Positions 1-64,000 of a stretch of 64,000 nucleotides of DNA are shown piece by piece (the first letter of the stretch is position 1; each line of letters begins with the position of its first letter). The stretch lies in the NCBI RefSeq assembly GCF_000023905.1, contig NC_013192.1:372001-436000 (forward strand), in the 5' to 3' direction. This DNA comes from Leptotrichia buccalis C-1013-b (GTDB taxonomy: Bacteria; Fusobacteriota; Fusobacteriia; Fusobacteriales; Leptotrichiaceae). The notes beneath the pieces were generated by a model. The model did no database searches and was not told the DNA's origin. It saw nothing but the letters and a program-made list of their open reading frames with translations. A program made the position numbers and the translations under genes.

Positions 1-1
1 G

Positions 2-913
2 GGATTAGGAGCAGAATATAAATTCTCAAATACTTCAGGAAAATTAAAAGAAAAAGTAAACGATAACAAAATAGCAAGAAGTGCTCCAGTTTACGCTTTA
101 GGTAAATTTAACTTGATTACTACAAATTCAGGAAATGATGCATTGTATGTATTAGGAAGAGCTGGATATAATTTTGCTCATGAATCAAAAGAATGGGATA
201 AAAATATCTCAGGTGGATTATATGTAGCAGCTGGGTTAGGAACTGAATTTGGACCAGTTTCAGTAGAAGCTATTTATGAAAGATCTAGCCTTAAGGAAAA
301 ATCAGCAGGACAAGGAACAAGAACTAGAGATCACGTTGATTCAGCAGGACTTAGATTAGGATATAGATTTGGGCAATTGAAAAACGATAGAGCACCAAAA
401 GTTATAACTCAAATAGTAAATGTACCAGTGCCAACACCAGTGCCAACACCAGTACCAGAACCAACACCAGTACCAGAACCAACACCAACACCAATACCTA
501 ATACAGCTGTGTTACCATTTAGCTGTTCAGCAAATGAAAGAAAATGTGTAATTAGAGGATTTAAAGTAGATGGTAGAATACCTAATGAACGTGAAGCAGG
601 AGATTTAAGAGCTATCGCAGGTGTAATTAACCAATTTGCTGACGGTGGATCAATTGATTTCGTTGGACATACAGATTCAACTGGATCAGATGCTTATAAC
701 CAAAAATTATCAGTAGCAAGAGCACAAAATGTTGCTAGATTGTTAAGAGAATACGGATTGAAGAACACAATTTCTTACGGAACAATTACTGGACAAGGAG
801 AAAGTAATCCAGCAGATACTAATGATACTACTGATGGAAGATACAATAACAGAAGAGTTGAATTATTCTTCCAAAATGTTGACTTTAGTAATGTAAGATT
901 TATTAATCAGTAA
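2..913 (+). CDS. OmpA-family outer membrane protein, 5' end outside window
   Basis: The frame is open from base 2, so the start and signal peptide lie upstream of the window. The visible protein begins with beta-barrel-like sequence rich in alternating Gly and aromatic residues. A Pro/Thr/Val/Glu linker of repeated VPTP/VPEP units follows (bases about 424-500), then a C-terminal OmpA domain (about 510-900) with the peptidoglycan-binding signature GHTDSTGSDAYNQKLS and a following Arg-Ala. The family anchors the outer membrane to peptidoglycan through this periplasmic domain. A strong terminator follows directly, so this is the last gene of its transcript. Confidence 0.9.
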   Translation, partial: GLGAEYKFSNTSGKLKEKVNDNKIARSAPVYALGKFNLITTNSGNDALYVLGRAGYNFAHESKEWDKNISGGLYVAAGLGTEFGPVSVEAIYERSSLKEKSAGQGTRTRDHVDSAGLRLGYRFGQLKNDRAPKVITQIVNVPVPTPVPTPVPEPTPVPEPTPTPIPNTAVLPFSCSANERKCVIRGFKVDGRIPNEREAGDLRAIAGVINQFADGGSIDFVGHTDSTGSDAYNQKLSVARAQNVARLLREYGLKNTISYGTITGQGESNPADTNDTTDGRYNNRRVELFFQNVDFSNVRFINQ

Positions 914-956
914 TCTAAAGGTTAATAATTTTAAAATAAAATTTTAATATTTAATT

Positions 957-988
957 AGAGAATCATTTGATAATGGTTCTCTTTTTTA
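957..988 (+). terminator. Rho-independent terminator after the OmpA gene
   Basis: An AGAGAA(T)CATT arm pairs with AATG(G)TTCTCT around a TGAT loop and is followed at once by six T. It lies 45 bases after the stop of the OmpA-family gene. Confidence 0.85.
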
Positions 989-1064
989 TAAAAAAAGGAT
1001 ATAAACATTGATTTTTAATCTAATAAATGCTATTATTTAGATAGATTTATTTTGAGGTGATATT

Positions 1065-1502
1065 ATGGATTTGTCGAAAATTAAATTAGCTGTAATTATT
1101 CAATGTGAAATCGCAAAAAGACGTTGCAGCGGTTATCATTGCAGCCAGTGATTTTATGAGAGAAGTGGCGGATTTTCTGAATATCCGATAGATCAGGATA
1201 TGAGAGTTCTTATGTTTCAATGTGGAGGATGTAATGGAAAAGGAGTAAATTCTCTTTTAATGAATGTAAATAAATGTATAAAAAAGGAAGGTAAGATTAT
1301 ACCTGAAGAAGTGGCTATCCACTTTGCTTCCTGTATTACACTTGATAATCATCATTCTTCCAGATGTATGTTTTTAAATTATATGAAACAACAAGTTTCT
1401 AAAACTTCTTTTAAGAATTCACTTATTATGGAAGATACCTGGCATTCGAAAACTGCAACTAAAAGGCGGGCGGAAGGAATTTATAAGACAAATAAAAAAT
1501 AA
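1065..1502 (+). pseudogene. CGGC-domain protein with in-frame TGA at codon 29
   Basis: A GAGGTGA ribosome site precedes ATG 1065. The frame reads through MDLSKIKLAVIIQCE and CSGYHCSQ, meets TGA at 1149-1151, and continues in the same frame as FYERSGGFSEYP, FQCGGCNGKG and a Cys-rich C-terminus to 1502. Homology to the CGGC domain (putative metal-binding, PF08821-like) lies on both sides of the stop, so the gene is one unit broken by a nonsense codon or by UGA read as an amino acid. An alternative ATG at 1200 would give only the C-terminal 100 residues. The function of the family is not established. Confidence 0.7.
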
Positions 1503-1522
1503 AAACATCAGGAGAAGAAATT

Positions 1523-1816
1523 ATGAAGGAAATAATTGTGGAAATAAAGAATGAACAAGGACTTCATGCAAGACCAGCAGCTCTCATTGCTAATATTGCC
1601 AAAAAATATAATGTAAAACTGGAAATAGAAAAAATTGGGGAAAATGAAGTTATTGATGGAAAAAATGTAATGGGTATAATGATACTAGGTGCAGCTAAGG
1701 GAGAGAAATTAAAACTTAAAGCAGTTTCAGAAAATGAAAATAGTATTGAAGAAGAAAACAGATTACTAGAAGAATTAAGGCAGTTAATTGAAATTGATAA
1801 GTTTTTTGAAAAATAA
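1523..1816 (+). CDS. HPr-family phosphocarrier protein
   Basis: The 97-residue protein has the HPr signature GLHARPAA near the N-terminus, with the histidine that accepts phosphate from enzyme I at about residue 15. HPr relays phosphate from PEP to sugar-specific enzyme II proteins in the cytoplasm. A CAGGAGAAG site precedes the ATG, and the gene starts 20 bases after the CGGC reading frame, so the two are probably cotranscribed. The regulatory Ser46 region is less canonical (NVMGIMILGAAKGE), so it may be a paralogue and not the main ptsH product. Confidence 0.85.
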   Translation: MKEIIVEIKNEQGLHARPAALIANIAKKYNVKLEIEKIGENEVIDGKNVMGIMILGAAKGEKLKLKAVSENENSIEEENRLLEELRQLIEIDKFFEK

Positions 1817-2174
1817 TTATGAAAAGTTATTTTATAAATTGAAATTAAAATTGTCGGGAAATTATATTGTAGTAAGATAACGATACAATATTAAAATGTT
1901 AATAAACAGAGCAAAAAACAATCCTTTGAGTTTAATAGGTCATTTGTTTGTTGAAAACAAATAGTTTTCTAAAAATACTTATTTTGGCTTATAAGGATAA
2001 GTGAGAAATAGTTCATGTCGTTAAGTATACTAATGGAATTTTTATAATGTATTCAAACTTTTTTAGAATCAAAATTTTTAAAATTTGATTTTTAAATAGT
2101 TTTATTATAGATAAAAATTAAATATAGAAGAAGGGAGAAGGACTGAACCAAAAGGGACAGTTCTAGAGTGCAAA
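1817..2174. other. Intergenic gap before the S1 gene
   Basis: This is 358 bases of AT-rich DNA. An inverted repeat at about 1937-1962 (ATTTGTTT, short loop, AAAACAAAT) could end the HPr transcript. Just before the S1 start is a purine-rich stretch (GAAGAAGGGAGAAGGACTG) with a short ACTG/CAGT inverted pair, which might be an S1 leader element, but the evidence is weak. No gene is seen. Confidence 0.4.
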
Positions 2175-3977
2175 ATGGACGAAAGAGAATTTGAAGTATT
2201 ATTGGAAGATTATTTACCAGAGGAAAAAAAATCTGGAGATGTAGTTGAAGGAGTGATTACACGAAAAGAATTGGATTATGGATTTCTGGATTTAAATGCT
2301 AAAAAAGAAGGAAGAATTTATGCTCATGAAGTACAGGACTTTGAAATTGGAGATAAAATCGAAGTAAAAGTTTTAAGGGAAGATGATGACAATATTATCG
2401 TTTCAAAATTTATGTTGGATAAGGCAAAAGAATTGGCATCATTTAATGTGGATGATATTGTAACAGGAGAAATTTCTAGAAAAATTAAAGGTGGATATAC
2501 AGTAAAAATTGGGAAAAATGAAGCGTTCTTGCCATTTTCACTTGCAAGATTTGAAAAGGATAAGGATTACACGGGACAAAAATTTAAATTTTTAATAAGA
2601 GAAAAAAATAAAAGTAATATTACAATTTCAAGAAGTGATTTAATTAAACTTGAAGAAGAAAAATATTTTGAAAGTGTGAATATTGGAGATATTGTTACTG
2701 GGAAAGTTAAAGAAGTGTTTGATTTTGGAATTATTTTGGATTTGGGAGCGGCAAGTGGATTTATCCATATTTCAGAAGTTTCTTGGGAGCAAGTTGATAA
2801 TTTGACTGAAAAATATAAAAAAGGTGATGAAATCAGTGCTAAAATTATTGAAAAAGATGCTGAAAAAAACAGATTGAAATTGAGTATAAAACAATTATCA
2901 GAAGATCCTTGGATAAATTTTGCAGAAAATCATAATGTAGGTGATGTAGTTGAAGCGGTTGTAAAAGATGTTCTTGATTTTGGAATTGTTGCAACGGTTG
3001 ATGGAAATTCAGGATTTGTACATATTTCAGAATTAGCTTGGCATAATGGGGCAAAAGAGCTGAAAAATTACAAGGAAGGCGATAAATTTTCAGCAAAAAT
3101 TATTCAAATTGAAAACGAAAAGAAAAATGTTAAATTAAGTGTAAAACAATTGTCAGAAAATCCTTGGAATACAGTAAAGGAAAAATATCACATTGGAGAC
3201 ATTATTGAAAAACCGATAACAGAAGTATTTGATTTTGGATTATTGATTTCGTTGGAAAAAGACATTGACGGACTTTTACACGTTTCTGACTTGTCATACA
3301 AAAGAGAATCAAACTTGACATCAAAATATAAAGCTGGAGACCTGATTAAATTCAAAATAGTTGACTTTAATGATGAAAAAAACAGAATTACTTTAAGTGC
3401 AAAGGCACTGCTTGATGACAGATGGGAAGTTCTTGAGGAAACTTACGACTTTGACAATACGTTTACTGGAAAAGTTATGAATGTTCAGGATTATGGTATT
3501 TTTGTGGAATTGGAAAAAGGGATAGAAGTATTTATCCATAGAAATGAATTTTCTTGGGACAAAAGAGAACATAAGAAATACAAAGTTGGCGATGAAGTAG
3601 AATTTAAAGTAATTATAGTTGATAAATTGGATAAAAAGTTGTCAGGAAGTATTAAACAGCTAGAAAAATCACCTTGGAAAGAGGCAACTGAGCAATGTAA
3701 GAAAGGAAATGTTATAAATACTGAAATTGTGGAAATTCAGGAAAATTTTGTGTTGGTAAAATTGACAGACAGATTTAATGGTATTGTGCCAAAACGTGAA
3801 TTATCAGAAGAATTTTTAAAGGACATTTCTGAAAAATTTTCTATTGGAGATAAAGTTCAAGCAGTAATTACAGATATTAATGAAAAAAGAAAATCTATTG
3901 CATTGTCAGTGAAAAAAGTGAAAGAACAGGAAGAAAAAAAAGAGTTAGATGAACTTATGAAAGTTTATGGAGTATAA
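2175..3977 (+). CDS. rpsA: 30S ribosomal protein S1
   Basis: The 600-residue protein consists almost wholly of S1 RNA-binding domains. Seven can be counted, starting near residues 20, 92, 170, 255, 340, 425 and 510. The middle ones carry the typical pattern GDIVTGKVKEVFDFGIILDL followed by GFIHISEVSW. S1 brings mRNAs to the small ribosomal subunit. Length and domain count fit full-length bacterial S1 and not the four-domain Firmicute homologue. The ribosome site before the ATG is not obvious (AAAGGGACAG lies 14 bases upstream), which may point to autoregulation. No upstream in-frame start exists. Confidence 0.93.
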   Translation: MDEREFEVLLEDYLPEEKKSGDVVEGVITRKELDYGFLDLNAKKEGRIYAHEVQDFEIGDKIEVKVLREDDDNIIVSKFMLDKAKELASFNVDDIVTGEISRKIKGGYTVKIGKNEAFLPFSLARFEKDKDYTGQKFKFLIREKNKSNITISRSDLIKLEEEKYFESVNIGDIVTGKVKEVFDFGIILDLGAASGFIHISEVSWEQVDNLTEKYKKGDEISAKIIEKDAEKNRLKLSIKQLSEDPWINFAENHNVGDVVEAVVKDVLDFGIVATVDGNSGFVHISELAWHNGAKELKNYKEGDKFSAKIIQIENEKKNVKLSVKQLSENPWNTVKEKYHIGDIIEKPITEVFDFGLLISLEKDIDGLLHVSDLSYKRESNLTSKYKAGDLIKFKIVDFNDEKNRITLSAKALLDDRWEVLEETYDFDNTFTGKVMNVQDYGIFVELEKGIEVFIHRNEFSWDKREHKKYKVGDEVEFKVIIVDKLDKKLSGSIKQLEKSPWKEATEQCKKGNVINTEIVEIQENFVLVKLTDRFNGIVPKRELSEEFLKDISEKFSIGDKVQAVITDINEKRKSIALSVKKVKEQEEKKELDELMKVYGV

Positions 3978-4106
3978 TTTCAAAAATTCAAGCATATACT
4001 AAATATATAGTTAAGTTTAAAAAATAAATTTTACATAATGAAAAAAAAGTGTTAAAATGTAATAGTAAATATTAGAATGCTGAAATTATATGGAGGTAAA
4101 ATTAAA

Positions 4107-5045
4107 ATGGCAAAAACAGAATTTATGAAATTTGCATATTTCGATAAAGAAATTGTAGAATTTGAAAAAGCGACAGTTAGTATTGCGACACACAGTTTAC
4201 AATATGGGACAACTTGTTTTGGTGGAATCAGAGGATATTATAGAAATGGAAAAGTAGCGATTTTTAGACTGAAAGATCACTACACTAGACTTATGAGTGC
4301 ATCAAAAATGTTAGGATTTGAATATTTTATTACTTGGGACGAATTTAAGGATATCGTTACTGAATTAGTTAAGAAAAATGATATAAAGGAAGATTTCTAT
4401 ATGCGTCCGTTCGTATTCTGTAAAGAGCCTAGATTGTCACCTAAAAAAGCTGGACTAGACTTTGACTTGGCAATTTATATGCTGCCACTTGCAGATTATG
4501 TAAGCTCAGAAGGCGGACTAAACTTAATGAGTTCAACTTACAGAAAATACAACGATTCAGCAATTCCTACAAAAGCGAAAGCAGGAGGGTCATATATTAA
4601 CTCATTTCTTGCAACAAGTGACGCTCAAAGAAATGGTTACGATGATGCATTGATGTTTGATGATGCTGGAAATGTTGTGGAAGTATCAGTTGCAAATATA
4701 ATTCTAGTTTATAGAGGGCAAATAATAATTCCTGATACTGGAAATGCGGCTCTTGAAGGAATCACAGTAAGATCGGCCTTAGAATTGCTTGAATACAATG
4801 GTTACAAAATAAACCGTGGGAAAATTGACAGATCAATGGTATTTACAGCTGATGAACTGTTAGTAACTGGAACAGCAATGAAAATTACTTATGCTGAATC
4901 ATTGGACAGACGTCCTATTGGACAGTTGGACTTTAATGCAAAACCTGAAGCTGGTAAATTTCATAAATTACTAAAATCAGAATATGAAAAAGTAATTAAT
5001 GGAGAACATGAATTGTCTTCTGAATGGTTATTTGTTGTAGAATAG
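4107..5045 (+). CDS. ilvE: Branched-chain amino acid aminotransferase (PLP fold type IV)
   Basis: The 312-residue protein transfers amino groups between glutamate and the 2-oxo acids of Leu, Ile and Val using PLP. The PLP lysine is expected at Lys158 in TKAKAGGSYINS. The C-terminal GNAALEGITVRSALELLE segment matches the phosphate-binding region of class IV aminotransferases. I take ATG 4107, which follows TGGAGG at the right distance. The frame is open to 4077 but those ten codons overlap the ribosome site. It stands alone, with a terminator just after it. Confidence 0.92.
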   Translation: MAKTEFMKFAYFDKEIVEFEKATVSIATHSLQYGTTCFGGIRGYYRNGKVAIFRLKDHYTRLMSASKMLGFEYFITWDEFKDIVTELVKKNDIKEDFYMRPFVFCKEPRLSPKKAGLDFDLAIYMLPLADYVSSEGGLNLMSSTYRKYNDSAIPTKAKAGGSYINSFLATSDAQRNGYDDALMFDDAGNVVEVSVANIILVYRGQIIIPDTGNAALEGITVRSALELLEYNGYKINRGKIDRSMVFTADELLVTGTAMKITYAESLDRRPIGQLDFNAKPEAGKFHKLLKSEYEKVINGEHELSSEWLFVVE

Positions 5046-5090
5046 TTATATTTAATTTCAACAACAGTTTATTGATAGATTTGAATAATT

Positions 5091-5130
5091 AAGGAATTAT
5101 TTTCAATTTAATGGGAGTAGTTCCTTTTTT
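5091..5130 (+). terminator. Rho-independent terminator after ilvE
   Basis: AAGGAATTA pairs with TAGTTCCTT (one G-T pair) around an 18-base loop, followed by T6. It is 45 bases after the ilvE stop. Confidence 0.8.
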
Positions 5131-5237
5131 AATGGGATTTAGTATTAGAATTTTTTGATAAAAAAATTGCAAAAAAAAACACGATTTTAAACTTTTAAAT
5201 ATTTTTTAGTTATAAAATCATGCTTATTTCAATTGTT

Positions 5238-5885
5238 TTATTTAAGGATTTCTACTAAATCTCTCAACATAAATGGAATAAATACTTCACCATTAGCAAA
5301 ATCTGTTCCTTCACCTTTATTGTAAATCAAGACTACAGCATCATTTTCCATATAAAAACTTTGATTTTTAGAAATAGCGGTAAATTTGTCAACAGGAAGT
5401 AATCCAAATTGTCTAAATCTATCGTTAACAGCTGTTGATAGTGGGGTATTAAAATCATCTGTAAATAAATCTTTTAATCTTAATGTGCTTCCATCTTTTA
5501 AATTAAATGTAATTCCATCATAAAGTTTTGTCTTTTGACCAGTTTTTGTATTTTTTTCTTCAATTGTGAACAGGACACTTAAGAATAAACTGTTATCAGC
5601 TTTAATTTCAGAAGTAATAACATAAAATCTATCCTTAGTTGACTTATAGTCTAAAATAAATTTTTCCATATTCTTGTTCATGTTTTTAACAATATTGGCA
5701 TTTTTACTACTTATAAACATTGGATAAGAAATTCTCGAACTTCCTAGAGCTTTTATTCTGTGTGAAGACTTTACAATGCTTGTTGCTGCTGATGGAACGA
5801 ACCCTTGAAATGTGAATGCCTCTCCTGCCGCAAATGACAAATTAAATAAAATTAATGTCATCAAAAATAATGTGAACTTTCTCAT
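5238..5885 (-). CDS. Secreted DUF3298-type protein
   Basis: The 215-residue protein starts with a signal peptide (MRKFTLFLMTLILFNLSFA, cleavage after AAGEA or nearby). The body matches the DUF3298/RsiV-like pattern: an N-terminal strand region, then ITFNLKDGSTLRLKDLF and a final VFIPFMLRDLVEIL. DUF3298 domains occur in anti-sigma RsiV proteins and in exported proteins, but no transmembrane anti-sigma part is present here. I chose the ATG preceded by GAGGTG; an apparent GTG four codons upstream is part of that ribosome site. Function unknown; it acts outside the cytoplasm. Confidence 0.7.
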   Translation of the reverse strand: MRKFTLFLMTLILFNLSFAAGEAFTFQGFVPSAATSIVKSSHRIKALGSSRISYPMFISSKNANIVKNMNKNMEKFILDYKSTKDRFYVITSEIKADNSLFLSVLFTIEEKNTKTGQKTKLYDGITFNLKDGSTLRLKDLFTDDFNTPLSTAVNDRFRQFGLLPVDKFTAISKNQSFYMENDAVVLIYNKGEGTDFANGEVFIPFMLRDLVEILK

Positions 5886-6386
5886 TTTTATAATCACCTC
5901 AAAATTTTTAAAATTATATAATAACTAAAAAACTAGCTTTTGTTAAATAATCCAAATTTTTAAGTTATTTTAGTATATTATATACTAAATTTGATAAATA
6001 ATCAAATGTTTTTCTATTCTTGAGCAAGTAAATTTTTTTGAATTTTATTTTTTAAAGTAATATAGACTTTTTAAAATAGAACTTAAGTTAAAAAAGTAGC
6101 TTTAATTTTATCAATGTCTAGTTTAAAAATCGTAAAACAAATTTAAATTATTCTTTTTTGATTTTCTAATAAAAACTTTGAATATCAAAATAATTTTTAA
6201 TATAGAAGTTTTTTTTGAAAAATGATACAATAATTGTAAATACAAGTGTATAAACAAATGTTTGATAAATATATATTTTAGCAAGAAATTTAACAAAATC
6301 TAGCAAGAAGTCTCTTGCTTCTAAAAGCAGGAGTAGTTCACTAAGTACCCCATAAGTTTATAAATAAAGAGAGGAATGATGGAAAA
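5886..6386. other. Intergenic region upstream of the sulfur locus
   Basis: This is 500 bases of very AT-rich DNA between divergent genes. TAGCAAGAA occurs twice, near 6279 and 6301, and the second copy forms a perfect hairpin (AGCAAGA, AGTC, TCTTGCT at 6302-6319). These lie in the likely leader of the sulfite reductase gene and may be a regulator site. No T-box or SAM-riboswitch core was seen. Confidence 0.4.
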
Positions 6387-8096
6387 ATGAAACTGGATAA
6401 TTTTAAGAGAATTGAAGATTATGAGGCTGAGAGAGAGAAAAAAGAGCTGGAGTTTATTATAAATTTGACAAGGGAAGCTTTGACTGATCCTGAAAAGGAG
6501 AAGGAGTGGAATGCAGTTAGGACTTCATTTGCACTTTATACAGAAGGAAGAAAAAAAGGGACGTATATGATAAGACCTCGTTTTTTTGAAAGTAAAATTG
6601 ACATTGAGGACTTTGAGTATTTGCTGGATGTTGTGCAGAAATATTGTGATAAAAGGCTTCATCTTACGACAAGGCAAGATTTTCAGCTGCATGGAATAGA
6701 AAAGGAAAATTTGCCAGAATTATTAGAAGCCATTTCAAAAAGAGGATTTTTTACGAAAGCAACTTGCGGAGATTCGACAAGAGCGGTAATTACTCCTGAA
6801 ACAACTGGATTTGAAGAAGAAGTTTTTGACGTTTCGCCTCATGCAAAAATTGTGACAGATTATATTTTAAATGGACGTGAATTTATGCATTTGCCAAGAA
6901 AATATAAAATTGCTTTTTCAAATAAGGAAGAAAATTCGCTTTATGCAAAAATAAATGACATCGGATTTCAAGCAGTAATTCAAGATGGAAAAAAGGGATT
7001 TCGAGTGTATGTTGGCGGGGGAATTGGACCAATTTCAACTAATGCCATTATTTTAAGAGAATTTATCGAGGAAGATGAATTTCTGTATTATATTCATGCA
7101 ATAAGAAATGTATTTAATGATCATGGAAACCGTAAAATTCGTGCAAGAGCAAGGCTTCGTTATGTTTTGCTAAATTTGGGAGAAGAAAAATTTTTAGAAC
7201 TGTGTAACGAATACATTTCTAATTTTTATGTTGAAAAAGGGGATAGCCTTAGAGTTTATACGAGAAAATTGTTAGATGAGAGAGAAATTTTAGATAAAGA
7301 AAAAGAGCTGGAAAAAATAGAAGTATTTTCTAATGGAGAAAATACAGACGAAAGCATTAAAGATGATGAATTTATAAAAAGTGAAAGAAATATTGTGGCA
7401 GGAAAGCACAAAGGAGAATATGGGTATTATTTAAGACCTGCAAGAGGAAATATTTACAAGGAAGATGGAGAAAAATTGATTAAGTTTGTAAAAAGCCTTG
7501 ATTATAAAGTTGAATTGAAACTTACAAGTTTTCAAAGTATTCTGGTTCGAGGATTGAAAAAAGAAGATTTATTAAAATTAAGAGAAATTATGGAAGAATA
7601 TTATGGCGAAAACGAATTTTTTAATTCATACTCGTGTATTGGGAGTACAACTTGTAATGTTGGAATTTTAGATACTCCGCCGATACTGGACTATATTTTT
7701 AAATATTTTGAAAATGATGAAAAAAGAGAGCTTACAAATTATTTGCCACAAATAAAGATTGCTGGATGTCCAAATTCCTGTGCAACACCGCAGATAGCAA
7801 AACTTGGATTTAGCGGAAGACGTAAGAAAGACGGAGAATATTTTGCAATTTTTGCAAGGGGAGAATTTACAGGTAAAACTGTCAAGTTGAATGAAATCGT
7901 GGGAGAAATAAAGGCAAGTAAAATTCCATATTTCCTTGAGGACATTGCAAATATTATAAAAGAGGAAAACATTGAATTTGAGGAGTTTGTACATGAGGAA
8001 AGGTTTATTGAGCTGATAGAGAAATACAAGGAATTTGAACTTGAAGTGGTTGATTTCAATGATTTCCGTAAAGCTGATATGGAAAGGGCGTGGTAG
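6387..8096 (+). CDS. Ferredoxin-type assimilatory sulfite reductase (siroheme, 4Fe-4S)
   Basis: The 569-residue protein has the two-half nitrite/sulfite reductase fold. The siroheme/4Fe-4S cysteines are visible as CIGSTTC (Cys417, Cys423) and GCPNSC (Cys461, Cys465). The N-terminal half carries LHLTTRQDFQLHG. The enzyme takes sulfite to sulfide with six electrons. Sequence alone does not fully separate sulfite from nitrite reductase, but the sulfate-activation genes downstream make sulfite the likely substrate. A GAGGAATGATGG ribosome site precedes the ATG, and the next gene starts 5 bases after its stop. Confidence 0.88.
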   Translation: MKLDNFKRIEDYEAEREKKELEFIINLTREALTDPEKEKEWNAVRTSFALYTEGRKKGTYMIRPRFFESKIDIEDFEYLLDVVQKYCDKRLHLTTRQDFQLHGIEKENLPELLEAISKRGFFTKATCGDSTRAVITPETTGFEEEVFDVSPHAKIVTDYILNGREFMHLPRKYKIAFSNKEENSLYAKINDIGFQAVIQDGKKGFRVYVGGGIGPISTNAIILREFIEEDEFLYYIHAIRNVFNDHGNRKIRARARLRYVLLNLGEEKFLELCNEYISNFYVEKGDSLRVYTRKLLDEREILDKEKELEKIEVFSNGENTDESIKDDEFIKSERNIVAGKHKGEYGYYLRPARGNIYKEDGEKLIKFVKSLDYKVELKLTSFQSILVRGLKKEDLLKLREIMEEYYGENEFFNSYSCIGSTTCNVGILDTPPILDYIFKYFENDEKRELTNYLPQIKIAGCPNSCATPQIAKLGFSGRRKKDGEYFAIFARGEFTGKTVKLNEIVGEIKASKIPYFLEDIANIIKEENIEFEEFVHEERFIELIEKYKEFELEVVDFNDFRKADMERAW

Positions 8097-8100
8097 ATGA

Positions 8101-9165
8101 ATGTATGTGGAACTAAAAAATATTAACAAAATGTACAACAGCTACAAAGCGTCAGACAATATAAATTTAGGCATTAGAAAAGGAAAGCTGGTGGCTTTGC
8201 TAGGACCAAGCGGAAGTGGAAAATCCACAATTTTACGGATGATTGCAGGGCTTGAAACACCAGATTCAGGAGAAATTATTATTGACGGAAAAGTTGTAAA
8301 TGATGTTTCTCCAAGTAAAAGGGGAATTGGCTTTGTTTTTCAGAATTATGCGTTATTTCGGTACATGACAGTGTTTGACAATATTGCATTTGGATTAAAG
8401 ATTGCAAAAGTGAAAAAGTCCATTATAAAGGAACGTGTGGAAAAACTGATGGAGCTTGTGAATATAAAAGGGCTTGGGAAACGGTATCCAAACCAGCTCT
8501 CAGGAGGACAGCGACAAAGAGTGGCATTTGCAAGGGCATTAGCTCCTCATCCTGAATTATTGTTGTTAGATGAGCCTTTTGCTGCAATTGATGCTAAAGT
8601 CAGACAAGAACTTAGGAACTGGCTACGTGAAACAATTGACAAAGTGGGAATTACGAGCATTTTTGTAACGCACGATCAGGAAGAGGCAATAGAAGTGGCG
8701 GATGAAATCATTGTAACAAATAAAGGAAGAATCGAACAAATTGGAAGTCCAAAAGAAATTTATTCCAATCCCAAAACAGCATTTGTAGCCAAATTTATGG
8801 GAAACCCAATAGAACTGGAAAATATAAACAGATTTAAAGGTTTTGAAAACTTGAAAAATGGACAAAAAGCAATAATCCGTCCAGAAAACGTAAGTATTAT
8901 AAAGGCAAATGAAAAATTTAGATATTCAGCTTCAACAGAGAACGGAATTGTTAAATATACATTATTTCGTGGAAAAGAAGTAGAAATTGGTGTACAAATA
9001 AACGGCACTTTAATAAAAGGAAATCGTAAAATTGAAGAAGATGCTGTATCTGTGGGAGAAGAAGTCAATATCTATATATATCGTGCCTATGCCTTTGGGA
9101 AAAATGAGGAAGTGGAAATTGTGGAAAATGAAAATACAAGAAATCAAAATGATGTCGTTATTTAA
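8101..9165 (+). CDS. cysA: Sulfate/thiosulfate ABC transporter ATP-binding protein
   Basis: The 354-residue ATPase has Walker A GPSGSGKST (residues 35-43), the Q-loop in VFQNYALF, the ABC signature LSGGQRQR, Walker B LLLLDEP and the switch His in FVTHDQEEA. The C-terminal 110 residues form a TOBE-like domain, as in CysA. It would power the CysT/CysW permease encoded 7 kb downstream in the same locus. It starts 5 bases after the sulfite reductase stop and so belongs to that transcript. Confidence 0.92.
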   Translation: MYVELKNINKMYNSYKASDNINLGIRKGKLVALLGPSGSGKSTILRMIAGLETPDSGEIIIDGKVVNDVSPSKRGIGFVFQNYALFRYMTVFDNIAFGLKIAKVKKSIIKERVEKLMELVNIKGLGKRYPNQLSGGQRQRVAFARALAPHPELLLLDEPFAAIDAKVRQELRNWLRETIDKVGITSIFVTHDQEEAIEVADEIIVTNKGRIEQIGSPKEIYSNPKTAFVAKFMGNPIELENINRFKGFENLKNGQKAIIRPENVSIIKANEKFRYSASTENGIVKYTLFRGKEVEIGVQINGTLIKGNRKIEEDAVSVGEEVNIYIYRAYAFGKNEEVEIVENENTRNQNDVVI

Positions 9166-9536
9166 AAAAACTAAAAAAAGATTTTTTATATAATATTTAA
9201 GTTAATTTGTCTTTGAACTTTTATAGAATATTTATTTGATTAATAATAATTTTTAATTAAAATAACAGTTTATGACTAAATTAAAAATGTCGTGATTTTT
9301 TGAAAATAAAAATTACTGTCTGAGCAAAGCGAGTTTAATTTTTGTTTTCAAAAAATGCTTAGACAAGCGGGGATTGTAAAGGGGATGGCGATTGATCCCC
9401 TTTACGTTTAGAAAAAAGAAAAAGTATAAAAATTATTAGGAAAGATATTTTTAATAACAATAATCTATAACAGTAAAATTATAAAAAAGTAAGTTTATAG
9501 AATAAGTTAAATAGATGTAGGTTGTGAGGTAATTTT
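9166..9536. other. Gap between cysA and aprA
   Basis: The gap is filled mostly by one copy of the structured repeat described separately (9277-9460). No gene is seen. The hairpins of that repeat could reduce read-through from cysA into aprA. The aprA ribosome site is GTGAGGTAA just before 9537. Confidence 0.5.
9277..9460 (+). repeat. Structured intergenic repeat, copy 1 (second copy at 17670)
   Basis: This 184-base unit has two stems. Stem I pairs 9295-9315 with 9336-9356 (21 bp, one wobble). Stem II pairs GTAAAGGGGA (9376-9385) with TCCCCTTTAC (9396-9405) around TGGCGATTGA. The same unit occurs at 17670-17864 with base changes that preserve pairing in both stems. Orientation is the same in both copies. 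There is no coding potential. Confidence 0.8.
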
Positions 9537-11291
9537 ATGGCAGAGAATAAGGCTGATAAAAATAAAAATAATAAAGAAAGAAAAAAACTTGAAATAAAGG
9601 AATTGGAAACGGATGTATTAATTATTGGTGGGGGAACTGCTGGATGTTATGCGGCGATTACGCTTGGAAAAAATTCTGATTTATCGGTAATTGTGGCAGA
9701 GAAGGCGAATATTAAGAGGAGCGGGTGTCTTGCGGCTGGGATTAATGCAATAAATGCGTATAATGTGAAAGGACGTGTGCCACAGGATTATGTGGATTAC
9801 GCGGCAAAGGATGCCAATGGAATTGTGCGGCACGATTTGTTAATTACTGCTGCGAATAGATTTAATGAGATTACCGCTGAAGTGGAAAAGTTGGGGCTTG
9901 TGATTTTGAAAGATGAGAATGGAGAGTATGTTGCACGTGGAAATAGAAATATAAAAATAAATGGAGAAAATTTTAAGCCGATACTTGCTGATGCTGTGAA
10001 AAAAACAAAAAATGTGAGAGTTCTGAATACACTTAATATTACGGATTTACTTGTGAAGGACGGGAAAGTTTATGGCGCGGTTGGATTTTCTATAAAAAAA
10101 GAAGAAGTATTTGTGATTAGGGCGAAAAAAGTGATAATTTCGACTGGAGGAGCGGCTGGACTTTATAAGCCTAATAATCCTGGATTTTCAAGGCATAAGA
10201 TGTGGTATCCGCCATTTAATACTGGGGCAGGATATGCAATGGGAATTCTGGCTGGAGCAGAAATGACAACTTTTGAGATGAGATTTATTGCTTTGAGATG
10301 TAAGGATACAATTGCGCCAGTTGGAACGATTGCTCAAGGAGTTGGAGCGAAACAGGTAAATTCAAGAGGGGTGGTTTATGAGGACAAATATGGGCTTACG
10401 ACTAGTGAGCGTGTTTATGGAACTGTGAGAGAAAATCAGCTTGGAAATGGACCTTGTTACTTAAAGACAAGTGGAATTAGTGAAGAAGAAAGTGAAAGTT
10501 TGTTAAAGGCATATTTGAATATGGCACCAAGTCAGACATTGAAATGGATTGAAAGCGGAAAGAATCCGAATGAGCAGGATGTTGAAATTGAAGGGACAGA
10601 GCCGTATATTGTCGGTGGGCATACTGCAAGCGGCTTTTGGGTAAATACGAACAGAGAAACTACAATTAATGGGCTTTATGCGGCAGGAGATGTAGCTGGA
10701 GGCTGTCCACAGAAATATGTTACAGGTGCACTGGCTGAAGGTGAAATTGCGGCACTTGATATAATTTCAAAGTTAGTTGATGAAAAAAAGATTAATTGTG
10801 GAAAAATTGATGAAAATGTGGAAAACTTCATGGATGAACAAAAAAATCAAATTATTAATCAGTATGAAAAAATAAGAAATACAGAACCCAAAAGATTCTC
10901 AACGGAAGATATGGAAGAAGGAATGCAAAAAATTATGGATGAATATGCGGGTGGAATCTCAACAAATTATCAATTTAATGAAAAGCAGCTAAATTTGGCA
11001 AAACAGAAAATTGATCAGCTTATAGAGCTTTCTGATGAGCTTTCGGCAGAAAATATGCACGATTTAATGTTTGTTTATGAGCTGAAAGAGAGATTGATAG
11101 TGTGTAAATCACTAATTGAGCATCTTTTTTTCAGAAAGGAAACGAGATGGCATTCGTTTAATGAAAATCTGGATTATCCTGAAACTGACGAAAACTATTT
11201 TAAATATGTGAATTCGAGGTTAGTTAACGGAGAACTGGAAGTATTTATGAGGGAAATTGTTAAGGAGGAGAGATATGAGCATAGTAATTGA
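9537..11291 (+). CDS. aprA: Adenylylsulfate reductase alpha subunit (AprA-like flavoprotein)
   Basis: The 584-residue flavoprotein of the fumarate reductase/AprA superfamily has the FAD-binding GGGTAGCYAA motif (residues 31-40) after a Lys-rich N-terminus, then SGCLAAGINAINAY and a GLYAAGDVAGG FAD segment near residue 380. AprA reduces APS to sulfite and AMP together with the ferredoxin-like AprB, encoded immediately downstream. The setting among cysDN and sulfite reductase supports APS as substrate and an assimilatory role. The family also includes fumarate reductases and aspartate oxidases, so the name rests partly on context. Confidence 0.85.
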   Translation: MAENKADKNKNNKERKKLEIKELETDVLIIGGGTAGCYAAITLGKNSDLSVIVAEKANIKRSGCLAAGINAINAYNVKGRVPQDYVDYAAKDANGIVRHDLLITAANRFNEITAEVEKLGLVILKDENGEYVARGNRNIKINGENFKPILADAVKKTKNVRVLNTLNITDLLVKDGKVYGAVGFSIKKEEVFVIRAKKVIISTGGAAGLYKPNNPGFSRHKMWYPPFNTGAGYAMGILAGAEMTTFEMRFIALRCKDTIAPVGTIAQGVGAKQVNSRGVVYEDKYGLTTSERVYGTVRENQLGNGPCYLKTSGISEEESESLLKAYLNMAPSQTLKWIESGKNPNEQDVEIEGTEPYIVGGHTASGFWVNTNRETTINGLYAAGDVAGGCPQKYVTGALAEGEIAALDIISKLVDEKKINCGKIDENVENFMDEQKNQIINQYEKIRNTEPKRFSTEDMEEGMQKIMDEYAGGISTNYQFNEKQLNLAKQKIDQLIELSDELSAENMHDLMFVYELKERLIVCKSLIEHLFFRKETRWHSFNENLDYPETDENYFKYVNSRLVNGELEVFMREIVKEERYEHSN

Positions 11292-11604
11292 TCCGTATGT
11301 GTGTATAGGATGTACAAAATGTACGTTGGTGTGTCCAGGGACTTTGATTGAGATGCAGAAAGTGGATGACATGAAAATTGAAAAGGCGGTTATGCAATAT
11401 CCGAAAGACTGCTGGGGCTGTGTTTCCTGCGTGAAGGAATGTCCGGTTCAGGCAATTTCATTTTTCCTTGGAGCAGATATTGGCGGAAATGGAAGCACAA
11501 TGACAACTAAGGAAGAAGGAGATGTTCTGAAATGGATTATTGAAAAAAGAGACGGAACTGTGGAGGAAATTGATATAAACAGGAAAGATGCGAATAAATA
11601 TTGA
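11275..11604 (+). CDS. aprB: Adenylylsulfate reductase beta subunit (2x[4Fe-4S] ferredoxin)
   Basis: The 109-residue protein has two ferredoxin cluster motifs: Cys10/13/16/20 in CIGCTKCTLVCPG and Cys46/49/52/56 in CWGCVSCVKECP. It would pass electrons to the AprA flavin. The start overlaps the end of aprA by 17 bases. I chose ATG 11275, which has GGAGGAGA before it; the frame stays open six codons further upstream. The C-terminal tail is shorter than in dissimilatory AprB proteins, which fits an assimilatory pair. Confidence 0.87.
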   Translation: MSIVIDPYVCIGCTKCTLVCPGTLIEMQKVDDMKIEKAVMQYPKDCWGCVSCVKECPVQAISFFLGADIGGNGSTMTTKEEGDVLKWIIEKRDGTVEEIDINRKDANKY

Positions 11605-11646
11605 TGAAATTTTTAAAAAAATAAAAAAAGAAAGGGTGATTTATAT

Positions 11647-12549
11647 ATGAATGAATTATCTCATTTAGATGAACTGGAAGCGGAAGCGATATATATTATT
11701 CGGGAAGTTGCGGCTGAATGTGAGAATCCTGTCATGTTGTATTCAATTGGGAAGGATAGCTCGGTTATGCTGCATTTGGCGATGAAGGCATTTTATCCTG
11801 AAAAGCCACCTTTTCCATTTCTTCATGTGAATACTGGATGGAAATTTAAGGAAATGATAAATTTTCGTGACAGAAGAGCAAAGGAGCTTGGGATTGAAAT
11901 GATTGAGTATATTAACCCTGAAGGAGTTGAGAAAAATATTAATCCGTTTGATCATGGAGCTTCATTTACAGATATTATGAAAACGCAGGCATTGAAGCAG
12001 GCGCTTAATAAATACGGATTTACTGCGGCATTTGGCGGCGGCAGAAGAGATGAAGAAAAAAGTCGTGCAAAAGAAAGAATTTTTTCATTCAGAAATGCAG
12101 CTCAAGCATGGGATCCTAAGAACCAGCGGCCAGAAATGTGGAAACTTTACAACACAGAAATTAGTAAAGGTGAAAGTATTAGGGTTTTCCCAATTTCCAA
12201 CTGGACTGAAAAGGATATTTGGGAGTATATTCAAAGGGAAAATATACCGATTGTTTCACTTTATTCGGCGGCAGAACGTCCTGTTGTGGAAAGAGATGGA
12301 AATTTGATAATGGTTGATGATGAGAGAATGAGACTGGAAGAAGGCGAAGATCCTGAAATTAGAATGGTTCGTTTTAGAACTTTAGGAGATTATCCGTTAT
12401 CAGGGGCTGTGGAGTCAAATGCTGTAACTTTGGAGGAAATAATAGATGAAACGCTAAGTTCGGTGGAATCTGAAAGAACAAGCAGGGTTATTGACAAGGA
12501 CAGCGGAGCGGCAAGTATGGAAAAAAGAAAAAGAGAGGGGTATTTTTAA
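11647..12549 (+). CDS. cysD: Sulfate adenylyltransferase small subunit
   Basis: The 300-residue ATP-pyrophosphatase-fold protein has the PP-loop SIGKDSSV at residues 33-40 and the family segments [15 protein letters not shown] and [20 protein letters not shown]. CysD makes APS and pyrophosphate from ATP and sulfate, driven by GTP hydrolysis on CysN. The stop overlaps the cysN start (TAATG), so the two are translationally coupled. Confidence 0.95.
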
Positions 12550-14234
12550 TGGTAAGATTATTAAAATTTATAACTTGTGGAAGTGTGGATGACGGAAAAT
12601 CGACATTAATTGGAAATATCCTTTACAATTCTAAGCTACTTTATGCGGATCAGGAAGAAGCGTTAATTTTAGACAGTAAAGTCGGTTCACGTGGAGGAGC
12701 AATCGATTATTCGCTGCTTTTGGACGGATTGATGGCTGAAAGGGAGCAAGGAATCACAATTGATGTGGCATATCGGTATTTTACGACAAATAAACGGAGC
12801 TTTATTGTGGCTGATACGCCAGGGCATGAGGAATATACACGGAATATGGCAGTTGGAGCTTCTTTTGCGGAAGTGGCAATTTTACTTTTAGATGTTACAA
12901 AAGGGGTACTTGTACAAACAAGAAGACATGCGAGAATATGCTCGATGGTTGGAATACGGCACTTTGTCTTTGCGGTAAATAAAATGGATTTAGCAAAATA
13001 CAGCGAAGAGAAATTTAATAAAATTGTCAATGAAGTGAAAGAATTAGCGAAGGAACTGGAATTAGAAAATATAAAAATAATTCCCGTGAGTGCCACGGAA
13101 GGCGATAATGTTACAAAAAAATCTGAAAATATGGACTGGTATAAGGGCGAGAGCATTATAGAATATCTGGAAATAGTGGATGTGACAGAAAATAACGAAA
13201 ATTCAGACTTTTATATCCCAATCCAGCGTGTATGCCGTCCAAATCACGAATTTAGAGGATTTCAGGGGCAAATTGAAAGTGGAATCATACGAACTGGAGA
13301 AGAAATCACTGTTTTGCCAAGTAATGAAACTGCGACTGTCAAAACGATTTTGAATGGAGATAAAAATGTAGAAGAGGCATTTTCTGGACAGGCTGTTACA
13401 ATTCAGCTGGACAAGGAAGTGGATGTGAGCCGTGGTTCTGTTATCACGAAAAATAAAAATCTTCCAGTTGCAAAATCGGTTGAAGCTGTATTATTGTGGA
13501 TGGATGATGACAAATTGACAGTTGGAAAGGAATATTTGGCAAAACTTGGAACAAAGAAACTTTCCGCAATATTAAAGGAAATTGTATATAAAATTGATGT
13601 GAATACAGGAGAAAAAATTGAAATACAAAGTATCACAAAAAATGAAATTGCTCTTTGTAAAATTGAATTTTCAGATAAAGTTATTGTTGATTTGTTCAAA
13701 AAAAATAAGGCTTTGGGAGAGTTGATACTAATTGACAGGCTTTCACATCAGACTGCCGCTGCAGGAGTAGTGAAAAATATTGATACAACTGGGGAAAAAC
13801 CTTATTTTGAAAAGGATGACATAAAAATTGACGGATACATTTTTGAAGAACTATATTTCGATTTTGAAAATGCGAGAATGTCTAAAGAAGGGACAAAAGA
13901 AAGAACATACCATGTTGGCGACGAAGTGCCTCAAAAAGGAGATAGTTTTGAATATCCACAATATTTTGACGTTATATCACTTGAAAGTGAGGCGGCAGTT
14001 TTAGTGCGAGACTGTAAAATTTTTGATATTGTTAAATTGGAAGATTATCATTTTACAGGATTGCCAATATTAGACACAGCAGGATTTGGATTGCAGATTA
14101 AAACTAGGGAAGATATGAAAAATTATCTTTTAGATTACAATCAAAATGTAAATAAAGTGGAAATTCACAAAAAATGGGCAAAATTTGAAACTTACAGAAG
14201 AGTAGTAAGTGGGGATAATTTCTATATGATTTAA
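12549..14234 (+). CDS. cysN: Sulfate adenylyltransferase large subunit (GTPase) with extra C-terminal domain
   Basis: The GTPase domain shows P-loop GSVDDGKS (residues 11-18), G3 DTPGHEEYTRNM and G4 NKMD. EF-Tu-like domains II and III run to about residue 415. Some 145 further residues follow. They carry no Walker A motif, so this is not the APS kinase (CysC) domain found in CysNC fusions. The extension contains YPQYFDVISLESEAAVLVRD and ends FETYRRVVSGDNFYMI; I do not recognise it. The gene begins within the cysD stop codon. Confidence 0.92.
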   Translation: MVRLLKFITCGSVDDGKSTLIGNILYNSKLLYADQEEALILDSKVGSRGGAIDYSLLLDGLMAEREQGITIDVAYRYFTTNKRSFIVADTPGHEEYTRNMAVGASFAEVAILLLDVTKGVLVQTRRHARICSMVGIRHFVFAVNKMDLAKYSEEKFNKIVNEVKELAKELELENIKIIPVSATEGDNVTKKSENMDWYKGESIIEYLEIVDVTENNENSDFYIPIQRVCRPNHEFRGFQGQIESGIIRTGEEITVLPSNETATVKTILNGDKNVEEAFSGQAVTIQLDKEVDVSRGSVITKNKNLPVAKSVEAVLLWMDDDKLTVGKEYLAKLGTKKLSAILKEIVYKIDVNTGEKIEIQSITKNEIALCKIEFSDKVIVDLFKKNKALGELILIDRLSHQTAAAGVVKNIDTTGEKPYFEKDDIKIDGYIFEELYFDFENARMSKEGTKERTYHVGDEVPQKGDSFEYPQYFDVISLESEAAVLVRDCKIFDIVKLEDYHFTGLPILDTAGFGLQIKTREDMKNYLLDYNQNVNKVEIHKKWAKFETYRRVVSGDNFYMI

Positions 14235-14285
14235 TATTAATTAGATTATTGAATAGACATATTTCATAAAAAGGGGAACGTGAAG

Positions 14286-15317
14286 ATGTTAAAGAAACTG
14301 AAAATACCAGTAATATTTGCTATAATTGTTATTTTTCTTTATTTTATCGGAATTATGCGGCAAAACAGCAAATCTGGAAAAAGTAGGAAAAAATTGGAAA
14401 TTGTAAATGTTTCCTATGATCCTACTCGTGAACTGTATGAAAAGTATAACAAGTTGTTTATAGAATATTACAGGCAAAAATACGGACAGGATGTAAAAAT
14501 TTCCCAATCGCATGGAGGCTCAGGCTCACAGGCACGTTCGGTAATTGAAGGGCTTGATGCGGATGTGGTAACTTTGGCACTGGAAAATGATGTGGCACTT
14601 CTTGAGAAGGTAGACTTACTTGAAAAAGGTTGGGTAAACAAATTTCCAGGAAGCTCTTCTCCGTATACCTCTACAATCGTTTTTCTTGTAAGAAAAGGAA
14701 ATCCGAAAAATATTAAGGATTGGAACAGTTTGACAGAAAAAGGAATAAAAGTGATAACACCTGATCCGAAAAGCAGCGGTGGAGCTTGCTGGAATTTTTT
14801 GGCAGCGTGGTCATACGGACGTGAAAAATTTGGAAATGATGAGAATAAGATTCAAAATTTTGTGAAAAATATCTATGACAATGTGACAGTAATGGATTCG
14901 GGGGCAAGGGCAGCAACTACGACTTTTGTGGAAAATAATCAGGGAGATGTACTGATTGCGTGGGAAAATGAGGCGATTGCTACGATTAGGGAGTATCCTG
15001 AAAAATATGAGATTGTCTATCCGAGTGTGAGCATTTTGGCACAGCCTACAGTAGCGGTAGTTGACAAAGTTGCAAAAAGCAACGGGACTTATCAGATAAG
15101 TACAGAATACTTGAAATATCTGTATTCAGAAAAAGCGCAGGAAATAATCGCTGAAAGTGGCTACAGACCCTACAATCAGAAAATTCTAAAAAAATATGAA
15201 AATAAATTTGACTTGAAAATGAAACTGACAAAAATAGATGATTTTGGCGGTTGGAAAAAAGCCTATGAGAAATTTTTCAATGAAGGTGCATTATTTGATA
15301 AAATTTATGAAAATTAG
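14286..15317 (+). CDS. Sulfate ABC transporter substrate-binding protein
   Basis: The 343-residue exported protein has an N-terminal hydrophobic segment (LKIPVIFAIIVIFLYFIGIM) that acts as signal or anchor. The body matches sulfate-binding proteins: VSYDPTRELYEKYNKLF, SHGGSGSQARSVI and PDPKSSGGACWNFLAAWSYG. It delivers sulfate (or thiosulfate) to CysTW. No lipobox cysteine is seen at the end of the hydrophobic stretch. GTG 14280 is also possible, but ATG 14286 is better spaced from AAGGGGAA. Confidence 0.9.
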   Translation: MLKKLKIPVIFAIIVIFLYFIGIMRQNSKSGKSRKKLEIVNVSYDPTRELYEKYNKLFIEYYRQKYGQDVKISQSHGGSGSQARSVIEGLDADVVTLALENDVALLEKVDLLEKGWVNKFPGSSSPYTSTIVFLVRKGNPKNIKDWNSLTEKGIKVITPDPKSSGGACWNFLAAWSYGREKFGNDENKIQNFVKNIYDNVTVMDSGARAATTTFVENNQGDVLIAWENEAIATIREYPEKYEIVYPSVSILAQPTVAVVDKVAKSNGTYQISTEYLKYLYSEKAQEIIAESGYRPYNQKILKKYENKFDLKMKLTKIDDFGGWKKAYEKFFNEGALFDKIYEN

Positions 15318-15456
15318 AAGTATAAATTATTTCAAAATTAAATAGCAATAATATTTGTGCAGCAAAGGTTCATTGTCAAAAAGTCTTTTTATTTAATATA
15401 AGAGAATAGCAAAAAAATCTTTTAATTAGAGATATTGTTATGAAAGGAGTGAAAAA

Positions 15457-16305
15457 ATGAAAATATTAGCATTAAAAAGAAAAGAGCAGTCTGTAATTCC
15501 AGGATTTGGACTTGCATTTGGAATATCATTGACAATGCTGTCAATTCTGATATTAATACCTTTAGCCTCGATATTAGTTTATTCCTTTAGGCTATCACCT
15601 CTTGAATTTTGGAAACTTGTAACAGAAAAGCCAGTTTTAAATGCATTTTTTACAAGCGTCCTCTGTTCATTTATCGCTGCCGCTGTAAACTGTGTTTTCG
15701 GAGTAATTTTAGCGTGGGTGCTTGTAAGATACGACTTTTTTGGAAAAAGATTTTTAGACGGAATGCTTGAATTGCCTTTTGCCTTGCCTACTGCAGTTGC
15801 AGGAATCACACTTTCAAAAATGTATTCTGATACTGGGATGGTTGGAAAATATTTTGCAAAAATTGGGATAAAAATTTCATATACTCACGTTGGGATAATA
15901 ATTGCCTTAATTTTTGTAGGAATTCCTTTCGTGGTAAGAGCAGTTCAACCAATTCTGGAAAAGCTGGACAATCAGTACGAAGAAGCGGCATACATCTTAG
16001 GTGCAGACGGAAAGACAACTTTTTGGAAAGTAATTTTCCCCGAAATAAGACCTGCTTTATTAACAGGATTTGGACTTGCCTTTTCAAGAGGGCTTGGAGA
16101 ATATGGAAGTGTAATTTATATTTCAGGAAACAGCCTAAAAGAGCATACACAAGTTGTTTCCTATGTAATTATGCAAAAATTAAATTATGTGGATTATCCT
16201 TCTGCCACTGTAATTGCTCTAGTTATGCTAATATTTTCATTCACACTTTTATTTTTAATAAATTTTGTTCAAATGAACCAGTTCAAGCGGACAAACAATG
16301 TTTAG
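15457..16305 (+). CDS. cysT: Sulfate ABC transporter permease CysT
   Basis: The 282-residue integral membrane protein has about six membrane segments and the ABC permease EAA loop (EEAAYILGADGKTTFWKVIFP, about residues 177-197), which contacts the ATPase CysA. LELPFALPTAVAGITLSKMY is typical of CysT/CysU. A GAAAGGAGTG site precedes the ATG. The 140-base gap from the binding-protein gene shows no clear terminator. The cysW frame overlaps its end. Confidence 0.93.
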   Translation: MKILALKRKEQSVIPGFGLAFGISLTMLSILILIPLASILVYSFRLSPLEFWKLVTEKPVLNAFFTSVLCSFIAAAVNCVFGVILAWVLVRYDFFGKRFLDGMLELPFALPTAVAGITLSKMYSDTGMVGKYFAKIGIKISYTHVGIIIALIFVGIPFVVRAVQPILEKLDNQYEEAAYILGADGKTTFWKVIFPEIRPALLTGFGLAFSRGLGEYGSVIYISGNSLKEHTQVVSYVIMQKLNYVDYPSATVIALVMLIFSFTLLFLINFVQMNQFKRTNNV

Positions 16306-16321
16306 GAAAGGGAAAAGAGTG

Positions 16322-17164
16322 ATGGATAAAAAAAATAACATTATAAAGTATGTATTAATAGGAATAAGTATCCTATTTGTCGGTATTATGTTAGTATTGC
16401 CACTAATTGCAATTATTGTAAATTCGCTTCAAAAAGGCTGGGCATTTTACATAAGAAGCTTAACAGATAAATACGTCCTTTCAGCTTTGAAAATTACAGT
16501 AATTGCAACAATATCAGCATTAATTATAAATACTTTTTTTGGAATAGCAGCAGCATGGCTTCTCACAAAGTTTTCATTTCGCGGAAAACATATTTTGGCA
16601 ACGCTAATAGACATCCCTTTCTCGATTTCTCCAGTAATAGCAGGTCTTGCCTTCATTATGACTTTTGGAAGAATGGGCTGGGCAGCACCTTATATTGAGC
16701 ATCTAAATAAATTTTTTGTACTTGACATAAAAATAGTGTTTGCAATTCCAGGAGTAATTTTAGCTACTGTATTTGTAACTTTCCCTTTTATTTCAAGGGA
16801 AATAATTCCGATTCTGAATGCACAGGGAAAAGATGAGGAAGAAGCGGCCGCATTAATGGGAGCAGACGGATTCACGATTTTCAGAAAAATAACATTACCA
16901 CAAATAAAATGGGGACTTCTTTACGGAATTATCCTTTGCACAGCAAGAGCGTTAGGAGAATTTGGAGCAGTAAATGCATTATCAAAAGCGAGAGGAAAAA
17001 CATTCACTTTGCCACTAGAAATAGATGCTTTATACCTATCAGGCTCATCAGAGTCAATAGTATCAGCATTTGCAGTATCTTCACTTTTGGTAATAATTTC
17101 AATATTTATTCTGATTATAAAAAATATTATTGAACATAAATCTAAAAATAAATTTATTAAGTAA
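16322..17164 (+). CDS. cysW: Sulfate ABC transporter permease CysW
   Basis: The 280-residue membrane protein, partner of CysT, has an EAA loop at EEEAAALMGADGFTIFRKIT and the characteristic LIDIPFSISPVIAGLAFIM. I chose ATG 16322, which follows AAAGGG; an upstream ATG at 16298 overlaps the end of cysT and would add eight residues. This is the last gene of the sulfur locus. Confidence 0.92.
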   Translation: MDKKNNIIKYVLIGISILFVGIMLVLPLIAIIVNSLQKGWAFYIRSLTDKYVLSALKITVIATISALIINTFFGIAAAWLLTKFSFRGKHILATLIDIPFSISPVIAGLAFIMTFGRMGWAAPYIEHLNKFFVLDIKIVFAIPGVILATVFVTFPFISREIIPILNAQGKDEEEAAALMGADGFTIFRKITLPQIKWGLLYGIILCTARALGEFGAVNALSKARGKTFTLPLEIDALYLSGSSESIVSAFAVSSLLVIISIFILIIKNIIEHKSKNKFIK

Positions 17165-17290
17165 TTTATTTTTATAATAGGGTTGCTTGATAGTTAATTC
17201 ATAATCATTCAACTAAATTGTTTTTTATTATTTTCTGTATATTTTAGTTAATAAATATTTTATTATATTACTATGTTTTTCCTTTTTTAT

Positions 17291-17422
17291 TTTCGTAGGA
17301 TTGCTCATTGCCGCAAATCCTACAACCTATGGCTAGTCTACGACATTTTTCTGAACTGACAAAAAACTCGCAATGCTCAAACAGTTTTGCCAGCACAGAA
17401 AAATGCTCCGACGGATTAATTT
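17291..17422. repeat. Hairpin repeat family B, copy 1 (related copy at 52431)
   Basis: The unit contains GTAGGATT, a loop with GCTCATTGCCGCA, and AATCCTAC, a strong inverted repeat. It then has ACCTATGGCTAG, CTAC and AATGCTCCGACGGATTA. The same ordered blocks recur at 52431-52620 with a longer spacer after the hairpin. It is non-coding as far as can be seen. Confidence 0.6.
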
Positions 17423-17507
17423 ATACTAGAATCTGTTTAAAAAGTGAAAATTATGTTTTAATTATTTTTTTTACGAAATTTTGCTTGATGATTTTAAGCA
17501 AATAATA

Positions 17508-17658
17508 GGCTGTGTCTGAAAACTTGAAATCTATGTTATTTTTAATGTTTTTTTTATTTTATAAATTATACAAATCACGATAAAATCAGTGTTTATTATT
17601 TTTGATTTTGGAAAAATTTGTTAAAAATTCATCATTTCGATAGTTTTCAGACACGCCC
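17508..17658. mobile_element. 151-bp MITE, copy 1, flanked by TA
   Basis: The inverted ends are GGCTGTGTCTGAAAACT at the left and, on the other strand, GGGCGTGTCTGAAAACT at the right. A TA dinucleotide lies just outside each end. A second copy of equal length lies inverted at 32933-33083 and differs at only a few positions. There is no open frame, so it would need a transposase in trans. TA target duplication is typical of IS630/Tc1-like transposition, but the parent element is not in this window. Confidence 0.85.
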
Positions 17659-17669
17659 TAGTTTATAAT

Positions 17670-17864
17670 TAAATTAAAAATGTCGTGATTTTTTTGGAAT
17701 AAAAATGATTGTTTGAGCGAAGTTTTACGTAGCGAGTTTCATTTTTATTTCAAAAAAATGCTTAGACGAGCCGGGATTGCAAAGGGGATGGCGACTGTTC
17801 CCCTTTGCTTTATAAAAAAAAGAAAAAATATAAAAATTACAGAAAAAATCTTTATTAATAACAA
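17670..17864 (+). repeat. Structured intergenic repeat, copy 2
   Basis: Same layout as 9277-9460. Stem I pairs 17688-17708 with 17739-17759. Stem II pairs GCAAAGGGGA (17779-17788) with TCCCCTTTGC (17799-17808). Relative to copy 1, T-A becomes C-G in stem II and several stem I pairs change on both sides, so pairing is kept. The stem I loop is longer here, with a GTAGCGAGTTT repeat. Confidence 0.8.
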
Positions 17865-17977
17865 TTTTATAAAAATTAAAAATAATTATTTATATGTCTA
17901 AGAATAAAATTTATTGAGCTTATAAATAGTGTATTTACAAAAAATAAAAAATAATAGAAAGAAAAGTTAAAAAGTAA

Positions 17978-18006
17978 TTGCAAATTTGGATTAGAAAATA
18001 TATAAT
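17978..18006 (+). promoter_or_regulatory. Promoter of the pyruvate:ferredoxin oxidoreductase gene
   Basis: TTGCAA (17978-17983) and TATAAT (18001-18006) are separated by 17 bases. The start codon lies about 70 bases downstream. Confidence 0.6.
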
Positions 18007-18077
18007 TATAATATATGTAATTGAAATTTTATAATTTAAGAAAAAAGTTATAAAATTTCTAATTTTTGGAGGGAAAA

Positions 18078-21000
18078 ATGACAAAAAATATGAAAACAAT
18101 GGATGGTAACCAAGCTGCAGCTCATATAGCGTACGCATTTACGGAAGTTGCCGGAATTTATCCGATTACTCCGTCGTCAACTATGTCAGAGCTTGTAGAT
18201 CAATGGGCATCATACGGAAAGGAAAATTTATTTGGAATGCCGGTAAAGGTTGTGGAAATGCAATCAGAAGCTGGAGCTGCAGGGATTGTACACGGATCGC
18301 TTCAGACAGGGGCTTTGACTACGACGTTTACTGCTTCTCAAGGATTGCTGTTAAAAATACCTAATATGTATAAAATATCTGGGGAATTGCTGCCAGGGGT
18401 AATGCATGTTGCGGCAAGGGCAATTTCTACACAAGCGTTATCAATATTTGGAGATCATCAGGATATTTATGCGGCTAGAATGACAGGATGGGCTATGCTT
18501 TCGACAAGTTCGGTTCAGGAAGTTATGGATCTGGCTGGAATTGCACATTTGACGGCAATCAAGTCGAGAGTACCTGTTATGCACTTTTTTGATGGATTTA
18601 GGACTTCGCATGAGATAAATAAGATAGAAGTTATGGATTATGAATTTTTGGAGAGTTTGCTTGATAAAAAAGCTGTGCAGGAATTTAGAGAAAGAGCCTT
18701 AAATCCAGAAAATCCTGTAACAAGAGGAACAGCTCAAAATGATGATATTTATTTTCAGGCAAGAGAAGCCCAAAATAAATTTTATGAAGCTGTACCTGAT
18801 ATTGTAAATGATTATATGAAAAAAATTAGTGAAAAGACTGGACGGAATTATGCACCTTTTGTTTATTATGGCTCAGAGACGGCTGAAAGAGTTATTATTG
18901 CAATGGGTTCTGTAAATGAAACAATCAAGGAGGTTGTGGATTATCTTAATAAAAATGGCGAAAATGTGGGAGCATTGAATGTTCATTTATATCGTCCATT
19001 TTCTAGCAAGTATTTTTTTGATGCAATGCCGAAAAGCGTGAAAAAAATCGCTGTACTTGACAGGACAAAGGAGCCTGGAGCATTGGGAGAGCCATTATAT
19101 ATGGATGTAAAGGCACTTTACTATGGACGCGAAAATGCACCTGAAATTGTGGGTGGAAGATATGGACTGTCGTCAAAGGATACAACACCAGAACAAATTG
19201 TGGCAGTATTCAAAAATCTTGCACAAAAGGAACCTAAAAACAACTTTACAATCGGAATTATTGACGATGTTACATTTACATCCCTGGCACTGGAAGATGA
19301 GGTGTTTACTGGAAATGAGGATGTGAAAGGTTGTCTATTCTTTGGGCTAGGTTCAGATGGAACGGTTGGAGCAAATAAAAATTCAATAAAAATTATTGGA
19401 GATAAGACAGACTTGTATGCACAAGGTTATTTCGCATACGATTCTAAAAAATCAGGTGGGGTAACACGTTCGCATTTGAGATTTAGCAAAAAACCGATAC
19501 GTTCGACTTATCTAGTAAAAAAACCTAATTTTGTTGCTTGTTCAGTGCCTGCGTATCTGGGAAAGTACGATATGATTTCAGGACTGCGGGAAGGTGGAAT
19601 ATTTTTATTAAATACAATTTGGGATAAGGAAAAACTGTTAAAATATGTTCCAAATGAAATAAAAAGAGAACTTGCACGTAAAAAGGCTAAATTTTACTTG
19701 ATAAATGCAACAGAAATCGCAAAGGAAATTGGACTTGGAAATAGGACAAACACGATTATGCAGTCGGCATTTTTCTATCTTTCGGAAGTAATTCCTCACG
19801 ATGAGGCAAAAGAATATATGAAAGAATACGCTGAAAAAAGCTACGGAAGAAAAGGACAGGATATTGTTCAGAAAAACTGGGATGCTATTGACAGAGGAAT
19901 TGATGGCTTGGAAGAAGTTGAAGTATTGCCAGAATGGGCAGACCTTGAAGTTAACGAGCAAATTATTGAAGCTGCAAAACCTGAATTTATCAAAAAGATT
20001 GCAGATCCGATTAATCTTATGAAAGGTAATGAATTGCCAGTTTCTTCGATTATAGAAAACGGAATGGTGGATGGAAGCTTCCAGCATGGAACAGCACATT
20101 ATGAGAAAAGAGGAATAGCGGATGAAGTGCCAGAATGGCAGCCTGATATGTGTATTCAGTGTAACCAATGTGCTTATGTATGTCCACACGCTGTAATTCG
20201 TCCTTTCTTGATTGACGAGGAAGAAATGGCAAAAGCTCCAGAAGGAATGCCGACAATAAAGGCACTAGGACGTGGAATGAACGACTTGAACTATAAAATT
20301 CAAGTATCACCACTGGACTGTACAGGATGTAGTGCTTGTGTAGATGTGTGTCCTGCTCCTCGTGGAAAAGCCATTGTTATGAAACCAATTCAATCTCAAA
20401 TTGAAAGAAATGAAGTTGAATATACAGATTACTTATTTAACAATGTTTCATACAAGGACAAAATTTTAGGAAAAAATACTGTAAAAGGTTCACAATTCGC
20501 AAAACCGCTGTTTGAATTTTCTGGAGCGTGTGCAGGTTGTGGAGAAACGCCTTATATTAAATTGGTAACACAGTTGTTTGGAGAACGTATGATTGTGGCA
20601 AATGCGACAGGATGTTCTTCAATTTATGGAGCGTCTGCACCGTCAACACCTTATACAACTGCTGAAAGCGGCTGCGGACCTGCATGGGCTTCTTCATTAT
20701 TTGAAGATAACGCTGAATATGGGTATGGAATGTTTCAGGCTGTAAATACAATTCGGCTTAGAATTTTAAAAAGAATGGAAGAAATAAAAGCAGATGTTTC
20801 AAATGAACTAGCTGATTTATTTACCATTTTTGCTGAAAATTTTCATGATGGAGATAAAACTACTGAAATTCGAGATGAACTGGTAATCTTATTAGAAAAG
20901 GAAAATAACGAAAATCCGAATGAAAAAGTAAAAAGCAATACTCAAGAAATACTGGAGCTAAAACAATACTTAATAAAAAAATCAATGTGGATGTTTGGAG

Positions 21001-21647
21001 GAGATGGATGGGCTTACGATATCGGATTTGGAGGTCTTGATCACGTCCTGGCTTCCGGAGATGATGTAAATGTTCTTGTACTTGATACCGAAGTTTATTC
21101 AAATACAGGAGGACAGTCTTCAAAATCTTCGAGAGCAGGAGCAGTTGCAAAATTCGCAGCATCGGGAAAACCAGTCAAGAAAAAAGATTTGGCTGCAATA
21201 CTGATGACCTATGGAAATATTTATGTTGCCAAAGTATCGATGGGTGCAAATCAAAATCAGACACTAAAAGCAGTAAGAGAAGCAGAGGCTTATCCAGGAC
21301 CATCAATAATAATCGCTTATTCACCTTGTATAGAACACGGAATAAAAGCTGGTATGGGTAAATTCCAGACAGAAGAAAAATTGGCAACAGAAGTAGGATA
21401 CTGGCCAATTTTCAGATATGATCCAAGACTCGCTGAAAAAGGGAAAAATCCATTACAGCTGGACACAAGAAATCCAGCTTGGGATAAATACGAAGACTTC
21501 CTGCTAGGAGAACGAAGATATGCAACCCTAGCCGCAGAGTTCCCTGAAAAAGCAAAAGAATTACTGGAAGCAAACCTAAAGAATGCCAAAGACAACTGGA
21601 ATTACTACAAACGAATGGCAGCAATGGATTATTCAACAGAAGAATAA
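18078..21647 (+). CDS. nifJ: Pyruvate:ferredoxin (flavodoxin) oxidoreductase
   Basis: The 1189-residue single-chain enzyme turns pyruvate and CoA into acetyl-CoA and CO2 while reducing ferredoxin. Domains in order are the N-terminal pyruvate-binding region (IYPITPSSTMSE), the gamma domain, a two-cluster ferredoxin insert (CIQCNQCAYVCP and CTGCSACVDVCP), the proximal cluster cysteines (CAGCGETPY) and the TPP-binding segment (GDGWAYDIGFGG, then DTEVYSNTGGQSSKS). Length is normal for the family. The ATG follows TTTTGGAGGGAAAA. It stands alone between its promoter and a terminator. Confidence 0.96.
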   Translation: MTKNMKTMDGNQAAAHIAYAFTEVAGIYPITPSSTMSELVDQWASYGKENLFGMPVKVVEMQSEAGAAGIVHGSLQTGALTTTFTASQGLLLKIPNMYKISGELLPGVMHVAARAISTQALSIFGDHQDIYAARMTGWAMLSTSSVQEVMDLAGIAHLTAIKSRVPVMHFFDGFRTSHEINKIEVMDYEFLESLLDKKAVQEFRERALNPENPVTRGTAQNDDIYFQAREAQNKFYEAVPDIVNDYMKKISEKTGRNYAPFVYYGSETAERVIIAMGSVNETIKEVVDYLNKNGENVGALNVHLYRPFSSKYFFDAMPKSVKKIAVLDRTKEPGALGEPLYMDVKALYYGRENAPEIVGGRYGLSSKDTTPEQIVAVFKNLAQKEPKNNFTIGIIDDVTFTSLALEDEVFTGNEDVKGCLFFGLGSDGTVGANKNSIKIIGDKTDLYAQGYFAYDSKKSGGVTRSHLRFSKKPIRSTYLVKKPNFVACSVPAYLGKYDMISGLREGGIFLLNTIWDKEKLLKYVPNEIKRELARKKAKFYLINATEIAKEIGLGNRTNTIMQSAFFYLSEVIPHDEAKEYMKEYAEKSYGRKGQDIVQKNWDAIDRGIDGLEEVEVLPEWADLEVNEQIIEAAKPEFIKKIADPINLMKGNELPVSSIIENGMVDGSFQHGTAHYEKRGIADEVPEWQPDMCIQCNQCAYVCPHAVIRPFLIDEEEMAKAPEGMPTIKALGRGMNDLNYKIQVSPLDCTGCSACVDVCPAPRGKAIVMKPIQSQIERNEVEYTDYLFNNVSYKDKILGKNTVKGSQFAKPLFEFSGACAGCGETPYIKLVTQLFGERMIVANATGCSSIYGASAPSTPYTTAESGCGPAWASSLFEDNAEYGYGMFQAVNTIRLRILKRMEEIKADVSNELADLFTIFAENFHDGDKTTEIRDELVILLEKENNENPNEKVKSNTQEILELKQYLIKKSMWMFGGDGWAYDIGFGGLDHVLASGDDVNVLVLDTEVYSNTGGQSSKSSRAGAVAKFAASGKPVKKKDLAAILMTYGNIYVAKVSMGANQNQTLKAVREAEAYPGPSIIIAYSPCIEHGIKAGMGKFQTEEKLATEVGYWPIFRYDPRLAEKGKNPLQLDTRNPAWDKYEDFLLGERRYATLAAEFPEKAKELLEANLKNAKDNWNYYKRMAAMDYSTEE

Positions 21648-21684
21648 AATTAAATTAAAATAAAATTTATTTTTTTATAAAAAG

Positions 21685-21713
21685 AAATTCCCCTTTATTT
21701 TAGGGGTTTTTCT
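21685..21713 (+). terminator. Rho-independent terminator after nifJ
   Basis: CCCCT and AGGGG pair around TTATTTT, followed by T5. Confidence 0.85.
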
Positions 21714-21822
21714 TATTTTTTAGAAAAAAATTAGAATAGCTGGCATTTATTTTGATAAAAAAATGTGGTAAAATTATTAAGTATAAAAATAAAAGGGGAA
21801 AATATAAAAGAGGAGATAAAAT

Positions 21823-24816
21823 ATGAGAAATACGAAATGGGCTGCAAAAACTATTCCTAATCCACGACAGGAGAGGGAATACATTGAAAGAGATAATAAG
21901 CAGAAAGATGATGAAAAAACAAAAAAAATGAAAAAAAGTAAGACTGAAAAACAGAATTTTGAAAATACGAATTTAAGTTCGGTAATTGATAATGATATTT
22001 TGAAAATACTTTATTCGCGGGGGATAACGACAGAGAAGGAAATAAGGGAGTTTTTGAATCCAAAACTTGGAAACATTCAGAATCCTTATGGACTGCAGGA
22101 TATGGAAAAGACAGTTTTGGAAATTGAAAAGGCGATAAAGGAACAGAAAAATATTTGGATATATGGAGATTATGATGTGGATGGAATTACTTCGACATCT
22201 ATTTTGTATATGGCGTTAAAGGAGCTTGGGGCGGAAAATGTGAACTATTATATTCCAATTCGGGATGAAGGGTATGGATTGAATAATGAAGCATTGAAAA
22301 AAATAAAAAAATCTGGGGCAGATTTGGTAATTACAGTGGATTGTGGAATTACAGCATTTCCTGAAGTAGAATTTGCAAATTCTATAAACTTGCCGATAAT
22401 TATTACAGATCATCACAATTTGCATGGGGATAAAGTTCCGGATGCTATCACCGTTGTGAATCCAAAACGTCCTGAAAACGACTTCTCCTTTGAATTTCTA
22501 GCGGGAGTTGGGACTATTTTTATGGTAATTCTTTGTCTTTATGAAAGAATTGGGAAAAAGGCAAAAGCATATAAATATCTAGATTTAGTAGCAATTGGTA
22601 CAGTTGCGGATATTGTGCCGCTGATGGAAGAAAACAGGATTTTGACAAAATTTGGGCTGGAGCAGCTTAGCCGTTCTAAAAATAAGGGGCTTAGATTTTT
22701 GCTGTATAAATTGTTTAGTATACAAAATTCAGATTTTAATGAGAAAACCGAGTATAATTCGTATGATGTGGGCTTTATTATAGCACCTGTCTTTAATGCG
22801 GCTGGAAGGCTTAAAGATGCAAAAATGGTGGTAAAATTACTAATTTCGGATAATGATAGAGAAATTGAGATAATCGTAAAGGAATTGATTAATAAGAATT
22901 TTGAGCGGAAAGAATTGCAGAATGAAATTGTGGAAAAAGTGGAAAAACATATTGAAGAAAGCGATTTGAAGGAAGATTATGTGATTGTAGACTATTCGCC
23001 TGAATATCATCATGGTGTAATTGGTATAGCGGCTTCCAAAATTGTGGATAAATATTATAAGCCGGCTATTATTATTGAAGTGAAGGAAGATGAAGGAATA
23101 GCAGTTGGATCGTGCCGAAGTATTGGGAATTTTAATATTTTGGAGGCGTTGCAGTCAATGCCTGAGCTTTTTGTAAAGTTTGGGGGGCATTCTGGAGCGG
23201 CTGGATTTACGATTGGAATAAAAAATTTGGAATTATTTAAGAAAAAAATAAATAAATTTGCAAAAACAAAACTGAAAGAAGAGGATTTTGTAAAAATAAT
23301 AGAAATTGATAAGCAAATCCCAATTCAAAAGATTTCGTACGAATTTTTCCAAATAATAGAACTTTTAAAGCCGTTTGGCTTTGGAAATCCAATGCCGACT
23401 TTCAGGACAAATAACGTACTTTTTGAAAATATAAAGTTCATTGGAGAAAATAAAAATCATATAATGTTTGACATAAAGCAAAAGGGATTTTTTAATAGAA
23501 ATGCTGTCTGGTTTAATTCTGGCGAGTATTTTAAGGAACTGAACGAGAATTTATTTTACGATATTGTTTACAAATTGAAGACGGAAATGTTTCAGGACAG
23601 GTATTATACGAAGGTGTACATTGAAGATGTAAAAGTTTCCAAATTGAAAGACGATACTTTATTGTATTATCATTCGCTTTTTAATACATCTTTTCCAATA
23701 AAATCAGTATTCTACACAAATATTGAGCTGGAAAGTGAGAAAAAAATAACAATGAAAATAGAATTTGACCAGATTTCACTTTTTCAAGGAAGAAAATTTA
23801 TCGGAAGGCTTGATTATGGCATTTCTAACTTGTTAATTTTATTAAATCAATATTATAACTGGAATTTTACCGTGAAAATTGAGAATGTGAAACAGACTTC
23901 AAGCCACAATATTGTGAATATTTTAATAAAAAAAGATTATAACTTCAAATGTTACGACCATTTACAAGCTGGAATTTTTAAGAAAATAAAAGAATTTCTT
24001 ATTGGAAAAATGGAATATAATTCTCAAACTAAAAATTTATTGGCACAGTTTTTTAAGCAAAATAAAAATTTGATTATAAAAAATATTTTTGGTGAAAATG
24101 AAAAATATAAATATAAAATATCAAATTTTGAAAACTTTTTACTGACGGTTGGAATTTATTATAAAAAAATAACAGGTAAAAAAAGCCAGATTGTAATAAA
24201 TTCAGAAAAAGAGCCGACTTTTAACAATTTTATAAAAACGTATTTTGACATAAATGAAAAATATTCAGAAAATGACTATCCATTTACATTATTTTATAAC
24301 TATGAAAATTTAGAAGAAATGGAAAAGATTGTAAAAGATGATTTTTCAGTTAAAAATGAAATAATTTATGATGCGGAAAATAAGAATATTGCTGAAATTG
24401 AAGTTAATGAAGAAATAAAACAGATAGAATACAGAAAAGTAGAAAAAATTGAATATAAAAATCGCGAAAATACAGAAAAGAACGTGAAAAAACAAGAAAA
24501 AAATATTCAAAATTCAAATGAAAGTGAAAAAAAGCAAAATTTGGAATTTGAAAAAAGATTTTGCATAATAGTAAATTCTGAAGATTTGATGATAAAAACA
24601 GAAAATTTGGCTGAAAGTAATATTGCAGAAATAAATACTCAAATTGAAGTGCCTAAAAATGTAGTATTTTTAGAAAATTCTACGAAAAAGGAAAGAAAAA
24701 AGGCAAAAAATATTTTTTTGGAATATTTACCGATTGAAGAAAAAATTAAATTGAAAAAGCTATTAGAAGATGGAGAAAAAATTTATTCAGATTATTCAAT
24801 TAATGAGATTTTGTAA
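21823..24816 (+). CDS. recJ: Single-stranded-DNA exonuclease RecJ with long C-terminal extension
   Basis: The DHH phosphoesterase core is clear: motif I YGDYDVDGITS, motif II DCGI, motif III TDHHN, motif IV GTVADIVPL, and a DHHA1 domain with SGAAGFTIG near residue 460. RecJ degrades 5'-ended single strands in recombination and mismatch repair. At 997 residues it is much longer than common RecJ proteins of about 570-800. Roughly the last 300 residues are Lys/Glu-rich and of low complexity, with no motif I recognise. The ribosome site is AGAGGAGATAAA. The lipid kinase gene starts 15 bases after its stop. Confidence 0.93.
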   Translation: MRNTKWAAKTIPNPRQEREYIERDNKQKDDEKTKKMKKSKTEKQNFENTNLSSVIDNDILKILYSRGITTEKEIREFLNPKLGNIQNPYGLQDMEKTVLEIEKAIKEQKNIWIYGDYDVDGITSTSILYMALKELGAENVNYYIPIRDEGYGLNNEALKKIKKSGADLVITVDCGITAFPEVEFANSINLPIIITDHHNLHGDKVPDAITVVNPKRPENDFSFEFLAGVGTIFMVILCLYERIGKKAKAYKYLDLVAIGTVADIVPLMEENRILTKFGLEQLSRSKNKGLRFLLYKLFSIQNSDFNEKTEYNSYDVGFIIAPVFNAAGRLKDAKMVVKLLISDNDREIEIIVKELINKNFERKELQNEIVEKVEKHIEESDLKEDYVIVDYSPEYHHGVIGIAASKIVDKYYKPAIIIEVKEDEGIAVGSCRSIGNFNILEALQSMPELFVKFGGHSGAAGFTIGIKNLELFKKKINKFAKTKLKEEDFVKIIEIDKQIPIQKISYEFFQIIELLKPFGFGNPMPTFRTNNVLFENIKFIGENKNHIMFDIKQKGFFNRNAVWFNSGEYFKELNENLFYDIVYKLKTEMFQDRYYTKVYIEDVKVSKLKDDTLLYYHSLFNTSFPIKSVFYTNIELESEKKITMKIEFDQISLFQGRKFIGRLDYGISNLLILLNQYYNWNFTVKIENVKQTSSHNIVNILIKKDYNFKCYDHLQAGIFKKIKEFLIGKMEYNSQTKNLLAQFFKQNKNLIIKNIFGENEKYKYKISNFENFLLTVGIYYKKITGKKSQIVINSEKEPTFNNFIKTYFDINEKYSENDYPFTLFYNYENLEEMEKIVKDDFSVKNEIIYDAENKNIAEIEVNEEIKQIEYRKVEKIEYKNRENTEKNVKKQEKNIQNSNESEKKQNLEFEKRFCIIVNSEDLMIKTENLAESNIAEINTQIEVPKNVVFLENSTKKERKKAKNIFLEYLPIEEKIKLKKLLEDGEKIYSDYSINEIL

Positions 24817-24831
24817 AAAATAGGAGGAGAT

Positions 24832-25731
24832 ATGGAAAAATTAAAAAAGGCTATTCTAGTTTACAATCCAAAATCTGGAAATGCCAATACAATTTTAAGC
24901 AATTTTGACTTAATTACGAGAAAATTGCTGCAAAAAGGGATTACTTTGACACTTTACAGCATAAGTTGGGACTATGACTTGTTTACAGAAATTTTGCAAA
25001 ATGAAAAATATGACATTTTAATTTTATCTGGTGGAGACGGAACTTTGAGCCGTTGCTTGAGCGAACTTTATTCTAAAAACATTGAATTTCCTGAAGTTGC
25101 AATATTTCCGACAGGAACTTCAAATGATTTTGCAAAAGCATTAAATATCGGAGAAAACATTGAAAACTGGATAGAAAAAATTACAGAAAAAACTGCTAAA
25201 TATGTTGATTTTGGGCTAATTAATAACAAAACTGTATTTTTGTCTTCATATGCTGGCGGACTCTTTACACAAATTTCCTATAATACTGATAAAACTTTGA
25301 AAAAAACATTTGGAAAAGTGGCTTATTATATAAATGGAGTTGGGGAACTTACGAATATAAAGGCTTTTGATTTGAATATTGTTTTGGATGGAAATGAGAA
25401 AGTTAAGGAAAAAGCAATTCTTTTTGTTATTCTAAATGGGAAAGGTGTTGCAGGGTTTGATAATGTGATTGACGATGCGAGCATGAATGACGGGCTTATG
25501 GATATTTTAATTATAAAAAATATTGACAATTTATTAGATGTTCCCAAAATTTTGATGGATTTGATGAATAATAATTTGACGGATAATGATTATACAAGAA
25601 CTTTACGTGCGAAAAAATGTAAAATAGAAAAAGTCAAAGAAGATATTAATTTGAGCATTGATGGCGAAGAAGGGGAAAATATGGATGTGGAGATTGAGTT
25701 TATTGAGAAAAAATTAAAAGTTTTTCATTAA
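24832..25731 (+). CDS. Diacylglycerol/lipid kinase family protein
   Basis: The 299-residue DAGK-catalytic protein has the nucleotide-binding GGDGTLSRCLSEL (about residues 65-77) and PTGTSNDFAKAL. The C-terminal domain ends in NLSIDGEEGENMDVEIEFIE, as in YegS/DgkB enzymes. It would phosphorylate diacylglycerol or a related lipid at the membrane face; the exact substrate cannot be read. It is in an operon with recJ. A GGAGG site precedes the ATG. Confidence 0.88.
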   Translation: MEKLKKAILVYNPKSGNANTILSNFDLITRKLLQKGITLTLYSISWDYDLFTEILQNEKYDILILSGGDGTLSRCLSELYSKNIEFPEVAIFPTGTSNDFAKALNIGENIENWIEKITEKTAKYVDFGLINNKTVFLSSYAGGLFTQISYNTDKTLKKTFGKVAYYINGVGELTNIKAFDLNIVLDGNEKVKEKAILFVILNGKGVAGFDNVIDDASMNDGLMDILIIKNIDNLLDVPKILMDLMNNNLTDNDYTRTLRAKKCKIEKVKEDINLSIDGEEGENMDVEIEFIEKKLKVFH

Positions 25732-25780
25732 AAATAGAATGATAAGGTCAAAATATTTTAAAAATTTAATTATAAAAAAG

Positions 25781-25831
25781 AGGAAATCAATTACAATATA
25801 ATATGAAATTTATTAGAAATTGGTTTCCTTT
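25781..25831. terminator. Probable bidirectional terminator between lipid kinase and GyrI-like genes
   Basis: AGGAAATCAATT pairs with AATTGGTTTCCT around an AT-rich loop of about 27 bases. The U-run is poor on the plus strand, so efficiency is uncertain. Confidence 0.45.
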
Positions 25832-25861
25832 ATGACTAGAGTGTCAGATTTTTTCTATTTT

Positions 25862-26506
25862 TTAAAAACTTTTTTGTTTTTTAATAGGCTGTCTTATTAT
25901 TGTCTTTAATTTATTTGTATCTGTCTTTCTTGGATCGCTTAAATAAATTTCATGATGGTATCTTTTGCCAGCTAAATCAAGATTATAACCATTTTTTTGT
26001 AAAAAGTCATTCATTTTTTGAATAGTTTTAGGCTCATTATCATAAGAGCCAATGTGCATGCACTGTACACAAAATCCTTCAGCATAACTAAAAAATTCAA
26101 CTTTTGAAAAATCTTTTTTCTTTTTTTCAGTTGCTCTATTTATTGCCCATTGAACATCATTCCTTTTTACAAAATCAGGCACTCTAATTAATGAAATCCA
26201 GTTAAATAATTCCTTATTTAATAAATAATTTTCACTTTTTTCATTTTCTTGCCACCAAAGACCTTCCAATGGCGGAATAACGTATTCAAAAAAGTCTTTG
26301 ATTTGATATTCTGTCTTATAGCTCATTTTAAGGGTGTAAGCAACTCCGTATAACATTTCAACTGCTTTTTGATATTCTCCCCCTTTTTCATTTGGATTTC
26401 CTTTTCCTCGTACTGCGATAAAATTTATTTTTGGAATTTCTATAATTTCAGGATTTTGTGAAGGTCTATAAAATTTTTTAAATTCCTTTTTAAAGTCAAA
26501 TGCCAT
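25862..26506 (-). CDS. GyrI-like small-molecule-binding protein
   Basis: The 214-residue protein matches the stand-alone GyrI-like (AraC effector-binding) proteins of COG4832 type: YRPSQNPEIIEIPKINFIAVRGKGNPNE at the N-terminus, GLWWQ in the middle, and a C-terminal HHEIYLSDPRKTDTNKLKTI. There is no DNA-binding domain. Such proteins bind small hydrophobic or cationic ligands; some hydrolyse them. A GGAGATGATACT site precedes the ATG. Confidence 0.75.
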   Translation of the reverse strand: MAFDFKKEFKKFYRPSQNPEIIEIPKINFIAVRGKGNPNEKGGEYQKAVEMLYGVAYTLKMSYKTEYQIKDFFEYVIPPLEGLWWQENEKSENYLLNKELFNWISLIRVPDFVKRNDVQWAINRATEKKKKDFSKVEFFSYAEGFCVQCMHIGSYDNEPKTIQKMNDFLQKNGYNLDLAGKRYHHEIYLSDPRKTDTNKLKTIIRQPIKKQKSF

Positions 26507-26845
26507 AGTATCATCTCCTACTTATTATTTTATACTGAATTTTCATTTTTTATATGTTCAGTTAATTTAATTATATCAAATATAATATGACGACTATATG
26601 TCATATTAAAAAAATAAATTAAAAAAAATTTGTTAAAGATTATCATTTTGACAGTTTTTAGATATATCTTGATTATAGAATCAGCAGATTTTAAATATGA
26701 ATTAAAAATTTAGTTTTGAAATAAAAAAAATATATTAGAATTTTAATAAACTTTTTATAAAAACGTTTTGAATTTTTTGGAAAAATATGGTATAAATATA
26801 GTATATAAAAAAAATTTTAGAAATAGAAAGTATGGAGGAAAAATT
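26507..26845. other. Gap between divergent GyrI-like and GH57 genes
   Basis: It contains a perfect 9-bp inverted repeat TAATATGAC...GTCATATTA at 26583-26608, which may be an operator for the minus-strand gene. It also holds a decayed end of the 151-bp MITE at about 26623-26670 and the GH57 promoter at 26768-26796. No gene is seen. Confidence 0.5.
26768..26796 (+). promoter_or_regulatory. Promoter of the GH57 gene
   Basis: TTGAAT (26768-26773), a 17-base spacer and TATAAA (26791-26796) preceded by TGG. This placement means the TTG at 26768 is a promoter element and not a start codon. Confidence 0.6.
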
Positions 26846-28435
26846 ATGAATGGTTATTTGAGTCTTGTTTTACACGCACATCTGCCGTATGTAAGACATC
26901 CGGAATATAAAGAATTTTTGGAAGAAGATTGGCTGTATGAGGCAATTACGGAAACTTATATTCCTCTATTGGAAATGTTTGAAAACTTAACAAGAGACAA
27001 CATACCTTGGAATATGACAATTACAATGTCTGGGACACTTGTAAATATGATGAATGATGGATTACTACGTGAAAGATACGTTCGTCACATAAATAAATTA
27101 ATTGAATTTTGTGAAAATGAAGTAGAAAGACTTAGTCCATATCCTGATATGCTAAATGTTGCAAGACATAACTTGTGGTTTAATACAAGAGCTAAACGAG
27201 TATTTGAAGAAAAATATGGAAGAGATTTAGTAGGAGCATTCAGAAAATTTCAGGATCAGGGAAATCTGGAAATTATTCCAGTTACAGCAACACACGGATT
27301 TTTACCAGTAATGAAAGATTATCCAGAAGCAGTAAATGCTCAAGTATTTATGGCAAAAAAAGATTACATCAAAAATTTTGGAAGAGAACCAAAAGGAATC
27401 TGGCTAGCTGAATGTGCTTATTATCCAGGGCAAGATAAATTCCTAGAAAAACATGGAATAAGATATTTCTTAGTTGATGCACACGGAATTATGCATAGTG
27501 ATCCAAGACCAGTTTATGGTATTTATTCTCCAGTTTATACAAAAAATTATGTAGCAGCGTTTGCCAGAGATTTGGAATCATCTGAACAAGTTTGGAGTTC
27601 TGAATCAGGATACCCTGGAGATGGACTTTATAGAGAATTCCATAAAGATGCTGGATATGAGCTGGATTATGAACTTGTAAAGCCATATTTACATAGTGAT
27701 GGAGTAAGAAGAAACATAGGAGTAAAATATCACGCGATTACAGACAAAAAAGGAACTTACAAAGCAGTTTACAATCCTGAAGCGGCAGCAGCAAGAGCAA
27801 AAGAACATGCCTACAACTTCGTCTTTAATCGTTCAAAACAAATTGAATATCTAGCTTCAAAAATGAAATATAGAAAACCAATCGTAGTATCACCATATGA
27901 TGCAGAATTATATGGACACTGGTGGTATGAAGGACCTATATTCCTAGAGTGGGTATTCAGAGCAACGGCAGAATCTGATTTTTCTACAATAACACCATAC
28001 AAATACTTAGAACAATACCCTACAAACCAAATAGTTGATGTAAGCATGTCAAGCTGGGGAGCAAATGGTTATTACGACGTTTGGATTGACGGTTCAAATG
28101 ACTATGCATACAGACATTTACACAAAGCTGCACAAAAAATGATAGAATTGGCAAACGGAAGAGAACCATATAATGAATTAGAATATAGAGCGTTAAATCA
28201 AGCAGCAAGAGAGTTATTAATGGCACAGACATCTTGCTGGGAATTTATAATGTTCACGGGAACAATGGTTGGATATGCTCATAAGAAAATAAGTGACCAC
28301 GTTCACAGATTATTCAAGATTTATGAAGATTTCAAAAATGGAAGAATAGACGAAGGATGGCTTAATGAAATAGAAAGCAGAGATAATATTTTCCCTGAAA
28401 TTGAATATAGAATGTACAGAACTGACTGGTTATAA
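26846..28435 (+). CDS. GH57 family glucan branching enzyme/amylase
   Basis: The 529-residue protein begins with GH57 motif 1 (HAHLPYVRHPE) and shows the nucleophile motif with its Glu in GIWLAECAYYPGQD and the acid Asp in SPYDAELYGHWWYEG. A C-terminal helical DUF1957 domain is typical of GH57 1,4-alpha-glucan branching enzymes. It probably builds or trims glycogen-like glucan in the cytoplasm; there is no signal peptide. No other glycogen gene lies nearby. ATG 26846 follows ATGGAGGAAAAAT. Confidence 0.88.
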   Translation: MNGYLSLVLHAHLPYVRHPEYKEFLEEDWLYEAITETYIPLLEMFENLTRDNIPWNMTITMSGTLVNMMNDGLLRERYVRHINKLIEFCENEVERLSPYPDMLNVARHNLWFNTRAKRVFEEKYGRDLVGAFRKFQDQGNLEIIPVTATHGFLPVMKDYPEAVNAQVFMAKKDYIKNFGREPKGIWLAECAYYPGQDKFLEKHGIRYFLVDAHGIMHSDPRPVYGIYSPVYTKNYVAAFARDLESSEQVWSSESGYPGDGLYREFHKDAGYELDYELVKPYLHSDGVRRNIGVKYHAITDKKGTYKAVYNPEAAAARAKEHAYNFVFNRSKQIEYLASKMKYRKPIVVSPYDAELYGHWWYEGPIFLEWVFRATAESDFSTITPYKYLEQYPTNQIVDVSMSSWGANGYYDVWIDGSNDYAYRHLHKAAQKMIELANGREPYNELEYRALNQAARELLMAQTSCWEFIMFTGTMVGYAHKKISDHVHRLFKIYEDFKNGRIDEGWLNEIESRDNIFPEIEYRMYRTDWL

Positions 28436-28510
28436 TATTGAATATAATCAAATATTTGAAAAATATGAGTTAATATGAATTTTTTGAACCATTACAAAAT
28501 ATAGAAAGTG

Positions 28511-28563
28511 AAAGAATCTCTTAAAATATGATGTGTAAAAGACATTAAAGAGATTCTTTTTAA
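28511..28563 (+). terminator. Rho-independent terminator after the GH57 gene
   Basis: AAGAATCTCTT pairs perfectly with AAGAGATTCTT across a 28-base loop and is followed by a T-rich stretch. Confidence 0.75.
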
Positions 28564-28650
28564 TTTTTTGAAAATTATAGCATATAATGATATTATACAA
28601 AAAAGCAAGAGCTGTTAGTAAATAAAAAAGAAATGGAGATTTATTTAAGA

Positions 28651-30789
28651 ATGAAGAAAAAAATTATACTTCTGGCACTAATAACCTCATCAATTCTTAA
28701 TGCCGCAAAACTTATATACACAAATTCAAATACTCCTATATATGAAGGAACAGTAAAATATGCAAAGCGTACTCAAGAATCTTATAGAGTTAGAAACTAT
28801 TTTTATGATTCTATTATAGGAACAGCTGAAAATGAGATATGGAAAAAACTTATGGGAACTTCAAGAGATACATTTAATATACTTCTTGTTAAAGATTCAA
28901 ATTATAAGGATAAATTCAGTGCAGACGGTTATCATATGTTAGGCATGTTAAGAGCTTTTGAATTTGGGGCAGGCAAAGGATATGCTGTAAAAAACTCACA
29001 TAATGTATTTATTACGAGTAAAATAGCTCCTCAACAAATTCAAAGTGGACTAGTTACTATTTCTACGATGGCTCCCTCAGGGTCTCGTTCAAATTGGACA
29101 AAAGATTCAATTTACTTTGGAGATGTCATAAATGAACTTGCAGGTTCTTATCATATAACTCCCAGATTTCTCGGAATTACTTCTGACAATTCAAATCTCT
29201 ACGTAGAAGCTCTTCCGAATGACAATACTGTAAATAAGGAAAAGAGACTTAAAGGTGATGATGTAGAGGCAGTTACTCCTTCACAGGAAACTTTTTCATT
29301 TCCAATGTTTGGAACAGAAGTTCAGAAAATGTTTCGTTCTGACAGAATAAGAGTTAAAGATTTTTCTTGTGGATTAATTAAAAATCCTAAACAATCTTTT
29401 GGAAATATAAGAGGAATTGACGGAGGCTATGAAAAGAATACAAAAGAACCATGTACAGTTAATGATAACAGGGGAGCGGGCAAATATCCTTCTTATGCTC
29501 TTTATGCACGTGCGGAAACAATTATTGCTGATGGTCAGGTGAATGATGGAGAACGTTTTTCTTCAGGAGCTTCGTATGCTGCTCCAAGAGTATCAGGAGT
29601 AATTTCTGTAATACTTGATAAATTTAAAGGGCTTTCATATTCTCAGGCTAAAAATATTCTTCTTACTACAGCAAAACGTGATTATGATATGCTTGATACA
29701 TATATAGGCTGGGGAATTGTAGATAAAAATAAAGCTCTTAATGGACCAGCAGCACTTAATGCAGGACTTATTGAAGAACAGAAGTTTTTTACAGGAATGT
29801 ACGATAAAATTTTTGATGGTTCTGACAATATTTATTTTTGGGCAGATGTGCAGAATGAATGGAAATGGACCAATGATATTCAGGGAAATCTTAAATACAC
29901 TCCATCGGGAGAAACTATTCTTAATACAGTAATAAATACTACTGATGAAGATGGAGATGCCTCAAATGTTCTAGTGGCATTTGCAACTGTTAGAAATGTA
30001 AATTTTAAGAATATTATTCCAAGTGAGTATAATTATTATGAAAGCACTTCAAAATATAAACCAGGATTACGTAAGGCGGGAAAAGGGACGCTTATAACAA
30101 CAGGAAATCTTAATTATCCTGGACGGACTGAGATTCTTGAAGGAAAAATGATTATGAAAGGTTCAGTTCCTAAAAGTGAAATTTATGTGTATGAAGGGGC
30201 GACACTTGAAATTTCTGGAGAAAATTATTATCAGATTAATCTTGTTGGCGGAAATCTTACGATAAATGGAAATCCTAATATTCAGACTCTTTTTATTGAA
30301 AATGATAATTGGTCAATTAATGGAAAAGGGGATCTTACAATTGGAAAAGTCATTGCTAATGAAAAAGTTCAAAAAGATTTTAAAAATTCTTCAGTTAAGG
30401 TTGAAGAATATTCAAATAAGAATTCTAAATATGTTGAAAAAGATATTATTGTAAATCCAAAAAAGTATCAGGATATTCCAAGAGAATATTTCTTTTCAGA
30501 CTTTAAATCAGAAATAAAAAATTTTTCGACTAGAAATTCTCAAAAAGTATACAATGAAATGGTTAAAAGATATACAAAAATGGAAAATGCCCCAGAGAAA
30601 GTGAAAGAAATTATTCCTGGATATAAAAATGGAAAGTTCCTTATGGACACAAGCCCTTATTCAGACCCTACAAGACCTGAAGAATTTACAACTTACCCTA
30701 ATCCAGTATTTTCAAATGATACTTCACTTTCAATAAAAAAGAAAGATTTTGAGATAACAAATTTTAAAAATATAATAAAAAATAAATAA
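28651..30789 (+). CDS. Secreted S8 (subtilisin-like) peptidase homologue without autotransporter barrel
   Basis: The product has 712 residues from ATG 28651 (718 from ATG 28633). A signal peptide (KKKIILLALITSSILNAA) is followed by an S8-type domain. The serine motif SGASYAAPRVSG is clear. The Asp box is probably ILLVKDSNY and the His box GYHMLGMLRA, both far from the canonical DTG and HGTHVAG forms. After about residue 400 comes beta-helix-like passenger sequence with G-rich strands. Fusobacterial S8 autotransporters usually end in an outer-membrane barrel, but this protein ends in a Lys-rich tail without one. It may be truncated, secreted otherwise or inactive. Confidence 0.7.
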   Translation: MKKKIILLALITSSILNAAKLIYTNSNTPIYEGTVKYAKRTQESYRVRNYFYDSIIGTAENEIWKKLMGTSRDTFNILLVKDSNYKDKFSADGYHMLGMLRAFEFGAGKGYAVKNSHNVFITSKIAPQQIQSGLVTISTMAPSGSRSNWTKDSIYFGDVINELAGSYHITPRFLGITSDNSNLYVEALPNDNTVNKEKRLKGDDVEAVTPSQETFSFPMFGTEVQKMFRSDRIRVKDFSCGLIKNPKQSFGNIRGIDGGYEKNTKEPCTVNDNRGAGKYPSYALYARAETIIADGQVNDGERFSSGASYAAPRVSGVISVILDKFKGLSYSQAKNILLTTAKRDYDMLDTYIGWGIVDKNKALNGPAALNAGLIEEQKFFTGMYDKIFDGSDNIYFWADVQNEWKWTNDIQGNLKYTPSGETILNTVINTTDEDGDASNVLVAFATVRNVNFKNIIPSEYNYYESTSKYKPGLRKAGKGTLITTGNLNYPGRTEILEGKMIMKGSVPKSEIYVYEGATLEISGENYYQINLVGGNLTINGNPNIQTLFIENDNWSINGKGDLTIGKVIANEKVQKDFKNSSVKVEEYSNKNSKYVEKDIIVNPKKYQDIPREYFFSDFKSEIKNFSTRNSQKVYNEMVKRYTKMENAPEKVKEIIPGYKNGKFLMDTSPYSDPTRPEEFTTYPNPVFSNDTSLSIKKKDFEITNFKNIIKNK

Positions 30790-30813
30790 AAATATGTAAA
30801 GGAAAGAGAGAAA

Positions 30814-31512
30814 ATGGAAAAAATAATAGGAATAAACCCAGTGATAGAAGTATTAAAATCAGATAAGAATATTGAAAAGCTGGAAGTTTATAAAAAAATC
30901 AAAAAGGAAACAATAAAGGAAATATTGAATTTAGCAAGTAAAAGAAATATAAAAATATTTTATACTGATAGACGAACTGAGAATTCACAAGGGGTTGTGG
31001 CACTTGTTTCGGAATTTGATTATTATGTTGATTTTACTGCATTTCTAGAAAAACTTCTGAGAAAAGAAAAATCTATAGTTGTTGTACTGGATCAGGTTCA
31101 GGATCCGAGAAACTTTGGGGCGATTATAAGAAGTGCGGAGTGCTTTGGAGTAGACGGAATTATTATTCAGGACAGAAATAGCGTGAAAGTTACGGAAACG
31201 GTTGTAAAATCATCGACAGGAGCGATTGAACATGTGGATATTGTAAAAGTTACAAATATTTCTGATACGATTGACAAATTAAAAAAATATGGATATACAG
31301 TTTATGGTGCGGAAGCTGATGGGCAAAATTATTATTATCAAGAGAATTACCCAGAAAAAGCGTGTCTTGTACTCGGAAGCGAAGGGAATGGAATGCGTAA
31401 AAAAGTGAAAGAACATTGTGACAAAATTGTAAAAATACATTTGAAAGGGGAAATAAACTCGCTGAATGTATCTGTGGCTGGGGGGATAATATTGTCGGAG
31501 ATGTCGAAATAG
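30814..31512 (+). CDS. rlmB: 23S rRNA (guanosine-2'-O-)-methyltransferase, RlmB/TrmH family
   Basis: The 232-residue SPOUT methyltransferase has an N-terminal substrate-binding domain (IGINPVIEVLKSDKNIEKL) and the three knot motifs DQVQDPRNFGAIIRSAECFG, VLGSEGNGM and SLNVSVAGGIILSEM. It would 2'-O-methylate a 23S rRNA guanosine with SAM. TrmH-family names overlap, so the target G2251 is an inference from similarity. It is 25 bases after the S8 homologue and probably unrelated in function. Confidence 0.9.
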   Translation: MEKIIGINPVIEVLKSDKNIEKLEVYKKIKKETIKEILNLASKRNIKIFYTDRRTENSQGVVALVSEFDYYVDFTAFLEKLLRKEKSIVVVLDQVQDPRNFGAIIRSAECFGVDGIIIQDRNSVKVTETVVKSSTGAIEHVDIVKVTNISDTIDKLKKYGYTVYGAEADGQNYYYQENYPEKACLVLGSEGNGMRKKVKEHCDKIVKIHLKGEINSLNVSVAGGIILSEMSK

Positions 31513-31723
31513 TAAGATTTGGAATTTTCTCATTGAAAAAAGTTAGTTAATATAAAAGTAAAAGTTATAAAATTCCGAAAAAAAAGTATTTATAATAATA
31601 GGAGGTCAAGATTCTTTGGAAGAGGATAGAAAAAAGTAAGAAAAATAAAAAATATTGTATTTATTAGAAGTTTTAGACTTTTACAAATAATTAACAAAAA
31701 ATGTTTGATAGGAGAGAATTTTA

Positions 31724-32290
31724 ATGGAAAAGCAAAAATATATTTTAAATAATACTTATGGAATCAATGGGATAGAAAAAATATCTTTGAAGGAAATAAT
31801 GAAAATTTTTTCTGTACCTGAAGAAGTAGAAATGAAATTGAGCGATGATAAAATAACAATATCAATAGATTTGATATATAAAGGATTGAAAATATACTAT
31901 TCATTATATTTTTTTGTTGAAAATCTTAAAAAACCAGAGAATCAATCTTTGACTTTTTGTATGGAAAAATTGTACTTGAATAATCGGGAAAGTATAAAAG
32001 TGGGAGATGAAATAAAGACAGTTCTTCCTAAAATAAGGAAATATCTTAAAAGAAACAATAAAAATTTGAATTTTAAATATGAAGAAGATAAATTTTTTGG
32101 GGAGTATTTATTTGATGATGGAAATATTCATATCTTTTTTGAAAAATTTGGGAGTAAAAAAGTAATGGATGATATAATGATAAGTTTGCCTTATGAAGAT
32201 ATATTGCCAGAAAATAAGGAAGTTTTGGCAGAAATTAGTAAAATAATGGAGATAAAAAATAAAATAGATGGATTATTTTGGGATGAATAA
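31724..32290 (+). CDS. Hypothetical protein, 188 residues
   Basis: I do not recognise a family. The protein is soluble, rich in Lys/Glu/Ile, with alternating beta-strand-like segments (KITISIDLIYKGLKIYYSLYFFVE) and a helical C-terminus (EVLAEISKIMEIKNKIDGLF). There is no signal peptide, membrane segment or Cys cluster. A GATAGGAGAGAATTTT ribosome site makes translation credible. The 210-base leader from rlmB is non-coding. Confidence 0.65.
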   Translation: MEKQKYILNNTYGINGIEKISLKEIMKIFSVPEEVEMKLSDDKITISIDLIYKGLKIYYSLYFFVENLKKPENQSLTFCMEKLYLNNRESIKVGDEIKTVLPKIRKYLKRNNKNLNFKYEEDKFFGEYLFDDGNIHIFFEKFGSKKVMDDIMISLPYEDILPENKEVLAEISKIMEIKNKIDGLFWDE

Positions 32291-32415
32291 AAAAGAGCTG
32301 ATAATTGTAAAATTGAAAAAATGTAACATAAACGCTTGAAGACATGATTGAATGTTTTCAAAATATAGAAAAGTAGGATCTTAATATTTCCTCTAAATTT
32401 TTACAATATCGAGAC

Positions 32416-32444
32416 TTGAAAATTAAAGAAAAATATGGTATTAT
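32416..32444 (+). promoter_or_regulatory. Promoter of the L31 gene
   Basis: TTGAAA (32416-32421), a 17-base spacer ending TATGG, and TATTAT (32439-32444). The start codon is 55 bases downstream. Confidence 0.6.
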
Positions 32445-32499
32445 TATATGAAATATTGAAAATAATCATAGTTATAAATAGAAAGGAGCATAGGCAATT

Positions 32500-32739
32500 A
32501 TGAAAAAAGATTTACATCCATCATACGGATTTGTAGTATTTGAAGATACAAGTAACGGAGAAAAATTCTTAGGAAAATCAACTAAAACTTCTAAAGAAAC
32601 AACAACTTTTGAAGGACAAGAATATCCAGTAATAAAAGTTGCAACAAGTTCAACTTCTCACCCATTCTATACTGGAAAATCTAAATTTGTTGATGAAACT
32701 GGAAGAGTTGATAAATTTAAGAAAAAATACAACTTATAA
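32500..32739 (+). CDS. rpmE2: 50S ribosomal protein L31 type B
   Basis: The 79-residue protein matches L31 type [21 protein letters not shown] at the start, then [15 protein letters not shown] and [10 protein letters not shown] at the end. There is no cysteine, so this is the zinc-free form that replaces the zinc-binding type when zinc is scarce in many bacteria. A GAAAGGAG site precedes the ATG, and the gene has its own promoter and terminator. Confidence 0.95.
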
Positions 32740-32751
32740 TTTTAAAGATAT

Positions 32752-32787
32752 TGGAAACAGGGATGAGTTATTATTCTCTGTTTTTTA
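32752..32787 (+). terminator. Rho-independent terminator after rpmE2
   Basis: AACAGGGA pairs with TTCTCTGTT (one G-T), followed by T6, ten to forty bases after the L31 stop. Confidence 0.8.
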
Positions 32788-32932
32788 TTTTATTATTTTT
32801 TTATGAATTGATGAAGTAAAATATTTAGAGACAAATAATTTATACTTAACCAAAAAAGAAAAAGGAGTTAGCGGAAATACTGCTTTGTCAGACAAAGTAA
32901 TAAAGAAATAAAAATTTTACTAGATATTATTA

Positions 32933-33083
32933 GGGCGTGTCTGAAAACTCTCAAAATGATGAATTTTTAACAAATTTTTCCAAAATCAAAAATAATAAAC
33001 ACTGATTTTATAGTGATTTGTATAATTTATAAAATCAAAAAAACATTAAAAATAACATAGATTTTGAGTTTTCAGACACAGCC
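32933..33083. mobile_element. 151-bp MITE, copy 2 (inverted relative to copy 1)
   Basis: The ends GGGCGTGTCTGAAAACT and, on the other strand, GGCTGTGTCTGAAAACT are flanked by TA on both sides. Read on the minus strand it matches copy 1 at 17508-17658 over its whole length with a few substitutions, so both copies are recent. Confidence 0.85.
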
Positions 33084-33261
33084 TAATAAAGCGGGAAAAA
33101 ATACAAATATTCTGTCTTCAAGATAAAGTAAGAATTCAATAAAAAAGGCATTGAACGAAATTTCACAAACAAAAATATTTTAAAAACAACAGTAGAAAGG
33201 AATTTAGTATAATTTTTATTGATTGTTCGTAAATATTTTACTTAGTATTTGTGTTTTTTAT

Positions 33262-33290
33262 TTGACATTATTTACAAAAATTATTATAAT
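33262..33290 (+). promoter_or_regulatory. Consensus promoter upstream of the DUF3829-like gene
   Basis: Perfect TTGACA (33262-33267) and TATAAT (33285-33290) with a 17-base spacer. Predicted leader length is about 100 bases. Confidence 0.75.
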
Positions 33291-33398
33291 TATGTAACAG
33301 GTTAAAATATATTTTGAATAAAATAAAAAATTGGGTAAGATGTCGCAATTAGTATTGCAATTTTATGTTATGAAACAAAGGAGGAGTATAAAAAATAT

Positions 33399-34409
33399 AT
33401 GAAAAAAATAGGAGTAATTGTGGTAATAATGCTAATTATTGCACTTTTATCATTAAAAACAGGAAAGGATGAAAAAAACGCGGGAAATAAAGTTACCAAG
33501 GAACAAATCGTATTAGAAAAAAATAAAGAGAAGTATAATAAACATATACGATTTTATAATAGAATTCTAAACATTGATAAAGGACTTTTGTATTATTTTG
33601 AAGATGCAGGAATGGAAAAAAAATTTAAAGTTATTCAAGATGAAGATATAAAGGCTGATATTGCAATAGATAGAAATTTTATTGATAAACTAAAGGAATT
33701 GGAACAAAACGAAGATAAAAAAAGCGAGTTGGATAAAAAAGCTATAACTATGATTCCTATATTAGAAAAAATGTTGCCAATTGCTGATGAAATGAGAACT
33801 TATTATAAAAATAAAGAATATTTGAAAGATAAATATGCAAAAGCTCAAACTTTACACACAGAGTTGCTTGCTATTTTGGATAAGTATAACCAAGTTACAA
33901 AGGCTTACAAGGATTTATTTGAAAAAAAATCTGATGAAATAAAGAAACTAATGATAAAAGATTACGATAAACGAAGAGAATTTATTACGTACAATCAGTT
34001 TATGTTTATTGAAGAAGGTAACAATATCATAAAAGAAATACATAAACAGGGACTGGATGCAAGTGACTTTACTACTAAGGGTAATCCTAAAAAATTTAAA
34101 AAAATAGAAGAAAAGATGATAAAAGCTCTCGTAAAATTTGAAAAATCCTTAAAAAATGAAAAACAACTTAAAAAAGAAGGATATACAGTTGGAGAACACA
34201 ATGACTTTATTCAGAAAGCAAATAAATTTAAACAATCTGTAAATGTGTTTATTCAAAAAATAGAGAAAAAGGAAAAAGCTTCCCATTCGTCTGCAAGTGA
34301 CAGTTTTTTCGCACAGACAGAGGAAGGAACACCAGAAAATATATTATCTAATTTTAATGAAGTTATAAAAGAACACAATAAATTGTTAATGAAGAAAACA
34401 AAAAAATAA
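33399..34409 (+). CDS. Membrane-anchored DUF3829 (YiiG)-like protein
   Basis: The 336-residue protein has a short N-terminal hydrophobic anchor or signal (IGVIVVIMLIIALLSL) followed by a long, charged, mostly helical body. YNKHIRFYNRILNIDKGLLYYFEDAG near residue 48 matches the start of DUF3829/YiiG proteins, which are exported proteins of unknown function. There is no lipobox cysteine after the hydrophobic stretch, unlike many family members. It is driven by a consensus promoter and has GGAGGAG before the ATG. Confidence 0.65.
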   Translation: MKKIGVIVVIMLIIALLSLKTGKDEKNAGNKVTKEQIVLEKNKEKYNKHIRFYNRILNIDKGLLYYFEDAGMEKKFKVIQDEDIKADIAIDRNFIDKLKELEQNEDKKSELDKKAITMIPILEKMLPIADEMRTYYKNKEYLKDKYAKAQTLHTELLAILDKYNQVTKAYKDLFEKKSDEIKKLMIKDYDKRREFITYNQFMFIEEGNNIIKEIHKQGLDASDFTTKGNPKKFKKIEEKMIKALVKFEKSLKNEKQLKKEGYTVGEHNDFIQKANKFKQSVNVFIQKIEKKEKASHSSASDSFFAQTEEGTPENILSNFNEVIKEHNKLLMKKTKK

Positions 34410-34732
34410 TTATTTAATAGAAATAGAAAATAGGAGTAAATAAAGATACTTATGAAGAAGCATTTTTGAGATGGAAAAATATCTCAAGATTGCTTTTTTA
34501 TTTTTATAAATATAATATTTTAAGTTATAACTTTCTAAATATTTTATAAAAGAAAAAAAACTTTCATTATTTTTTAAAAAGGTATAAAATTACTTTGATA
34601 ATTAAAACTTTTGATTAACATAATATTTGTTACATATTTGAAATAGTTATAAAAAAGTTAATAGTAAAAGAATTTATGTACAAATATTTTTGTAAATCTA
34701 AAAATATATAAAATGAGAGGAGAGAATCTGAA
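34410..34732. other. Gap upstream of the feo operon
   Basis: It contains the terminator of the preceding gene (34458-34500) and then about 230 bases of AT-rich DNA that should carry the feo promoter. No Fur box was convincing by eye. Confidence 0.4.
34458..34500 (+). terminator. Rho-independent terminator before the feo operon
   Basis: AAGCA and TTGAGAT pair with ATCTCAA and TGCTT around GGAAAAAT, followed by T6. Confidence 0.8.
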
Positions 34733-34951
34733 ATGACATTAGTGGAAGGTAAAGTCGGAGAAAAATTTCTATTAAAAGACATTGATGAGCGAAAATTGGA
34801 CACGCGTTTATTGAGTCTTGGAGTTTGCAGAGGAGATGCATGCACGATTGAAAACATCGCAAATGGAAATATTCTCATAAAGACAGTGGAAACTAAAATC
34901 GTAATCAGTACAAATTTAGCAAATCACATTCAAATTGAGGTGGTAAAATGA
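34733..34951 (+). CDS. feoA: Ferrous iron transport protein A
   Basis: The 72-residue SH3-like FeoA protein has [14 protein letters not shown], then [21 protein letters not shown] and [18 protein letters not shown]. FeoA is a small cytoplasmic partner needed by the FeoB iron permease. Its TGA overlaps the feoB ATG (ATGA), so the genes are coupled. A GAGAGGAGAGAATCTGAA site precedes the ATG. Confidence 0.92.
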
Positions 34952-37139
34952 TAAACGTAGCATTTGTCGGAAATCCTAATGTAGGAAAAACTGCCTTGAT
35001 TAACCAAATTTCACACGCAAGTTTAAAAATAGGAAACTGGCCAGGTGTAACAATTGAGAAGAAGGAAGTTTTTTTTAAGATAGGCAATGAAGATATAAAA
35101 CTTATCGATTTGCCGGGAATTTATAATTTATCAATAAATACACCTGAAGAACGTGTTTCAAGGGATTTTCTGTTAGATGAGAAAGTTGATGTGATAATCA
35201 TGTTATGGATTCGACATCGCTTGAAAAAAATATTTATTTAACGGCATTAGTAAAGGAACTTGGTATTCCAATGGTGATGGCGCTTAACTTTGAGGATGAA
35301 TTTAAGAGAATTGGCTACAAATTGGATGTGGAAAGATTTGAAAAGCAGCTTGGTATTCCAGTAGTCTTTACAAGCGGAAAATCTGGTAATGGCGTAGACA
35401 AGCTTATGGAAAAGGTTGTGGAACTTTCAAAACAAAGTTCATCAGAAAATAAACAGCACAGACTTTTATTTGACAAGGAAATTGAAAATAACATTGAAAC
35501 TTTGAAAAATAAATTGAAAAATGAAAAGTCTTATGAAAAAGTGTTAGAAAAATATCCACTTGACTGGCTTGTAATCAAAATTTTGGAAAGTGACACTAAT
35601 ATTTTGGCAAGAGTAAAAAATGAATTTGAAATTGATTTATCAAATGTTGGAAATGCTGAAAAAAAAGAGCTTGAAGAACATTATGGAATTGATCCTGAAG
35701 ATGCGTTGGCAAGAGCAAGATACGGAACTGTCCGTGGAATCATTTCGGCAAATTTAACAAGAGGTACTGGAGATAAATTCGCATTGACAGATAAAATTGA
35801 TAAAATACTTTTAAATAAATTTTTTGGTGGACTTGCATTTCTTGCTATAATTTATGCAGTATTTGTTATTGTATTTGACGGAAGTTCTCCGTTTATCGAC
35901 TAGATTGACGGTTTTTTTAGCGACTTTGTAATAAAATATGTGGGACACGCTATTGAAGGAGTGCCTGACTGGCTAAGCAGCTTTGTGCTGGAAGGGATTC
36001 TTGCTGGAGTAGGTTCAGTCTTGACATTTGTGCCACTTATGTTCTTTATCTACTTTTTTATGGCGATTCTTGAAGAAAGCGGATATATGGCACGTGTAGC
36101 ATTTATTCTGAACAAGATGATGACAAAGGTTGGACTTTCTGGAAAAGCATTTATCCCAATGCTAATCGGATTTGGGTGTACAGTACCTGCAATTTATTCA
36201 ACAAGAACGCTAGAAGATGAGAAAACAAGAAGGCTGACAGGAGTTATTGCCACATTTATGTCTTGTGGTGCAAGACTTCCGGTCTATTCACTGCTTGCAG
36301 CAGCATTTTTTAGTAAACATGCAGCTTTAGTTGTAGTTTCAATTTATCTTTTTGGAGTATTTATGGCTCTTTTTGTGGCATTTATACTAAAAAGATTCAA
36401 TTATTTCAAAGGAAATAACACAGAACTGTTAATAGAACTACCTCCATATAGACTCCCAAGTGCAAAAGTTGTATGGAACAATATGAGAGCAAAAACTTTT
36501 GCCTATGTAAAAAAAGCAACTACAATAATTTTAGGAATTTTATTAATTATCTGGTTTTTTCAATATTTTCCAAATAAAGGAGATGCTGAAAATTCTTACT
36601 TAGGACAAGCGGCAAAAATGGTACAGCCTGTATTCAAGCCAACTGGTTTTGGTGACAGATGGGAACCTGTGGCTTCCATTGTGCCAAGTATCATCGCAAA
36701 AGAAACGGTTGTAGGATTTTTAGGACAAATTTTGTTATCGCAAGAAGAAGATGAGAAACAAGAATATAATTTCTTAGGCGATCTAAAAGATCAAGGAATT
36801 GGATTAGGAAATGCTGTAATTGATTCTATAAAATCTTTGGGACATGTCGCAACATTCAAAATTGCAACATTGGAAATGAAAAATCAGGAAGAGCTTGACG
36901 AAGATGCAGGAGGAAACATTGTTCCAGCAATAAGAAACTTATGGAACGACAAATACGGTCCAATAAGAGCTTATTCATTTATGCTGTACGTTCTTCTTGT
37001 AGTGCCATGTGCTGTGGCGATGGGAGCATTAAAACAGGAATTTGGATGGAAATTACTAACATTCCAAGTATCGCTGCTATTAATCCTGCCTTATGTTGTG
37101 TCAGTATTATTCTTTAATGTCGCAAAATTAATTATGTAA
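34948..37139 (+). pseudogene. feoB: Ferrous iron permease FeoB, broken by one frameshift and one stop
   Basis: The G domain starts normally ([13 protein letters not shown], then [11 protein letters not shown] and DLPGIYNLS). At about 35199 the frame shifts: VDVII is followed in the next frame by [13 protein letters not shown], which one extra A would restore. The second frame runs on to a TAG at 35901-35903, where DGSSPFID meets IDGFFSDFVIKYVGH in the same frame; a TGG to TAG change fits. The rest encodes the membrane Gate motifs and C-terminus. Intact, it would import Fe2+ across the inner membrane. As written no single protein can be made. Consensus error is possible. Confidence 0.85.
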
Positions 37140-37148
37140 ACACTAATT

Positions 37149-37331
37149 TTGAAAGGAAGTAAAAATATGATAAAAACAATTATTGTTGGAATAATTGCGG
37201 TTTTAATTGCATTTGCAGTATTTAGAAAAGTTTACAAAGATTATAAAAAAAATAAAAATCTTTGTGGAACAGATTGTTGTAGCTGCTCAAGCGGTTCAAC
37301 TTGTGGGTCTCATAAAAAAGAAATTAAATAA
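37149..37331 (+). CDS. FeoB-associated Cys-rich membrane protein
   Basis: The 60-residue protein has one N-terminal membrane segment (IKTIIVGIIAVLIAFAVF), a basic stretch, and a Cys-rich tail (CGTDCCSCSSGSTCGSH). Such small proteins follow feoB in many anaerobes and are thought to assist iron uptake. It starts 9 bases after the feoB stop with a GAAAGGAAG site. Confidence 0.85.
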   Translation: MKGSKNMIKTIIVGIIAVLIAFAVFRKVYKDYKKNKNLCGTDCCSCSSGSTCGSHKKEIK

Positions 37332-37428
37332 AATTATTATTCAAATGAAAAAAAAAGAATAAAAAAAAAATATTATAAGAAATATACTGTATAATTATAT
37401 CTGACCAATAGAAAAAGTGAAAACTTTT

Positions 37429-37440
37429 TTCTTCAAAACT
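37429..37440. other. Candidate left att core, TTCTTCAAAACT
   Basis: This 12-base word recurs in the same orientation at 48346-48357. It lies 160 bases outside the left 20-base direct repeat. AT-rich 12-mers can recur by chance, so support is moderate. Confidence 0.4.
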
Positions 37441-37449
37441 CCTTTTTAA

Positions 37450-37481
37450 ATATGCTATCACAAGGGTAGCATATTTTTTTT
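37450..37481 (+). terminator. Rho-independent terminator downstream of the feo operon
   Basis: TATGCTA pairs with TAGCATA around TCACAAGGG and is followed by eight T. It lies just right of the 12-base candidate att core, so it may belong to the element end and not to feo. Confidence 0.75.
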
Positions 37482-37499
37482 GCCAATTTTTTACAAAGC

Positions 37500-37600
37500 A
37501 AGGTAATACAGTACCAAAAAGGTATTCTATTACCTTTTTCATTTTTTATGATTTTCTATTTTTTTGTAATTTTTCCAAAAAAGGTACTCATTTACCTTAT
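37500..37600. repeat. Cluster of AAGGTA inverted repeats at the left end of the element
   Basis: AAGGTAATA pairs with TATTACCTT (37500-37536) with GTACC/GGTAT nested inside. A second AAGGTA...TACCTT palindrome lies at 37581-37598. Iterated inverted motifs next to an integrase gene are typical of att arms. Confidence 0.5.
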
Positions 37601-37602
37601 CC

Positions 37603-37622
37603 GTTGGACTAGCGTTGGACTA
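37603..37622. repeat. Left arm-type direct repeat (two GTTGGACTA units)
   Basis: GTTGGACTAGCGTTGGACTA consists of two 9-base units two bases apart. The same 20 bases, with G to A at position 10, occur at 48273-48292. The integrase stop is 39 bases away. Confidence 0.7.
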
Positions 37623-37660
37623 AAACTAATGTCAAGAAAAAAGCCTATAATTAAGGCTTT

Positions 37661-38725
37661 CTATGAAGTTTTTCTAAAATTTAAACTATTCATTGATAAC
37701 TTTAGTTTTTGTTTATCTGTTTGAATATAATATTGTTTTGTTGTCGCAATATTTTCGTGTCCCATTATATCTGTTATCACAATATTATTTATTTTTTGAT
37801 TACTCATAAGTGTCGCTAGTGTTTTTCTGCAATCGTGAGGTTTATGTTTATTAATTTTTAAAGTTTCCAATGTTTTATAAAATTTCTCACGAAAATAATT
37901 TTTTCTTAAAGGCTTATTCTCATTCTTTTTTTTACTGAATATCCATTTATCATTGTATATTAAATAATCTGTTGGACTGTTCTCATAAAGCTCTTTTATA
38001 ATTTCAACTATATCTTTATGAATAGGTATGCTTCTATTTTTCCCTTTTCTAGTTTTATTTCCACCGTGTATAAATTCCTGCTGTAAATCTACATTTTCCT
38101 TTTTCAATTCTACAGTTTCTTCGATTCTCATACCTGTATAAATCATAATTAAAATATATTTTACCCATATTATATCCGTGTTTTCCCATAATTTTTCTAT
38201 TTCATCATAATTAAAAGGTTTTTTTTCTTTGGTTTCAGTTTCTTTTGGTAAATTTATAAATTCTGCTCTATTTTTTTCCAATATGTCTATTTCTCTCGCA
38301 TAGTCCCAAAAAATTTTTAAAAATCCTTTTGTTATACTTTTAGTTGAAATACTACAATTTAAATCATTTATTAGATTTTGCAATACTGGAGTGCTAATAT
38401 CTTTAAAAACCAGATTATGTAATTCTTTACATCGTTTAAAACTATTGATGTAACTGTTCAAAGTATTTTTAGCAACAATATCTTTTTTACTGTTTTTAAA
38501 TAACTCAAACAAATCTTTAAATTTAATTCTATGATTTTCTAAATTGTAAGGATTATTAAAATATTTATTTAATATTTCTGTTGCTTCTTTTTTAGTGCTG
38601 AAATATCCCAAAGAATGTCTTTTTTTAGTTACAGGATTAGTAACTCTAACTCTAAAAGGATTCGTTCTATTTATTTTAACTTTTGTTATACTCCCTGTAC
38701 CATTTGCATTTTTATACTTTTTCAT
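37661..38725 (-). CDS. Tyrosine recombinase (Tn916/phage-type integrase)
   Basis: The 354-residue protein has an N-terminal arm-binding domain (RVRVTNPVTKKRHSLGYFST), a core-binding SAM-like domain, and a catalytic domain with the first Arg in YTGMRIEETVEL, HDCRKTLATLM (His-x-x-Arg) and MGHENIATTKQYY (His and the nucleophile Tyr). It should integrate and excise the surrounding element. I chose ATG 38725, preceded by ATGGAGAAA; the frame stays open eight codons further. The stop points to the left end of the element, the usual placement for int. Confidence 0.93.
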   Translation of the reverse strand: MKKYKNANGTGSITKVKINRTNPFRVRVTNPVTKKRHSLGYFSTKKEATEILNKYFNNPYNLENHRIKFKDLFELFKNSKKDIVAKNTLNSYINSFKRCKELHNLVFKDISTPVLQNLINDLNCSISTKSITKGFLKIFWDYAREIDILEKNRAEFINLPKETETKEKKPFNYDEIEKLWENTDIIWVKYILIMIYTGMRIEETVELKKENVDLQQEFIHGGNKTRKGKNRSIPIHKDIVEIIKELYENSPTDYLIYNDKWIFSKKKNENKPLRKNYFREKFYKTLETLKINKHKPHDCRKTLATLMSNQKINNIVITDIMGHENIATTKQYYIQTDKQKLKLSMNSLNFRKTS

Positions 38726-38811
38726 ATTTTCTCCATTCTGAAAATCCAACTAAAAAGCATTATCTGCTTTATAATTTTAATATTATTTTTCTTTCATTGC
38801 AATATATTTAT

Positions 38812-39030
38812 TTAAAAAAATATCTGTACTAATTCATCATTACTCAATTCTAACAATTCTTTTAATTCATATATTTCTGATTGTGTAAAAAAATTTTTTC
38901 CATTCATTTTTTTATTTAGTCCACTTTCTGATATATTCATTTTTTTTGATATTTCTTTATAGTTCAATTTCTTCTTTCTAATTCTACTTTTCAATGTATA
39001 GTATACTAATCTCTTATCTTCTAAATTCAT
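38812..39030 (-). CDS. Small Cro-like HTH protein 1
   Basis: The roughly 72-residue protein has a helix-turn-helix (YKEISKKMNISESGLNKKMNG) and ends LSNDELVQIFF. It resembles two other small proteins in the element (40142-40345 and 46076-46279) that end in IFF and have Ser/Thr-x-x-x-x-KI/M-N-G in the recognition helix. Such proteins are Cro-like repressors or excisionase-type regulators. It lies directly before the integrase, so it may control int. Start chosen at the ATG after GAGTGG; a GTG three codons upstream is possible. Confidence 0.7.
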   Translation of the reverse strand: MNLEDKRLVYYTLKSRIRKKKLNYKEISKKMNISESGLNKKMNGKNFFTQSEIYELKELLELSNDELVQIFF

Positions 39031-39085
39031 ATTTACCACTCTACTTTCTCTATTTTTATTAGTATATTTTTAGCTAGAATAAGTT

Positions 39086-39250
39086 AAAATAAGTTGCAAA
39101 TTTTTATATATTACGTTTTTTGATTTTTAACTTGTATTTTAGATATATTTTCTGTTTATAGCTTTCAATAATTTAAAAATTTATTGCATAAAATTATTTT
39201 TTTTTTTGATTTGTTATTATCAATCAAAGGGGCTAAGTCTAACAGGAAGT
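39086..39250. repeat. Conserved non-coding block 1 beside rep1 (second copy at 42795)
   Basis: It begins AAAATAAGTTGCAAATT and ends with AAAAATTTATT, ATAAAATTATTTTTT and CAAAGGGGCTAAGTCTAACAGG. The same ordered blocks occur at 42795-42940. It lies immediately after the rep1 stop codon and contains a TTTGATT...AATCAAA inverted repeat. A replication origin or a recombination remnant are both possible. Confidence 0.55.
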
Positions 39251-39254
39251 ATTC

Positions 39255-40019
39255 TTATTCTTTAAATTTACTCCAATGATATATTCTTTTCCTTTTTATA
39301 ATATTTAGATAAGCAGAAAGGATTGTCTTATTTTCATCATTATCAAAAAAATTTTTCAATCTTTTCTTTTTAGAATGAGTTAAATAAGATACTGTTTTTT
39401 GTATTTTTTCTTCTGTACCCAATTTTTCTAAATGAACATTGGTTTTAAATCCATTTAGAATATTCCATTTAGTCTGTATCATTTCTTTTAATTTTTTCAT
39501 TTTAAAATGTTTGTATATCCCTTTTATTGTAAATAGTAGAATATGTAAATGAGGAAGAAAAGAATTTCTTTCAGGATTGTAGGCTATTTCCATTACTCTT
39601 AAATATCCTTTTACAGTCTTTTTCAAAAAAGGACTTTTGACTAATTTATTAAAGTTTGTCCTTACTACATTTAATTCATTTTGTAATCTACTTTTATCAT
39701 CAATTTCAACATTTTTTCCATTTATTGTCAGTATAAATATCAAATATCTATTTTTAAAATTTTCTATTTTCTTCATTATTTCAAAATATTTGGCACTTCT
39801 GTCTATTTCATCACATATAGGACAGCTTCTCCGTTTACATCTTAAATTTTTAGTAAATTTCATTGAGTTTTCGTGGCATTCAATATAATTATTAAAACAG
39901 GTATTAATACTGCTGTATTCAGATTTTGATATTATTTCGTATTCAGAATACCATTCAAGAGCCTTTAAATAATAATTTTCTTTCTCTTCTTTCACTTTTT
40001 CTGTATCTATTTTTATCAC
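39255..40019 (-). CDS. Rolling-circle replication initiator (Rep_1-like) 1
   Basis: The 254-residue protein matches pC194/pUB110-type Rep proteins: a Cys motif CKRRSCPICDEIDRS, the metal-binding HUH motif in FLPHLHILLFTIKG, and the catalytic Tyr in KTVSYLTHSKKK. It would nick an origin and become linked to the 5' end. The start is uncertain: the frame opens with GTG 40019, but AGGAG is only one base before it; a start at codon 4 would fit the spacing but reads ATA. A large hairpin lies just upstream. A paralogue lies at 40697-41440. Confidence 0.85.
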   Translation of the reverse strand: MIKIDTEKVKEEKENYYLKALEWYSEYEIISKSEYSSINTCFNNYIECHENSMKFTKNLRCKRRSCPICDEIDRSAKYFEIMKKIENFKNRYLIFILTINGKNVEIDDKSRLQNELNVVRTNFNKLVKSPFLKKTVKGYLRVMEIAYNPERNSFLPHLHILLFTIKGIYKHFKMKKLKEMIQTKWNILNGFKTNVHLEKLGTEEKIQKTVSYLTHSKKKRLKNFFDNDENKTILSAYLNIIKRKRIYHWSKFKE

Positions 40020-40050
40020 TCCTATTAATTTTTAATTTATTTTTTGAAAA

Positions 40051-40128
40051 GAGTATGGTACAATAAAAGTGGCTGTGAGTGATTTTATAAGTTTTCTTAT
40101 AAAATTGCTCCTTTTATTTATCATACTC
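40051..40128. promoter_or_regulatory. 78-base imperfect palindrome upstream of rep1
   Basis: The outer arms GAGTATG..AATAAAAG and CTTTTATT..CATACTC pair, as do the inner arms GAGTGATTTTATAAG and CTTATAAAATTGCTC, closing on TTTT. It could form a cruciform or a single-strand origin-like hairpin, or an RNA structure in the rep1 leader. Confidence 0.6.
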
Positions 40129-40141
40129 ATTTTCTTATCTC

Positions 40142-40345
40142 CTAATCTGCAAAAAATATTTCTGTCATTTCAACTGGGTCTAACCCTAATACTTCCATAA
40201 TCTCTTTCATTTCATTCTGCTTAAATGGTTTATGCTGGTTAATTTTATAACTCATTGCTGTTCTTCCTATCTTTATCTTTTTGGCTAATTGTTCAGCCGT
40301 ATAACCTTTTTCTACACACTTAGCTTTCAATTTCTTGATATTCAT
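40142..40345 (-). CDS. Small Cro-like HTH protein 2
   Basis: The 67-residue protein contains an XRE-type helix-turn-helix (TAEQLAKKIKIGRTAMSYKI) and ends DPVEMTEIFFAD. It is preceded by an AGGAGGAAAAG site. It lies upstream of rep1 on the same strand and could regulate rep expression. It is related in length and ending to the proteins at 38812 and 46076. Confidence 0.75.
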   Translation of the reverse strand: MNIKKLKAKCVEKGYTAEQLAKKIKIGRTAMSYKINQHKPFKQNEMKEIMEVLGLDPVEMTEIFFAD

Positions 40346-40471
40346 ATCTTTTCCTCCTATTGCTTTCTAACTTTGTTTTTACTTTTTTTCTGTTATTCAA
40401 CTTTATTTTTAAAGTTTTTTTTACAATTCTTTTTTAATAACCCAATAGGTGCATTGTTGCCTATTATCATT

Positions 40472-40624
40472 CTAGTTTTCTTGTATTTTTTTATCTTTTT
40501 TTAGTCGGTATTTCCATAGAGGACACCTTGTATAAAAGCACTTTTTTACTTTATCTTTGTCATCATCACAACATTCAAGGCAATACCGTTCAATAGCTTG
40601 TTTTTCAGTATTATTTTCACTCAT
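40472..40624 (-). CDS. Small Cys-rich (probably zinc-binding) phage-type protein, 50 residues
   Basis: The protein starts MSENNTEKQAIERYCLECC and continues with KKCFYTRCPLWKYRL. The pattern AI.RYCLEC..., then C....CPLW.YR occurs in small zinc-binding proteins of phages and integrative elements. The four to five cysteines could hold one zinc. A GAAAGGAATTTG site precedes ATG 40624. It lies between rep2 and the Cro-like gene on the same strand. Function is not known. Confidence 0.65.
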   Translation of the reverse strand: MSENNTEKQAIERYCLECCDDDKDKVKKCFYTRCPLWKYRLKKDKKIQEN

Positions 40625-40696
40625 AATCAAATTCCTTTCATATTATTTTTTTAATTTTTTACTTCTGTAATTTCTTCAATAACAGTTAAACTTACA

Positions 40697-41440
40697 CTAT
40701 TTAGTCTTTACCACTACCCAAAGGTACAATTTTTTGTTTCTGATAGACTTTAAATACACCATCAATACTTCCTTATCTAAATCAAAAAAGTTAATTAATC
40801 TTTTCTTTTTTGACGTTGTAAAATAAGATATTGTTTTTTCTATCTTACTTTCTCCTACTCTTTTAAATTGTATGTTCAATTTTTCTCCCTTTAATTTTTC
40901 CCATTCAACACTTATTTTATCTCTTATTTCATTCATTTTAAACTTTTTGTATGCTCCTCTTATTGTAAATAAAATAATATGTAAATGCGGGAGGAAATTA
41001 TTTCTTTCAGGAATATAAACAAGTTCTACTACTTTTAAATACCCTTTTACAATATTTTTAAAAAAAGACTTCTTTATCAACTTTCCAAATTTCTCATTAT
41101 TTTCTTTCATTTCCTTTTGTACTTTTTCACAATCAATTTCAACATTTCTGCCATTTAAAGTTAAAGAAAACATCAAATACTTATCAGAAATTTTCTCTAT
41201 TTTTTCTATTACTTCAAAATATTTCCTTGCTTTGCAATAATAGTTGCAAATAGGACAATACTTATTTTTACATCTTGCCCTTTTTTTAAACTTCAACCCA
41301 TTTTGATGACAATAATCAAAGTTGTCATAACATTTTACAATTTTATCTAAATCTTTTATAGATATAATTTCTTCAAATCTATCATCACTATAAATTTCAA
41401 ATGTCTTTTCATACTACTTTTTTATTTCATCATAGTCCAT
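40697..41440 (-). pseudogene. Rolling-circle Rep-like gene 2, stop at codon 9
   Basis: GAGAGGAGTAAT precedes ATG 41440. The frame reads MDYDEIKK, then TAG at 41414-41416, then continues in the same frame through the Cys motif CKNKYCPIC, the HUH motif FLPHLHIILFTIRG and the Tyr motif KTISYFTTSKKK to 40697. It parallels rep1 throughout. Translation could restart downstream at a TTG (41296), which would keep the catalytic part but lose about 48 residues. Either a decayed copy or a consensus error. Confidence 0.75.
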
Positions 41441-41870
41441 ATTACTCCTCTCTAAATTTTATTATTATTTATATAATATTTTCTAATACATATTTAAACT
41501 ATACAGCACCTCATAACCCATAATTTATCAATTTTAAAATTTCTACCCCTATTCTTTAAAAATTCTATCTTATATAAAACTTTACTTTCCTTTGCTTCTC
41601 CTCCTTTTCTATTTTACTAATTAATAATAGTAGAGTTGCGTCAATTCTGTCCGTATCACTCTTATCCGTGCTATTACTTATTTATAATTAGCAAAAAATT
41701 CACAAAATAATCTTAATTACTATTGCCTTTTCTTTAAAATATCAATTTCTGTTATTTTAAATAAGGCGTATAAACTTTTGTACGTTATAAGTATAACATA
41801 TAAAATTTTATATGTCAACACTCTTTTAAAAAAAATTTTTTTATGCTATAATAAATCAAAATAAAAATAG
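41441..41870. other. Divergent control region of the rep module
   Basis: This is 430 bases without a gene. The right third holds the rep-side promoter and palindromic operators (41769-41818). The left part has no open frame or repeat that I recognise. Confidence 0.5.
41790..41818 (-). promoter_or_regulatory. Minus-strand promoter with a 20-bp palindromic operator
   Basis: TTGACA (41813-41818) and TATACT (41790-41795) are 17 bases apart. The spacer holds the perfect palindrome ACATATAAAATTTTATATGT (41796-41815). GTTATACTTATAAC overlaps the -10, and CGTACAAAAGTTTATACG lies next to it. The repressor gene at 41883 is the obvious ligand source. Confidence 0.75.
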
Positions 41871-41882
41871 GTGGTTATTATT

Positions 41883-42650
41883 ATGAAAATAAATGAAAAA
41901 TTAAAAGACCTTAGACTAAAAAATAATATGACACAGCGAGAATTAGCAGAAAAATTGGGAATTTCTATTCCTACACTACAAAAATATGAATATGGTACGT
42001 TAAAGATAAAAAATGAAGTTATCTTATCATTATGTGATATTTTTGACATTTCTCCTGATGATTTTTTTAATGAAAAAAGAAATGACATATTCAAAGAAAC
42101 GGATAATTTATTAAAAGAATTAGATAAATTTAAAAATACAGATATAATAAAAGAATTAGATGAATTTGAAAAAAAAGAATATAGAAAAAATAGAGCATTG
42201 CTTGTCATTGAAAAAATAAGAAAAGATATGCAAAAAAAGGAAGAAATAGAAAAACAAAGACAAATTAAATTATCTGATTATAGAAAAAGGGTAATTAACG
42301 AAAAAATGGAAACATTTGAAGACTTTTATTATTATGAAGAAGACTTGGAAATAAATCAATTGGAATTTAAAAATTTATTTCCACTTATACAATTTTTGAT
42401 GTCTTATTTTGATTTAGATATTGAAATTAACAGAGAAATGGAACATTCTCCGTATGTAAAAATTTATAGCGAAAAACTAAAAATAAAATACGAATTGAGT
42501 ACCGAAGGGTTTGAAGAATTTTTAACTTTCTTAAATGATGATTTGATACATAATTTCTTTAGTTTATTAAATTATCGTTTTTCTAATGAGTTTGAAGAAG
42601 AGCAAGATGATGAGTATGAAATAATTGAAGATGAGGAAGATGATGAGTGA
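41883..42650 (+). CDS. XRE-family repressor with long acidic C-terminus
   Basis: The product has 255 residues from ATG 41883 (preceded by AGGTGGTTATT), or 259 from an upstream start. An N-terminal XRE helix-turn-helix (MTQRELAEKLGISIPTLQKY, about residues 18-37) is followed by charged helical sequence and a tail of Glu/Asp (EEEQDDEYEIIEDEEDDE). It is divergent from the rep-side promoter, whose spacer is a palindrome, so a CI-like repressor role is likely. No protease or LexA-like C-terminal motif is seen. A hairpin terminator follows. Confidence 0.85.
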   Translation: MKINEKLKDLRLKNNMTQRELAEKLGISIPTLQKYEYGTLKIKNEVILSLCDIFDISPDDFFNEKRNDIFKETDNLLKELDKFKNTDIIKELDEFEKKEYRKNRALLVIEKIRKDMQKKEEIEKQRQIKLSDYRKRVINEKMETFEDFYYYEEDLEINQLEFKNLFPLIQFLMSYFDLDIEINREMEHSPYVKIYSEKLKIKYELSTEGFEEFLTFLNDDLIHNFFSLLNYRFSNEFEEEQDDEYEIIEDEEDDE

Positions 42651-42689
42651 TATTATTTTAGCTAATATAGAAATTTTAACAATATTCAA

Positions 42690-42722
42690 AAAGAGTGTAG
42701 TCTGTATTTTTACACTCTTTGA
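42690..42722 (+). terminator. Terminator after the XRE repressor
   Basis: AAAGAGTGTA pairs with TACACTCTTT around GTCTGTATTTT. The U-run after it is short. Confidence 0.6.
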
Positions 42723-42794
42723 TTTCAACTTCTAAATTTATTTTATTGATTTACTTTTTCTTAATTTTTCTTATATCTTTTAACTAATTTTTTT

Positions 42795-42940
42795 AAAATA
42801 AGTTGCAAATTCTTGTATCTCATTTCTTACTTAATATTCAAAATAAATTACTTATTTTTAATTTCCAACAACTAAAAATTTATTTTATAAAATTATTTTT
42901 TACTTGATTGTTCTTGTCCAAAGGGGATTAAGTATAGAGG
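42795..42940. repeat. Conserved non-coding block 2
   Basis: Starts with AAAATAAGTTGCAAATT and ends CAAAGGGGATTAAGTATAGAGG, like 39086-39250. No rep gene lies beside this copy. The rest of the gap 42651-43126 shows no gene. Confidence 0.55.
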
Positions 42941-43083
42941 GATTTATTTTTGTCCTTAATTTGAGCGGAAAAGGGGGTACAAAGCGATTTAAAAAGTTTT
43001 TGGATAAAATGTACCAATAATTATTTTAACACTCTAAAACGCTAAAATTTGTTCTATTTTATTTCAAAAAATTTATTTGTTAT

Positions 43084-43125
43084 AAAAAAAGTTGCTTACA
43101 ATTTAGAAAGAAGCAACTTCTTTAT
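43084..43125 (-). terminator. Terminator after the secreted 182-residue protein
   Basis: On the minus strand AAGTTGCTT pairs with AAGCAACTT and is followed by T7. The loop is about 13 bases. Confidence 0.8.
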
Positions 43126-43126
43126 T

Positions 43127-43675
43127 TTATTTTTCATATATAGTTATTTTCATTCTATACTCTGTATACCCTGAATAATCTGTATAGTTAGCATTAAGTC
43201 CTTGTCTATATGTTTCTCTTCCAAAAGCCCCTACTGCTTTACTAAAAACAGAGCCACCCGATAATCCAGCTTCAAGATAAACAGTATAATAATCAAGATT
43301 AAGTTTCATAGTATCATCAGTTATATAATACAATGAATCCAGTTCCCAATTTACACCGTCAACAATTTCTCTTCTTAATCCTATTATCCCGCCTACATTA
43401 GTTAATAAATAATTTATAACATTTCCACGGTTTTTCCCAAAATAATACGGAACTCTTAATTCTACTTTAGTGACAGCATTACCTTTATAAAAAACTCTTG
43501 CTCTCGCATCACTAACTGTGTACTCGAAATAACTACCTGTTTGTTTTTTATATTTAAAATCACTATTTTTAGGAACTTGTTTAGAATAAATTTTTATTTC
43601 ATCAACAGAATTAAAAGCAAATGTTAAAATTCCTAATAAGAAAAATAAAAAAATTATATTTTTTTCATAAAACAC
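43127..43675 (-). CDS. Secreted hypothetical protein with suspect start
   Basis: The frame has a hydrophobic N-terminus (IIFLFFLLGILTFAFNS) and an exported body with IYSKQVPKNSDFKYKKQTG and many aromatic strands. I do not recognise the family. The only in-frame start is GTG 43675, which is inside the ribosome site AAGGAGTG. An ATG at 43668 with ideal spacing is out of frame and meets TAA after four codons. One more A in the following run of seven would join it to the frame as MKKNIIFLFF. A one-base deletion, real or a sequencing artefact, is therefore likely. Confidence 0.6.
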   Translation of the reverse strand: MFYEKNIIFLFFLLGILTFAFNSVDEIKIYSKQVPKNSDFKYKKQTGSYFEYTVSDARARVFYKGNAVTKVELRVPYYFGKNRGNVINYLLTNVGGIIGLRREIVDGVNWELDSLYYITDDTMKLNLDYYTVYLEAGLSGGSVFSKAVGAFGRETYRQGLNANYTDYSGYTEYRMKITIYEK

Positions 43676-43765
43676 TCCTTAATTTTAAAATAAATTTTAT
43701 TTACAATAATTTTCGCAAATAATCTACACGAATCATTATCAAAGTTTTATATTCGTCTTTGTTGG

Positions 43766-43846
43766 TTAAGAATACGAGAAATATGTAAAATCGGAGCAAC
43801 TTGTCATTAATACTCCTATTATTATTGAAAAAATTCTTTTCTTCAT
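43766..43846 (-). CDS. Putative very small lipoprotein, 26 residues
   Basis: MKKRIFSIIIGVLMTSCSDF is a typical lipoprotein signal with lipobox LMTSC, preceded by AAGGAGATGATT. The frame stops eight residues after that, at 43766. Another frame continues with LTNKDEYKTLIMIRVDY to just before the next gene, so a one-base indel may have shortened a protein of about 48 residues. It could be a small lysis-type lipoprotein, but nothing else supports that. It is in line with the 182-residue secreted protein and probably in its operon. Confidence 0.4.
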   Translation of the reverse strand: MKKRIFSIIIGVLMTSCSDFTYFSYS

Positions 43847-43904
43847 AATAAAATCATCTCCTTCCTGATTTTTTGTTTACCTAAAATATTTTATAACTTA
43901 ATTA

Positions 43905-45953
43905 TCACTTTCTTTTCAAAACAAAATATATTTCATCACTTAATTCAAAATTAGAAGCTATTATATCTGCATAACTTAAAATCGCATTTGCATTTAAATT
44001 ACTCTCAATATATAAATCATTACTAATCTCTATTGGTTGTCTAAGTTTAAAGGTTGAATTTGAGAGTATAACCCTTTCTTTTGTTTGAAAATTAGGATTA
44101 TAAATTAATTCTTTAAATGTATCAGAATCAAAATCATACAATACAATACATAATTTTTCTAATAATCCTTTCCAAGATTTTACAGGATATGGAATACCAT
44201 CAATTATTAATTTATCAGGTTTTTCTCCAGTCACGTTAATACTTGAATTTAACAAATACTCTTTTCCATACTCTATATTATTTAATTTTTGTATTTTATA
44301 ACCTGCTGGAATACTCCAAATTTCTTTTGACTTTTCATATAACTGTTCAGCTCTATTTTTAATTTCATTGTCTGTCCATATTTGATAATCATCTATATTT
44401 TTTGTTATCTCAATATTTGATTTTTTATAAAACTCTTTTTTTGTTTTGAAATTCTTATTATAACGTAATAACTCATTTTCTATTAAGGATGAATTTCCTA
44501 TTGTTCCCAAATATTCTAAATGAGTATTTTCAAATTTCTTTTCCCCCAATTCTAATTTCCATTCAGAATTTAAATTTTCAGGCATAATATATTCTATATT
44601 TAAATTAGAAACATCGTTAATTACATTATTTGAAATTTGTTCTTCAAGTTCTTTAAGGGTATATTTAAGAAGTTCCTTATTTTTTTCAAAATTATACTTT
44701 ATAAAATTAATTTTAAATTCTTCATTTCTTGGAAATATAGTTTCTAATCTTCGCTCCATTAAGTTTTTTTCTATTTTAAAATATATATCCTTCTCATCTT
44801 GATTTTCTAATATTTTTTTAGGTATACTTGCAAAAACTTTATTAATAGAACTAGTTTTATATCCACAAATTGTCCTTCTAAATATATAAGATATTAACAA
44901 ATCTATTATTTTTAAAAGTTTATCCTCATCTAATTTTTTATAATAATAAGTATCTTCAAATATTGAAAGTAATAGTGGATAAACAGTTGTGTTTTTTAAG
45001 TATTTAAAATGCTTTAATTTTTCATTTATTTTTTCATTATTTGAATTTGCATTTAAAAACCAATTATAATATTTTGAATAGGTAACAAGTTCTTCTAAAA
45101 CAGCCTCTTCATTTAACTCTTTTTGAATCCTCATATATTCTTTAAAATCATCGTAAACTTTATTTTTGTTTGCAATTTTTCCAGTTTTCATTGTTAAAAA
45201 ATCTCGAATAAAATCAGATATTTTCTTATTTGTCAATTCTATCTCAATTTTTAACCAGAAATTTTTATATAATACTGTCTGTTTTTCGTATTCAGAGTTC
45301 ATTAATAAATAATTTCGTATTAAATCAGCTTGGGTAAGTGATAATCCTGTCGAATTTAAACTTTCAAATATAAGTTGTGGATTTTCTGATTTTTTATCTT
45401 TTTCTAATTTTATAGTTACTAATTCAATTTTATATAATGCTGAATATATTTGTTCTGCTGAATAATGAGAATTTTCTAGTAACTCTTTAAAGATTTTATA
45501 ATTTCTACAAACATTTGAATTCAAGGAATCATCATTATTATCAATTAATTGTTTGTATGATACACTATCACTTTCGATAGGTTTTAAACGTATTCTTATA
45601 TTATCTGGAGATTTTTTATTTATTAAATATTGCTCCCATATACTTTCTTTTGTATCTTCTGAAATTATTTTTTCGTGTAAGGCTTTTAATAATAATGAAA
45701 TAGAAGTTATTCTTTGTTGCCCGTCTATCAAAACATATTCTTCATAATCCCTTTCTATTTTTGTTAATACATATACAACAGTTCCTAAAAAATGTTCAAT
45801 TTCTTCATTATGTTTAATTATATTTTCTATATCAGTAAACAATTTTTTACAATTTTCTTCTTGCCAATCATAATTTCTTTGATATACAGGGATATTAAAT
45901 GTTTTTTTCCCTTTTCCAATAAAATCTAATATTCTTATTTTTTTTGCTTCCAA
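43905..45953 (-). CDS. DUF262/DUF1524 (GmrSD-like) protein with altered HNH motif
   Basis: The product has about 682 residues. The N-terminal DUF262 part has IPVYQRNYDWQEENCKKLF and the nucleotide-handling DGQQRITSI motif (about residues 80-88). The middle has the DUF1524 pattern NIEYIMPENLNSEW, then LGTIGNSSL and KNFKTKKEFYKKSNI, but the usual His of EHIMPQ is Tyr. A third domain of about 120 residues ends the protein. Family members restrict modified phage DNA. Start is uncertain: GTG 45962 lies in the ribosome site, TTG 45953 is better spaced. Confidence 0.8.
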   Translation of the reverse strand: MEAKKIRILDFIGKGKKTFNIPVYQRNYDWQEENCKKLFTDIENIIKHNEEIEHFLGTVVYVLTKIERDYEEYVLIDGQQRITSISLLLKALHEKIISEDTKESIWEQYLINKKSPDNIRIRLKPIESDSVSYKQLIDNNDDSLNSNVCRNYKIFKELLENSHYSAEQIYSALYKIELVTIKLEKDKKSENPQLIFESLNSTGLSLTQADLIRNYLLMNSEYEKQTVLYKNFWLKIEIELTNKKISDFIRDFLTMKTGKIANKNKVYDDFKEYMRIQKELNEEAVLEELVTYSKYYNWFLNANSNNEKINEKLKHFKYLKNTTVYPLLLSIFEDTYYYKKLDEDKLLKIIDLLISYIFRRTICGYKTSSINKVFASIPKKILENQDEKDIYFKIEKNLMERRLETIFPRNEEFKINFIKYNFEKNKELLKYTLKELEEQISNNVINDVSNLNIEYIMPENLNSEWKLELGEKKFENTHLEYLGTIGNSSLIENELLRYNKNFKTKKEFYKKSNIEITKNIDDYQIWTDNEIKNRAEQLYEKSKEIWSIPAGYKIQKLNNIEYGKEYLLNSSINVTGEKPDKLIIDGIPYPVKSWKGLLEKLCIVLYDFDSDTFKELIYNPNFQTKERVILSNSTFKLRQPIEISNDLYIESNLNANAILSYADIIASNFELSDEIYFVLKRK

Positions 45954-46075
45954 ATTTATCACTCCATTAATTTATTTTATTTTTATTATTTTTAATTTTA
46001 AATATCTATACGCCAAAACTTATCAACCTTATTTTTTTTATTTATCTCCTTCAATCTTTTTTACCAAAAAGCAAA

Positions 46076-46279
46076 TTAATTGTTAAAAAAAATATCCAAA
46101 AACTCAACATCACTCAACTCATATTCCTTCCTAATAAACTTCATCTCTTTAATCGTAAAATTACTACTCCCATTTATTTTTCTTGAAAATGCCGAAGGAG
46201 TTATTTTTAGCTTATGTGCCAATGTTTTGTTGTTGTCTTCGTGTAAACTCATTTTTGATTTTAAAAGATTCCTTTTCAT
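46076..46279 (-). CDS. Small Cro-like HTH protein 3
   Basis: The 67-residue protein has a helix-turn-helix (TLAHKLKITPSAFSRKINGS) and ends ELSDVEFLDIFFNN. TAGGAGATTTAAA precedes the ATG. It is divergent from the XRE gene at 46413 across a region with face-to-face promoters, the layout of a Cro/CI switch. It is a relative of the proteins at 38812 and 40142. Confidence 0.75.
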   Translation of the reverse strand: MKRNLLKSKMSLHEDNNKTLAHKLKITPSAFSRKINGSSNFTIKEMKFIRKEYELSDVEFLDIFFNN

Positions 46280-46314
46280 TTTAAATCTCCTATCTATTGC
46301 TAATTGGTAAAATA

Positions 46315-46342
46315 ATTATATCATAAATTTGAATTTTGTCAA
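46315..46342 (-). promoter_or_regulatory. Promoter of the third Cro-like gene
   Basis: On the minus strand TTGACA (46337-46342) and TATAAT (46315-46320), spacer 16 bases. Confidence 0.7.
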
Positions 46343-46358
46343 GTGGACTTCAAATAAA

Positions 46359-46387
46359 TTGATAAAATATCAATTTTATGGTAAAAT
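46359..46387 (+). promoter_or_regulatory. Promoter and operator of the 108-residue XRE gene
   Basis: TTGATA (46359-46364), 17 bases, TAAAAT (46382-46387). The -35 lies in the palindrome TTGATAAAATATCAA (46359-46373), so the product may repress itself. Confidence 0.65.
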
Positions 46388-46412
46388 TCATTGATTTTAA
46401 AGGAGAATTGCT

Positions 46413-46739
46413 ATGGAAAATGTAGGAAAAAGATTAAAGAGTTTGAGGGAAAAGTACAAATTTTCTTTGGAAGAAGTAGCCAAAAAGATAAAATCATCTG
46501 CTGGAGCTATTTCACGATACGAAAATAACGAAAGGAAAATAAATAGTGAAAGTTTGATTGGACTGTCAAACTTATACAATGTTTCCCCTGAATACATATT
46601 ATACGGTATAAAAAAAGATTCCAGCAATTTGGAATCATCTGTTATATCGTTTTTTAATAATGAAAATATAGACTTCAAGGAAAAGGAAGAATTGTTTAAT
46701 AAAATTCAAAATGCCTTTTTCAAAGAAAAATTTAGATAA
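46413..46739 (+). CDS. XRE-family repressor, 108 residues
   Basis: The N-terminal helix-turn-helix of the XRE/CI type (FSLEEVAKKIKSSAGAISRY, then ENNERKINSESLIGLSNLY) is followed by a short helical C-terminus. AAAGGAGAATTGCT precedes the ATG. The divergent Cro-like gene and the palindrome between them suggest a lysogeny-type switch, the second in the element. Confidence 0.85.
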   Translation: MENVGKRLKSLREKYKFSLEEVAKKIKSSAGAISRYENNERKINSESLIGLSNLYNVSPEYILYGIKKDSSNLESSVISFFNNENIDFKEKEELFNKIQNAFFKEKFR

Positions 46740-46810
46740 AATTTATCTGTATTTTAAAGCTGTATCAAGTAAAATTAATAATAAAGGTTATTTATAACTT
46801 TTAAATTTGC

Positions 46811-46839
46811 AGGGCCTATTTTTTAAGTGAGGCCCTTTT
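46811..46839 (+). terminator. Terminator after the 108-residue XRE gene
   Basis: AGGGCCT pairs with AGGCCCT around ATTTTTTAAGTG and is followed by TTTTG. Confidence 0.8.
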
Positions 46840-46852
46840 GTTATTCATTCAT

Positions 46853-46918
46853 ATAACCGTGTATCAGCCTTGTGGCGTTCGTTTAAAATTTTTTTTGATA
46901 AATACCTTGCCTTGAATA
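46853..46918. repeat. Paired conserved segment, copy 1
   Basis: ATAACCGTGTATCAGCC...CGTTTAAAATTTTTTTTGATA...CCTTGAATAA aligns end to end with 48035-48098. No open frame is conserved between the copies. Confidence 0.5.
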
Positions 46919-47002
46919 AAATAAGTCTCAAAATGATACTATTTTTATCAAAAATAATTTTAAACAAAAAATAAAGCTATTTATCGCTCTAAATTTCAGT
47001 TT

Positions 47003-47686
47003 TTATGGTAACATCTTAATATATATTGTTTTTTGTATGGGTTTATCATTTAAAATACCACCATACAAATAATTAGCCGTTATGTCTGCCAATCTTATCA
47101 TAGGTATTTTTTCAGATTTACAATGCTTCACTTCTAAATTTTTTAAATTTTTAAAGATAGGTTCAAAATATATTTCATAATTGGAATTAAAAGTACCTCT
47201 TTTAAATTCTTGTAATAATCCTTCTTTAAAATCATACTTCCCATTAGTTGCTGTTGTGTGTTCATCTACAAACACATAAATATTTTCAACTTCATCTTTT
47301 TTTATTCTTCTTTCAGCTATTAACTTTTTAAAACAATCTTTAATTCCAATTTTATAAGCATAATCTAGGTATCGCTGTTTATCTTTTTTATCTGCAAAAA
47401 TTTTTTTATGTATTTCCTTTTGATTTATTATAATACCAAATTTTATAATATTGCTAGTTGCATTCATAATTTTATATTTTTGTTTTCCATTTAATATATT
47501 AGCTTTTATTTCCACATTTTTAAAATTTTCATTGTTATTTTTTAAAGTTCGTTCAATATTTTTATATTTTCGATTCATCACATCTCTATCATTTTTATTT
47601 AAAAAAATAACACCACCATAAACATAGTATTCGTTATGGTTAATATCAAAAACTCCAGATTCATCTGAATAAACGTATATATCCAT
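47003..47686 (-). CDS. DUF3800 protein
   Basis: The 227-residue protein starts with the DUF3800 signature DIYVYSDESGVFD, has YVYGGVIFLNKND, a central VFVDEHTTATNGKYDF and a C-terminal PMIRLADITANYLYGG. The acidic residues (Asp in YSDES, VDEH and LAD) fit the RNase H-like fold proposed for the family. DUF3800 genes occur in mobile elements and defence regions and are often preceded by structured RNAs. Here such an RNA lies just upstream on the same strand. Its last codons are followed by AT-rich DNA without a clear terminator. Confidence 0.85.
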   Translation of the reverse strand: MDIYVYSDESGVFDINHNEYYVYGGVIFLNKNDRDVMNRKYKNIERTLKNNNENFKNVEIKANILNGKQKYKIMNATSNIIKFGIIINQKEIHKKIFADKKDKQRYLDYAYKIGIKDCFKKLIAERRIKKDEVENIYVFVDEHTTATNGKYDFKEGLLQEFKRGTFNSNYEIYFEPIFKNLKNLEVKHCKSEKIPMIRLADITANYLYGGILNDKPIQKTIYIKMLP

Positions 47687-47700
47687 AAAAAAATCCTTTC

Positions 47701-47726
47701 AAAAAAAATACCACCAAAACGGTGGT
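47701..47726 (-). terminator. Strong terminator between the RNA and the DUF3800 gene
   Basis: ACCACC, GTTTT, GGTGGT and then a run of T on the minus strand. It would end most transcripts before the DUF3800 start codon. Confidence 0.85.
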
Positions 47727-47808
47727 CTCTGTGGCTGGCGTTCTTAGATAACGCTTAAACTTTCATTCAGTAACATCACAGATATACAGCGTAAGTACCC
47801 TTACCTGC
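47702..47808 (-). ncRNA. Candidate DUF3800-associated structured RNA
   Basis: On the minus strand, starting about 47808, the transcript would fold as GUAAG/CUUAC (loop GGUA), CUGUG/CACAG enclosing GCGUU/AACGC (loop AUCUAAG), and a final terminator ACCACC/GGUGGU with nine U. A consensus promoter sits exactly upstream and the DUF3800 start codon follows 15 bases after the U-run. Rfam contains several DUF3800-linked motifs; whether this is one of them needs a covariance search. Confidence 0.7.
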
Positions 47809-47814
47809 AATATA

Positions 47815-47843
47815 ATTATATAATAAAAATATACAGAAGTCAA
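47815..47843 (-). promoter_or_regulatory. Consensus promoter of the DUF3800-linked RNA
   Basis: On the minus strand TTGACT (47838-47843), exactly 17 bases, TATAAT (47815-47820). Predicted start near 47808. Confidence 0.8.
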
Positions 47844-48034
47844 CTTTTATTTTAATTTTTTATAATAATTTATAAATAATCCATAATTAACGGTTGCTAA
47901 TTTTCTCAAAAAAATTATATATATTTTAAAGCCCGCACTAAATAAAATCAAGAAAATAGTGCCATATTTATAGGGATGGCTTTCCAAAATGTAGAGACTT
48001 TATCTCATAGGTTTTGTCAAAGATACACTCTCGG

Positions 48035-48098
48035 ATAACTCCGTATAAGCCCCATAGAGAACGTTTAAACTCATTTTTGATATTTTCCCCTTGAATAA
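48035..48098. repeat. Paired conserved segment, copy 2
   Basis: ATAACTCCGTATAAGCC...CGTTTAAACTCATTTTTGATA...CCTTGAATAA. Same order and spacing as 46853-46918. Confidence 0.5.
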
Positions 48099-48122
48099 CA
48101 AAAATAAACTCTTAAATCGGCT

Positions 48123-48155
48123 CTTAAAAAAACTCACTATCTAACATAGTGAGAA
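48123..48155 (-). terminator. Minus-strand terminator near the element end
   Basis: On the minus strand CTCACTAT, GTTAG, ATAGTGAG and T7. No gene ends here, so it may insulate the element or end an unrecognised RNA that starts further right. Confidence 0.65.
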
Positions 48156-48272
48156 AAAATAATACAATAACTAAATTTAATATTGTTTCTAGTTGGATTT
48201 TCCATTTTTAAAATTTACAGATAATGTTGAATTTTTTTATAAAATTAGAGATTTTTATTCTAACAATTTCTT

Positions 48273-48292
48273 GTTGGACTAACGTTGGACTA
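48273..48292. repeat. Right arm-type direct repeat (two GTTGGACTA units)
   Basis: GTTGGACTAACGTTGGACTA matches the left copy at 37603-37622 in the same orientation with one change. It lies 54 bases inside the right candidate core. Confidence 0.7.
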
Positions 48293-48345
48293 TTTTTAAA
48301 ATTCAGTCCTTGTTTTACTAGGTTTTCTTTAAAAAGGATGTTGAT

Positions 48346-48357
48346 TCTTCAAAACTT
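48346..48357. other. Candidate right att core, TTCTTCAAAACT
   Basis: Identical to 37429-37440. The chromosomal genes resume about 215 bases further right with the ACT-domain gene. Confidence 0.4.
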
Positions 48358-48571
48358 CATAAAAATATTTTAAAAAGAGTGTATAAAAAAATTTAATGTG
48401 ATGTTTAGGCTGTTCTTAAATATTTTACTTTGTTTATTTTTTAGTATAAAAATTAAAATATTAAAATACCTGTCTCTATTTTCAATGTAAATTTTTCTTG
48501 CGAAATACCTAGATTTATGAGATAATTTTAATATATTAAAGTATTTAAATTTTAAAATTGGAGGTATCAGA

Positions 48572-48847
48572 ATGAACGATAGAATCGTTATCACAGTTAT
48601 TGGAACAGATAAAACAGGAATTGTTGCGAATGTATCGACAAAGTTAAGTGAACTTAATTTGAATATTATTGATATAACTCAAAAAGTGTTTGAAAATGAT
48701 ATTTTTGCGATGATTATGCTTGTGGAAGCTCCTAAAAATACGGATATAAAAGGATTACAGGAAGAGTTTAAGGCGGTTGAGGAAAAGATTGGAGTAAGAG
48801 TTTACTTGCAGCATGAAAATATTTTCAAGGCGATGCACAGAATATAA
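48572..48847 (+). CDS. ACT-domain protein (UPF0237)
   Basis: The 91-residue protein is a single ACT fold (RIVITVIGTDKTGIVANVST, then NIIDITQKVFENDIFAMIML). Members pair with the PFL/UPF0210 gene that follows 51 bases later, and may sense a small metabolite. A GGAGGTATCAG site precedes the ATG. It is the first chromosomal gene right of the integrated element. Confidence 0.9.
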   Translation: MNDRIVITVIGTDKTGIVANVSTKLSELNLNIIDITQKVFENDIFAMIMLVEAPKNTDIKGLQEEFKAVEEKIGVRVYLQHENIFKAMHRI

Positions 48848-48898
48848 TTTTTCAGAATTTTTCGAGAGCAATTATTATAAGGAATTTAGGAGGGAAAA

Positions 48899-50263
48899 AT
48901 GAATTTATTACCTGATGAGATACTGGAAACTATAGATATGGTAGAAATGCAGCACCTTGATGTGAGAACTGTCACAATGGGAATAAGCCTGCTTGATTGC
49001 ATTGATACAGATGCCGAAAAGACAGCAGAAAACATTTATAACAAAATTACAGAAAATGGAAAAGATTTAGTAAAAATCGCCGATGAAGTAGCAAGCAAAT
49101 ACAATATGCCAATTATTAACAAAAGAGTTTCAGTCACTCCAATTTCAATAATTGGAAACGCAACAAATACAGAAGATTACACAATTTTCGCAAAAGCGCT
49201 AGATAAAGCGGCGAAAACAATCGGAATTGACTTTATTGGAGGATTCTCAGCACTTGTGGACAAAGGTTTTACAAAAAGTGATGTTAAGCTTATAAACAGT
49301 ATTCCGAAGGCACTTTCTGAAACAGACAGAGTTTGCTCCTCTGTAAATGTAGGCTCTACAAAGTCAGGAATCAACTTGGATGCTGTAAAAATGATGGGAA
49401 AAACTGTAAAGGAACTGGCTGAACTTTCCAAAGATAAAGACGGACTGGCAGCTGCAAAATTTGTCGTATTTACAAATGCTGTTCCAGATAATCCATTTAT
49501 GGCGGGTGCATTTCATGGGGTAGAAAATCCAGATGTTGTGCTAAACGTTGGAATTAGTGGGCCAGGGGTTGTAAGACACACACTTGCTAACATTTCAAAA
49601 ACGGCAAAAATTGATGAAATAACGGAAGCAATAAAAAAAGTAAGTTTCAAAATCACAAGAATGGGAGAATTAATCGGAAAAGAAGTTGCTGAAAGACTTG
49701 GCGTTGAATTTGGAATAATCGACTTGTCACTTGCACCAACTCCAGCAGTAGGCGATAGTGTTGGAAATGTACTGGAGGAATTTGGACTGGAAGCAGTCGG
49801 AGCTTATGGAACAACACTTGCACTTGCAATATTGAATGACGCTGTAAAAAAAGGCGGAGCAATGGCTGCAACTCGTGTCGGAGGCTTGACAGGAGCATTT
49901 ATCCCAGTAAGTGAAGATCAGGGAATGATTGAAGCTACAAGCAAAGGATATTTAACACTTGAAAAACTGGAGGCAATGACTTGTGTATGTTCTGTTGGAC
50001 TTGATATGATAGCTATTCCAGGTGATACCTCAGAAGCTGTAATTTCTGGAATAATAGCCGATGAAATGGCAATCGGCATGGTAAACAGCAAAACTACTGC
50101 AGTCAGAATAATCCCAGTTCCTGGTAAAAAAGCAGGGGATAGAGTAGTATTTGGGGGACTTCTTGGAGAAGCAGATATTATAAACATAAATAATTTAGAT
50201 TGCTCTGTGTTAATTAATCGTGGTGGAAAAGTAGCTCCGCCAATTCAGGCATTGAAAAATTAA
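48899..50263 (+). CDS. PFL-family (UPF0210) protein
   Basis: The 454-residue protein starts [31 protein letters not shown], with [12 protein letters not shown] and [21 protein letters not shown] characteristic of UPF0210. The biochemical role is unknown; the constant pairing with an ACT-domain protein suggests a regulated enzyme. TAGGAGGGAAAA precedes the ATG. Confidence 0.9.
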
Positions 50264-50274
50264 TTTAAAAATAT

Positions 50275-50377
50275 ACTCGAACCCATTTAAAACCGAACTA
50301 TTGAAAATTATATAAATTTAGGGTTTGAGTAAAATAGTCATAGCTTTTGAGTTCGGCTTTAAAGCAGTTTTACTATA
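50275..50377. repeat. Inverted-repeat family C, element 1
   Basis: The left arm CTCGAACCCATTTAAAACCG and the right part GAGTTCGGCTTTAAAGCAG are inverted relatives. Related elements lie at 52213, 56131 and 58824. It lies between the PFL gene and cbiT and could act as a weak terminator. Confidence 0.5.
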
Positions 50378-50455
50378 CAACAAATAAAAAATAGAAAGTT
50401 AGGATTTACTCTTGGCTTTCTTTTTAAACTATAATATAAAATAAGGAGTAATAAA

Positions 50456-51025
50456 ATGTATCATATAAAAGATGAAGAATTTTTAAGAGGAAAAGTTCCT
50501 ATGACAAAAGAGGAAATTCGTTTTGTAAGTCTTGGAAAAATGGAGATGAAAGATGACGATATTTGTCTTGACATTGGTGGTGGAACTGGTTCTGTAAGTA
50601 TGGAAATGGCGAGATTTGCACGAAACGGAAAAGTTTTTGTAATCGAGAGAAATGATGAGGCAGTTGAGCTAATTCATAAAAACAAGGAAAAGTTAGGATT
50701 GGAAAATATTACTGTAATTAAAGGAATGGCTCCAGATGGACTAAAAGACTTAAATACAAAGTTTAATAAAATTTTTATTGGAGGTTCTGCTGGAAATCTG
50801 GTGGAAATTATAAAATATTCTTATGATAACCTTGTTGACGATGGAATTTTAGTACTAAATTTTATCGTACTGGAAAATATTTTCACGGCTGTTGAGGAAT
50901 TAAAAAAATACGACTTTAAAGATGTGGATATTTGTCAATTAATTGTAAGTAAAAGCAGAAAAATTAAGGATTTTAATATGATGATGGCAGAAAATCCAAT
51001 TTATGTGATTACTGCGAAGAAATAG
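50456..51025 (+). CDS. cbiT: Cobalt-precorrin-6B C15-methyltransferase (decarboxylating)
   Basis: The 189-residue class I SAM methyltransferase starts YHIKDEEFLRGKVPMTKEEI, the CbiT start, and has the SAM-binding CLDIGGGTGSVSMEMARF with FVIERNDEAVELI. It methylates C15 and decarboxylates the acetate side chain of ring C in anaerobic cobalamin synthesis. It is separated from cbiG and cbiH by 4 kb of unrelated genes. TAAGGAGTAATAAA precedes the ATG. Confidence 0.9.
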   Translation: MYHIKDEEFLRGKVPMTKEEIRFVSLGKMEMKDDDICLDIGGGTGSVSMEMARFARNGKVFVIERNDEAVELIHKNKEKLGLENITVIKGMAPDGLKDLNTKFNKIFIGGSAGNLVEIIKYSYDNLVDDGILVLNFIVLENIFTAVEELKKYDFKDVDICQLIVSKSRKIKDFNMMMAENPIYVITAKK

Positions 51026-51162
51026 TGATAGATTGTATAATAAAATGCAAAAAATTTATTACAAAATTGTGTGTATTTACAAAAATATGTTATCGTGTTA
51101 TTATATTATTATGAGTTATCAAAAAATTTAGAATATGATAATTTATAAAGAAAATAATGTAA

Positions 51163-51267
51163 ACACCTGTAAAAGCATTGGCTCAAAGTGTTCCAAATGT
51201 TATGATGAATGGGCATCAGGATTGGTTGAGCGGACTAGTTAAATTTGCAAAAGGAGAAATAAAATAA
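51163..51267 (+). pseudogene. C-terminal gene remnant, 34 codons
   Basis: The frame reads TPVKALAQSVPNVMMNGHQD and WLSGLVKFAKGEIK and ends at TAA 51265. A stop lies directly before it and there is no start. The end is positioned as if it once overlapped the next gene (ATGA). I cannot name the parent protein. Confidence 0.45.
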
Positions 51268-52129
51268 TAGCTAAAATAGGTTGGATAGGATTGGGGCAAA
51301 TGGGGACTCCTATGGTAGAAAATTTATTAAAAGCTTCTGTAGATGTGACAGTTTACAATAGAAGTTTTGATAAAACTTTACCACTTGTAGAAAAAGGAGC
51401 TAAAAACACAAAAAATGTGGAAGAAATTTTTGAACAAAATGATATTATATTCTTTATGATTTCAAATTATAGTGCAGCACTAGAAATTTTAAATGAAAAT
51501 GTCTTATCAAAAATAAAAGGTAAAAAAATAGTAAATATGAGTACTATTTCACCTACTGAAAGTAAAGCTGTAGGAAAACTTGTTATTGAAAATAATGGAA
51601 AATATATTGAAGCACCAGTATCTGGATCAGTAGGAGCTGCTACTGCTGGAGTTTTATTAATATTAGTTGGTGTAAATGAAGCTGATACAAAAGATTTATA
51701 TTCAATTTTTGATATTTTAGGAAGTAAAACATACTATTTTGGAGAGTTAGGAAAAGCAACTGGAGCAAAATTAGTATTGAATTCTTTACTTGGAATATTT
51801 GGAGAAGCTTATAGTGAAGTATTATTATTAGCACAAAATTTTGGAATAGATACAGAAACTATTGTAAATGCTATTTCAGATTCTAGAATGAGTTCGCCAC
51901 TATTTCAGGAAAAAAAGATATGTTTACAAACAGAGAATATCCTGCAGCATTTATGCTTAAACATATGACAAAAGACTTGAAATTATCAAATGAAGAAATC
52001 GAAAATAGAAAATTATCATTGCCATTAATTCAAAATACAACTAAAAATTATTCAGAAGCATTAGAACAAGGGTATGGAGAACAAGATATGGCAGCTATTT
52101 TTGAAATTTTAAGTAAGAAAAATAATTAA
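51264..52129 (+). pseudogene. 3-hydroxyisobutyrate/6-phosphogluconate dehydrogenase-like gene, start lost and frameshifted
   Basis: The Rossmann fold begins IGWIGLGQMGTPMVENLL, with substrate motif EAPVSGSVGAATAG and the catalytic-Lys region KATGAKLVLNSLLG. The expected start after AAGGAG is ATA, not ATG. At about 51910-51917 the frame shifts in a run of seven A: FQEKK continues in the next frame as DMFTNREYPAAFMLKHM. One more A would restore it. The family oxidises beta-hydroxyacids with NAD(P). Two lesions plus a truncated neighbour point to decay. Confidence 0.8.
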
Positions 52130-52818
52130 TTATAAAGTATTTTAATTTTAAACATACATAAATTATATATCAAAAGTCTATTAAAAAAAATAATAGACTT
52201 TTTTATTATGTTCTCAAATCTGTTTAAAATCAAACTATAAAAAAAATAAAAACCTAATACTATTCCCCGTTTAAATAGCGAATATTTAATAAATTTTGAA
52301 TTACATACTATTATTAGTAAAGAATTAAAACTTTTTGTCCTTAACATAGTTCTATTTTATAATGGGATTTAGTATCAGATTATTTTATTTAAATATAGGT
52401 TTTTACTATTTTTATTAGTTTTTTCTTTTTTTCGCAGGATTGCTCATTGCCGCAAATCCTTATCTTGCAGTAAAGGTTTATCCTGATAATTAAAATTGTG
52501 GCAAGATTGCTACGCAATACCTATGGCTAGACTACAACTTTTTTTTCCCGACTCCGAAACTCCTCCTTATAGTCGTCAAATAGTCGTAGCTGAACAAATA
52601 AAAGCTCCGTTGGTTTATTAAAACAAAAAAATTATATTTTAATTATTTTGAAATACTAGATTTTTATCCTTTGTTGGAAAAATTTGTAATAAATTCGTTA
52701 TTTAAATGGGGTTTAGTATAAAACTAATTTTGAAGTTATTACAAAAATTAAAAGTATTTTTAAAAAAAATATGTTATAATTACAAAAGATATAAATTCAA
52801 AAAAAGGAAAGATTAAAA
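52130..52818. other. Repeat-filled gap before the DUF488 gene
   Basis: It holds one arm of inverted-repeat family C (52213-52238), hairpin repeat B copy 2 (52431-52620), and two copies of ATGGGRTTTAGTAT (about 52361 and 52707; also seen at 5131). The segment at 52678-52700 resembles the MITE interior. No gene is credible. Confidence 0.6.
52431..52620. repeat. Hairpin repeat family B, copy 2
   Basis: GCAGGATTGCTCATTGCCGC and AAATCCT form the shared hairpin. ACCTATGGCTAGACTAC and AAAGCTCCGTTGGTTTATTA match the later blocks of 17291-17422. This copy has about 70 additional bases after the hairpin. Confidence 0.6.
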
Positions 52819-53181
52819 ATGAATAGATTAAATTGGAAAAGAATTTATGAAGAACCTGAAAAAAATGATGGTTTTAGAGTGTTCGTAGATAGACTGTGGG
52901 CAAGGGGAATAAAAAAAGAAGATGCCAAAATTGATTACTGGGCAAAAGAAATTACACCTACAAAGGAGCTTAGGGAAGATTATCACAAAGGAAGAATTAA
53001 TTTTGAAACGTTTTCAGCAGGATATTTGAATGAATTGGAAAAAAATCCTGATTTTGATAAGTTTTTACAAAAAATAAAAACTGAACTAATTTCAAAAAAT
53101 GTTACAATGGTTTTTGCAAGCAAGATTCCTGAAATTAGTCATATTCCGATTTTAAAAAAGTATTTGGAAAATAAATTATAA
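52819..53181 (+). CDS. DUF488 protein
   Basis: The 120-residue protein matches DUF488: NWKRIYEEPEKNDGFRVFVD, RLWARGIKKEDAKIDYWAKE and a C-terminal VTMVFASKIPEISHIPILKKYL. The usual cysteine-free fold is complete. Function unknown; it is common beside metabolic and stress genes. AAAAGGAAAG precedes the ATG. The Nudix fusion gene starts 15 bases later, so the two form an operon. Confidence 0.88.
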   Translation: MNRLNWKRIYEEPEKNDGFRVFVDRLWARGIKKEDAKIDYWAKEITPTKELREDYHKGRINFETFSAGYLNELEKNPDFDKFLQKIKTELISKNVTMVFASKIPEISHIPILKKYLENKL

Positions 53182-53196
53182 AAAGAGGAGAAAAAG

Positions 53197-53964
53197 ATGA
53201 TTGCAACATTATGCTATCTTGAAAAGGATAATAAATATTTGATGTTATACAGAAATAAAAAAGAAATTGATATAAATAAGGGAAAATGGATTGGTGTTGG
53301 CGGAAAGCTGGAAAATGGAGAAACTCCTGAACAGTGTTTGGTGCGGGAAGTTTGGGAAGAAACAGGATATAAATTGAATACTTATAAATATAGAGGAATT
53401 GTGATTTTTAACTATAATGAAGATGAGCCTTTATTTATATATGTTTACACAAGTTCAGATTTTTCTGGAGTGGAAAAGGAATGTGATGAAGGAGACTTGA
53501 AATGGATTCCAAAAGATGAAGTTTTAAACTTAGAATTATGGGAAGGTGATAAAATATTTTTAAAATTATTATTTGAAAATTCTCCATTTTTCTACTTAAC
53601 TTTAGATTATGAAAATGACAACGTAATTAACTCAAAGCTAGAGTTTAAGCAAAAATATAGCTGTTTTGAAGTTTTTGTACCAGAAAATTATGTGGAAAAA
53701 ATTGTGGAAAACTTGCAAAGATATTCGCTTTTAACAGAAGGGTTTTATGCAGATGTTTATTCTACGACTGATACAGTTGGGCATTGGAAAACGTTGGAAG
53801 GCGGGAATCCTTTTGATGGGGAAGTTGGAAAAGCGAGTATAGCCAATGAGAAAATAATGCGATTTCGGGTAAAAACAGATTTTGAAGAACTGGCGTATCA
53901 TTTGGTAAAAGAAGCTCATCCCTACGAAACGCCTGTAATTAATGTGTTTAGGATGGAAGTTTAA
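53197..53964 (+). CDS. Nudix hydrolase fused to a Nif3/CutA-like domain
   Basis: The 255-residue protein has a Nudix domain (about 1-130) with a complete Nudix box, GGKLENGETPEQCLVREV then WEETGY, typical of 8-oxo-dGTP-type diphosphatases. Residues about 155-255 form a separate domain (KYSCFEVFVPENYVEKIVEN, then GHWKTLEGGNPFDGEVG and EAHPYETPVINVFRM) matching the CutA-like insert of Nif3/YqfO proteins. The fusion may sense a ligand or drive oligomerisation. GAGGAGAAAAAG precedes the ATG. Confidence 0.85.
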   Translation: MIATLCYLEKDNKYLMLYRNKKEIDINKGKWIGVGGKLENGETPEQCLVREVWEETGYKLNTYKYRGIVIFNYNEDEPLFIYVYTSSDFSGVEKECDEGDLKWIPKDEVLNLELWEGDKIFLKLLFENSPFFYLTLDYENDNVINSKLEFKQKYSCFEVFVPENYVEKIVENLQRYSLLTEGFYADVYSTTDTVGHWKTLEGGNPFDGEVGKASIANEKIMRFRVKTDFEELAYHLVKEAHPYETPVINVFRMEV

Positions 53965-54008
53965 AAATTTTTTTAGAAAAATTAAAAAAGTAGGAAGGAA
54001 AATTGGTT

Positions 54009-54983
54009 ATGAAAAAAATAATTTACGCAATTACTGTTTTTTTAACAATAAATTTTGGCTTGAATGCGTATACTTTGAGGGAAAATGTTCAGGAAACACT
54101 TTCAAAAAGAGGAGTGAAGCAAAGTGTAATTGATGAAACAGCGGACTTTTTGTTAGATTCAAGAGGTAAAATATCTATTATTCCACAGCAAGATGAAATT
54201 GATAGTTTGATTGACAGAGCAGAAACGTTGCTGAAAAAAGATAAAAATAATATCGTGATTAAGCAATATTTATCGTCAATGTATTTGAAAAAAGGTGGAA
54301 ATAAGAATACTTTAAAGGCACAAAAAATAAATGAAGAAAACTTAAAAGATAAAGGAATTACCGATTTTGAAAAATGGAGTGTAACAGGACTATATTATTA
54401 CCAAATCGGAGAAAAGAAAAAGGCTCAAGAATATTTTAACAAAATTAAAGAAAAATACAAGGAAAAGCCTGCCGTTTATAATTTAATTGAAATAGTGATG
54501 ATGGATATTGATGTATTAAGAGACAGCAAAAATTTTAGCCAACTTATCGTAGATACTGCAACTAATGAAAAAAAGATGAAAGAAATTCAGGAAATATCTA
54601 AAAAACAAGTTGAAAAAATGAAAATAGTTAAAGATTTCTTTCAATCAGAAGAAAGTAAAAGAGAATTTGGTGTTGTAGATGAGTTAGTTTACTCTTTTGA
54701 TTTATTATTAAATCTTTCAAAAATTAATGAGATAATGCAAAAAGATTTGAAACAGGATGGAGAATTTAAAATAAAAACTATAAGAGAAGCAACTGATTAT
54801 TATTTAAAAAATATTGCAAATAATGAAAAAATGACAGAAGATTCAATAAAATACAATATAATATTGGAAAATATGTATTTGAGAATAATGGTAATATTAG
54901 TGTCAGATGATGAAAAAGAAAGTGCAGAATTTTCAAAAAAATTAGAAAAAAGTAAACTTTATAGAATATTTGAAAAACTATAA
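54009..54983 (+). CDS. Secreted hypothetical protein with TPR-like helices
   Basis: The 324-residue protein has a signal peptide (KKIIYAITVFLTINFGLNAY) and a long helical body. Residues about 60-140 (DRAETLLKKDKNNIVIKQYL, then TGLYYYQIGEKKKAQEYFNK) look like two TPR-type helix pairs. No catalytic motif is seen. ATG 54009 follows GGAAGGAAAATTGG. It lies between the Nudix gene and cbiG and has no evident tie to cobalamin. Confidence 0.65.
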   Translation: MKKIIYAITVFLTINFGLNAYTLRENVQETLSKRGVKQSVIDETADFLLDSRGKISIIPQQDEIDSLIDRAETLLKKDKNNIVIKQYLSSMYLKKGGNKNTLKAQKINEENLKDKGITDFEKWSVTGLYYYQIGEKKKAQEYFNKIKEKYKEKPAVYNLIEIVMMDIDVLRDSKNFSQLIVDTATNEKKMKEIQEISKKQVEKMKIVKDFFQSEESKREFGVVDELVYSFDLLLNLSKINEIMQKDLKQDGEFKIKTIREATDYYLKNIANNEKMTEDSIKYNIILENMYLRIMVILVSDDEKESAEFSKKLEKSKLYRIFEKL

Positions 54984-55033
54984 AAATAAGTATAAAAAAA
55001 TTGCTTAAAAATCAAATATGAAAAGGAGAGAAA

Positions 55034-56056
55034 ATGAGAACAGCAATTTATTGCGTAAGTAAAAACGGATATAAAACTTGTTTAAAAGTAAAAGAAAATG
55101 TGTACAATAATTTGCATATTTACGTATCAGGAAGAGTAGCTAACTTGCTAAATCTTGAAAATGAAAATAACGAAAATTTAATTGTAATAAATGAAAGAGT
55201 GCCAATTTTGCTGGAAAAGACATTTAATAAATATGATTTACACATATTTGTCGCAGCGACTGGAGCAGTTGTGAGAATTATTGAAGGAAAATTTAAAAGC
55301 AAGGATACTGACCCAGCAGTTATAACGATTGATGATCACGCTAATTTTGTGATTTCATTGCTTTCGGGACATCTTGGAGGGGCAAATGAAGAATGTAAAA
55401 AAATTGCGAATGGAATTGGAGCGATTCCAGTAATTACAACAGCATCTGATGTTGGTGGAAAAATAGCGGTTGATACACTATCACAAAAAATCAAAGCCAA
55501 ATTAAATGATTTGGATGGAGCAAAGAGAGTAACTTCGTTAATTGTAAATGGAGAAAATGTAAGCCTTCATTTACCAAAAAATATTGTAAATCACGATGAA
55601 AATAGTGCTGGAGCAATAATTGTGTCAAATAGAAAAAATATTGAAATCTCAAAAATTATTCCACAGAATATTTTTATTGGTATTGGATGCAAAAGAGGAG
55701 TTAGCAAGGAACACATTATCGAAAAACTAAAATATGCAATGGATAAACAGAATTTGGAGCTTTCAGCTATAAAAATGGCAGGATCTGCATGGGTAAAATC
55801 TGATGAAATAGGACTTCTTGAAGCAATGGAAGAGCTTGATATTCCAATAAAATTTTTTAAAAAGGAAGAAATTTTGAAACTGGAAGATTTGATTGAAGAA
55901 AAATCGGAATACGTAAAAAAAACTATTGGAGTTTATGGAGTTTCTGAGCCTTGTGCATTTCTTGCTTCCAGCGGGAAAGGAGCATTTTTAGCAAAAAAAA
56001 TAAAACTGGATGGTATGACATTGTCGATTTTTGAAGAGGATTCGAGAAGTGTATAA
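55034..56056 (+). CDS. cbiG: Cobalamin biosynthesis protein CbiG
   Basis: The 340-residue protein has the CbiG N-terminal and central part (DLHIFVAATGAVVRIIEGKF, then VISLLSGHLGGANEE and TTASDVGGKIAVDTLSQKI), a linker, and the CbiG C-terminal domain (IFIGIGCKRGVSKEHIIEKL, then GVYGVSEPCAFLASSGKGAF). CbiG opens the delta-lactone of cobalt-precorrin-5A in the anaerobic B12 route. AAAAGGAGAGAAA precedes the ATG. cbiH follows after 210 bases. Confidence 0.92.
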   Translation: MRTAIYCVSKNGYKTCLKVKENVYNNLHIYVSGRVANLLNLENENNENLIVINERVPILLEKTFNKYDLHIFVAATGAVVRIIEGKFKSKDTDPAVITIDDHANFVISLLSGHLGGANEECKKIANGIGAIPVITTASDVGGKIAVDTLSQKIKAKLNDLDGAKRVTSLIVNGENVSLHLPKNIVNHDENSAGAIIVSNRKNIEISKIIPQNIFIGIGCKRGVSKEHIIEKLKYAMDKQNLELSAIKMAGSAWVKSDEIGLLEAMEELDIPIKFFKKEEILKLEDLIEEKSEYVKKTIGVYGVSEPCAFLASSGKGAFLAKKIKLDGMTLSIFEEDSRSV

Positions 56057-56130
56057 TTTGAAGTTTTAAAATAAAACTAGTAATTTTTGAATTTTGATAA
56101 AATTGATAAATTTTTTAATAATTATTGTAT

Positions 56131-56230
56131 ACTCAAACTTCTCTAAAGTCAAACTATGAAAATAACGGTTATAAATTTTTTTTACAGTGAAAAAAATTGA
56201 TTTATAGTTTGATTTTAAAGGGGTTTGAGG
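56131..56230. repeat. Inverted-repeat family C, element 2
   Basis: CTCAAACTTCTCTAAAGTCA plus AACTAT at the left pairs with ATAGTTTGATTTTAAAGGGG plus TTTGAG at the right, about 26 bases per arm. The element is about 100 bases. It lies between cbiG and cbiH. Confidence 0.6.
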
Positions 56231-56267
56231 ATATTTTAAAAATAAACAAAAAATAAGGAGAGAAAAA

Positions 56268-57017
56268 ATGAACAAAAATGGAAAAATTTATGTAGTAGGA
56301 ATTGGGCCTGGAAAAAAGGCAGATATGACTTTTAAGGCTTATGAAGCAATGGAAAAAAGTGATATAATCGTTGGGTACAAAACTTATACTGACTTGATTA
56401 AAGAATATTTTCCAAATACGGAAATAAAAAGTTCAAGTATGATGAAGGAAGTTGACAGATGTATCGAAGTTCTAGAGCTTGCAAAATCTGGGAAAAATGT
56501 AGCTTTGATTAGTAGCGGAGATGCTGGAGTATACGGTATGGCTGGAATTATGTATGAAGTTGTTGATGAAAAGGACGATGTAGAAATTGAAGTAATCCCA
56601 GGAATTACTGCGGCAAATGCTGCAGCTGCAATCGTTGGAGCACCAATTATGCACGATTATGTAACAATTAGCTTAAGTAATCTTTTAACAGACTGGGAAT
56701 TAATAAAAAAACGTATTGAACTCGCAGCACAAGGTGATTTTATCATAAGTTTATACAATCCAAAAAGCAAAGGCAGAACAACACAAATTGTTGAAGCACA
56801 AGAAATTATGTTAAAATACAAATCAAAAGATACTCCAGTTGCAATTGTAAGAAATGCTGGACGTGAAACTGAAGAGCATGAAATTACAACACTTGAGAAA
56901 ATGCTTGACTCTGAAATAAATATGCTTACAATTGTATTAATTGGAAATTCAAATACTTTTGTGAAAAAAGGGAAAATAGTTACACCTAGAGGGTATGAGA
57001 AGAAATATGAATACTAG
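56268..57017 (+). CDS. cbiH: Cobalt-precorrin-3B C17-methyltransferase
   Basis: The 249-residue tetrapyrrole methylase has the SAM-binding start GKIYVVGIGPGKKADMTFKA, VALISSGDAGVYGMAG and VIPGITAANAAAAIVGAP, plus SLYNPKSKGRTTQI, all typical of CobJ/CbiH. It methylates C17 with ring contraction. ATAAGGAGAGAAAAA precedes the ATG. Confidence 0.92.
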   Translation: MNKNGKIYVVGIGPGKKADMTFKAYEAMEKSDIIVGYKTYTDLIKEYFPNTEIKSSSMMKEVDRCIEVLELAKSGKNVALISSGDAGVYGMAGIMYEVVDEKDDVEIEVIPGITAANAAAAIVGAPIMHDYVTISLSNLLTDWELIKKRIELAAQGDFIISLYNPKSKGRTTQIVEAQEIMLKYKSKDTPVAIVRNAGRETEEHEITTLEKMLDSEINMLTIVLIGNSNTFVKKGKIVTPRGYEKKYEY

Positions 57018-57111
57018 TGTAAAATAGTAAAAATTAATAAAAAATATTGAAAGATTGTCTCTAAAATTAAATGACATTCTAAAATCAAGAAAAGTAAAAA
57101 ATAAAACAATC

Positions 57112-57145
57112 GGACTATCTAAACTATAAAATTATCAGATAGTCC
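57112..57145. terminator. Bidirectional terminator between cbiH and the passenger-like gene
   Basis: GGACTATCT pairs with AGATAGTCC around AAACTATAAAATTATC. T-rich DNA follows on both strands, so it can serve both convergent genes. Confidence 0.75.
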
Positions 57146-57170
57146 TCTTCAATATTGTTATTTTTATTCA

Positions 57171-58214
57171 CTAATTTCTCACAAGACTTGCATTAATTAT
57201 AGCATACAGGTTTTTCGCATCTTTTTCAAATTTTACGCTATACTTATAACCTTTTCCAGTTTTTTCTATATTTTCAGGCAGTTTACTCAATTCAAGCCCA
57301 TTTTCTGTATTAATTAGAATAACTTTTAAATTTTTTATATTTTTTACAGGTTTATTTTTAAAGACTACATTTATATCAAGGTTAATTTGTTTATTTTTCT
57401 CAACAAGTATTTTTTCCTTTTCAGTTTCAGATAAATCTGTAACTTTTGGAGAAATTTTTACAATTTCAGGCTTTTCTGGGGCAGCTCCTTCACTGTTTGT
57501 AAGAATTAGTATTTTGTCATTTTGTTTTGCCGTATTTGATATTTCAAATACAATTTTTTCAAAATTCTTAATATCCTTTACTTTAACATTTTTTGCTTTC
57601 AAATCAAGTGTATTTCCAGTTATGACATCAACAGGTGTAGGTTTATTATCTTTTATGTTTATATTACGACTCCCTCTTCCTCCAAACAGTACACTTTCTT
57701 CCCCAAATGTTACTAAATTACCTTCTATTACAATTTTATTATTTATCGCAGAGCCTCTATGGCTATAACCACCATAAACATTACCACCAATTTTAGATTT
57801 TCCTTTTATTGTTATTGTATTATTACTTACTACTGAACTTTGTCCAGCACCACCATAGACACTTCCACCTCTTACTGTCTTCACTCCATTTTTTTCCCAA
57901 TATCCGTTTGTTGCAAGAATACCGCCATTAATAATCACGTGGTTATTTTTTATTTCAGAAAATTTGTTATTGCTGTCTTCTGCTGCTCCAAATACACGCT
58001 CAAGAGGTTTTCCGCCAGAATTGATATAGATTGTATTGCCTTCAGAACTTGAGGAAATACCAAATGAATTTTCCAGTTTTTCAAATCCTAATATTTGGAT
58101 GGATTTACTTTCTTTTGGATAAGTCACTGTTTCTTTTGCAATAAGATTCGTACTCAATATTGTGATCCCTGCCAAAATAATTAACACTTTTTTTAATTGA
58201 TTTCTGATTTTCAT
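57171..58214 (-). CDS. Secreted autotransporter-passenger-like protein without barrel
   Basis: The 347-residue protein has a signal peptide (KKVLIILAGITILSTNLIA) followed by beta-helix-like repeats with GGSVYGGAGQSSVVSNNTIT and GGNVYGGYSHRGSAINNKIV. A Lys-rich region with short strands makes up the C-terminal half. Similar passenger pieces belong to long fusobacterial autotransporters, but no outer-membrane barrel follows. It may be a shortened gene or a stand-alone surface protein. AGGAGGATGATATT precedes the ATG. Confidence 0.65.
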   Translation of the reverse strand: MKIRNQLKKVLIILAGITILSTNLIAKETVTYPKESKSIQILGFEKLENSFGISSSSEGNTIYINSGGKPLERVFGAAEDSNNKFSEIKNNHVIINGGILATNGYWEKNGVKTVRGGSVYGGAGQSSVVSNNTITIKGKSKIGGNVYGGYSHRGSAINNKIVIEGNLVTFGEESVLFGGRGSRNINIKDNKPTPVDVITGNTLDLKAKNVKVKDIKNFEKIVFEISNTAKQNDKILILTNSEGAAPEKPEIVKISPKVTDLSETEKEKILVEKNKQINLDINVVFKNKPVKNIKNLKVILINTENGLELSKLPENIEKTGKGYKYSVKFEKDAKNLYAIINASLVRN

Positions 58215-58406
58215 AATATCATCCTCCTAAAAATAAAATATTTTTTCAAAACTATATACTAATCCCAATTTTATTTATTTAATGACAAAGGGGATTGTCT
58301 CTTTCTTAAAAAGTATAAATGGTTTAAATAGGAAATTGCATTAAATACATTTTACTCCTAATTAATTTGAATGTCAATTATTAAGTTACTCAAAATATTT
58401 TTTTTT

Positions 58407-58811
58407 ATAAAAAAGGTGTATTGTATAATCAAGTGTAACAATTCTGATAAAGTTGTCTCGTCCACTAAAACTGTATATGAAATGATTCATAAAGGACAAA
58501 TAGATGGAATAAAGCTATATTTGCTTCCAAGACTTGTTAAACTTAAGCCTAGAAAGAAGAAAAATGGTCATAGTAAATCATCCTAAGAAGAACAAAAAAG
58601 TTTTAGGAAATTCTATTGAGAAAAGGCCTGAACATATTAACAGCCGTTCAGAAAAAGGGTATTATAAAATTGATGCAGTCAAGGGGAAAAATGGGAAAGA
58701 AAAGGAGATACCAAAGATACAGGAAGCATTAAATGGAAGATATAGAAAAATATTTTTTATATTATTTTTACTTTTTTGTTGCACTTGACTTGAGACAATA
58801 CACCTTTTTAT
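58407..58811 (+). mobile_element. IS30-family remnant with both terminal inverted repeats
   Basis: The left end ATAAAAAAGGTGTATTGT..TCAAGTG.AAC (58407-58439) and the right end (58778-58811, inverted) match over about 33 bases. Between them are two frame-shifted pieces of an IS30 transposase: TKTVYEMIHKGQIDGIKL, and in another frame GNSIEKRPEHINSRSEKGYY with KIDAVKGKNGKEKE. The DDE catalytic core is missing. At about 405 bp it is an internally deleted, dead copy. Confidence 0.75.
58425..58788 (+). pseudogene. IS30 transposase fragment, frameshifted and truncated
   Basis: The first frame covers VSSTKTVYEMIHKGQIDG and ends at 58586 in GHSKSS. The second frame (from about 58560) has the conserved RPEHINSR..KGYYKIDAV region and ends at 58788 with a hydrophobic nonsense tail. 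The N-terminal HTH and the C-terminal two-thirds of the DDE domain are absent. Confidence 0.7.
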
Positions 58812-58823
58812 AAAAAAATATAG

Positions 58824-58922
58824 CTCAACTTCTTCAAAATAAACTAATTTAAATTAGATAAAACTAGGATTTTACTAGAATAATCATAACTTTTGAGTTC
58901 ACTTTAAAGTAGTTTTGCTATA
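58824..58922. repeat. Inverted-repeat family C, element 3
   Basis: The left arm CTCAACTTCTTCAAAATAAA resembles the left arm at 56131. The right part CATAACTTTTGAGTTCACTT plus TAAAGTAGTTTTGCTATA matches the right part of the 50275 element closely. Confidence 0.5.
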
Positions 58923-58931
58923 TTTTTCTAA

Positions 58932-60134
58932 TTATTTATGTTTTTTGTATGCTCTAATTCTATTTGGCAGTGAAAATAATTTTATAAATCCTTCAGCGTC
59001 TTTATGGCTGTACAATTCACTTGCTCCAAATGACGAAATTTCTTCATCATATAATGCAAAATCAGTAAATCTTCCAGCTATTTTCACACTTCCCTTGTAC
59101 AATTTCAATTTTATCGTACCTGTCACATTTTTAGAAGTTTTATCTATAAATGCGTCAAGACCTTCCCGTAAAGGTGTGAACCATTGTCCAGAATAAGCTA
59201 TACTTGCATATTTTTGTGAAATCATTTTTTTAAAGTCAAATGTGTCTTTGTCTAAAATCAATGTTTCCAGATCTTTTAAAGCTTCCATCAGCAATGTTCC
59301 ACCTGGAGTTTCATAAACTCCTCTTGATTTCATTCCAACCAGTCTATTTTCAACAATATCAATTACTCCGACACCATTTTCTCCAGCGATTTTATTTAGC
59401 TTTGTCAATAGTTCCACTGGTTCCAGTTCCTCACCATTTACTTTCACAGGCCATCCCTGTTCAAATGTTATATCTACATAAGTTGGCTTGTCGGGTGCTT
59501 TTTCTGGAGGAGTTGTCATCATATAGACAATGTCTTCCTTATGCTCATTTTCAAGCCCTTCAATATCTCCGCCTTCATGTGAAATATGCCAAAGATTTTG
59601 ATCTCTTGAATAAATTTTTTCTTTTGTTACAGTAATCTTTATATCATTTTTCTGTGCATAATCAATTGCATCTTCTCTTGAAGAAATATCCCACATTCTC
59701 CAAGGTGCTAGTATTTTTAGTGTTGGATCTAAAGAAAAAACTCCAGTTTCAAATCTAACCTGGTCATTTCCTTTTCCTGTACAACCGTGACAAATATATG
59801 TTGCACCTTCCTTATGTGCTACTTCAACAAGAACTTTTGAAATAAGGGGTCTTGCAAAGGAAGTCCCAAGCAAGTATTTATTTTCATAAACTGCTCCTGC
59901 TCTTAACGCACGGAAAGCGTAATCTTTTACAAATTCAGCTTTTTTATCTTCTACATAAACTTTAGAAGCTCCTGATTCGATAGCCTTTACTTTTACAGCT
60001 TCCATATCTTCTTCCTGCCCGACATTTACACAGCAGGCGATTACTTCTAAATCATAATTTTCTTTTAGCCAAGGTATAATAATTGATGTATCAAGTCCAC
60101 CTGAATAGGCTAAAACTACTTTTTCTTTTGCCAT
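58932..60134 (-). CDS. argG: Argininosuccinate synthase
   Basis: The 400-residue enzyme has the PP-loop [15 protein letters not shown] at the N-terminus (residues 9-23), [15 protein letters not shown] and SREDAIDYA. It joins citrulline and aspartate using ATP. argH is not adjacent and not in the window. AAGAAAGGAACAAA precedes the ATG. It probably runs with the cyclophilin gene upstream, 22 bases away. Confidence 0.95.
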
Positions 60135-60156
60135 TTTGTTCCTTTCTTAATGTTAA

Positions 60157-60756
60157 TTAAAATTTATTTGGAAAATTTTGTTTTAATACTTTATTCCAGC
60201 TGTCAACTTTACTTTTCTGAGTTTTCAAAAAGCTGTCTACATCTCCTTCAACTGTAACTTTTGTCATAATATCTCCATTAGACAATTTTTTTACAACATC
60301 CAAATCAGCATTAGATACAACTTCTCCAAAAATTGTATGATTACCGTTTAACCATTCAGTTGGAACAGTTGTAATAAAAAACTGACTTCCGTTTGTTCCA
60401 GGTCCGGCATTTGCCATAGCCAATTTCCCAGCTTTAGAAAAGTTTAAGCCATTATTTACTTCATCTTCAAATTTATATCCTGGACCTCCCATTCCTGTTC
60501 CAGTTGGATCTCCACCTTGAGCCATAAAATTTTCAATAACTCTGTGGAATTTTAATCCGTCGTAATACCCATGTTTTGCTAAATTTACGAAATTTGCTAC
60601 TGTTACAGGTGATTTTTCTGGCAATAAATTAATATTGACATCACCTTTTGCAGTTGTAATTTTTACTTTCATTTTATACTCTTTACTGTATGATACCACA
60701 CCGACAGTCGTCATCAATAAAAGCGATAACATTAGCAATGATAATTTCCTGATCAT
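60157..60756 (-). CDS. Secreted cyclophilin-type peptidyl-prolyl isomerase
   Basis: The 199-residue protein has a signal peptide ([20 protein letters not shown]) before a cyclophilin domain with [20 protein letters not shown], the GSQFFITT active-site segment and [11 protein letters not shown]. It would isomerise prolines of exported proteins. There is no lipobox. AAAGGAGATGT precedes the ATG. Confidence 0.93.
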
Positions 60757-60835
60757 ACATCTCCTTTCATTTTTATATTTGATTTATTTATTTTATCACA
60801 TTGTGAAATATTTTCAAATAAATTTTTTCAATTCT

Positions 60836-61240
60836 TTATTTTCCGTCAAACACAGTCGGATATGCTTTGTCATTATTAAATGCCCATGAACCATCATGAT
60901 AATAGATATTATTTTTTGAATCATAAACTAAATTTCGACCAGCTTTTAAATGCATATATTTATATTTTTTCAAATATTTTTCAGTTTTTTCAGTGTTTTG
61001 AATTAGAATACCAACTTTTACATCATTGTAAGTTTCACCATCAAATACACACTTTTCAAAGTCAATATCCACTCTGTAATCTTTATTGTTGATTTTTTTA
61101 AACTCACTATGACTTTTAGGAATATTGCAATAAGAATTTTTCTGTAATTTTGCAGTTTGTTCATGAACCTTTTTAGTTTCATTATCTCCAGCAAACATAA
61201 CCATAGACACAGCAAATAATGCTAATATACTTTTTTTCAT
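60836..61240 (-). CDS. Secreted hypothetical protein, 134 residues
   Basis: A signal peptide (KKSILALFAVSMVMFAG) and a small charged domain with two cysteines (YCNIPKSH and FEKCVFDGE) that could form a disulphide. The C-terminus has NLVYDSKNNIYYHDGSWAFN. I do not recognise a family. TAGGAGGAATTTTATT precedes the ATG. Confidence 0.65.
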   Translation of the reverse strand: MKKSILALFAVSMVMFAGDNETKKVHEQTAKLQKNSYCNIPKSHSEFKKINNKDYRVDIDFEKCVFDGETYNDVKVGILIQNTEKTEKYLKKYKYMHLKAGRNLVYDSKNNIYYHDGSWAFNNDKAYPTVFDGK

Positions 61241-61545
61241 AATAAAATTCCTCCTAAATGTATTTTTATAATAATTTACTATAGTATATCATATTTTTAT
61301 TAAATTTTCTAATCTTACTTTCTTCTTTTTTGCTTTTAAAATATAAAAAACTCCTTGAAATTAAATTGAAAAAATGATATGATTAAATATGTTAAATTAC
61401 ATAAAAATTGTATAAATAAAGGTTTTTTTTCTATAATGAAAATATAATTTCCCAGAAAATACTAATTTTTTAAGTTTTAAAAGTTAAAAAATAAAAAAAA
61501 TATTTATATTTTATTATAGAAAATAAATACTATTTAGGAGACACA
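61241..61545. other. Gap between divergent genes
   Basis: About 300 bases of extremely AT-rich DNA. No gene, repeat or clear inverted repeat was seen. Promoters for both flanking genes must lie here, but many TATAAT-like words prevent a choice. Confidence 0.4.
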
Positions 61546-62205
61546 TTGAATTTATTTATTTTAAAAATAATTGGAATAATAATAATGTTTTTGGATCATT
61601 GGCATTATATAGTTGGCGGAGATAAAATATTAAATGTTATTGGACGGGTTTCCTTTCCAATATTTGCATTTACACTTAGCGAAGGATATATTCATACACG
61701 AGATTTAAAAAAATACTTATTTAGATTGTTTATTTTTGCTATAAGTATTCAGATGCCGTCTATTCTGTTTAACTATAATTATCCAATGAATGTATTTTTT
61801 ACATTATTTTTGGGGCTTTTGGCAATTTATATTTTTAATTTTAAAAATTTTTGGTTAAAATCGCCATTTGATTGGATTATAAAATTTATTCTAATTTCAA
61901 TCATATTACTTTTATCTCAAAAATTTAATTTAGATTATAAAGCTTACGGAATTTTATTAATAATGAATTTTAATATTTTTAGAAATAATAAACTTTATAT
62001 ATTAATGAATTTTCTAATTTTGAATCTAATTAATCTTATTTTTCCAAATATTTTTAATTTAAGTGATATACAATTTTTTTCGTTAATTTCATTAATTTTT
62101 ATTTTTATGTATAATGGTGGAAAGGGAAGAAGTATGAAATACTTTTTTTATTTATTTTATCCGTTACATTTTTTTATTTTGGAAATAATAAAAACTATTC
62201 AATAA
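61546..62205 (+). CDS. TraX-like membrane protein, TTG start
   Basis: The 219-residue integral membrane protein has about six segments. IMFLDHWHYIVGGDKILNVI and VSFPIFAFTLSEGYIHTRDL match TraX family proteins, which were named for F-pilin acetylation but occur widely on chromosomes. TTG 61546 follows TTAGGAGACACA at good spacing; the first ATG is 13 codons further. The endonuclease III gene starts 15 bases after its stop. Confidence 0.82.
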   Translation: MNLFILKIIGIIIMFLDHWHYIVGGDKILNVIGRVSFPIFAFTLSEGYIHTRDLKKYLFRLFIFAISIQMPSILFNYNYPMNVFFTLFLGLLAIYIFNFKNFWLKSPFDWIIKFILISIILLLSQKFNLDYKAYGILLIMNFNIFRNNKLYILMNFLILNLINLIFPNIFNLSDIQFFSLISLIFIFMYNGGKGRSMKYFFYLFYPLHFFILEIIKTIQ

Positions 62206-62220
62206 ATTTGGGGAGAAAAA

Positions 62221-62880
62221 ATGACAAAAAAAGAAAGATTAAAAAAAATATTTCCAATATTAAAAGAAAAATTTGGTGAGCCAAAAGCAGCACTTGAATT
62301 TGAAACACCTTATCAGCTTATGGTAGCAGTAATTTTGTCAGCTCAATGTACTGATGCACGTGTAAATATTGTTACAAAAGAACTGTTTAAAGTGGTAAAA
62401 GAACCAGCAGATATAAGGAAAATGAATCAGGAAACTCTTGAAAAATACATAAAATCTACTGGTTTTTATAAAAATAAGGCTAAAAATATAAAATTAAATG
62501 CTGAAATGATGCTGGATAAATATAAAGATATAATTCCGAAAAAACTTGAAGAATTAATAGAACTCCCTGGTGTTGGAAGAAAAACAGCAAACGTTGTTTT
62601 AGGGGAACTTTGGAACATTCGGGAAGGAATTGTTGTAGACACTCACGTCAAAAGATTATCCAATCGGATAGGCTTTGTAAAAAACGACAATCCAGAAATT
62701 ATTGAACGTGAACTTATGAAATTTATTCCTAAAAAATACTGGTTTGTATATTCACATTATTTAATTTTACATGGACGGGATAAATGTATCGCAAGAAAGC
62801 CCAAATGCGAAATATGTGAAATTAGAGATTATTGTAAATATAATGAAGAAAATTTAAAAAAAAGCAAAATTAACAACTAA
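62221..62880 (+). CDS. nth: Endonuclease III
   Basis: The 219-residue DNA glycosylase/AP lyase has LMVAVILSAQCTDARVN, the helix-hairpin-helix ELPGVGRKTANVVLGE with the catalytic Lys, the catalytic Asp in VVDTHVKRLSNRIG, and the 4Fe-4S cysteines in CIARKPKCEICEIRDYC. It removes oxidised pyrimidines. GGGGAGAAAAA precedes the ATG; it is in an operon with the TraX-like gene. Confidence 0.95.
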   Translation: MTKKERLKKIFPILKEKFGEPKAALEFETPYQLMVAVILSAQCTDARVNIVTKELFKVVKEPADIRKMNQETLEKYIKSTGFYKNKAKNIKLNAEMMLDKYKDIIPKKLEELIELPGVGRKTANVVLGELWNIREGIVVDTHVKRLSNRIGFVKNDNPEIIERELMKFIPKKYWFVYSHYLILHGRDKCIARKPKCEICEIRDYCKYNEENLKKSKINN

Positions 62881-62934
62881 ATATAACAATAATATATATC
62901 ATATACAATAAAAAATAATATAGAAAGGAAAAAA

Positions 62935-64000
62935 ATGTTTAAAAAAGGAAGAAGAATTTTAATTTTAGGGGTATTATTTACAGTTTTACTGTATGCAGAA
63001 GGTGAACAAGAAAATAGTGGTGGATCTACTCCAAAAGAAAGTGAAGTAACTATTAAGGAAGAAAGAAGAAAAACACCCGCTGTAAAAGAAAATGAAAGTC
63101 GTAATGAAGTAGAACAAGTATCAGGACGGTCAAGTTCAAAATATTCTGATCACAATAGCAAAAGAAATAAACATCAAAAACATGAAGGAAATACTGTATC
63201 AAAAGGTGAACTAACATCTACTAATAGTAAAGAAAAAAATATTTCAACAAAAAATAACAATAATAAACCTATACAAAAGAAAAAATTTGTAAAGGCGATT
63301 GAACGTGAAAAAGAGGGAGAATCTGAATATCAAGGGGAAGTGATAAAATTTATTGCAACTACCGATGGGAAAATTTTAAAAGATAAAATGTCAAGACAGC
63401 AACATCCGATTGCATCTCTTACAAAAGTTATGAATATTCTAGTAGCGCTTGATCAAATAGACAGAGGAAATGCAAAAATTGACGATAAGGTATGTTTTAC
63501 TCCTGATACTGTAAATATGGGAGGAAGCTGGTTAAATGCCAAAGCTGGAGATTGTTACACATTAAAAGATTTGCTTCGTGCAGAAATTATATATTCGGCA
63601 AATAATGCGGCATATATGGTAGCTAAACATATTGGAAAAGGAAATCTTGATAATTTTGTAAAACTTATGAATCAAAAAGCAAAAGAACTAGGAATGAACG
63701 ATACGCACTATTACACTCCTGCAGGACTTCCAACTTCAATGACAAACAAAGGTATGGACACTTCTACAGCCTATGATATGTATCTGCTTGGAAGAAGAGC
63801 TATAAGAGATGAAAGACTTAAGGCATGGATGAAGGAATCTGAATTGGTTTTACAAAATTCTGAAGGTGAAGACGTTATTTATAATAACAGGAATCATTTA
63901 TTAAATAAATTTGGAATTTATGGATTAAAAACAGGATTCCATGTACAAGCTGGATATAATATGATTGTTTCAAGTAAAATAGGAAATCTTGAAATTATCT
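62935..64000 (+). CDS. D-alanyl-D-alanine carboxypeptidase (S11), 3' end outside window
   Basis: ATG 62935 follows AGAAAGGAAAAA. A signal sequence (RRILILGVLFTVLLYAEG) is followed by a Ser/Lys/Asn-rich low-complexity linker to about residue 120. The S11 domain has SLTK (Ser161, Lys164), SAN (Ser221-Asn223) and KTG (Lys332-Gly334). The enzyme trims the terminal D-Ala of peptidoglycan stem peptides. The frame is open at the window edge, so the C-terminal domain is not seen. The long linker is unusual for small PBPs. Confidence 0.9.
   Translation, partial: MFKKGRRILILGVLFTVLLYAEGEQENSGGSTPKESEVTIKEERRKTPAVKENESRNEVEQVSGRSSSKYSDHNSKRNKHQKHEGNTVSKGELTSTNSKEKNISTKNNNNKPIQKKKFVKAIEREKEGESEYQGEVIKFIATTDGKILKDKMSRQQHPIASLTKVMNILVALDQIDRGNAKIDDKVCFTPDTVNMGGSWLNAKAGDCYTLKDLLRAEIIYSANNAAYMVAKHIGKGNLDNFVKLMNQKAKELGMNDTHYYTPAGLPTSMTNKGMDTSTAYDMYLLGRRAIRDERLKAWMKESELVLQNSEGEDVIYNNRNHLLNKFGIYGLKTGFHVQAGYNMIVSSKIGNLEII

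Follow-up and report, generated by a model that had tools for sequence, protein, structure and literature searches.

Anaerobes are commonly held to take up ferrous iron mainly through the FeoB pump. In the genome of Leptotrichia buccalis C-1013-b (G000), a stretch of 64,000 nucleotides (NC_013192.1, positions 372,001-436,000; the window) contains a feo operon in which feoB is spread over three open reading frames (ORFs), and the question raised by this locus is whether the gene has truly been lost, whether the break lies in the assembly, or whether FeoB is naturally made in parts. The evidence gathered here indicates that the window feoB of this strain is very probably a genuine null allele of recent origin, in a feo operon that is otherwise intact. 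No literature on FeoB in Leptotrichia was found. Searches on FeoB pseudogenes, frameshifts, gene loss and premature stops returned nothing on Leptotrichia feoB in titles and the opening parts of abstracts, the best 10 of 38 matches on Leptotrichia iron acquisition held nothing on feoB, and the term fusobacteri is absent from the main text of PMC8749426.

Organization of the feo operon

The features of the operon, in window coordinates, are as follows.

34733..34951, + strand: feoA, intact, 72 aa (Pfam FeoA, PF04023, 36 bits; sequence)
34948..35241, + strand: feoB piece 1, a 97-aa ORF with motifs that we take to be the P-loop and DLPG (ORF; FeoB_N positions 2-85)
35199..35200, + strand: lesion 1, one base missing, codon 85 (alignment against 11 other species)
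35205..35903, + strand: feoB piece 2, a 232-aa ORF with the remainder of FeoB_N, FeoB_Cyto and a hydrophobic stretch (ORF; Pfam)
35901..35903, + strand: lesion 2, an in-frame TAG, codon 320 (alignment; a sense codon in 11 of 11 other species)
35940..37139, + strand: feoB piece 3, a 399-aa ORF from GTG with two Gate stretches and FeoB_C (ORF; Pfam)
37149..37331, + strand: FeoB-associated Cys-rich membrane protein, intact (PF12669, 47.3 bits; ORF from TTG)

As read from the sequence, the stop codon of feoA and the start codon of feoB overlap in an ATGA, and for the Cys-rich protein the ATG at 37167 is a likelier start than the TTG at 37149. The last 13 residues of the first feoB piece are out of frame and followed by a stop, while the hydrophobic stretch of the second piece was judged by eye to be the first membrane segment. 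By Pfam, the G domain is not whole in any one frame, FeoB_N being divided after profile position 85 (2-85 in ORF 1, 86-156 in ORF 2), and the TAG separates Gate and FeoB_C from it. The original prediction, that a base is missing near 35199 and a TAG stands at 35901 with all FeoB motifs kept around the breaks and both small partners intact, is borne out on each of these points. Neither lesion recurs in the other 11 feo-bearing species of the genus, all of which share one identical sense codon at codon 320, and the only other gap in the feoA-feoB alignment of 12 species is one of three bases, present in six of the 12 genes including that of G000.

The frameshift would yield a 97-residue stub terminating within the G domain, and the TAG would stop any restarted product ahead of the Gate domains; as the sequence shows, the GTPase and the pore are thus never joined in one product. 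By eye, there is no ribosome-binding site upstream of the second or third ORF. The three ORFs score 110.2, 85.9 and 312.7 bits against TIGR00437, and none reaches its cut-off of 315.65; that the third falls barely under it is counted against the null reading. A second intact feoB, which the prediction had named as something to look for, is not present in the G000 genome by profile search, the sole FeoB_C match being the window locus. A further search returned 15 FeoB_N matches in the genome, of which two are the window feoB and the other 13 were taken as other GTPases. From these observations, we infer that Feo-based Fe2+ transport is absent in L. buccalis C-1013-b.

Loss of feoB across the genus

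Among 13 genomes of the genus, one per species, the C-terminal part of FeoB was found in 12 and is missing from G002. Three of the 13 species (G000, G003 and G002) have lost feoB, in events that are taken as independent because the lesions differ in kind and place. In G003, feoB carries a TAA at codon 104 together with a glycine-to-arginine change at codon 13 (G13R), the final glycine of what is presumably the P-loop. In G002, no feo DNA was found, bar a 49-base match that resembles chance. Its flank is collinear with that of G001 at 92-96%, interrupted by an inserted stretch of about 1 kb and reaching to about 260 bases upstream of feoA, and the 3' flank of feo remains only as inverted pieces (L127:11150-11803), hinting that the deletion may have involved a rearrangement at a candidate attachment site of the kind described below. 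Repetition of the loss within the genus is new beyond the original prediction, which had concerned the window alone.

As far as each tree includes them, the feoB-less species are not one another's nearest kin. In a tree of the 2.76-kb flank, G002 groups with G004 and adjoins G001, both of which have an open feoB; the feoB tree places G003 with G001, and G000 apart from both. A tree of a 746-base flanking gene instead pairs G003 with G000, a contradiction that points to differing histories of different stretches. It is chiefly the difference between the lesions that speaks for independent losses.

Across the order, a FeoB match better than 1e-40 was obtained for 78 of 96 genomes, leaving 18 without one. 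In-frame stops were flagged in only two of these 78, G000 and G003, by a search that does not flag frameshifts, and FeoB is in pieces in some draft genomes (G035, G059, G068, G070 and G075). Within the family, 12 of 33 genomes are without a match at the same threshold, and these are mostly small genomes. No feoB of other strains was found in the viral collection. Leptotrichia thus seems to discard the FeoB pump repeatedly, a type of recurrent decay already familiar from transporter genes.

The 3' flank of feo

Directly 3' of feo, the window holds an integrated element (37603-48292) that includes a tyrosine integrase, two Rep_1-type replication genes, HTH regulators, a GmrSD-type restriction enzyme and a DUF3800 gene. 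The candidate attachment site is a 20-base repeat with one mismatch, whose copies at 37603 and 48273 are separated by 10.67 kb. Of the 12 feo loci (the window, with the integrase at 37664-38749, and L099-L112 in the 11 other species), 11 have an integrase homologue, 58-99% identical, immediately on the 3' side, G003 being the exception, and the neighbours of this integrase differ between loci. From these arrangements, the 3' flank of feo has the look of a genus-wide integration hotspot. An attachment-repeat-like motif with two mismatches was also observed in G002 (L127:11548), between the inverted pieces of the 3' flank. Separately, a dispersed repeat of about 110 bases (L104:4921-5044; window 50262-50391) has 42 further matches in G002 and one long and one partial match in the window; the stability of its RNA fold is not above that of shuffled sequences (z -0.50). 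The integrated element is not needed for the reading of feoB as broken.

Age of the lesions and rival explanations

Pairwise dN/dS between the G000 feoB and the relatives of its clade (five, four of them intact) is 0.059-0.084, and against six relatives of the other clade it is 0.088-0.097; among the four intact genes of its own clade, values of 0.040-0.077 were obtained. Nonsynonymous and synonymous counts along branches are 27/80 for G000 versus 20/87 for G008, and 13/28 for G003 versus 6/20 for G001; the ratios of the two broken genes are slightly raised, but the intact feoB of G004 shows the highest of all (18/25). There is no clear sign of decay in the constraint on these sequences, which weighs against the null reading; together with the low pairwise values (0.059-0.097) it points to a recent break.

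The prediction had set recent loss beside a pair of consensus errors that would leave the real feoB intact, and the latter now appears improbable. The genome of C-1013-b is a finished assembly with 86 pseudogenes, built from Sanger (9.7x) and 454 (42x) data, for which an error rate under 1 in 100,000 is stated; its size is given as 2,465,610 bp in Table 3 and the abstract, and printed as 2,345,610 in the running text (PMC3035221). By hand arithmetic, the stated rate corresponds to about 0.02 errors per 2.2 kb of feoB, and at this ceiling about 0.1 genes genome-wide would carry two. Indels are generally possible with 454 data, but no long homopolymer surrounds the deletion, and lesion 2 is a substitution. 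The local control was a search of the window with 80 non-overlapping ORFs, each 100 aa or longer, taken from 120 kb of G008; of these, 17 matched at more than 60% identity. The match to feoB came in two pieces with a stop, whereas 15 of the 17 were in one piece and stop-free, including the integrase at 61%, and the remaining one, named by eye as the L31 ribosomal gene, had stops confined to its upstream leader while the gene itself reads open. Lesion density is consequently not raised around feoB, with all 16 other window genes that have a G008 counterpart in the fetched stretches unbroken. Consensus errors are unlikely on account of both the stated error rate and this control, and recent loss is favoured in their place, two sister species having lost feoB by other routes.

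The three pieces might instead be a working arrangement, produced by programmed frameshifting and stop readthrough or acting as three cooperating polypeptides. Every FeoB domain is indeed still encoded in order and dN/dS is low, as such an arrangement would have it, but feoB is one open frame of 733-734 codons in ten of the 13 species of the genus, G003 is broken at a different codon and carries G13R besides, and the internal ORFs, as noted, are without visible ribosome-binding sites. No slippery run was seen by eye at 35199, and because the 16 other compared genes contain no internal stop, TAG is not generally decoded as sense; ARAGORN found no tRNA in the 64-kb window. That a natural split is unlikely, as was originally argued from breaks falling inside the G domain and before the first Gate, agrees with these comparisons, which leave it a very slim chance. 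A more plausible, though still doubtful, proposal overlaps with the null reading as a sub-case of it: the lesions may have arisen while the type strain was kept in culture over a long time, perhaps in air or iron-rich medium, and be atypical of the species. The small extra decay of feoB would fit such an origin, as would the description of L. buccalis as anaerobic to aerotolerant (PMC3035221). On the other hand, the second hit would be unselected once a first null hit was present, G002 is without the whole operon and retains a rearranged scar at the site, and 12 of the 33 family genomes are without FeoB at the above threshold; because of this scar and these absences, loss of feoB is taken to occur outside culture as well.

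Other probable routes for iron

With the window feoB read as a null allele, the question becomes how the cell acquires iron. Six of the 13 species have a strong FecCD match (at least 199 bits), namely G000, G001, G002, G003, G004 (where the match is cut by contig ends) and G010. FecCD importers are thereby present in all three feoB-less species versus three of the ten that bear feoB, and the seven species without one all keep an open feoB. The one-sided Fisher test gives p = 0.07 for 13 related species, a value confounded by ancestry. Relatedness weakens the association: all six FecCD genomes belong to one clade, and in G008, also a member of that clade, feoB is present although a strong FecCD match is lacking.

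The importer of G000 (L122:5618-9333; G000:C1:13617-17332) is encoded by consecutive genes for two FecCD permeases, an ATPase and a binding protein of the Peripla_BP_2 family. Its closest known counterparts are the CeuE/YclQ siderophore ABC importers, the binding protein matching YclQ at 1.9e-69 and CeuE chains from 2.8e-69. Against the SstD model it scores 219 bits, and the scores lie below the NCBIfam equivalog cut-offs. The system differs from these counterparts in that it is proposed here, by homology, as an alternative iron route outside feo, and it was possibly acquired horizontally. The other five species appear to have a different, single-permease type, as distinguished by score, frame length and permease number. 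In the FecCD search, the two-permease pattern was confined to G000 within the genus. In G002 and G003, the system comprises a TonB-dependent receptor, a FecCD permease, an ATPase and a binding protein, and adjoins a DUF2470/PNPOx gene and a radical-SAM gene; those of G002 score 223 bits against the HugZ model (cut-off 240) and 237 against the HutW model (cut-off 400). The importers are accordingly described as siderophore-like in G000 and heme-like in G002 and G003, as predicted from these matches.

G000 also has a second metal importer, in which a ZnuA-type binding protein is combined with a pair of ABC-3 permeases; it adjoins an iron-dependent repressor that carries a FeoA domain. All 13 species gave weak FecCD matches consistent with ABC-3 permeases, with a FeoA-domain regulator nearby in 12 of them and not in G007. 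No ZIP match was found in any of the 13. Nramp-like matches, present in G002 and G003, absent from G000 and found, some weakly, in seven of the ten feoB-intact species, follow no pattern with respect to feoB loss. By homology, iron probably enters L. buccalis through the CeuE/YclQ-like siderophore ABC system and the ZnuA/ABC-3-type metal ABC system.

The distribution of importers suggests that feoB becomes dispensable once iron from heme or siderophores can be used, and we infer that tolerance or selection is the cause of the loss. An advantage of feoB loss under oxygen or peroxide is possible. A fuller account, which we offer tentatively and consider unlikely as it stands, is that in oral Leptotrichia a heme or catechol-siderophore importer frees feoB from need, after which FeoB is selected against and repeatedly inactivated. 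Ferrous influx might, for example, be costly in aerated, peroxide-rich plaque, and inactivation would then be seen at different stages, as fresh point lesions in two species and full deletion in the third.

Implications and comparison with known systems

Taken as a single locus, the window feoB is a case of ordinary gene decay, presented in an instructive parallel form. Three of 13 species without feoB at visibly different stages constitute a compact natural experiment on the dispensability of ferrous uptake, and the repetition of the loss makes the link to heme and siderophore importers testable. As a caution, Feo-based iron uptake is not to be assumed for the type strain of the type species.

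With respect to FeoB itself (FeoB_N, FeoB_Cyto, Gate and FeoB_C; TIGR00437), the window encodes all of the domains in order within a feoA-feoB-Cys-rich operon, and the protein shares 93% identity with the G008 FeoB across query residues 85-729; it differs in that the frame is broken twice, such that the G domain and the pore do not occur together in one product. A parallel is found among the transporter pseudogenes of host-associated bacteria, which likewise show fresh inactivating lesions in a gene that is otherwise conserved. Unlike these, the present case comprises three different lesions in three congeneric species, each of which has a FecCD-type importer.
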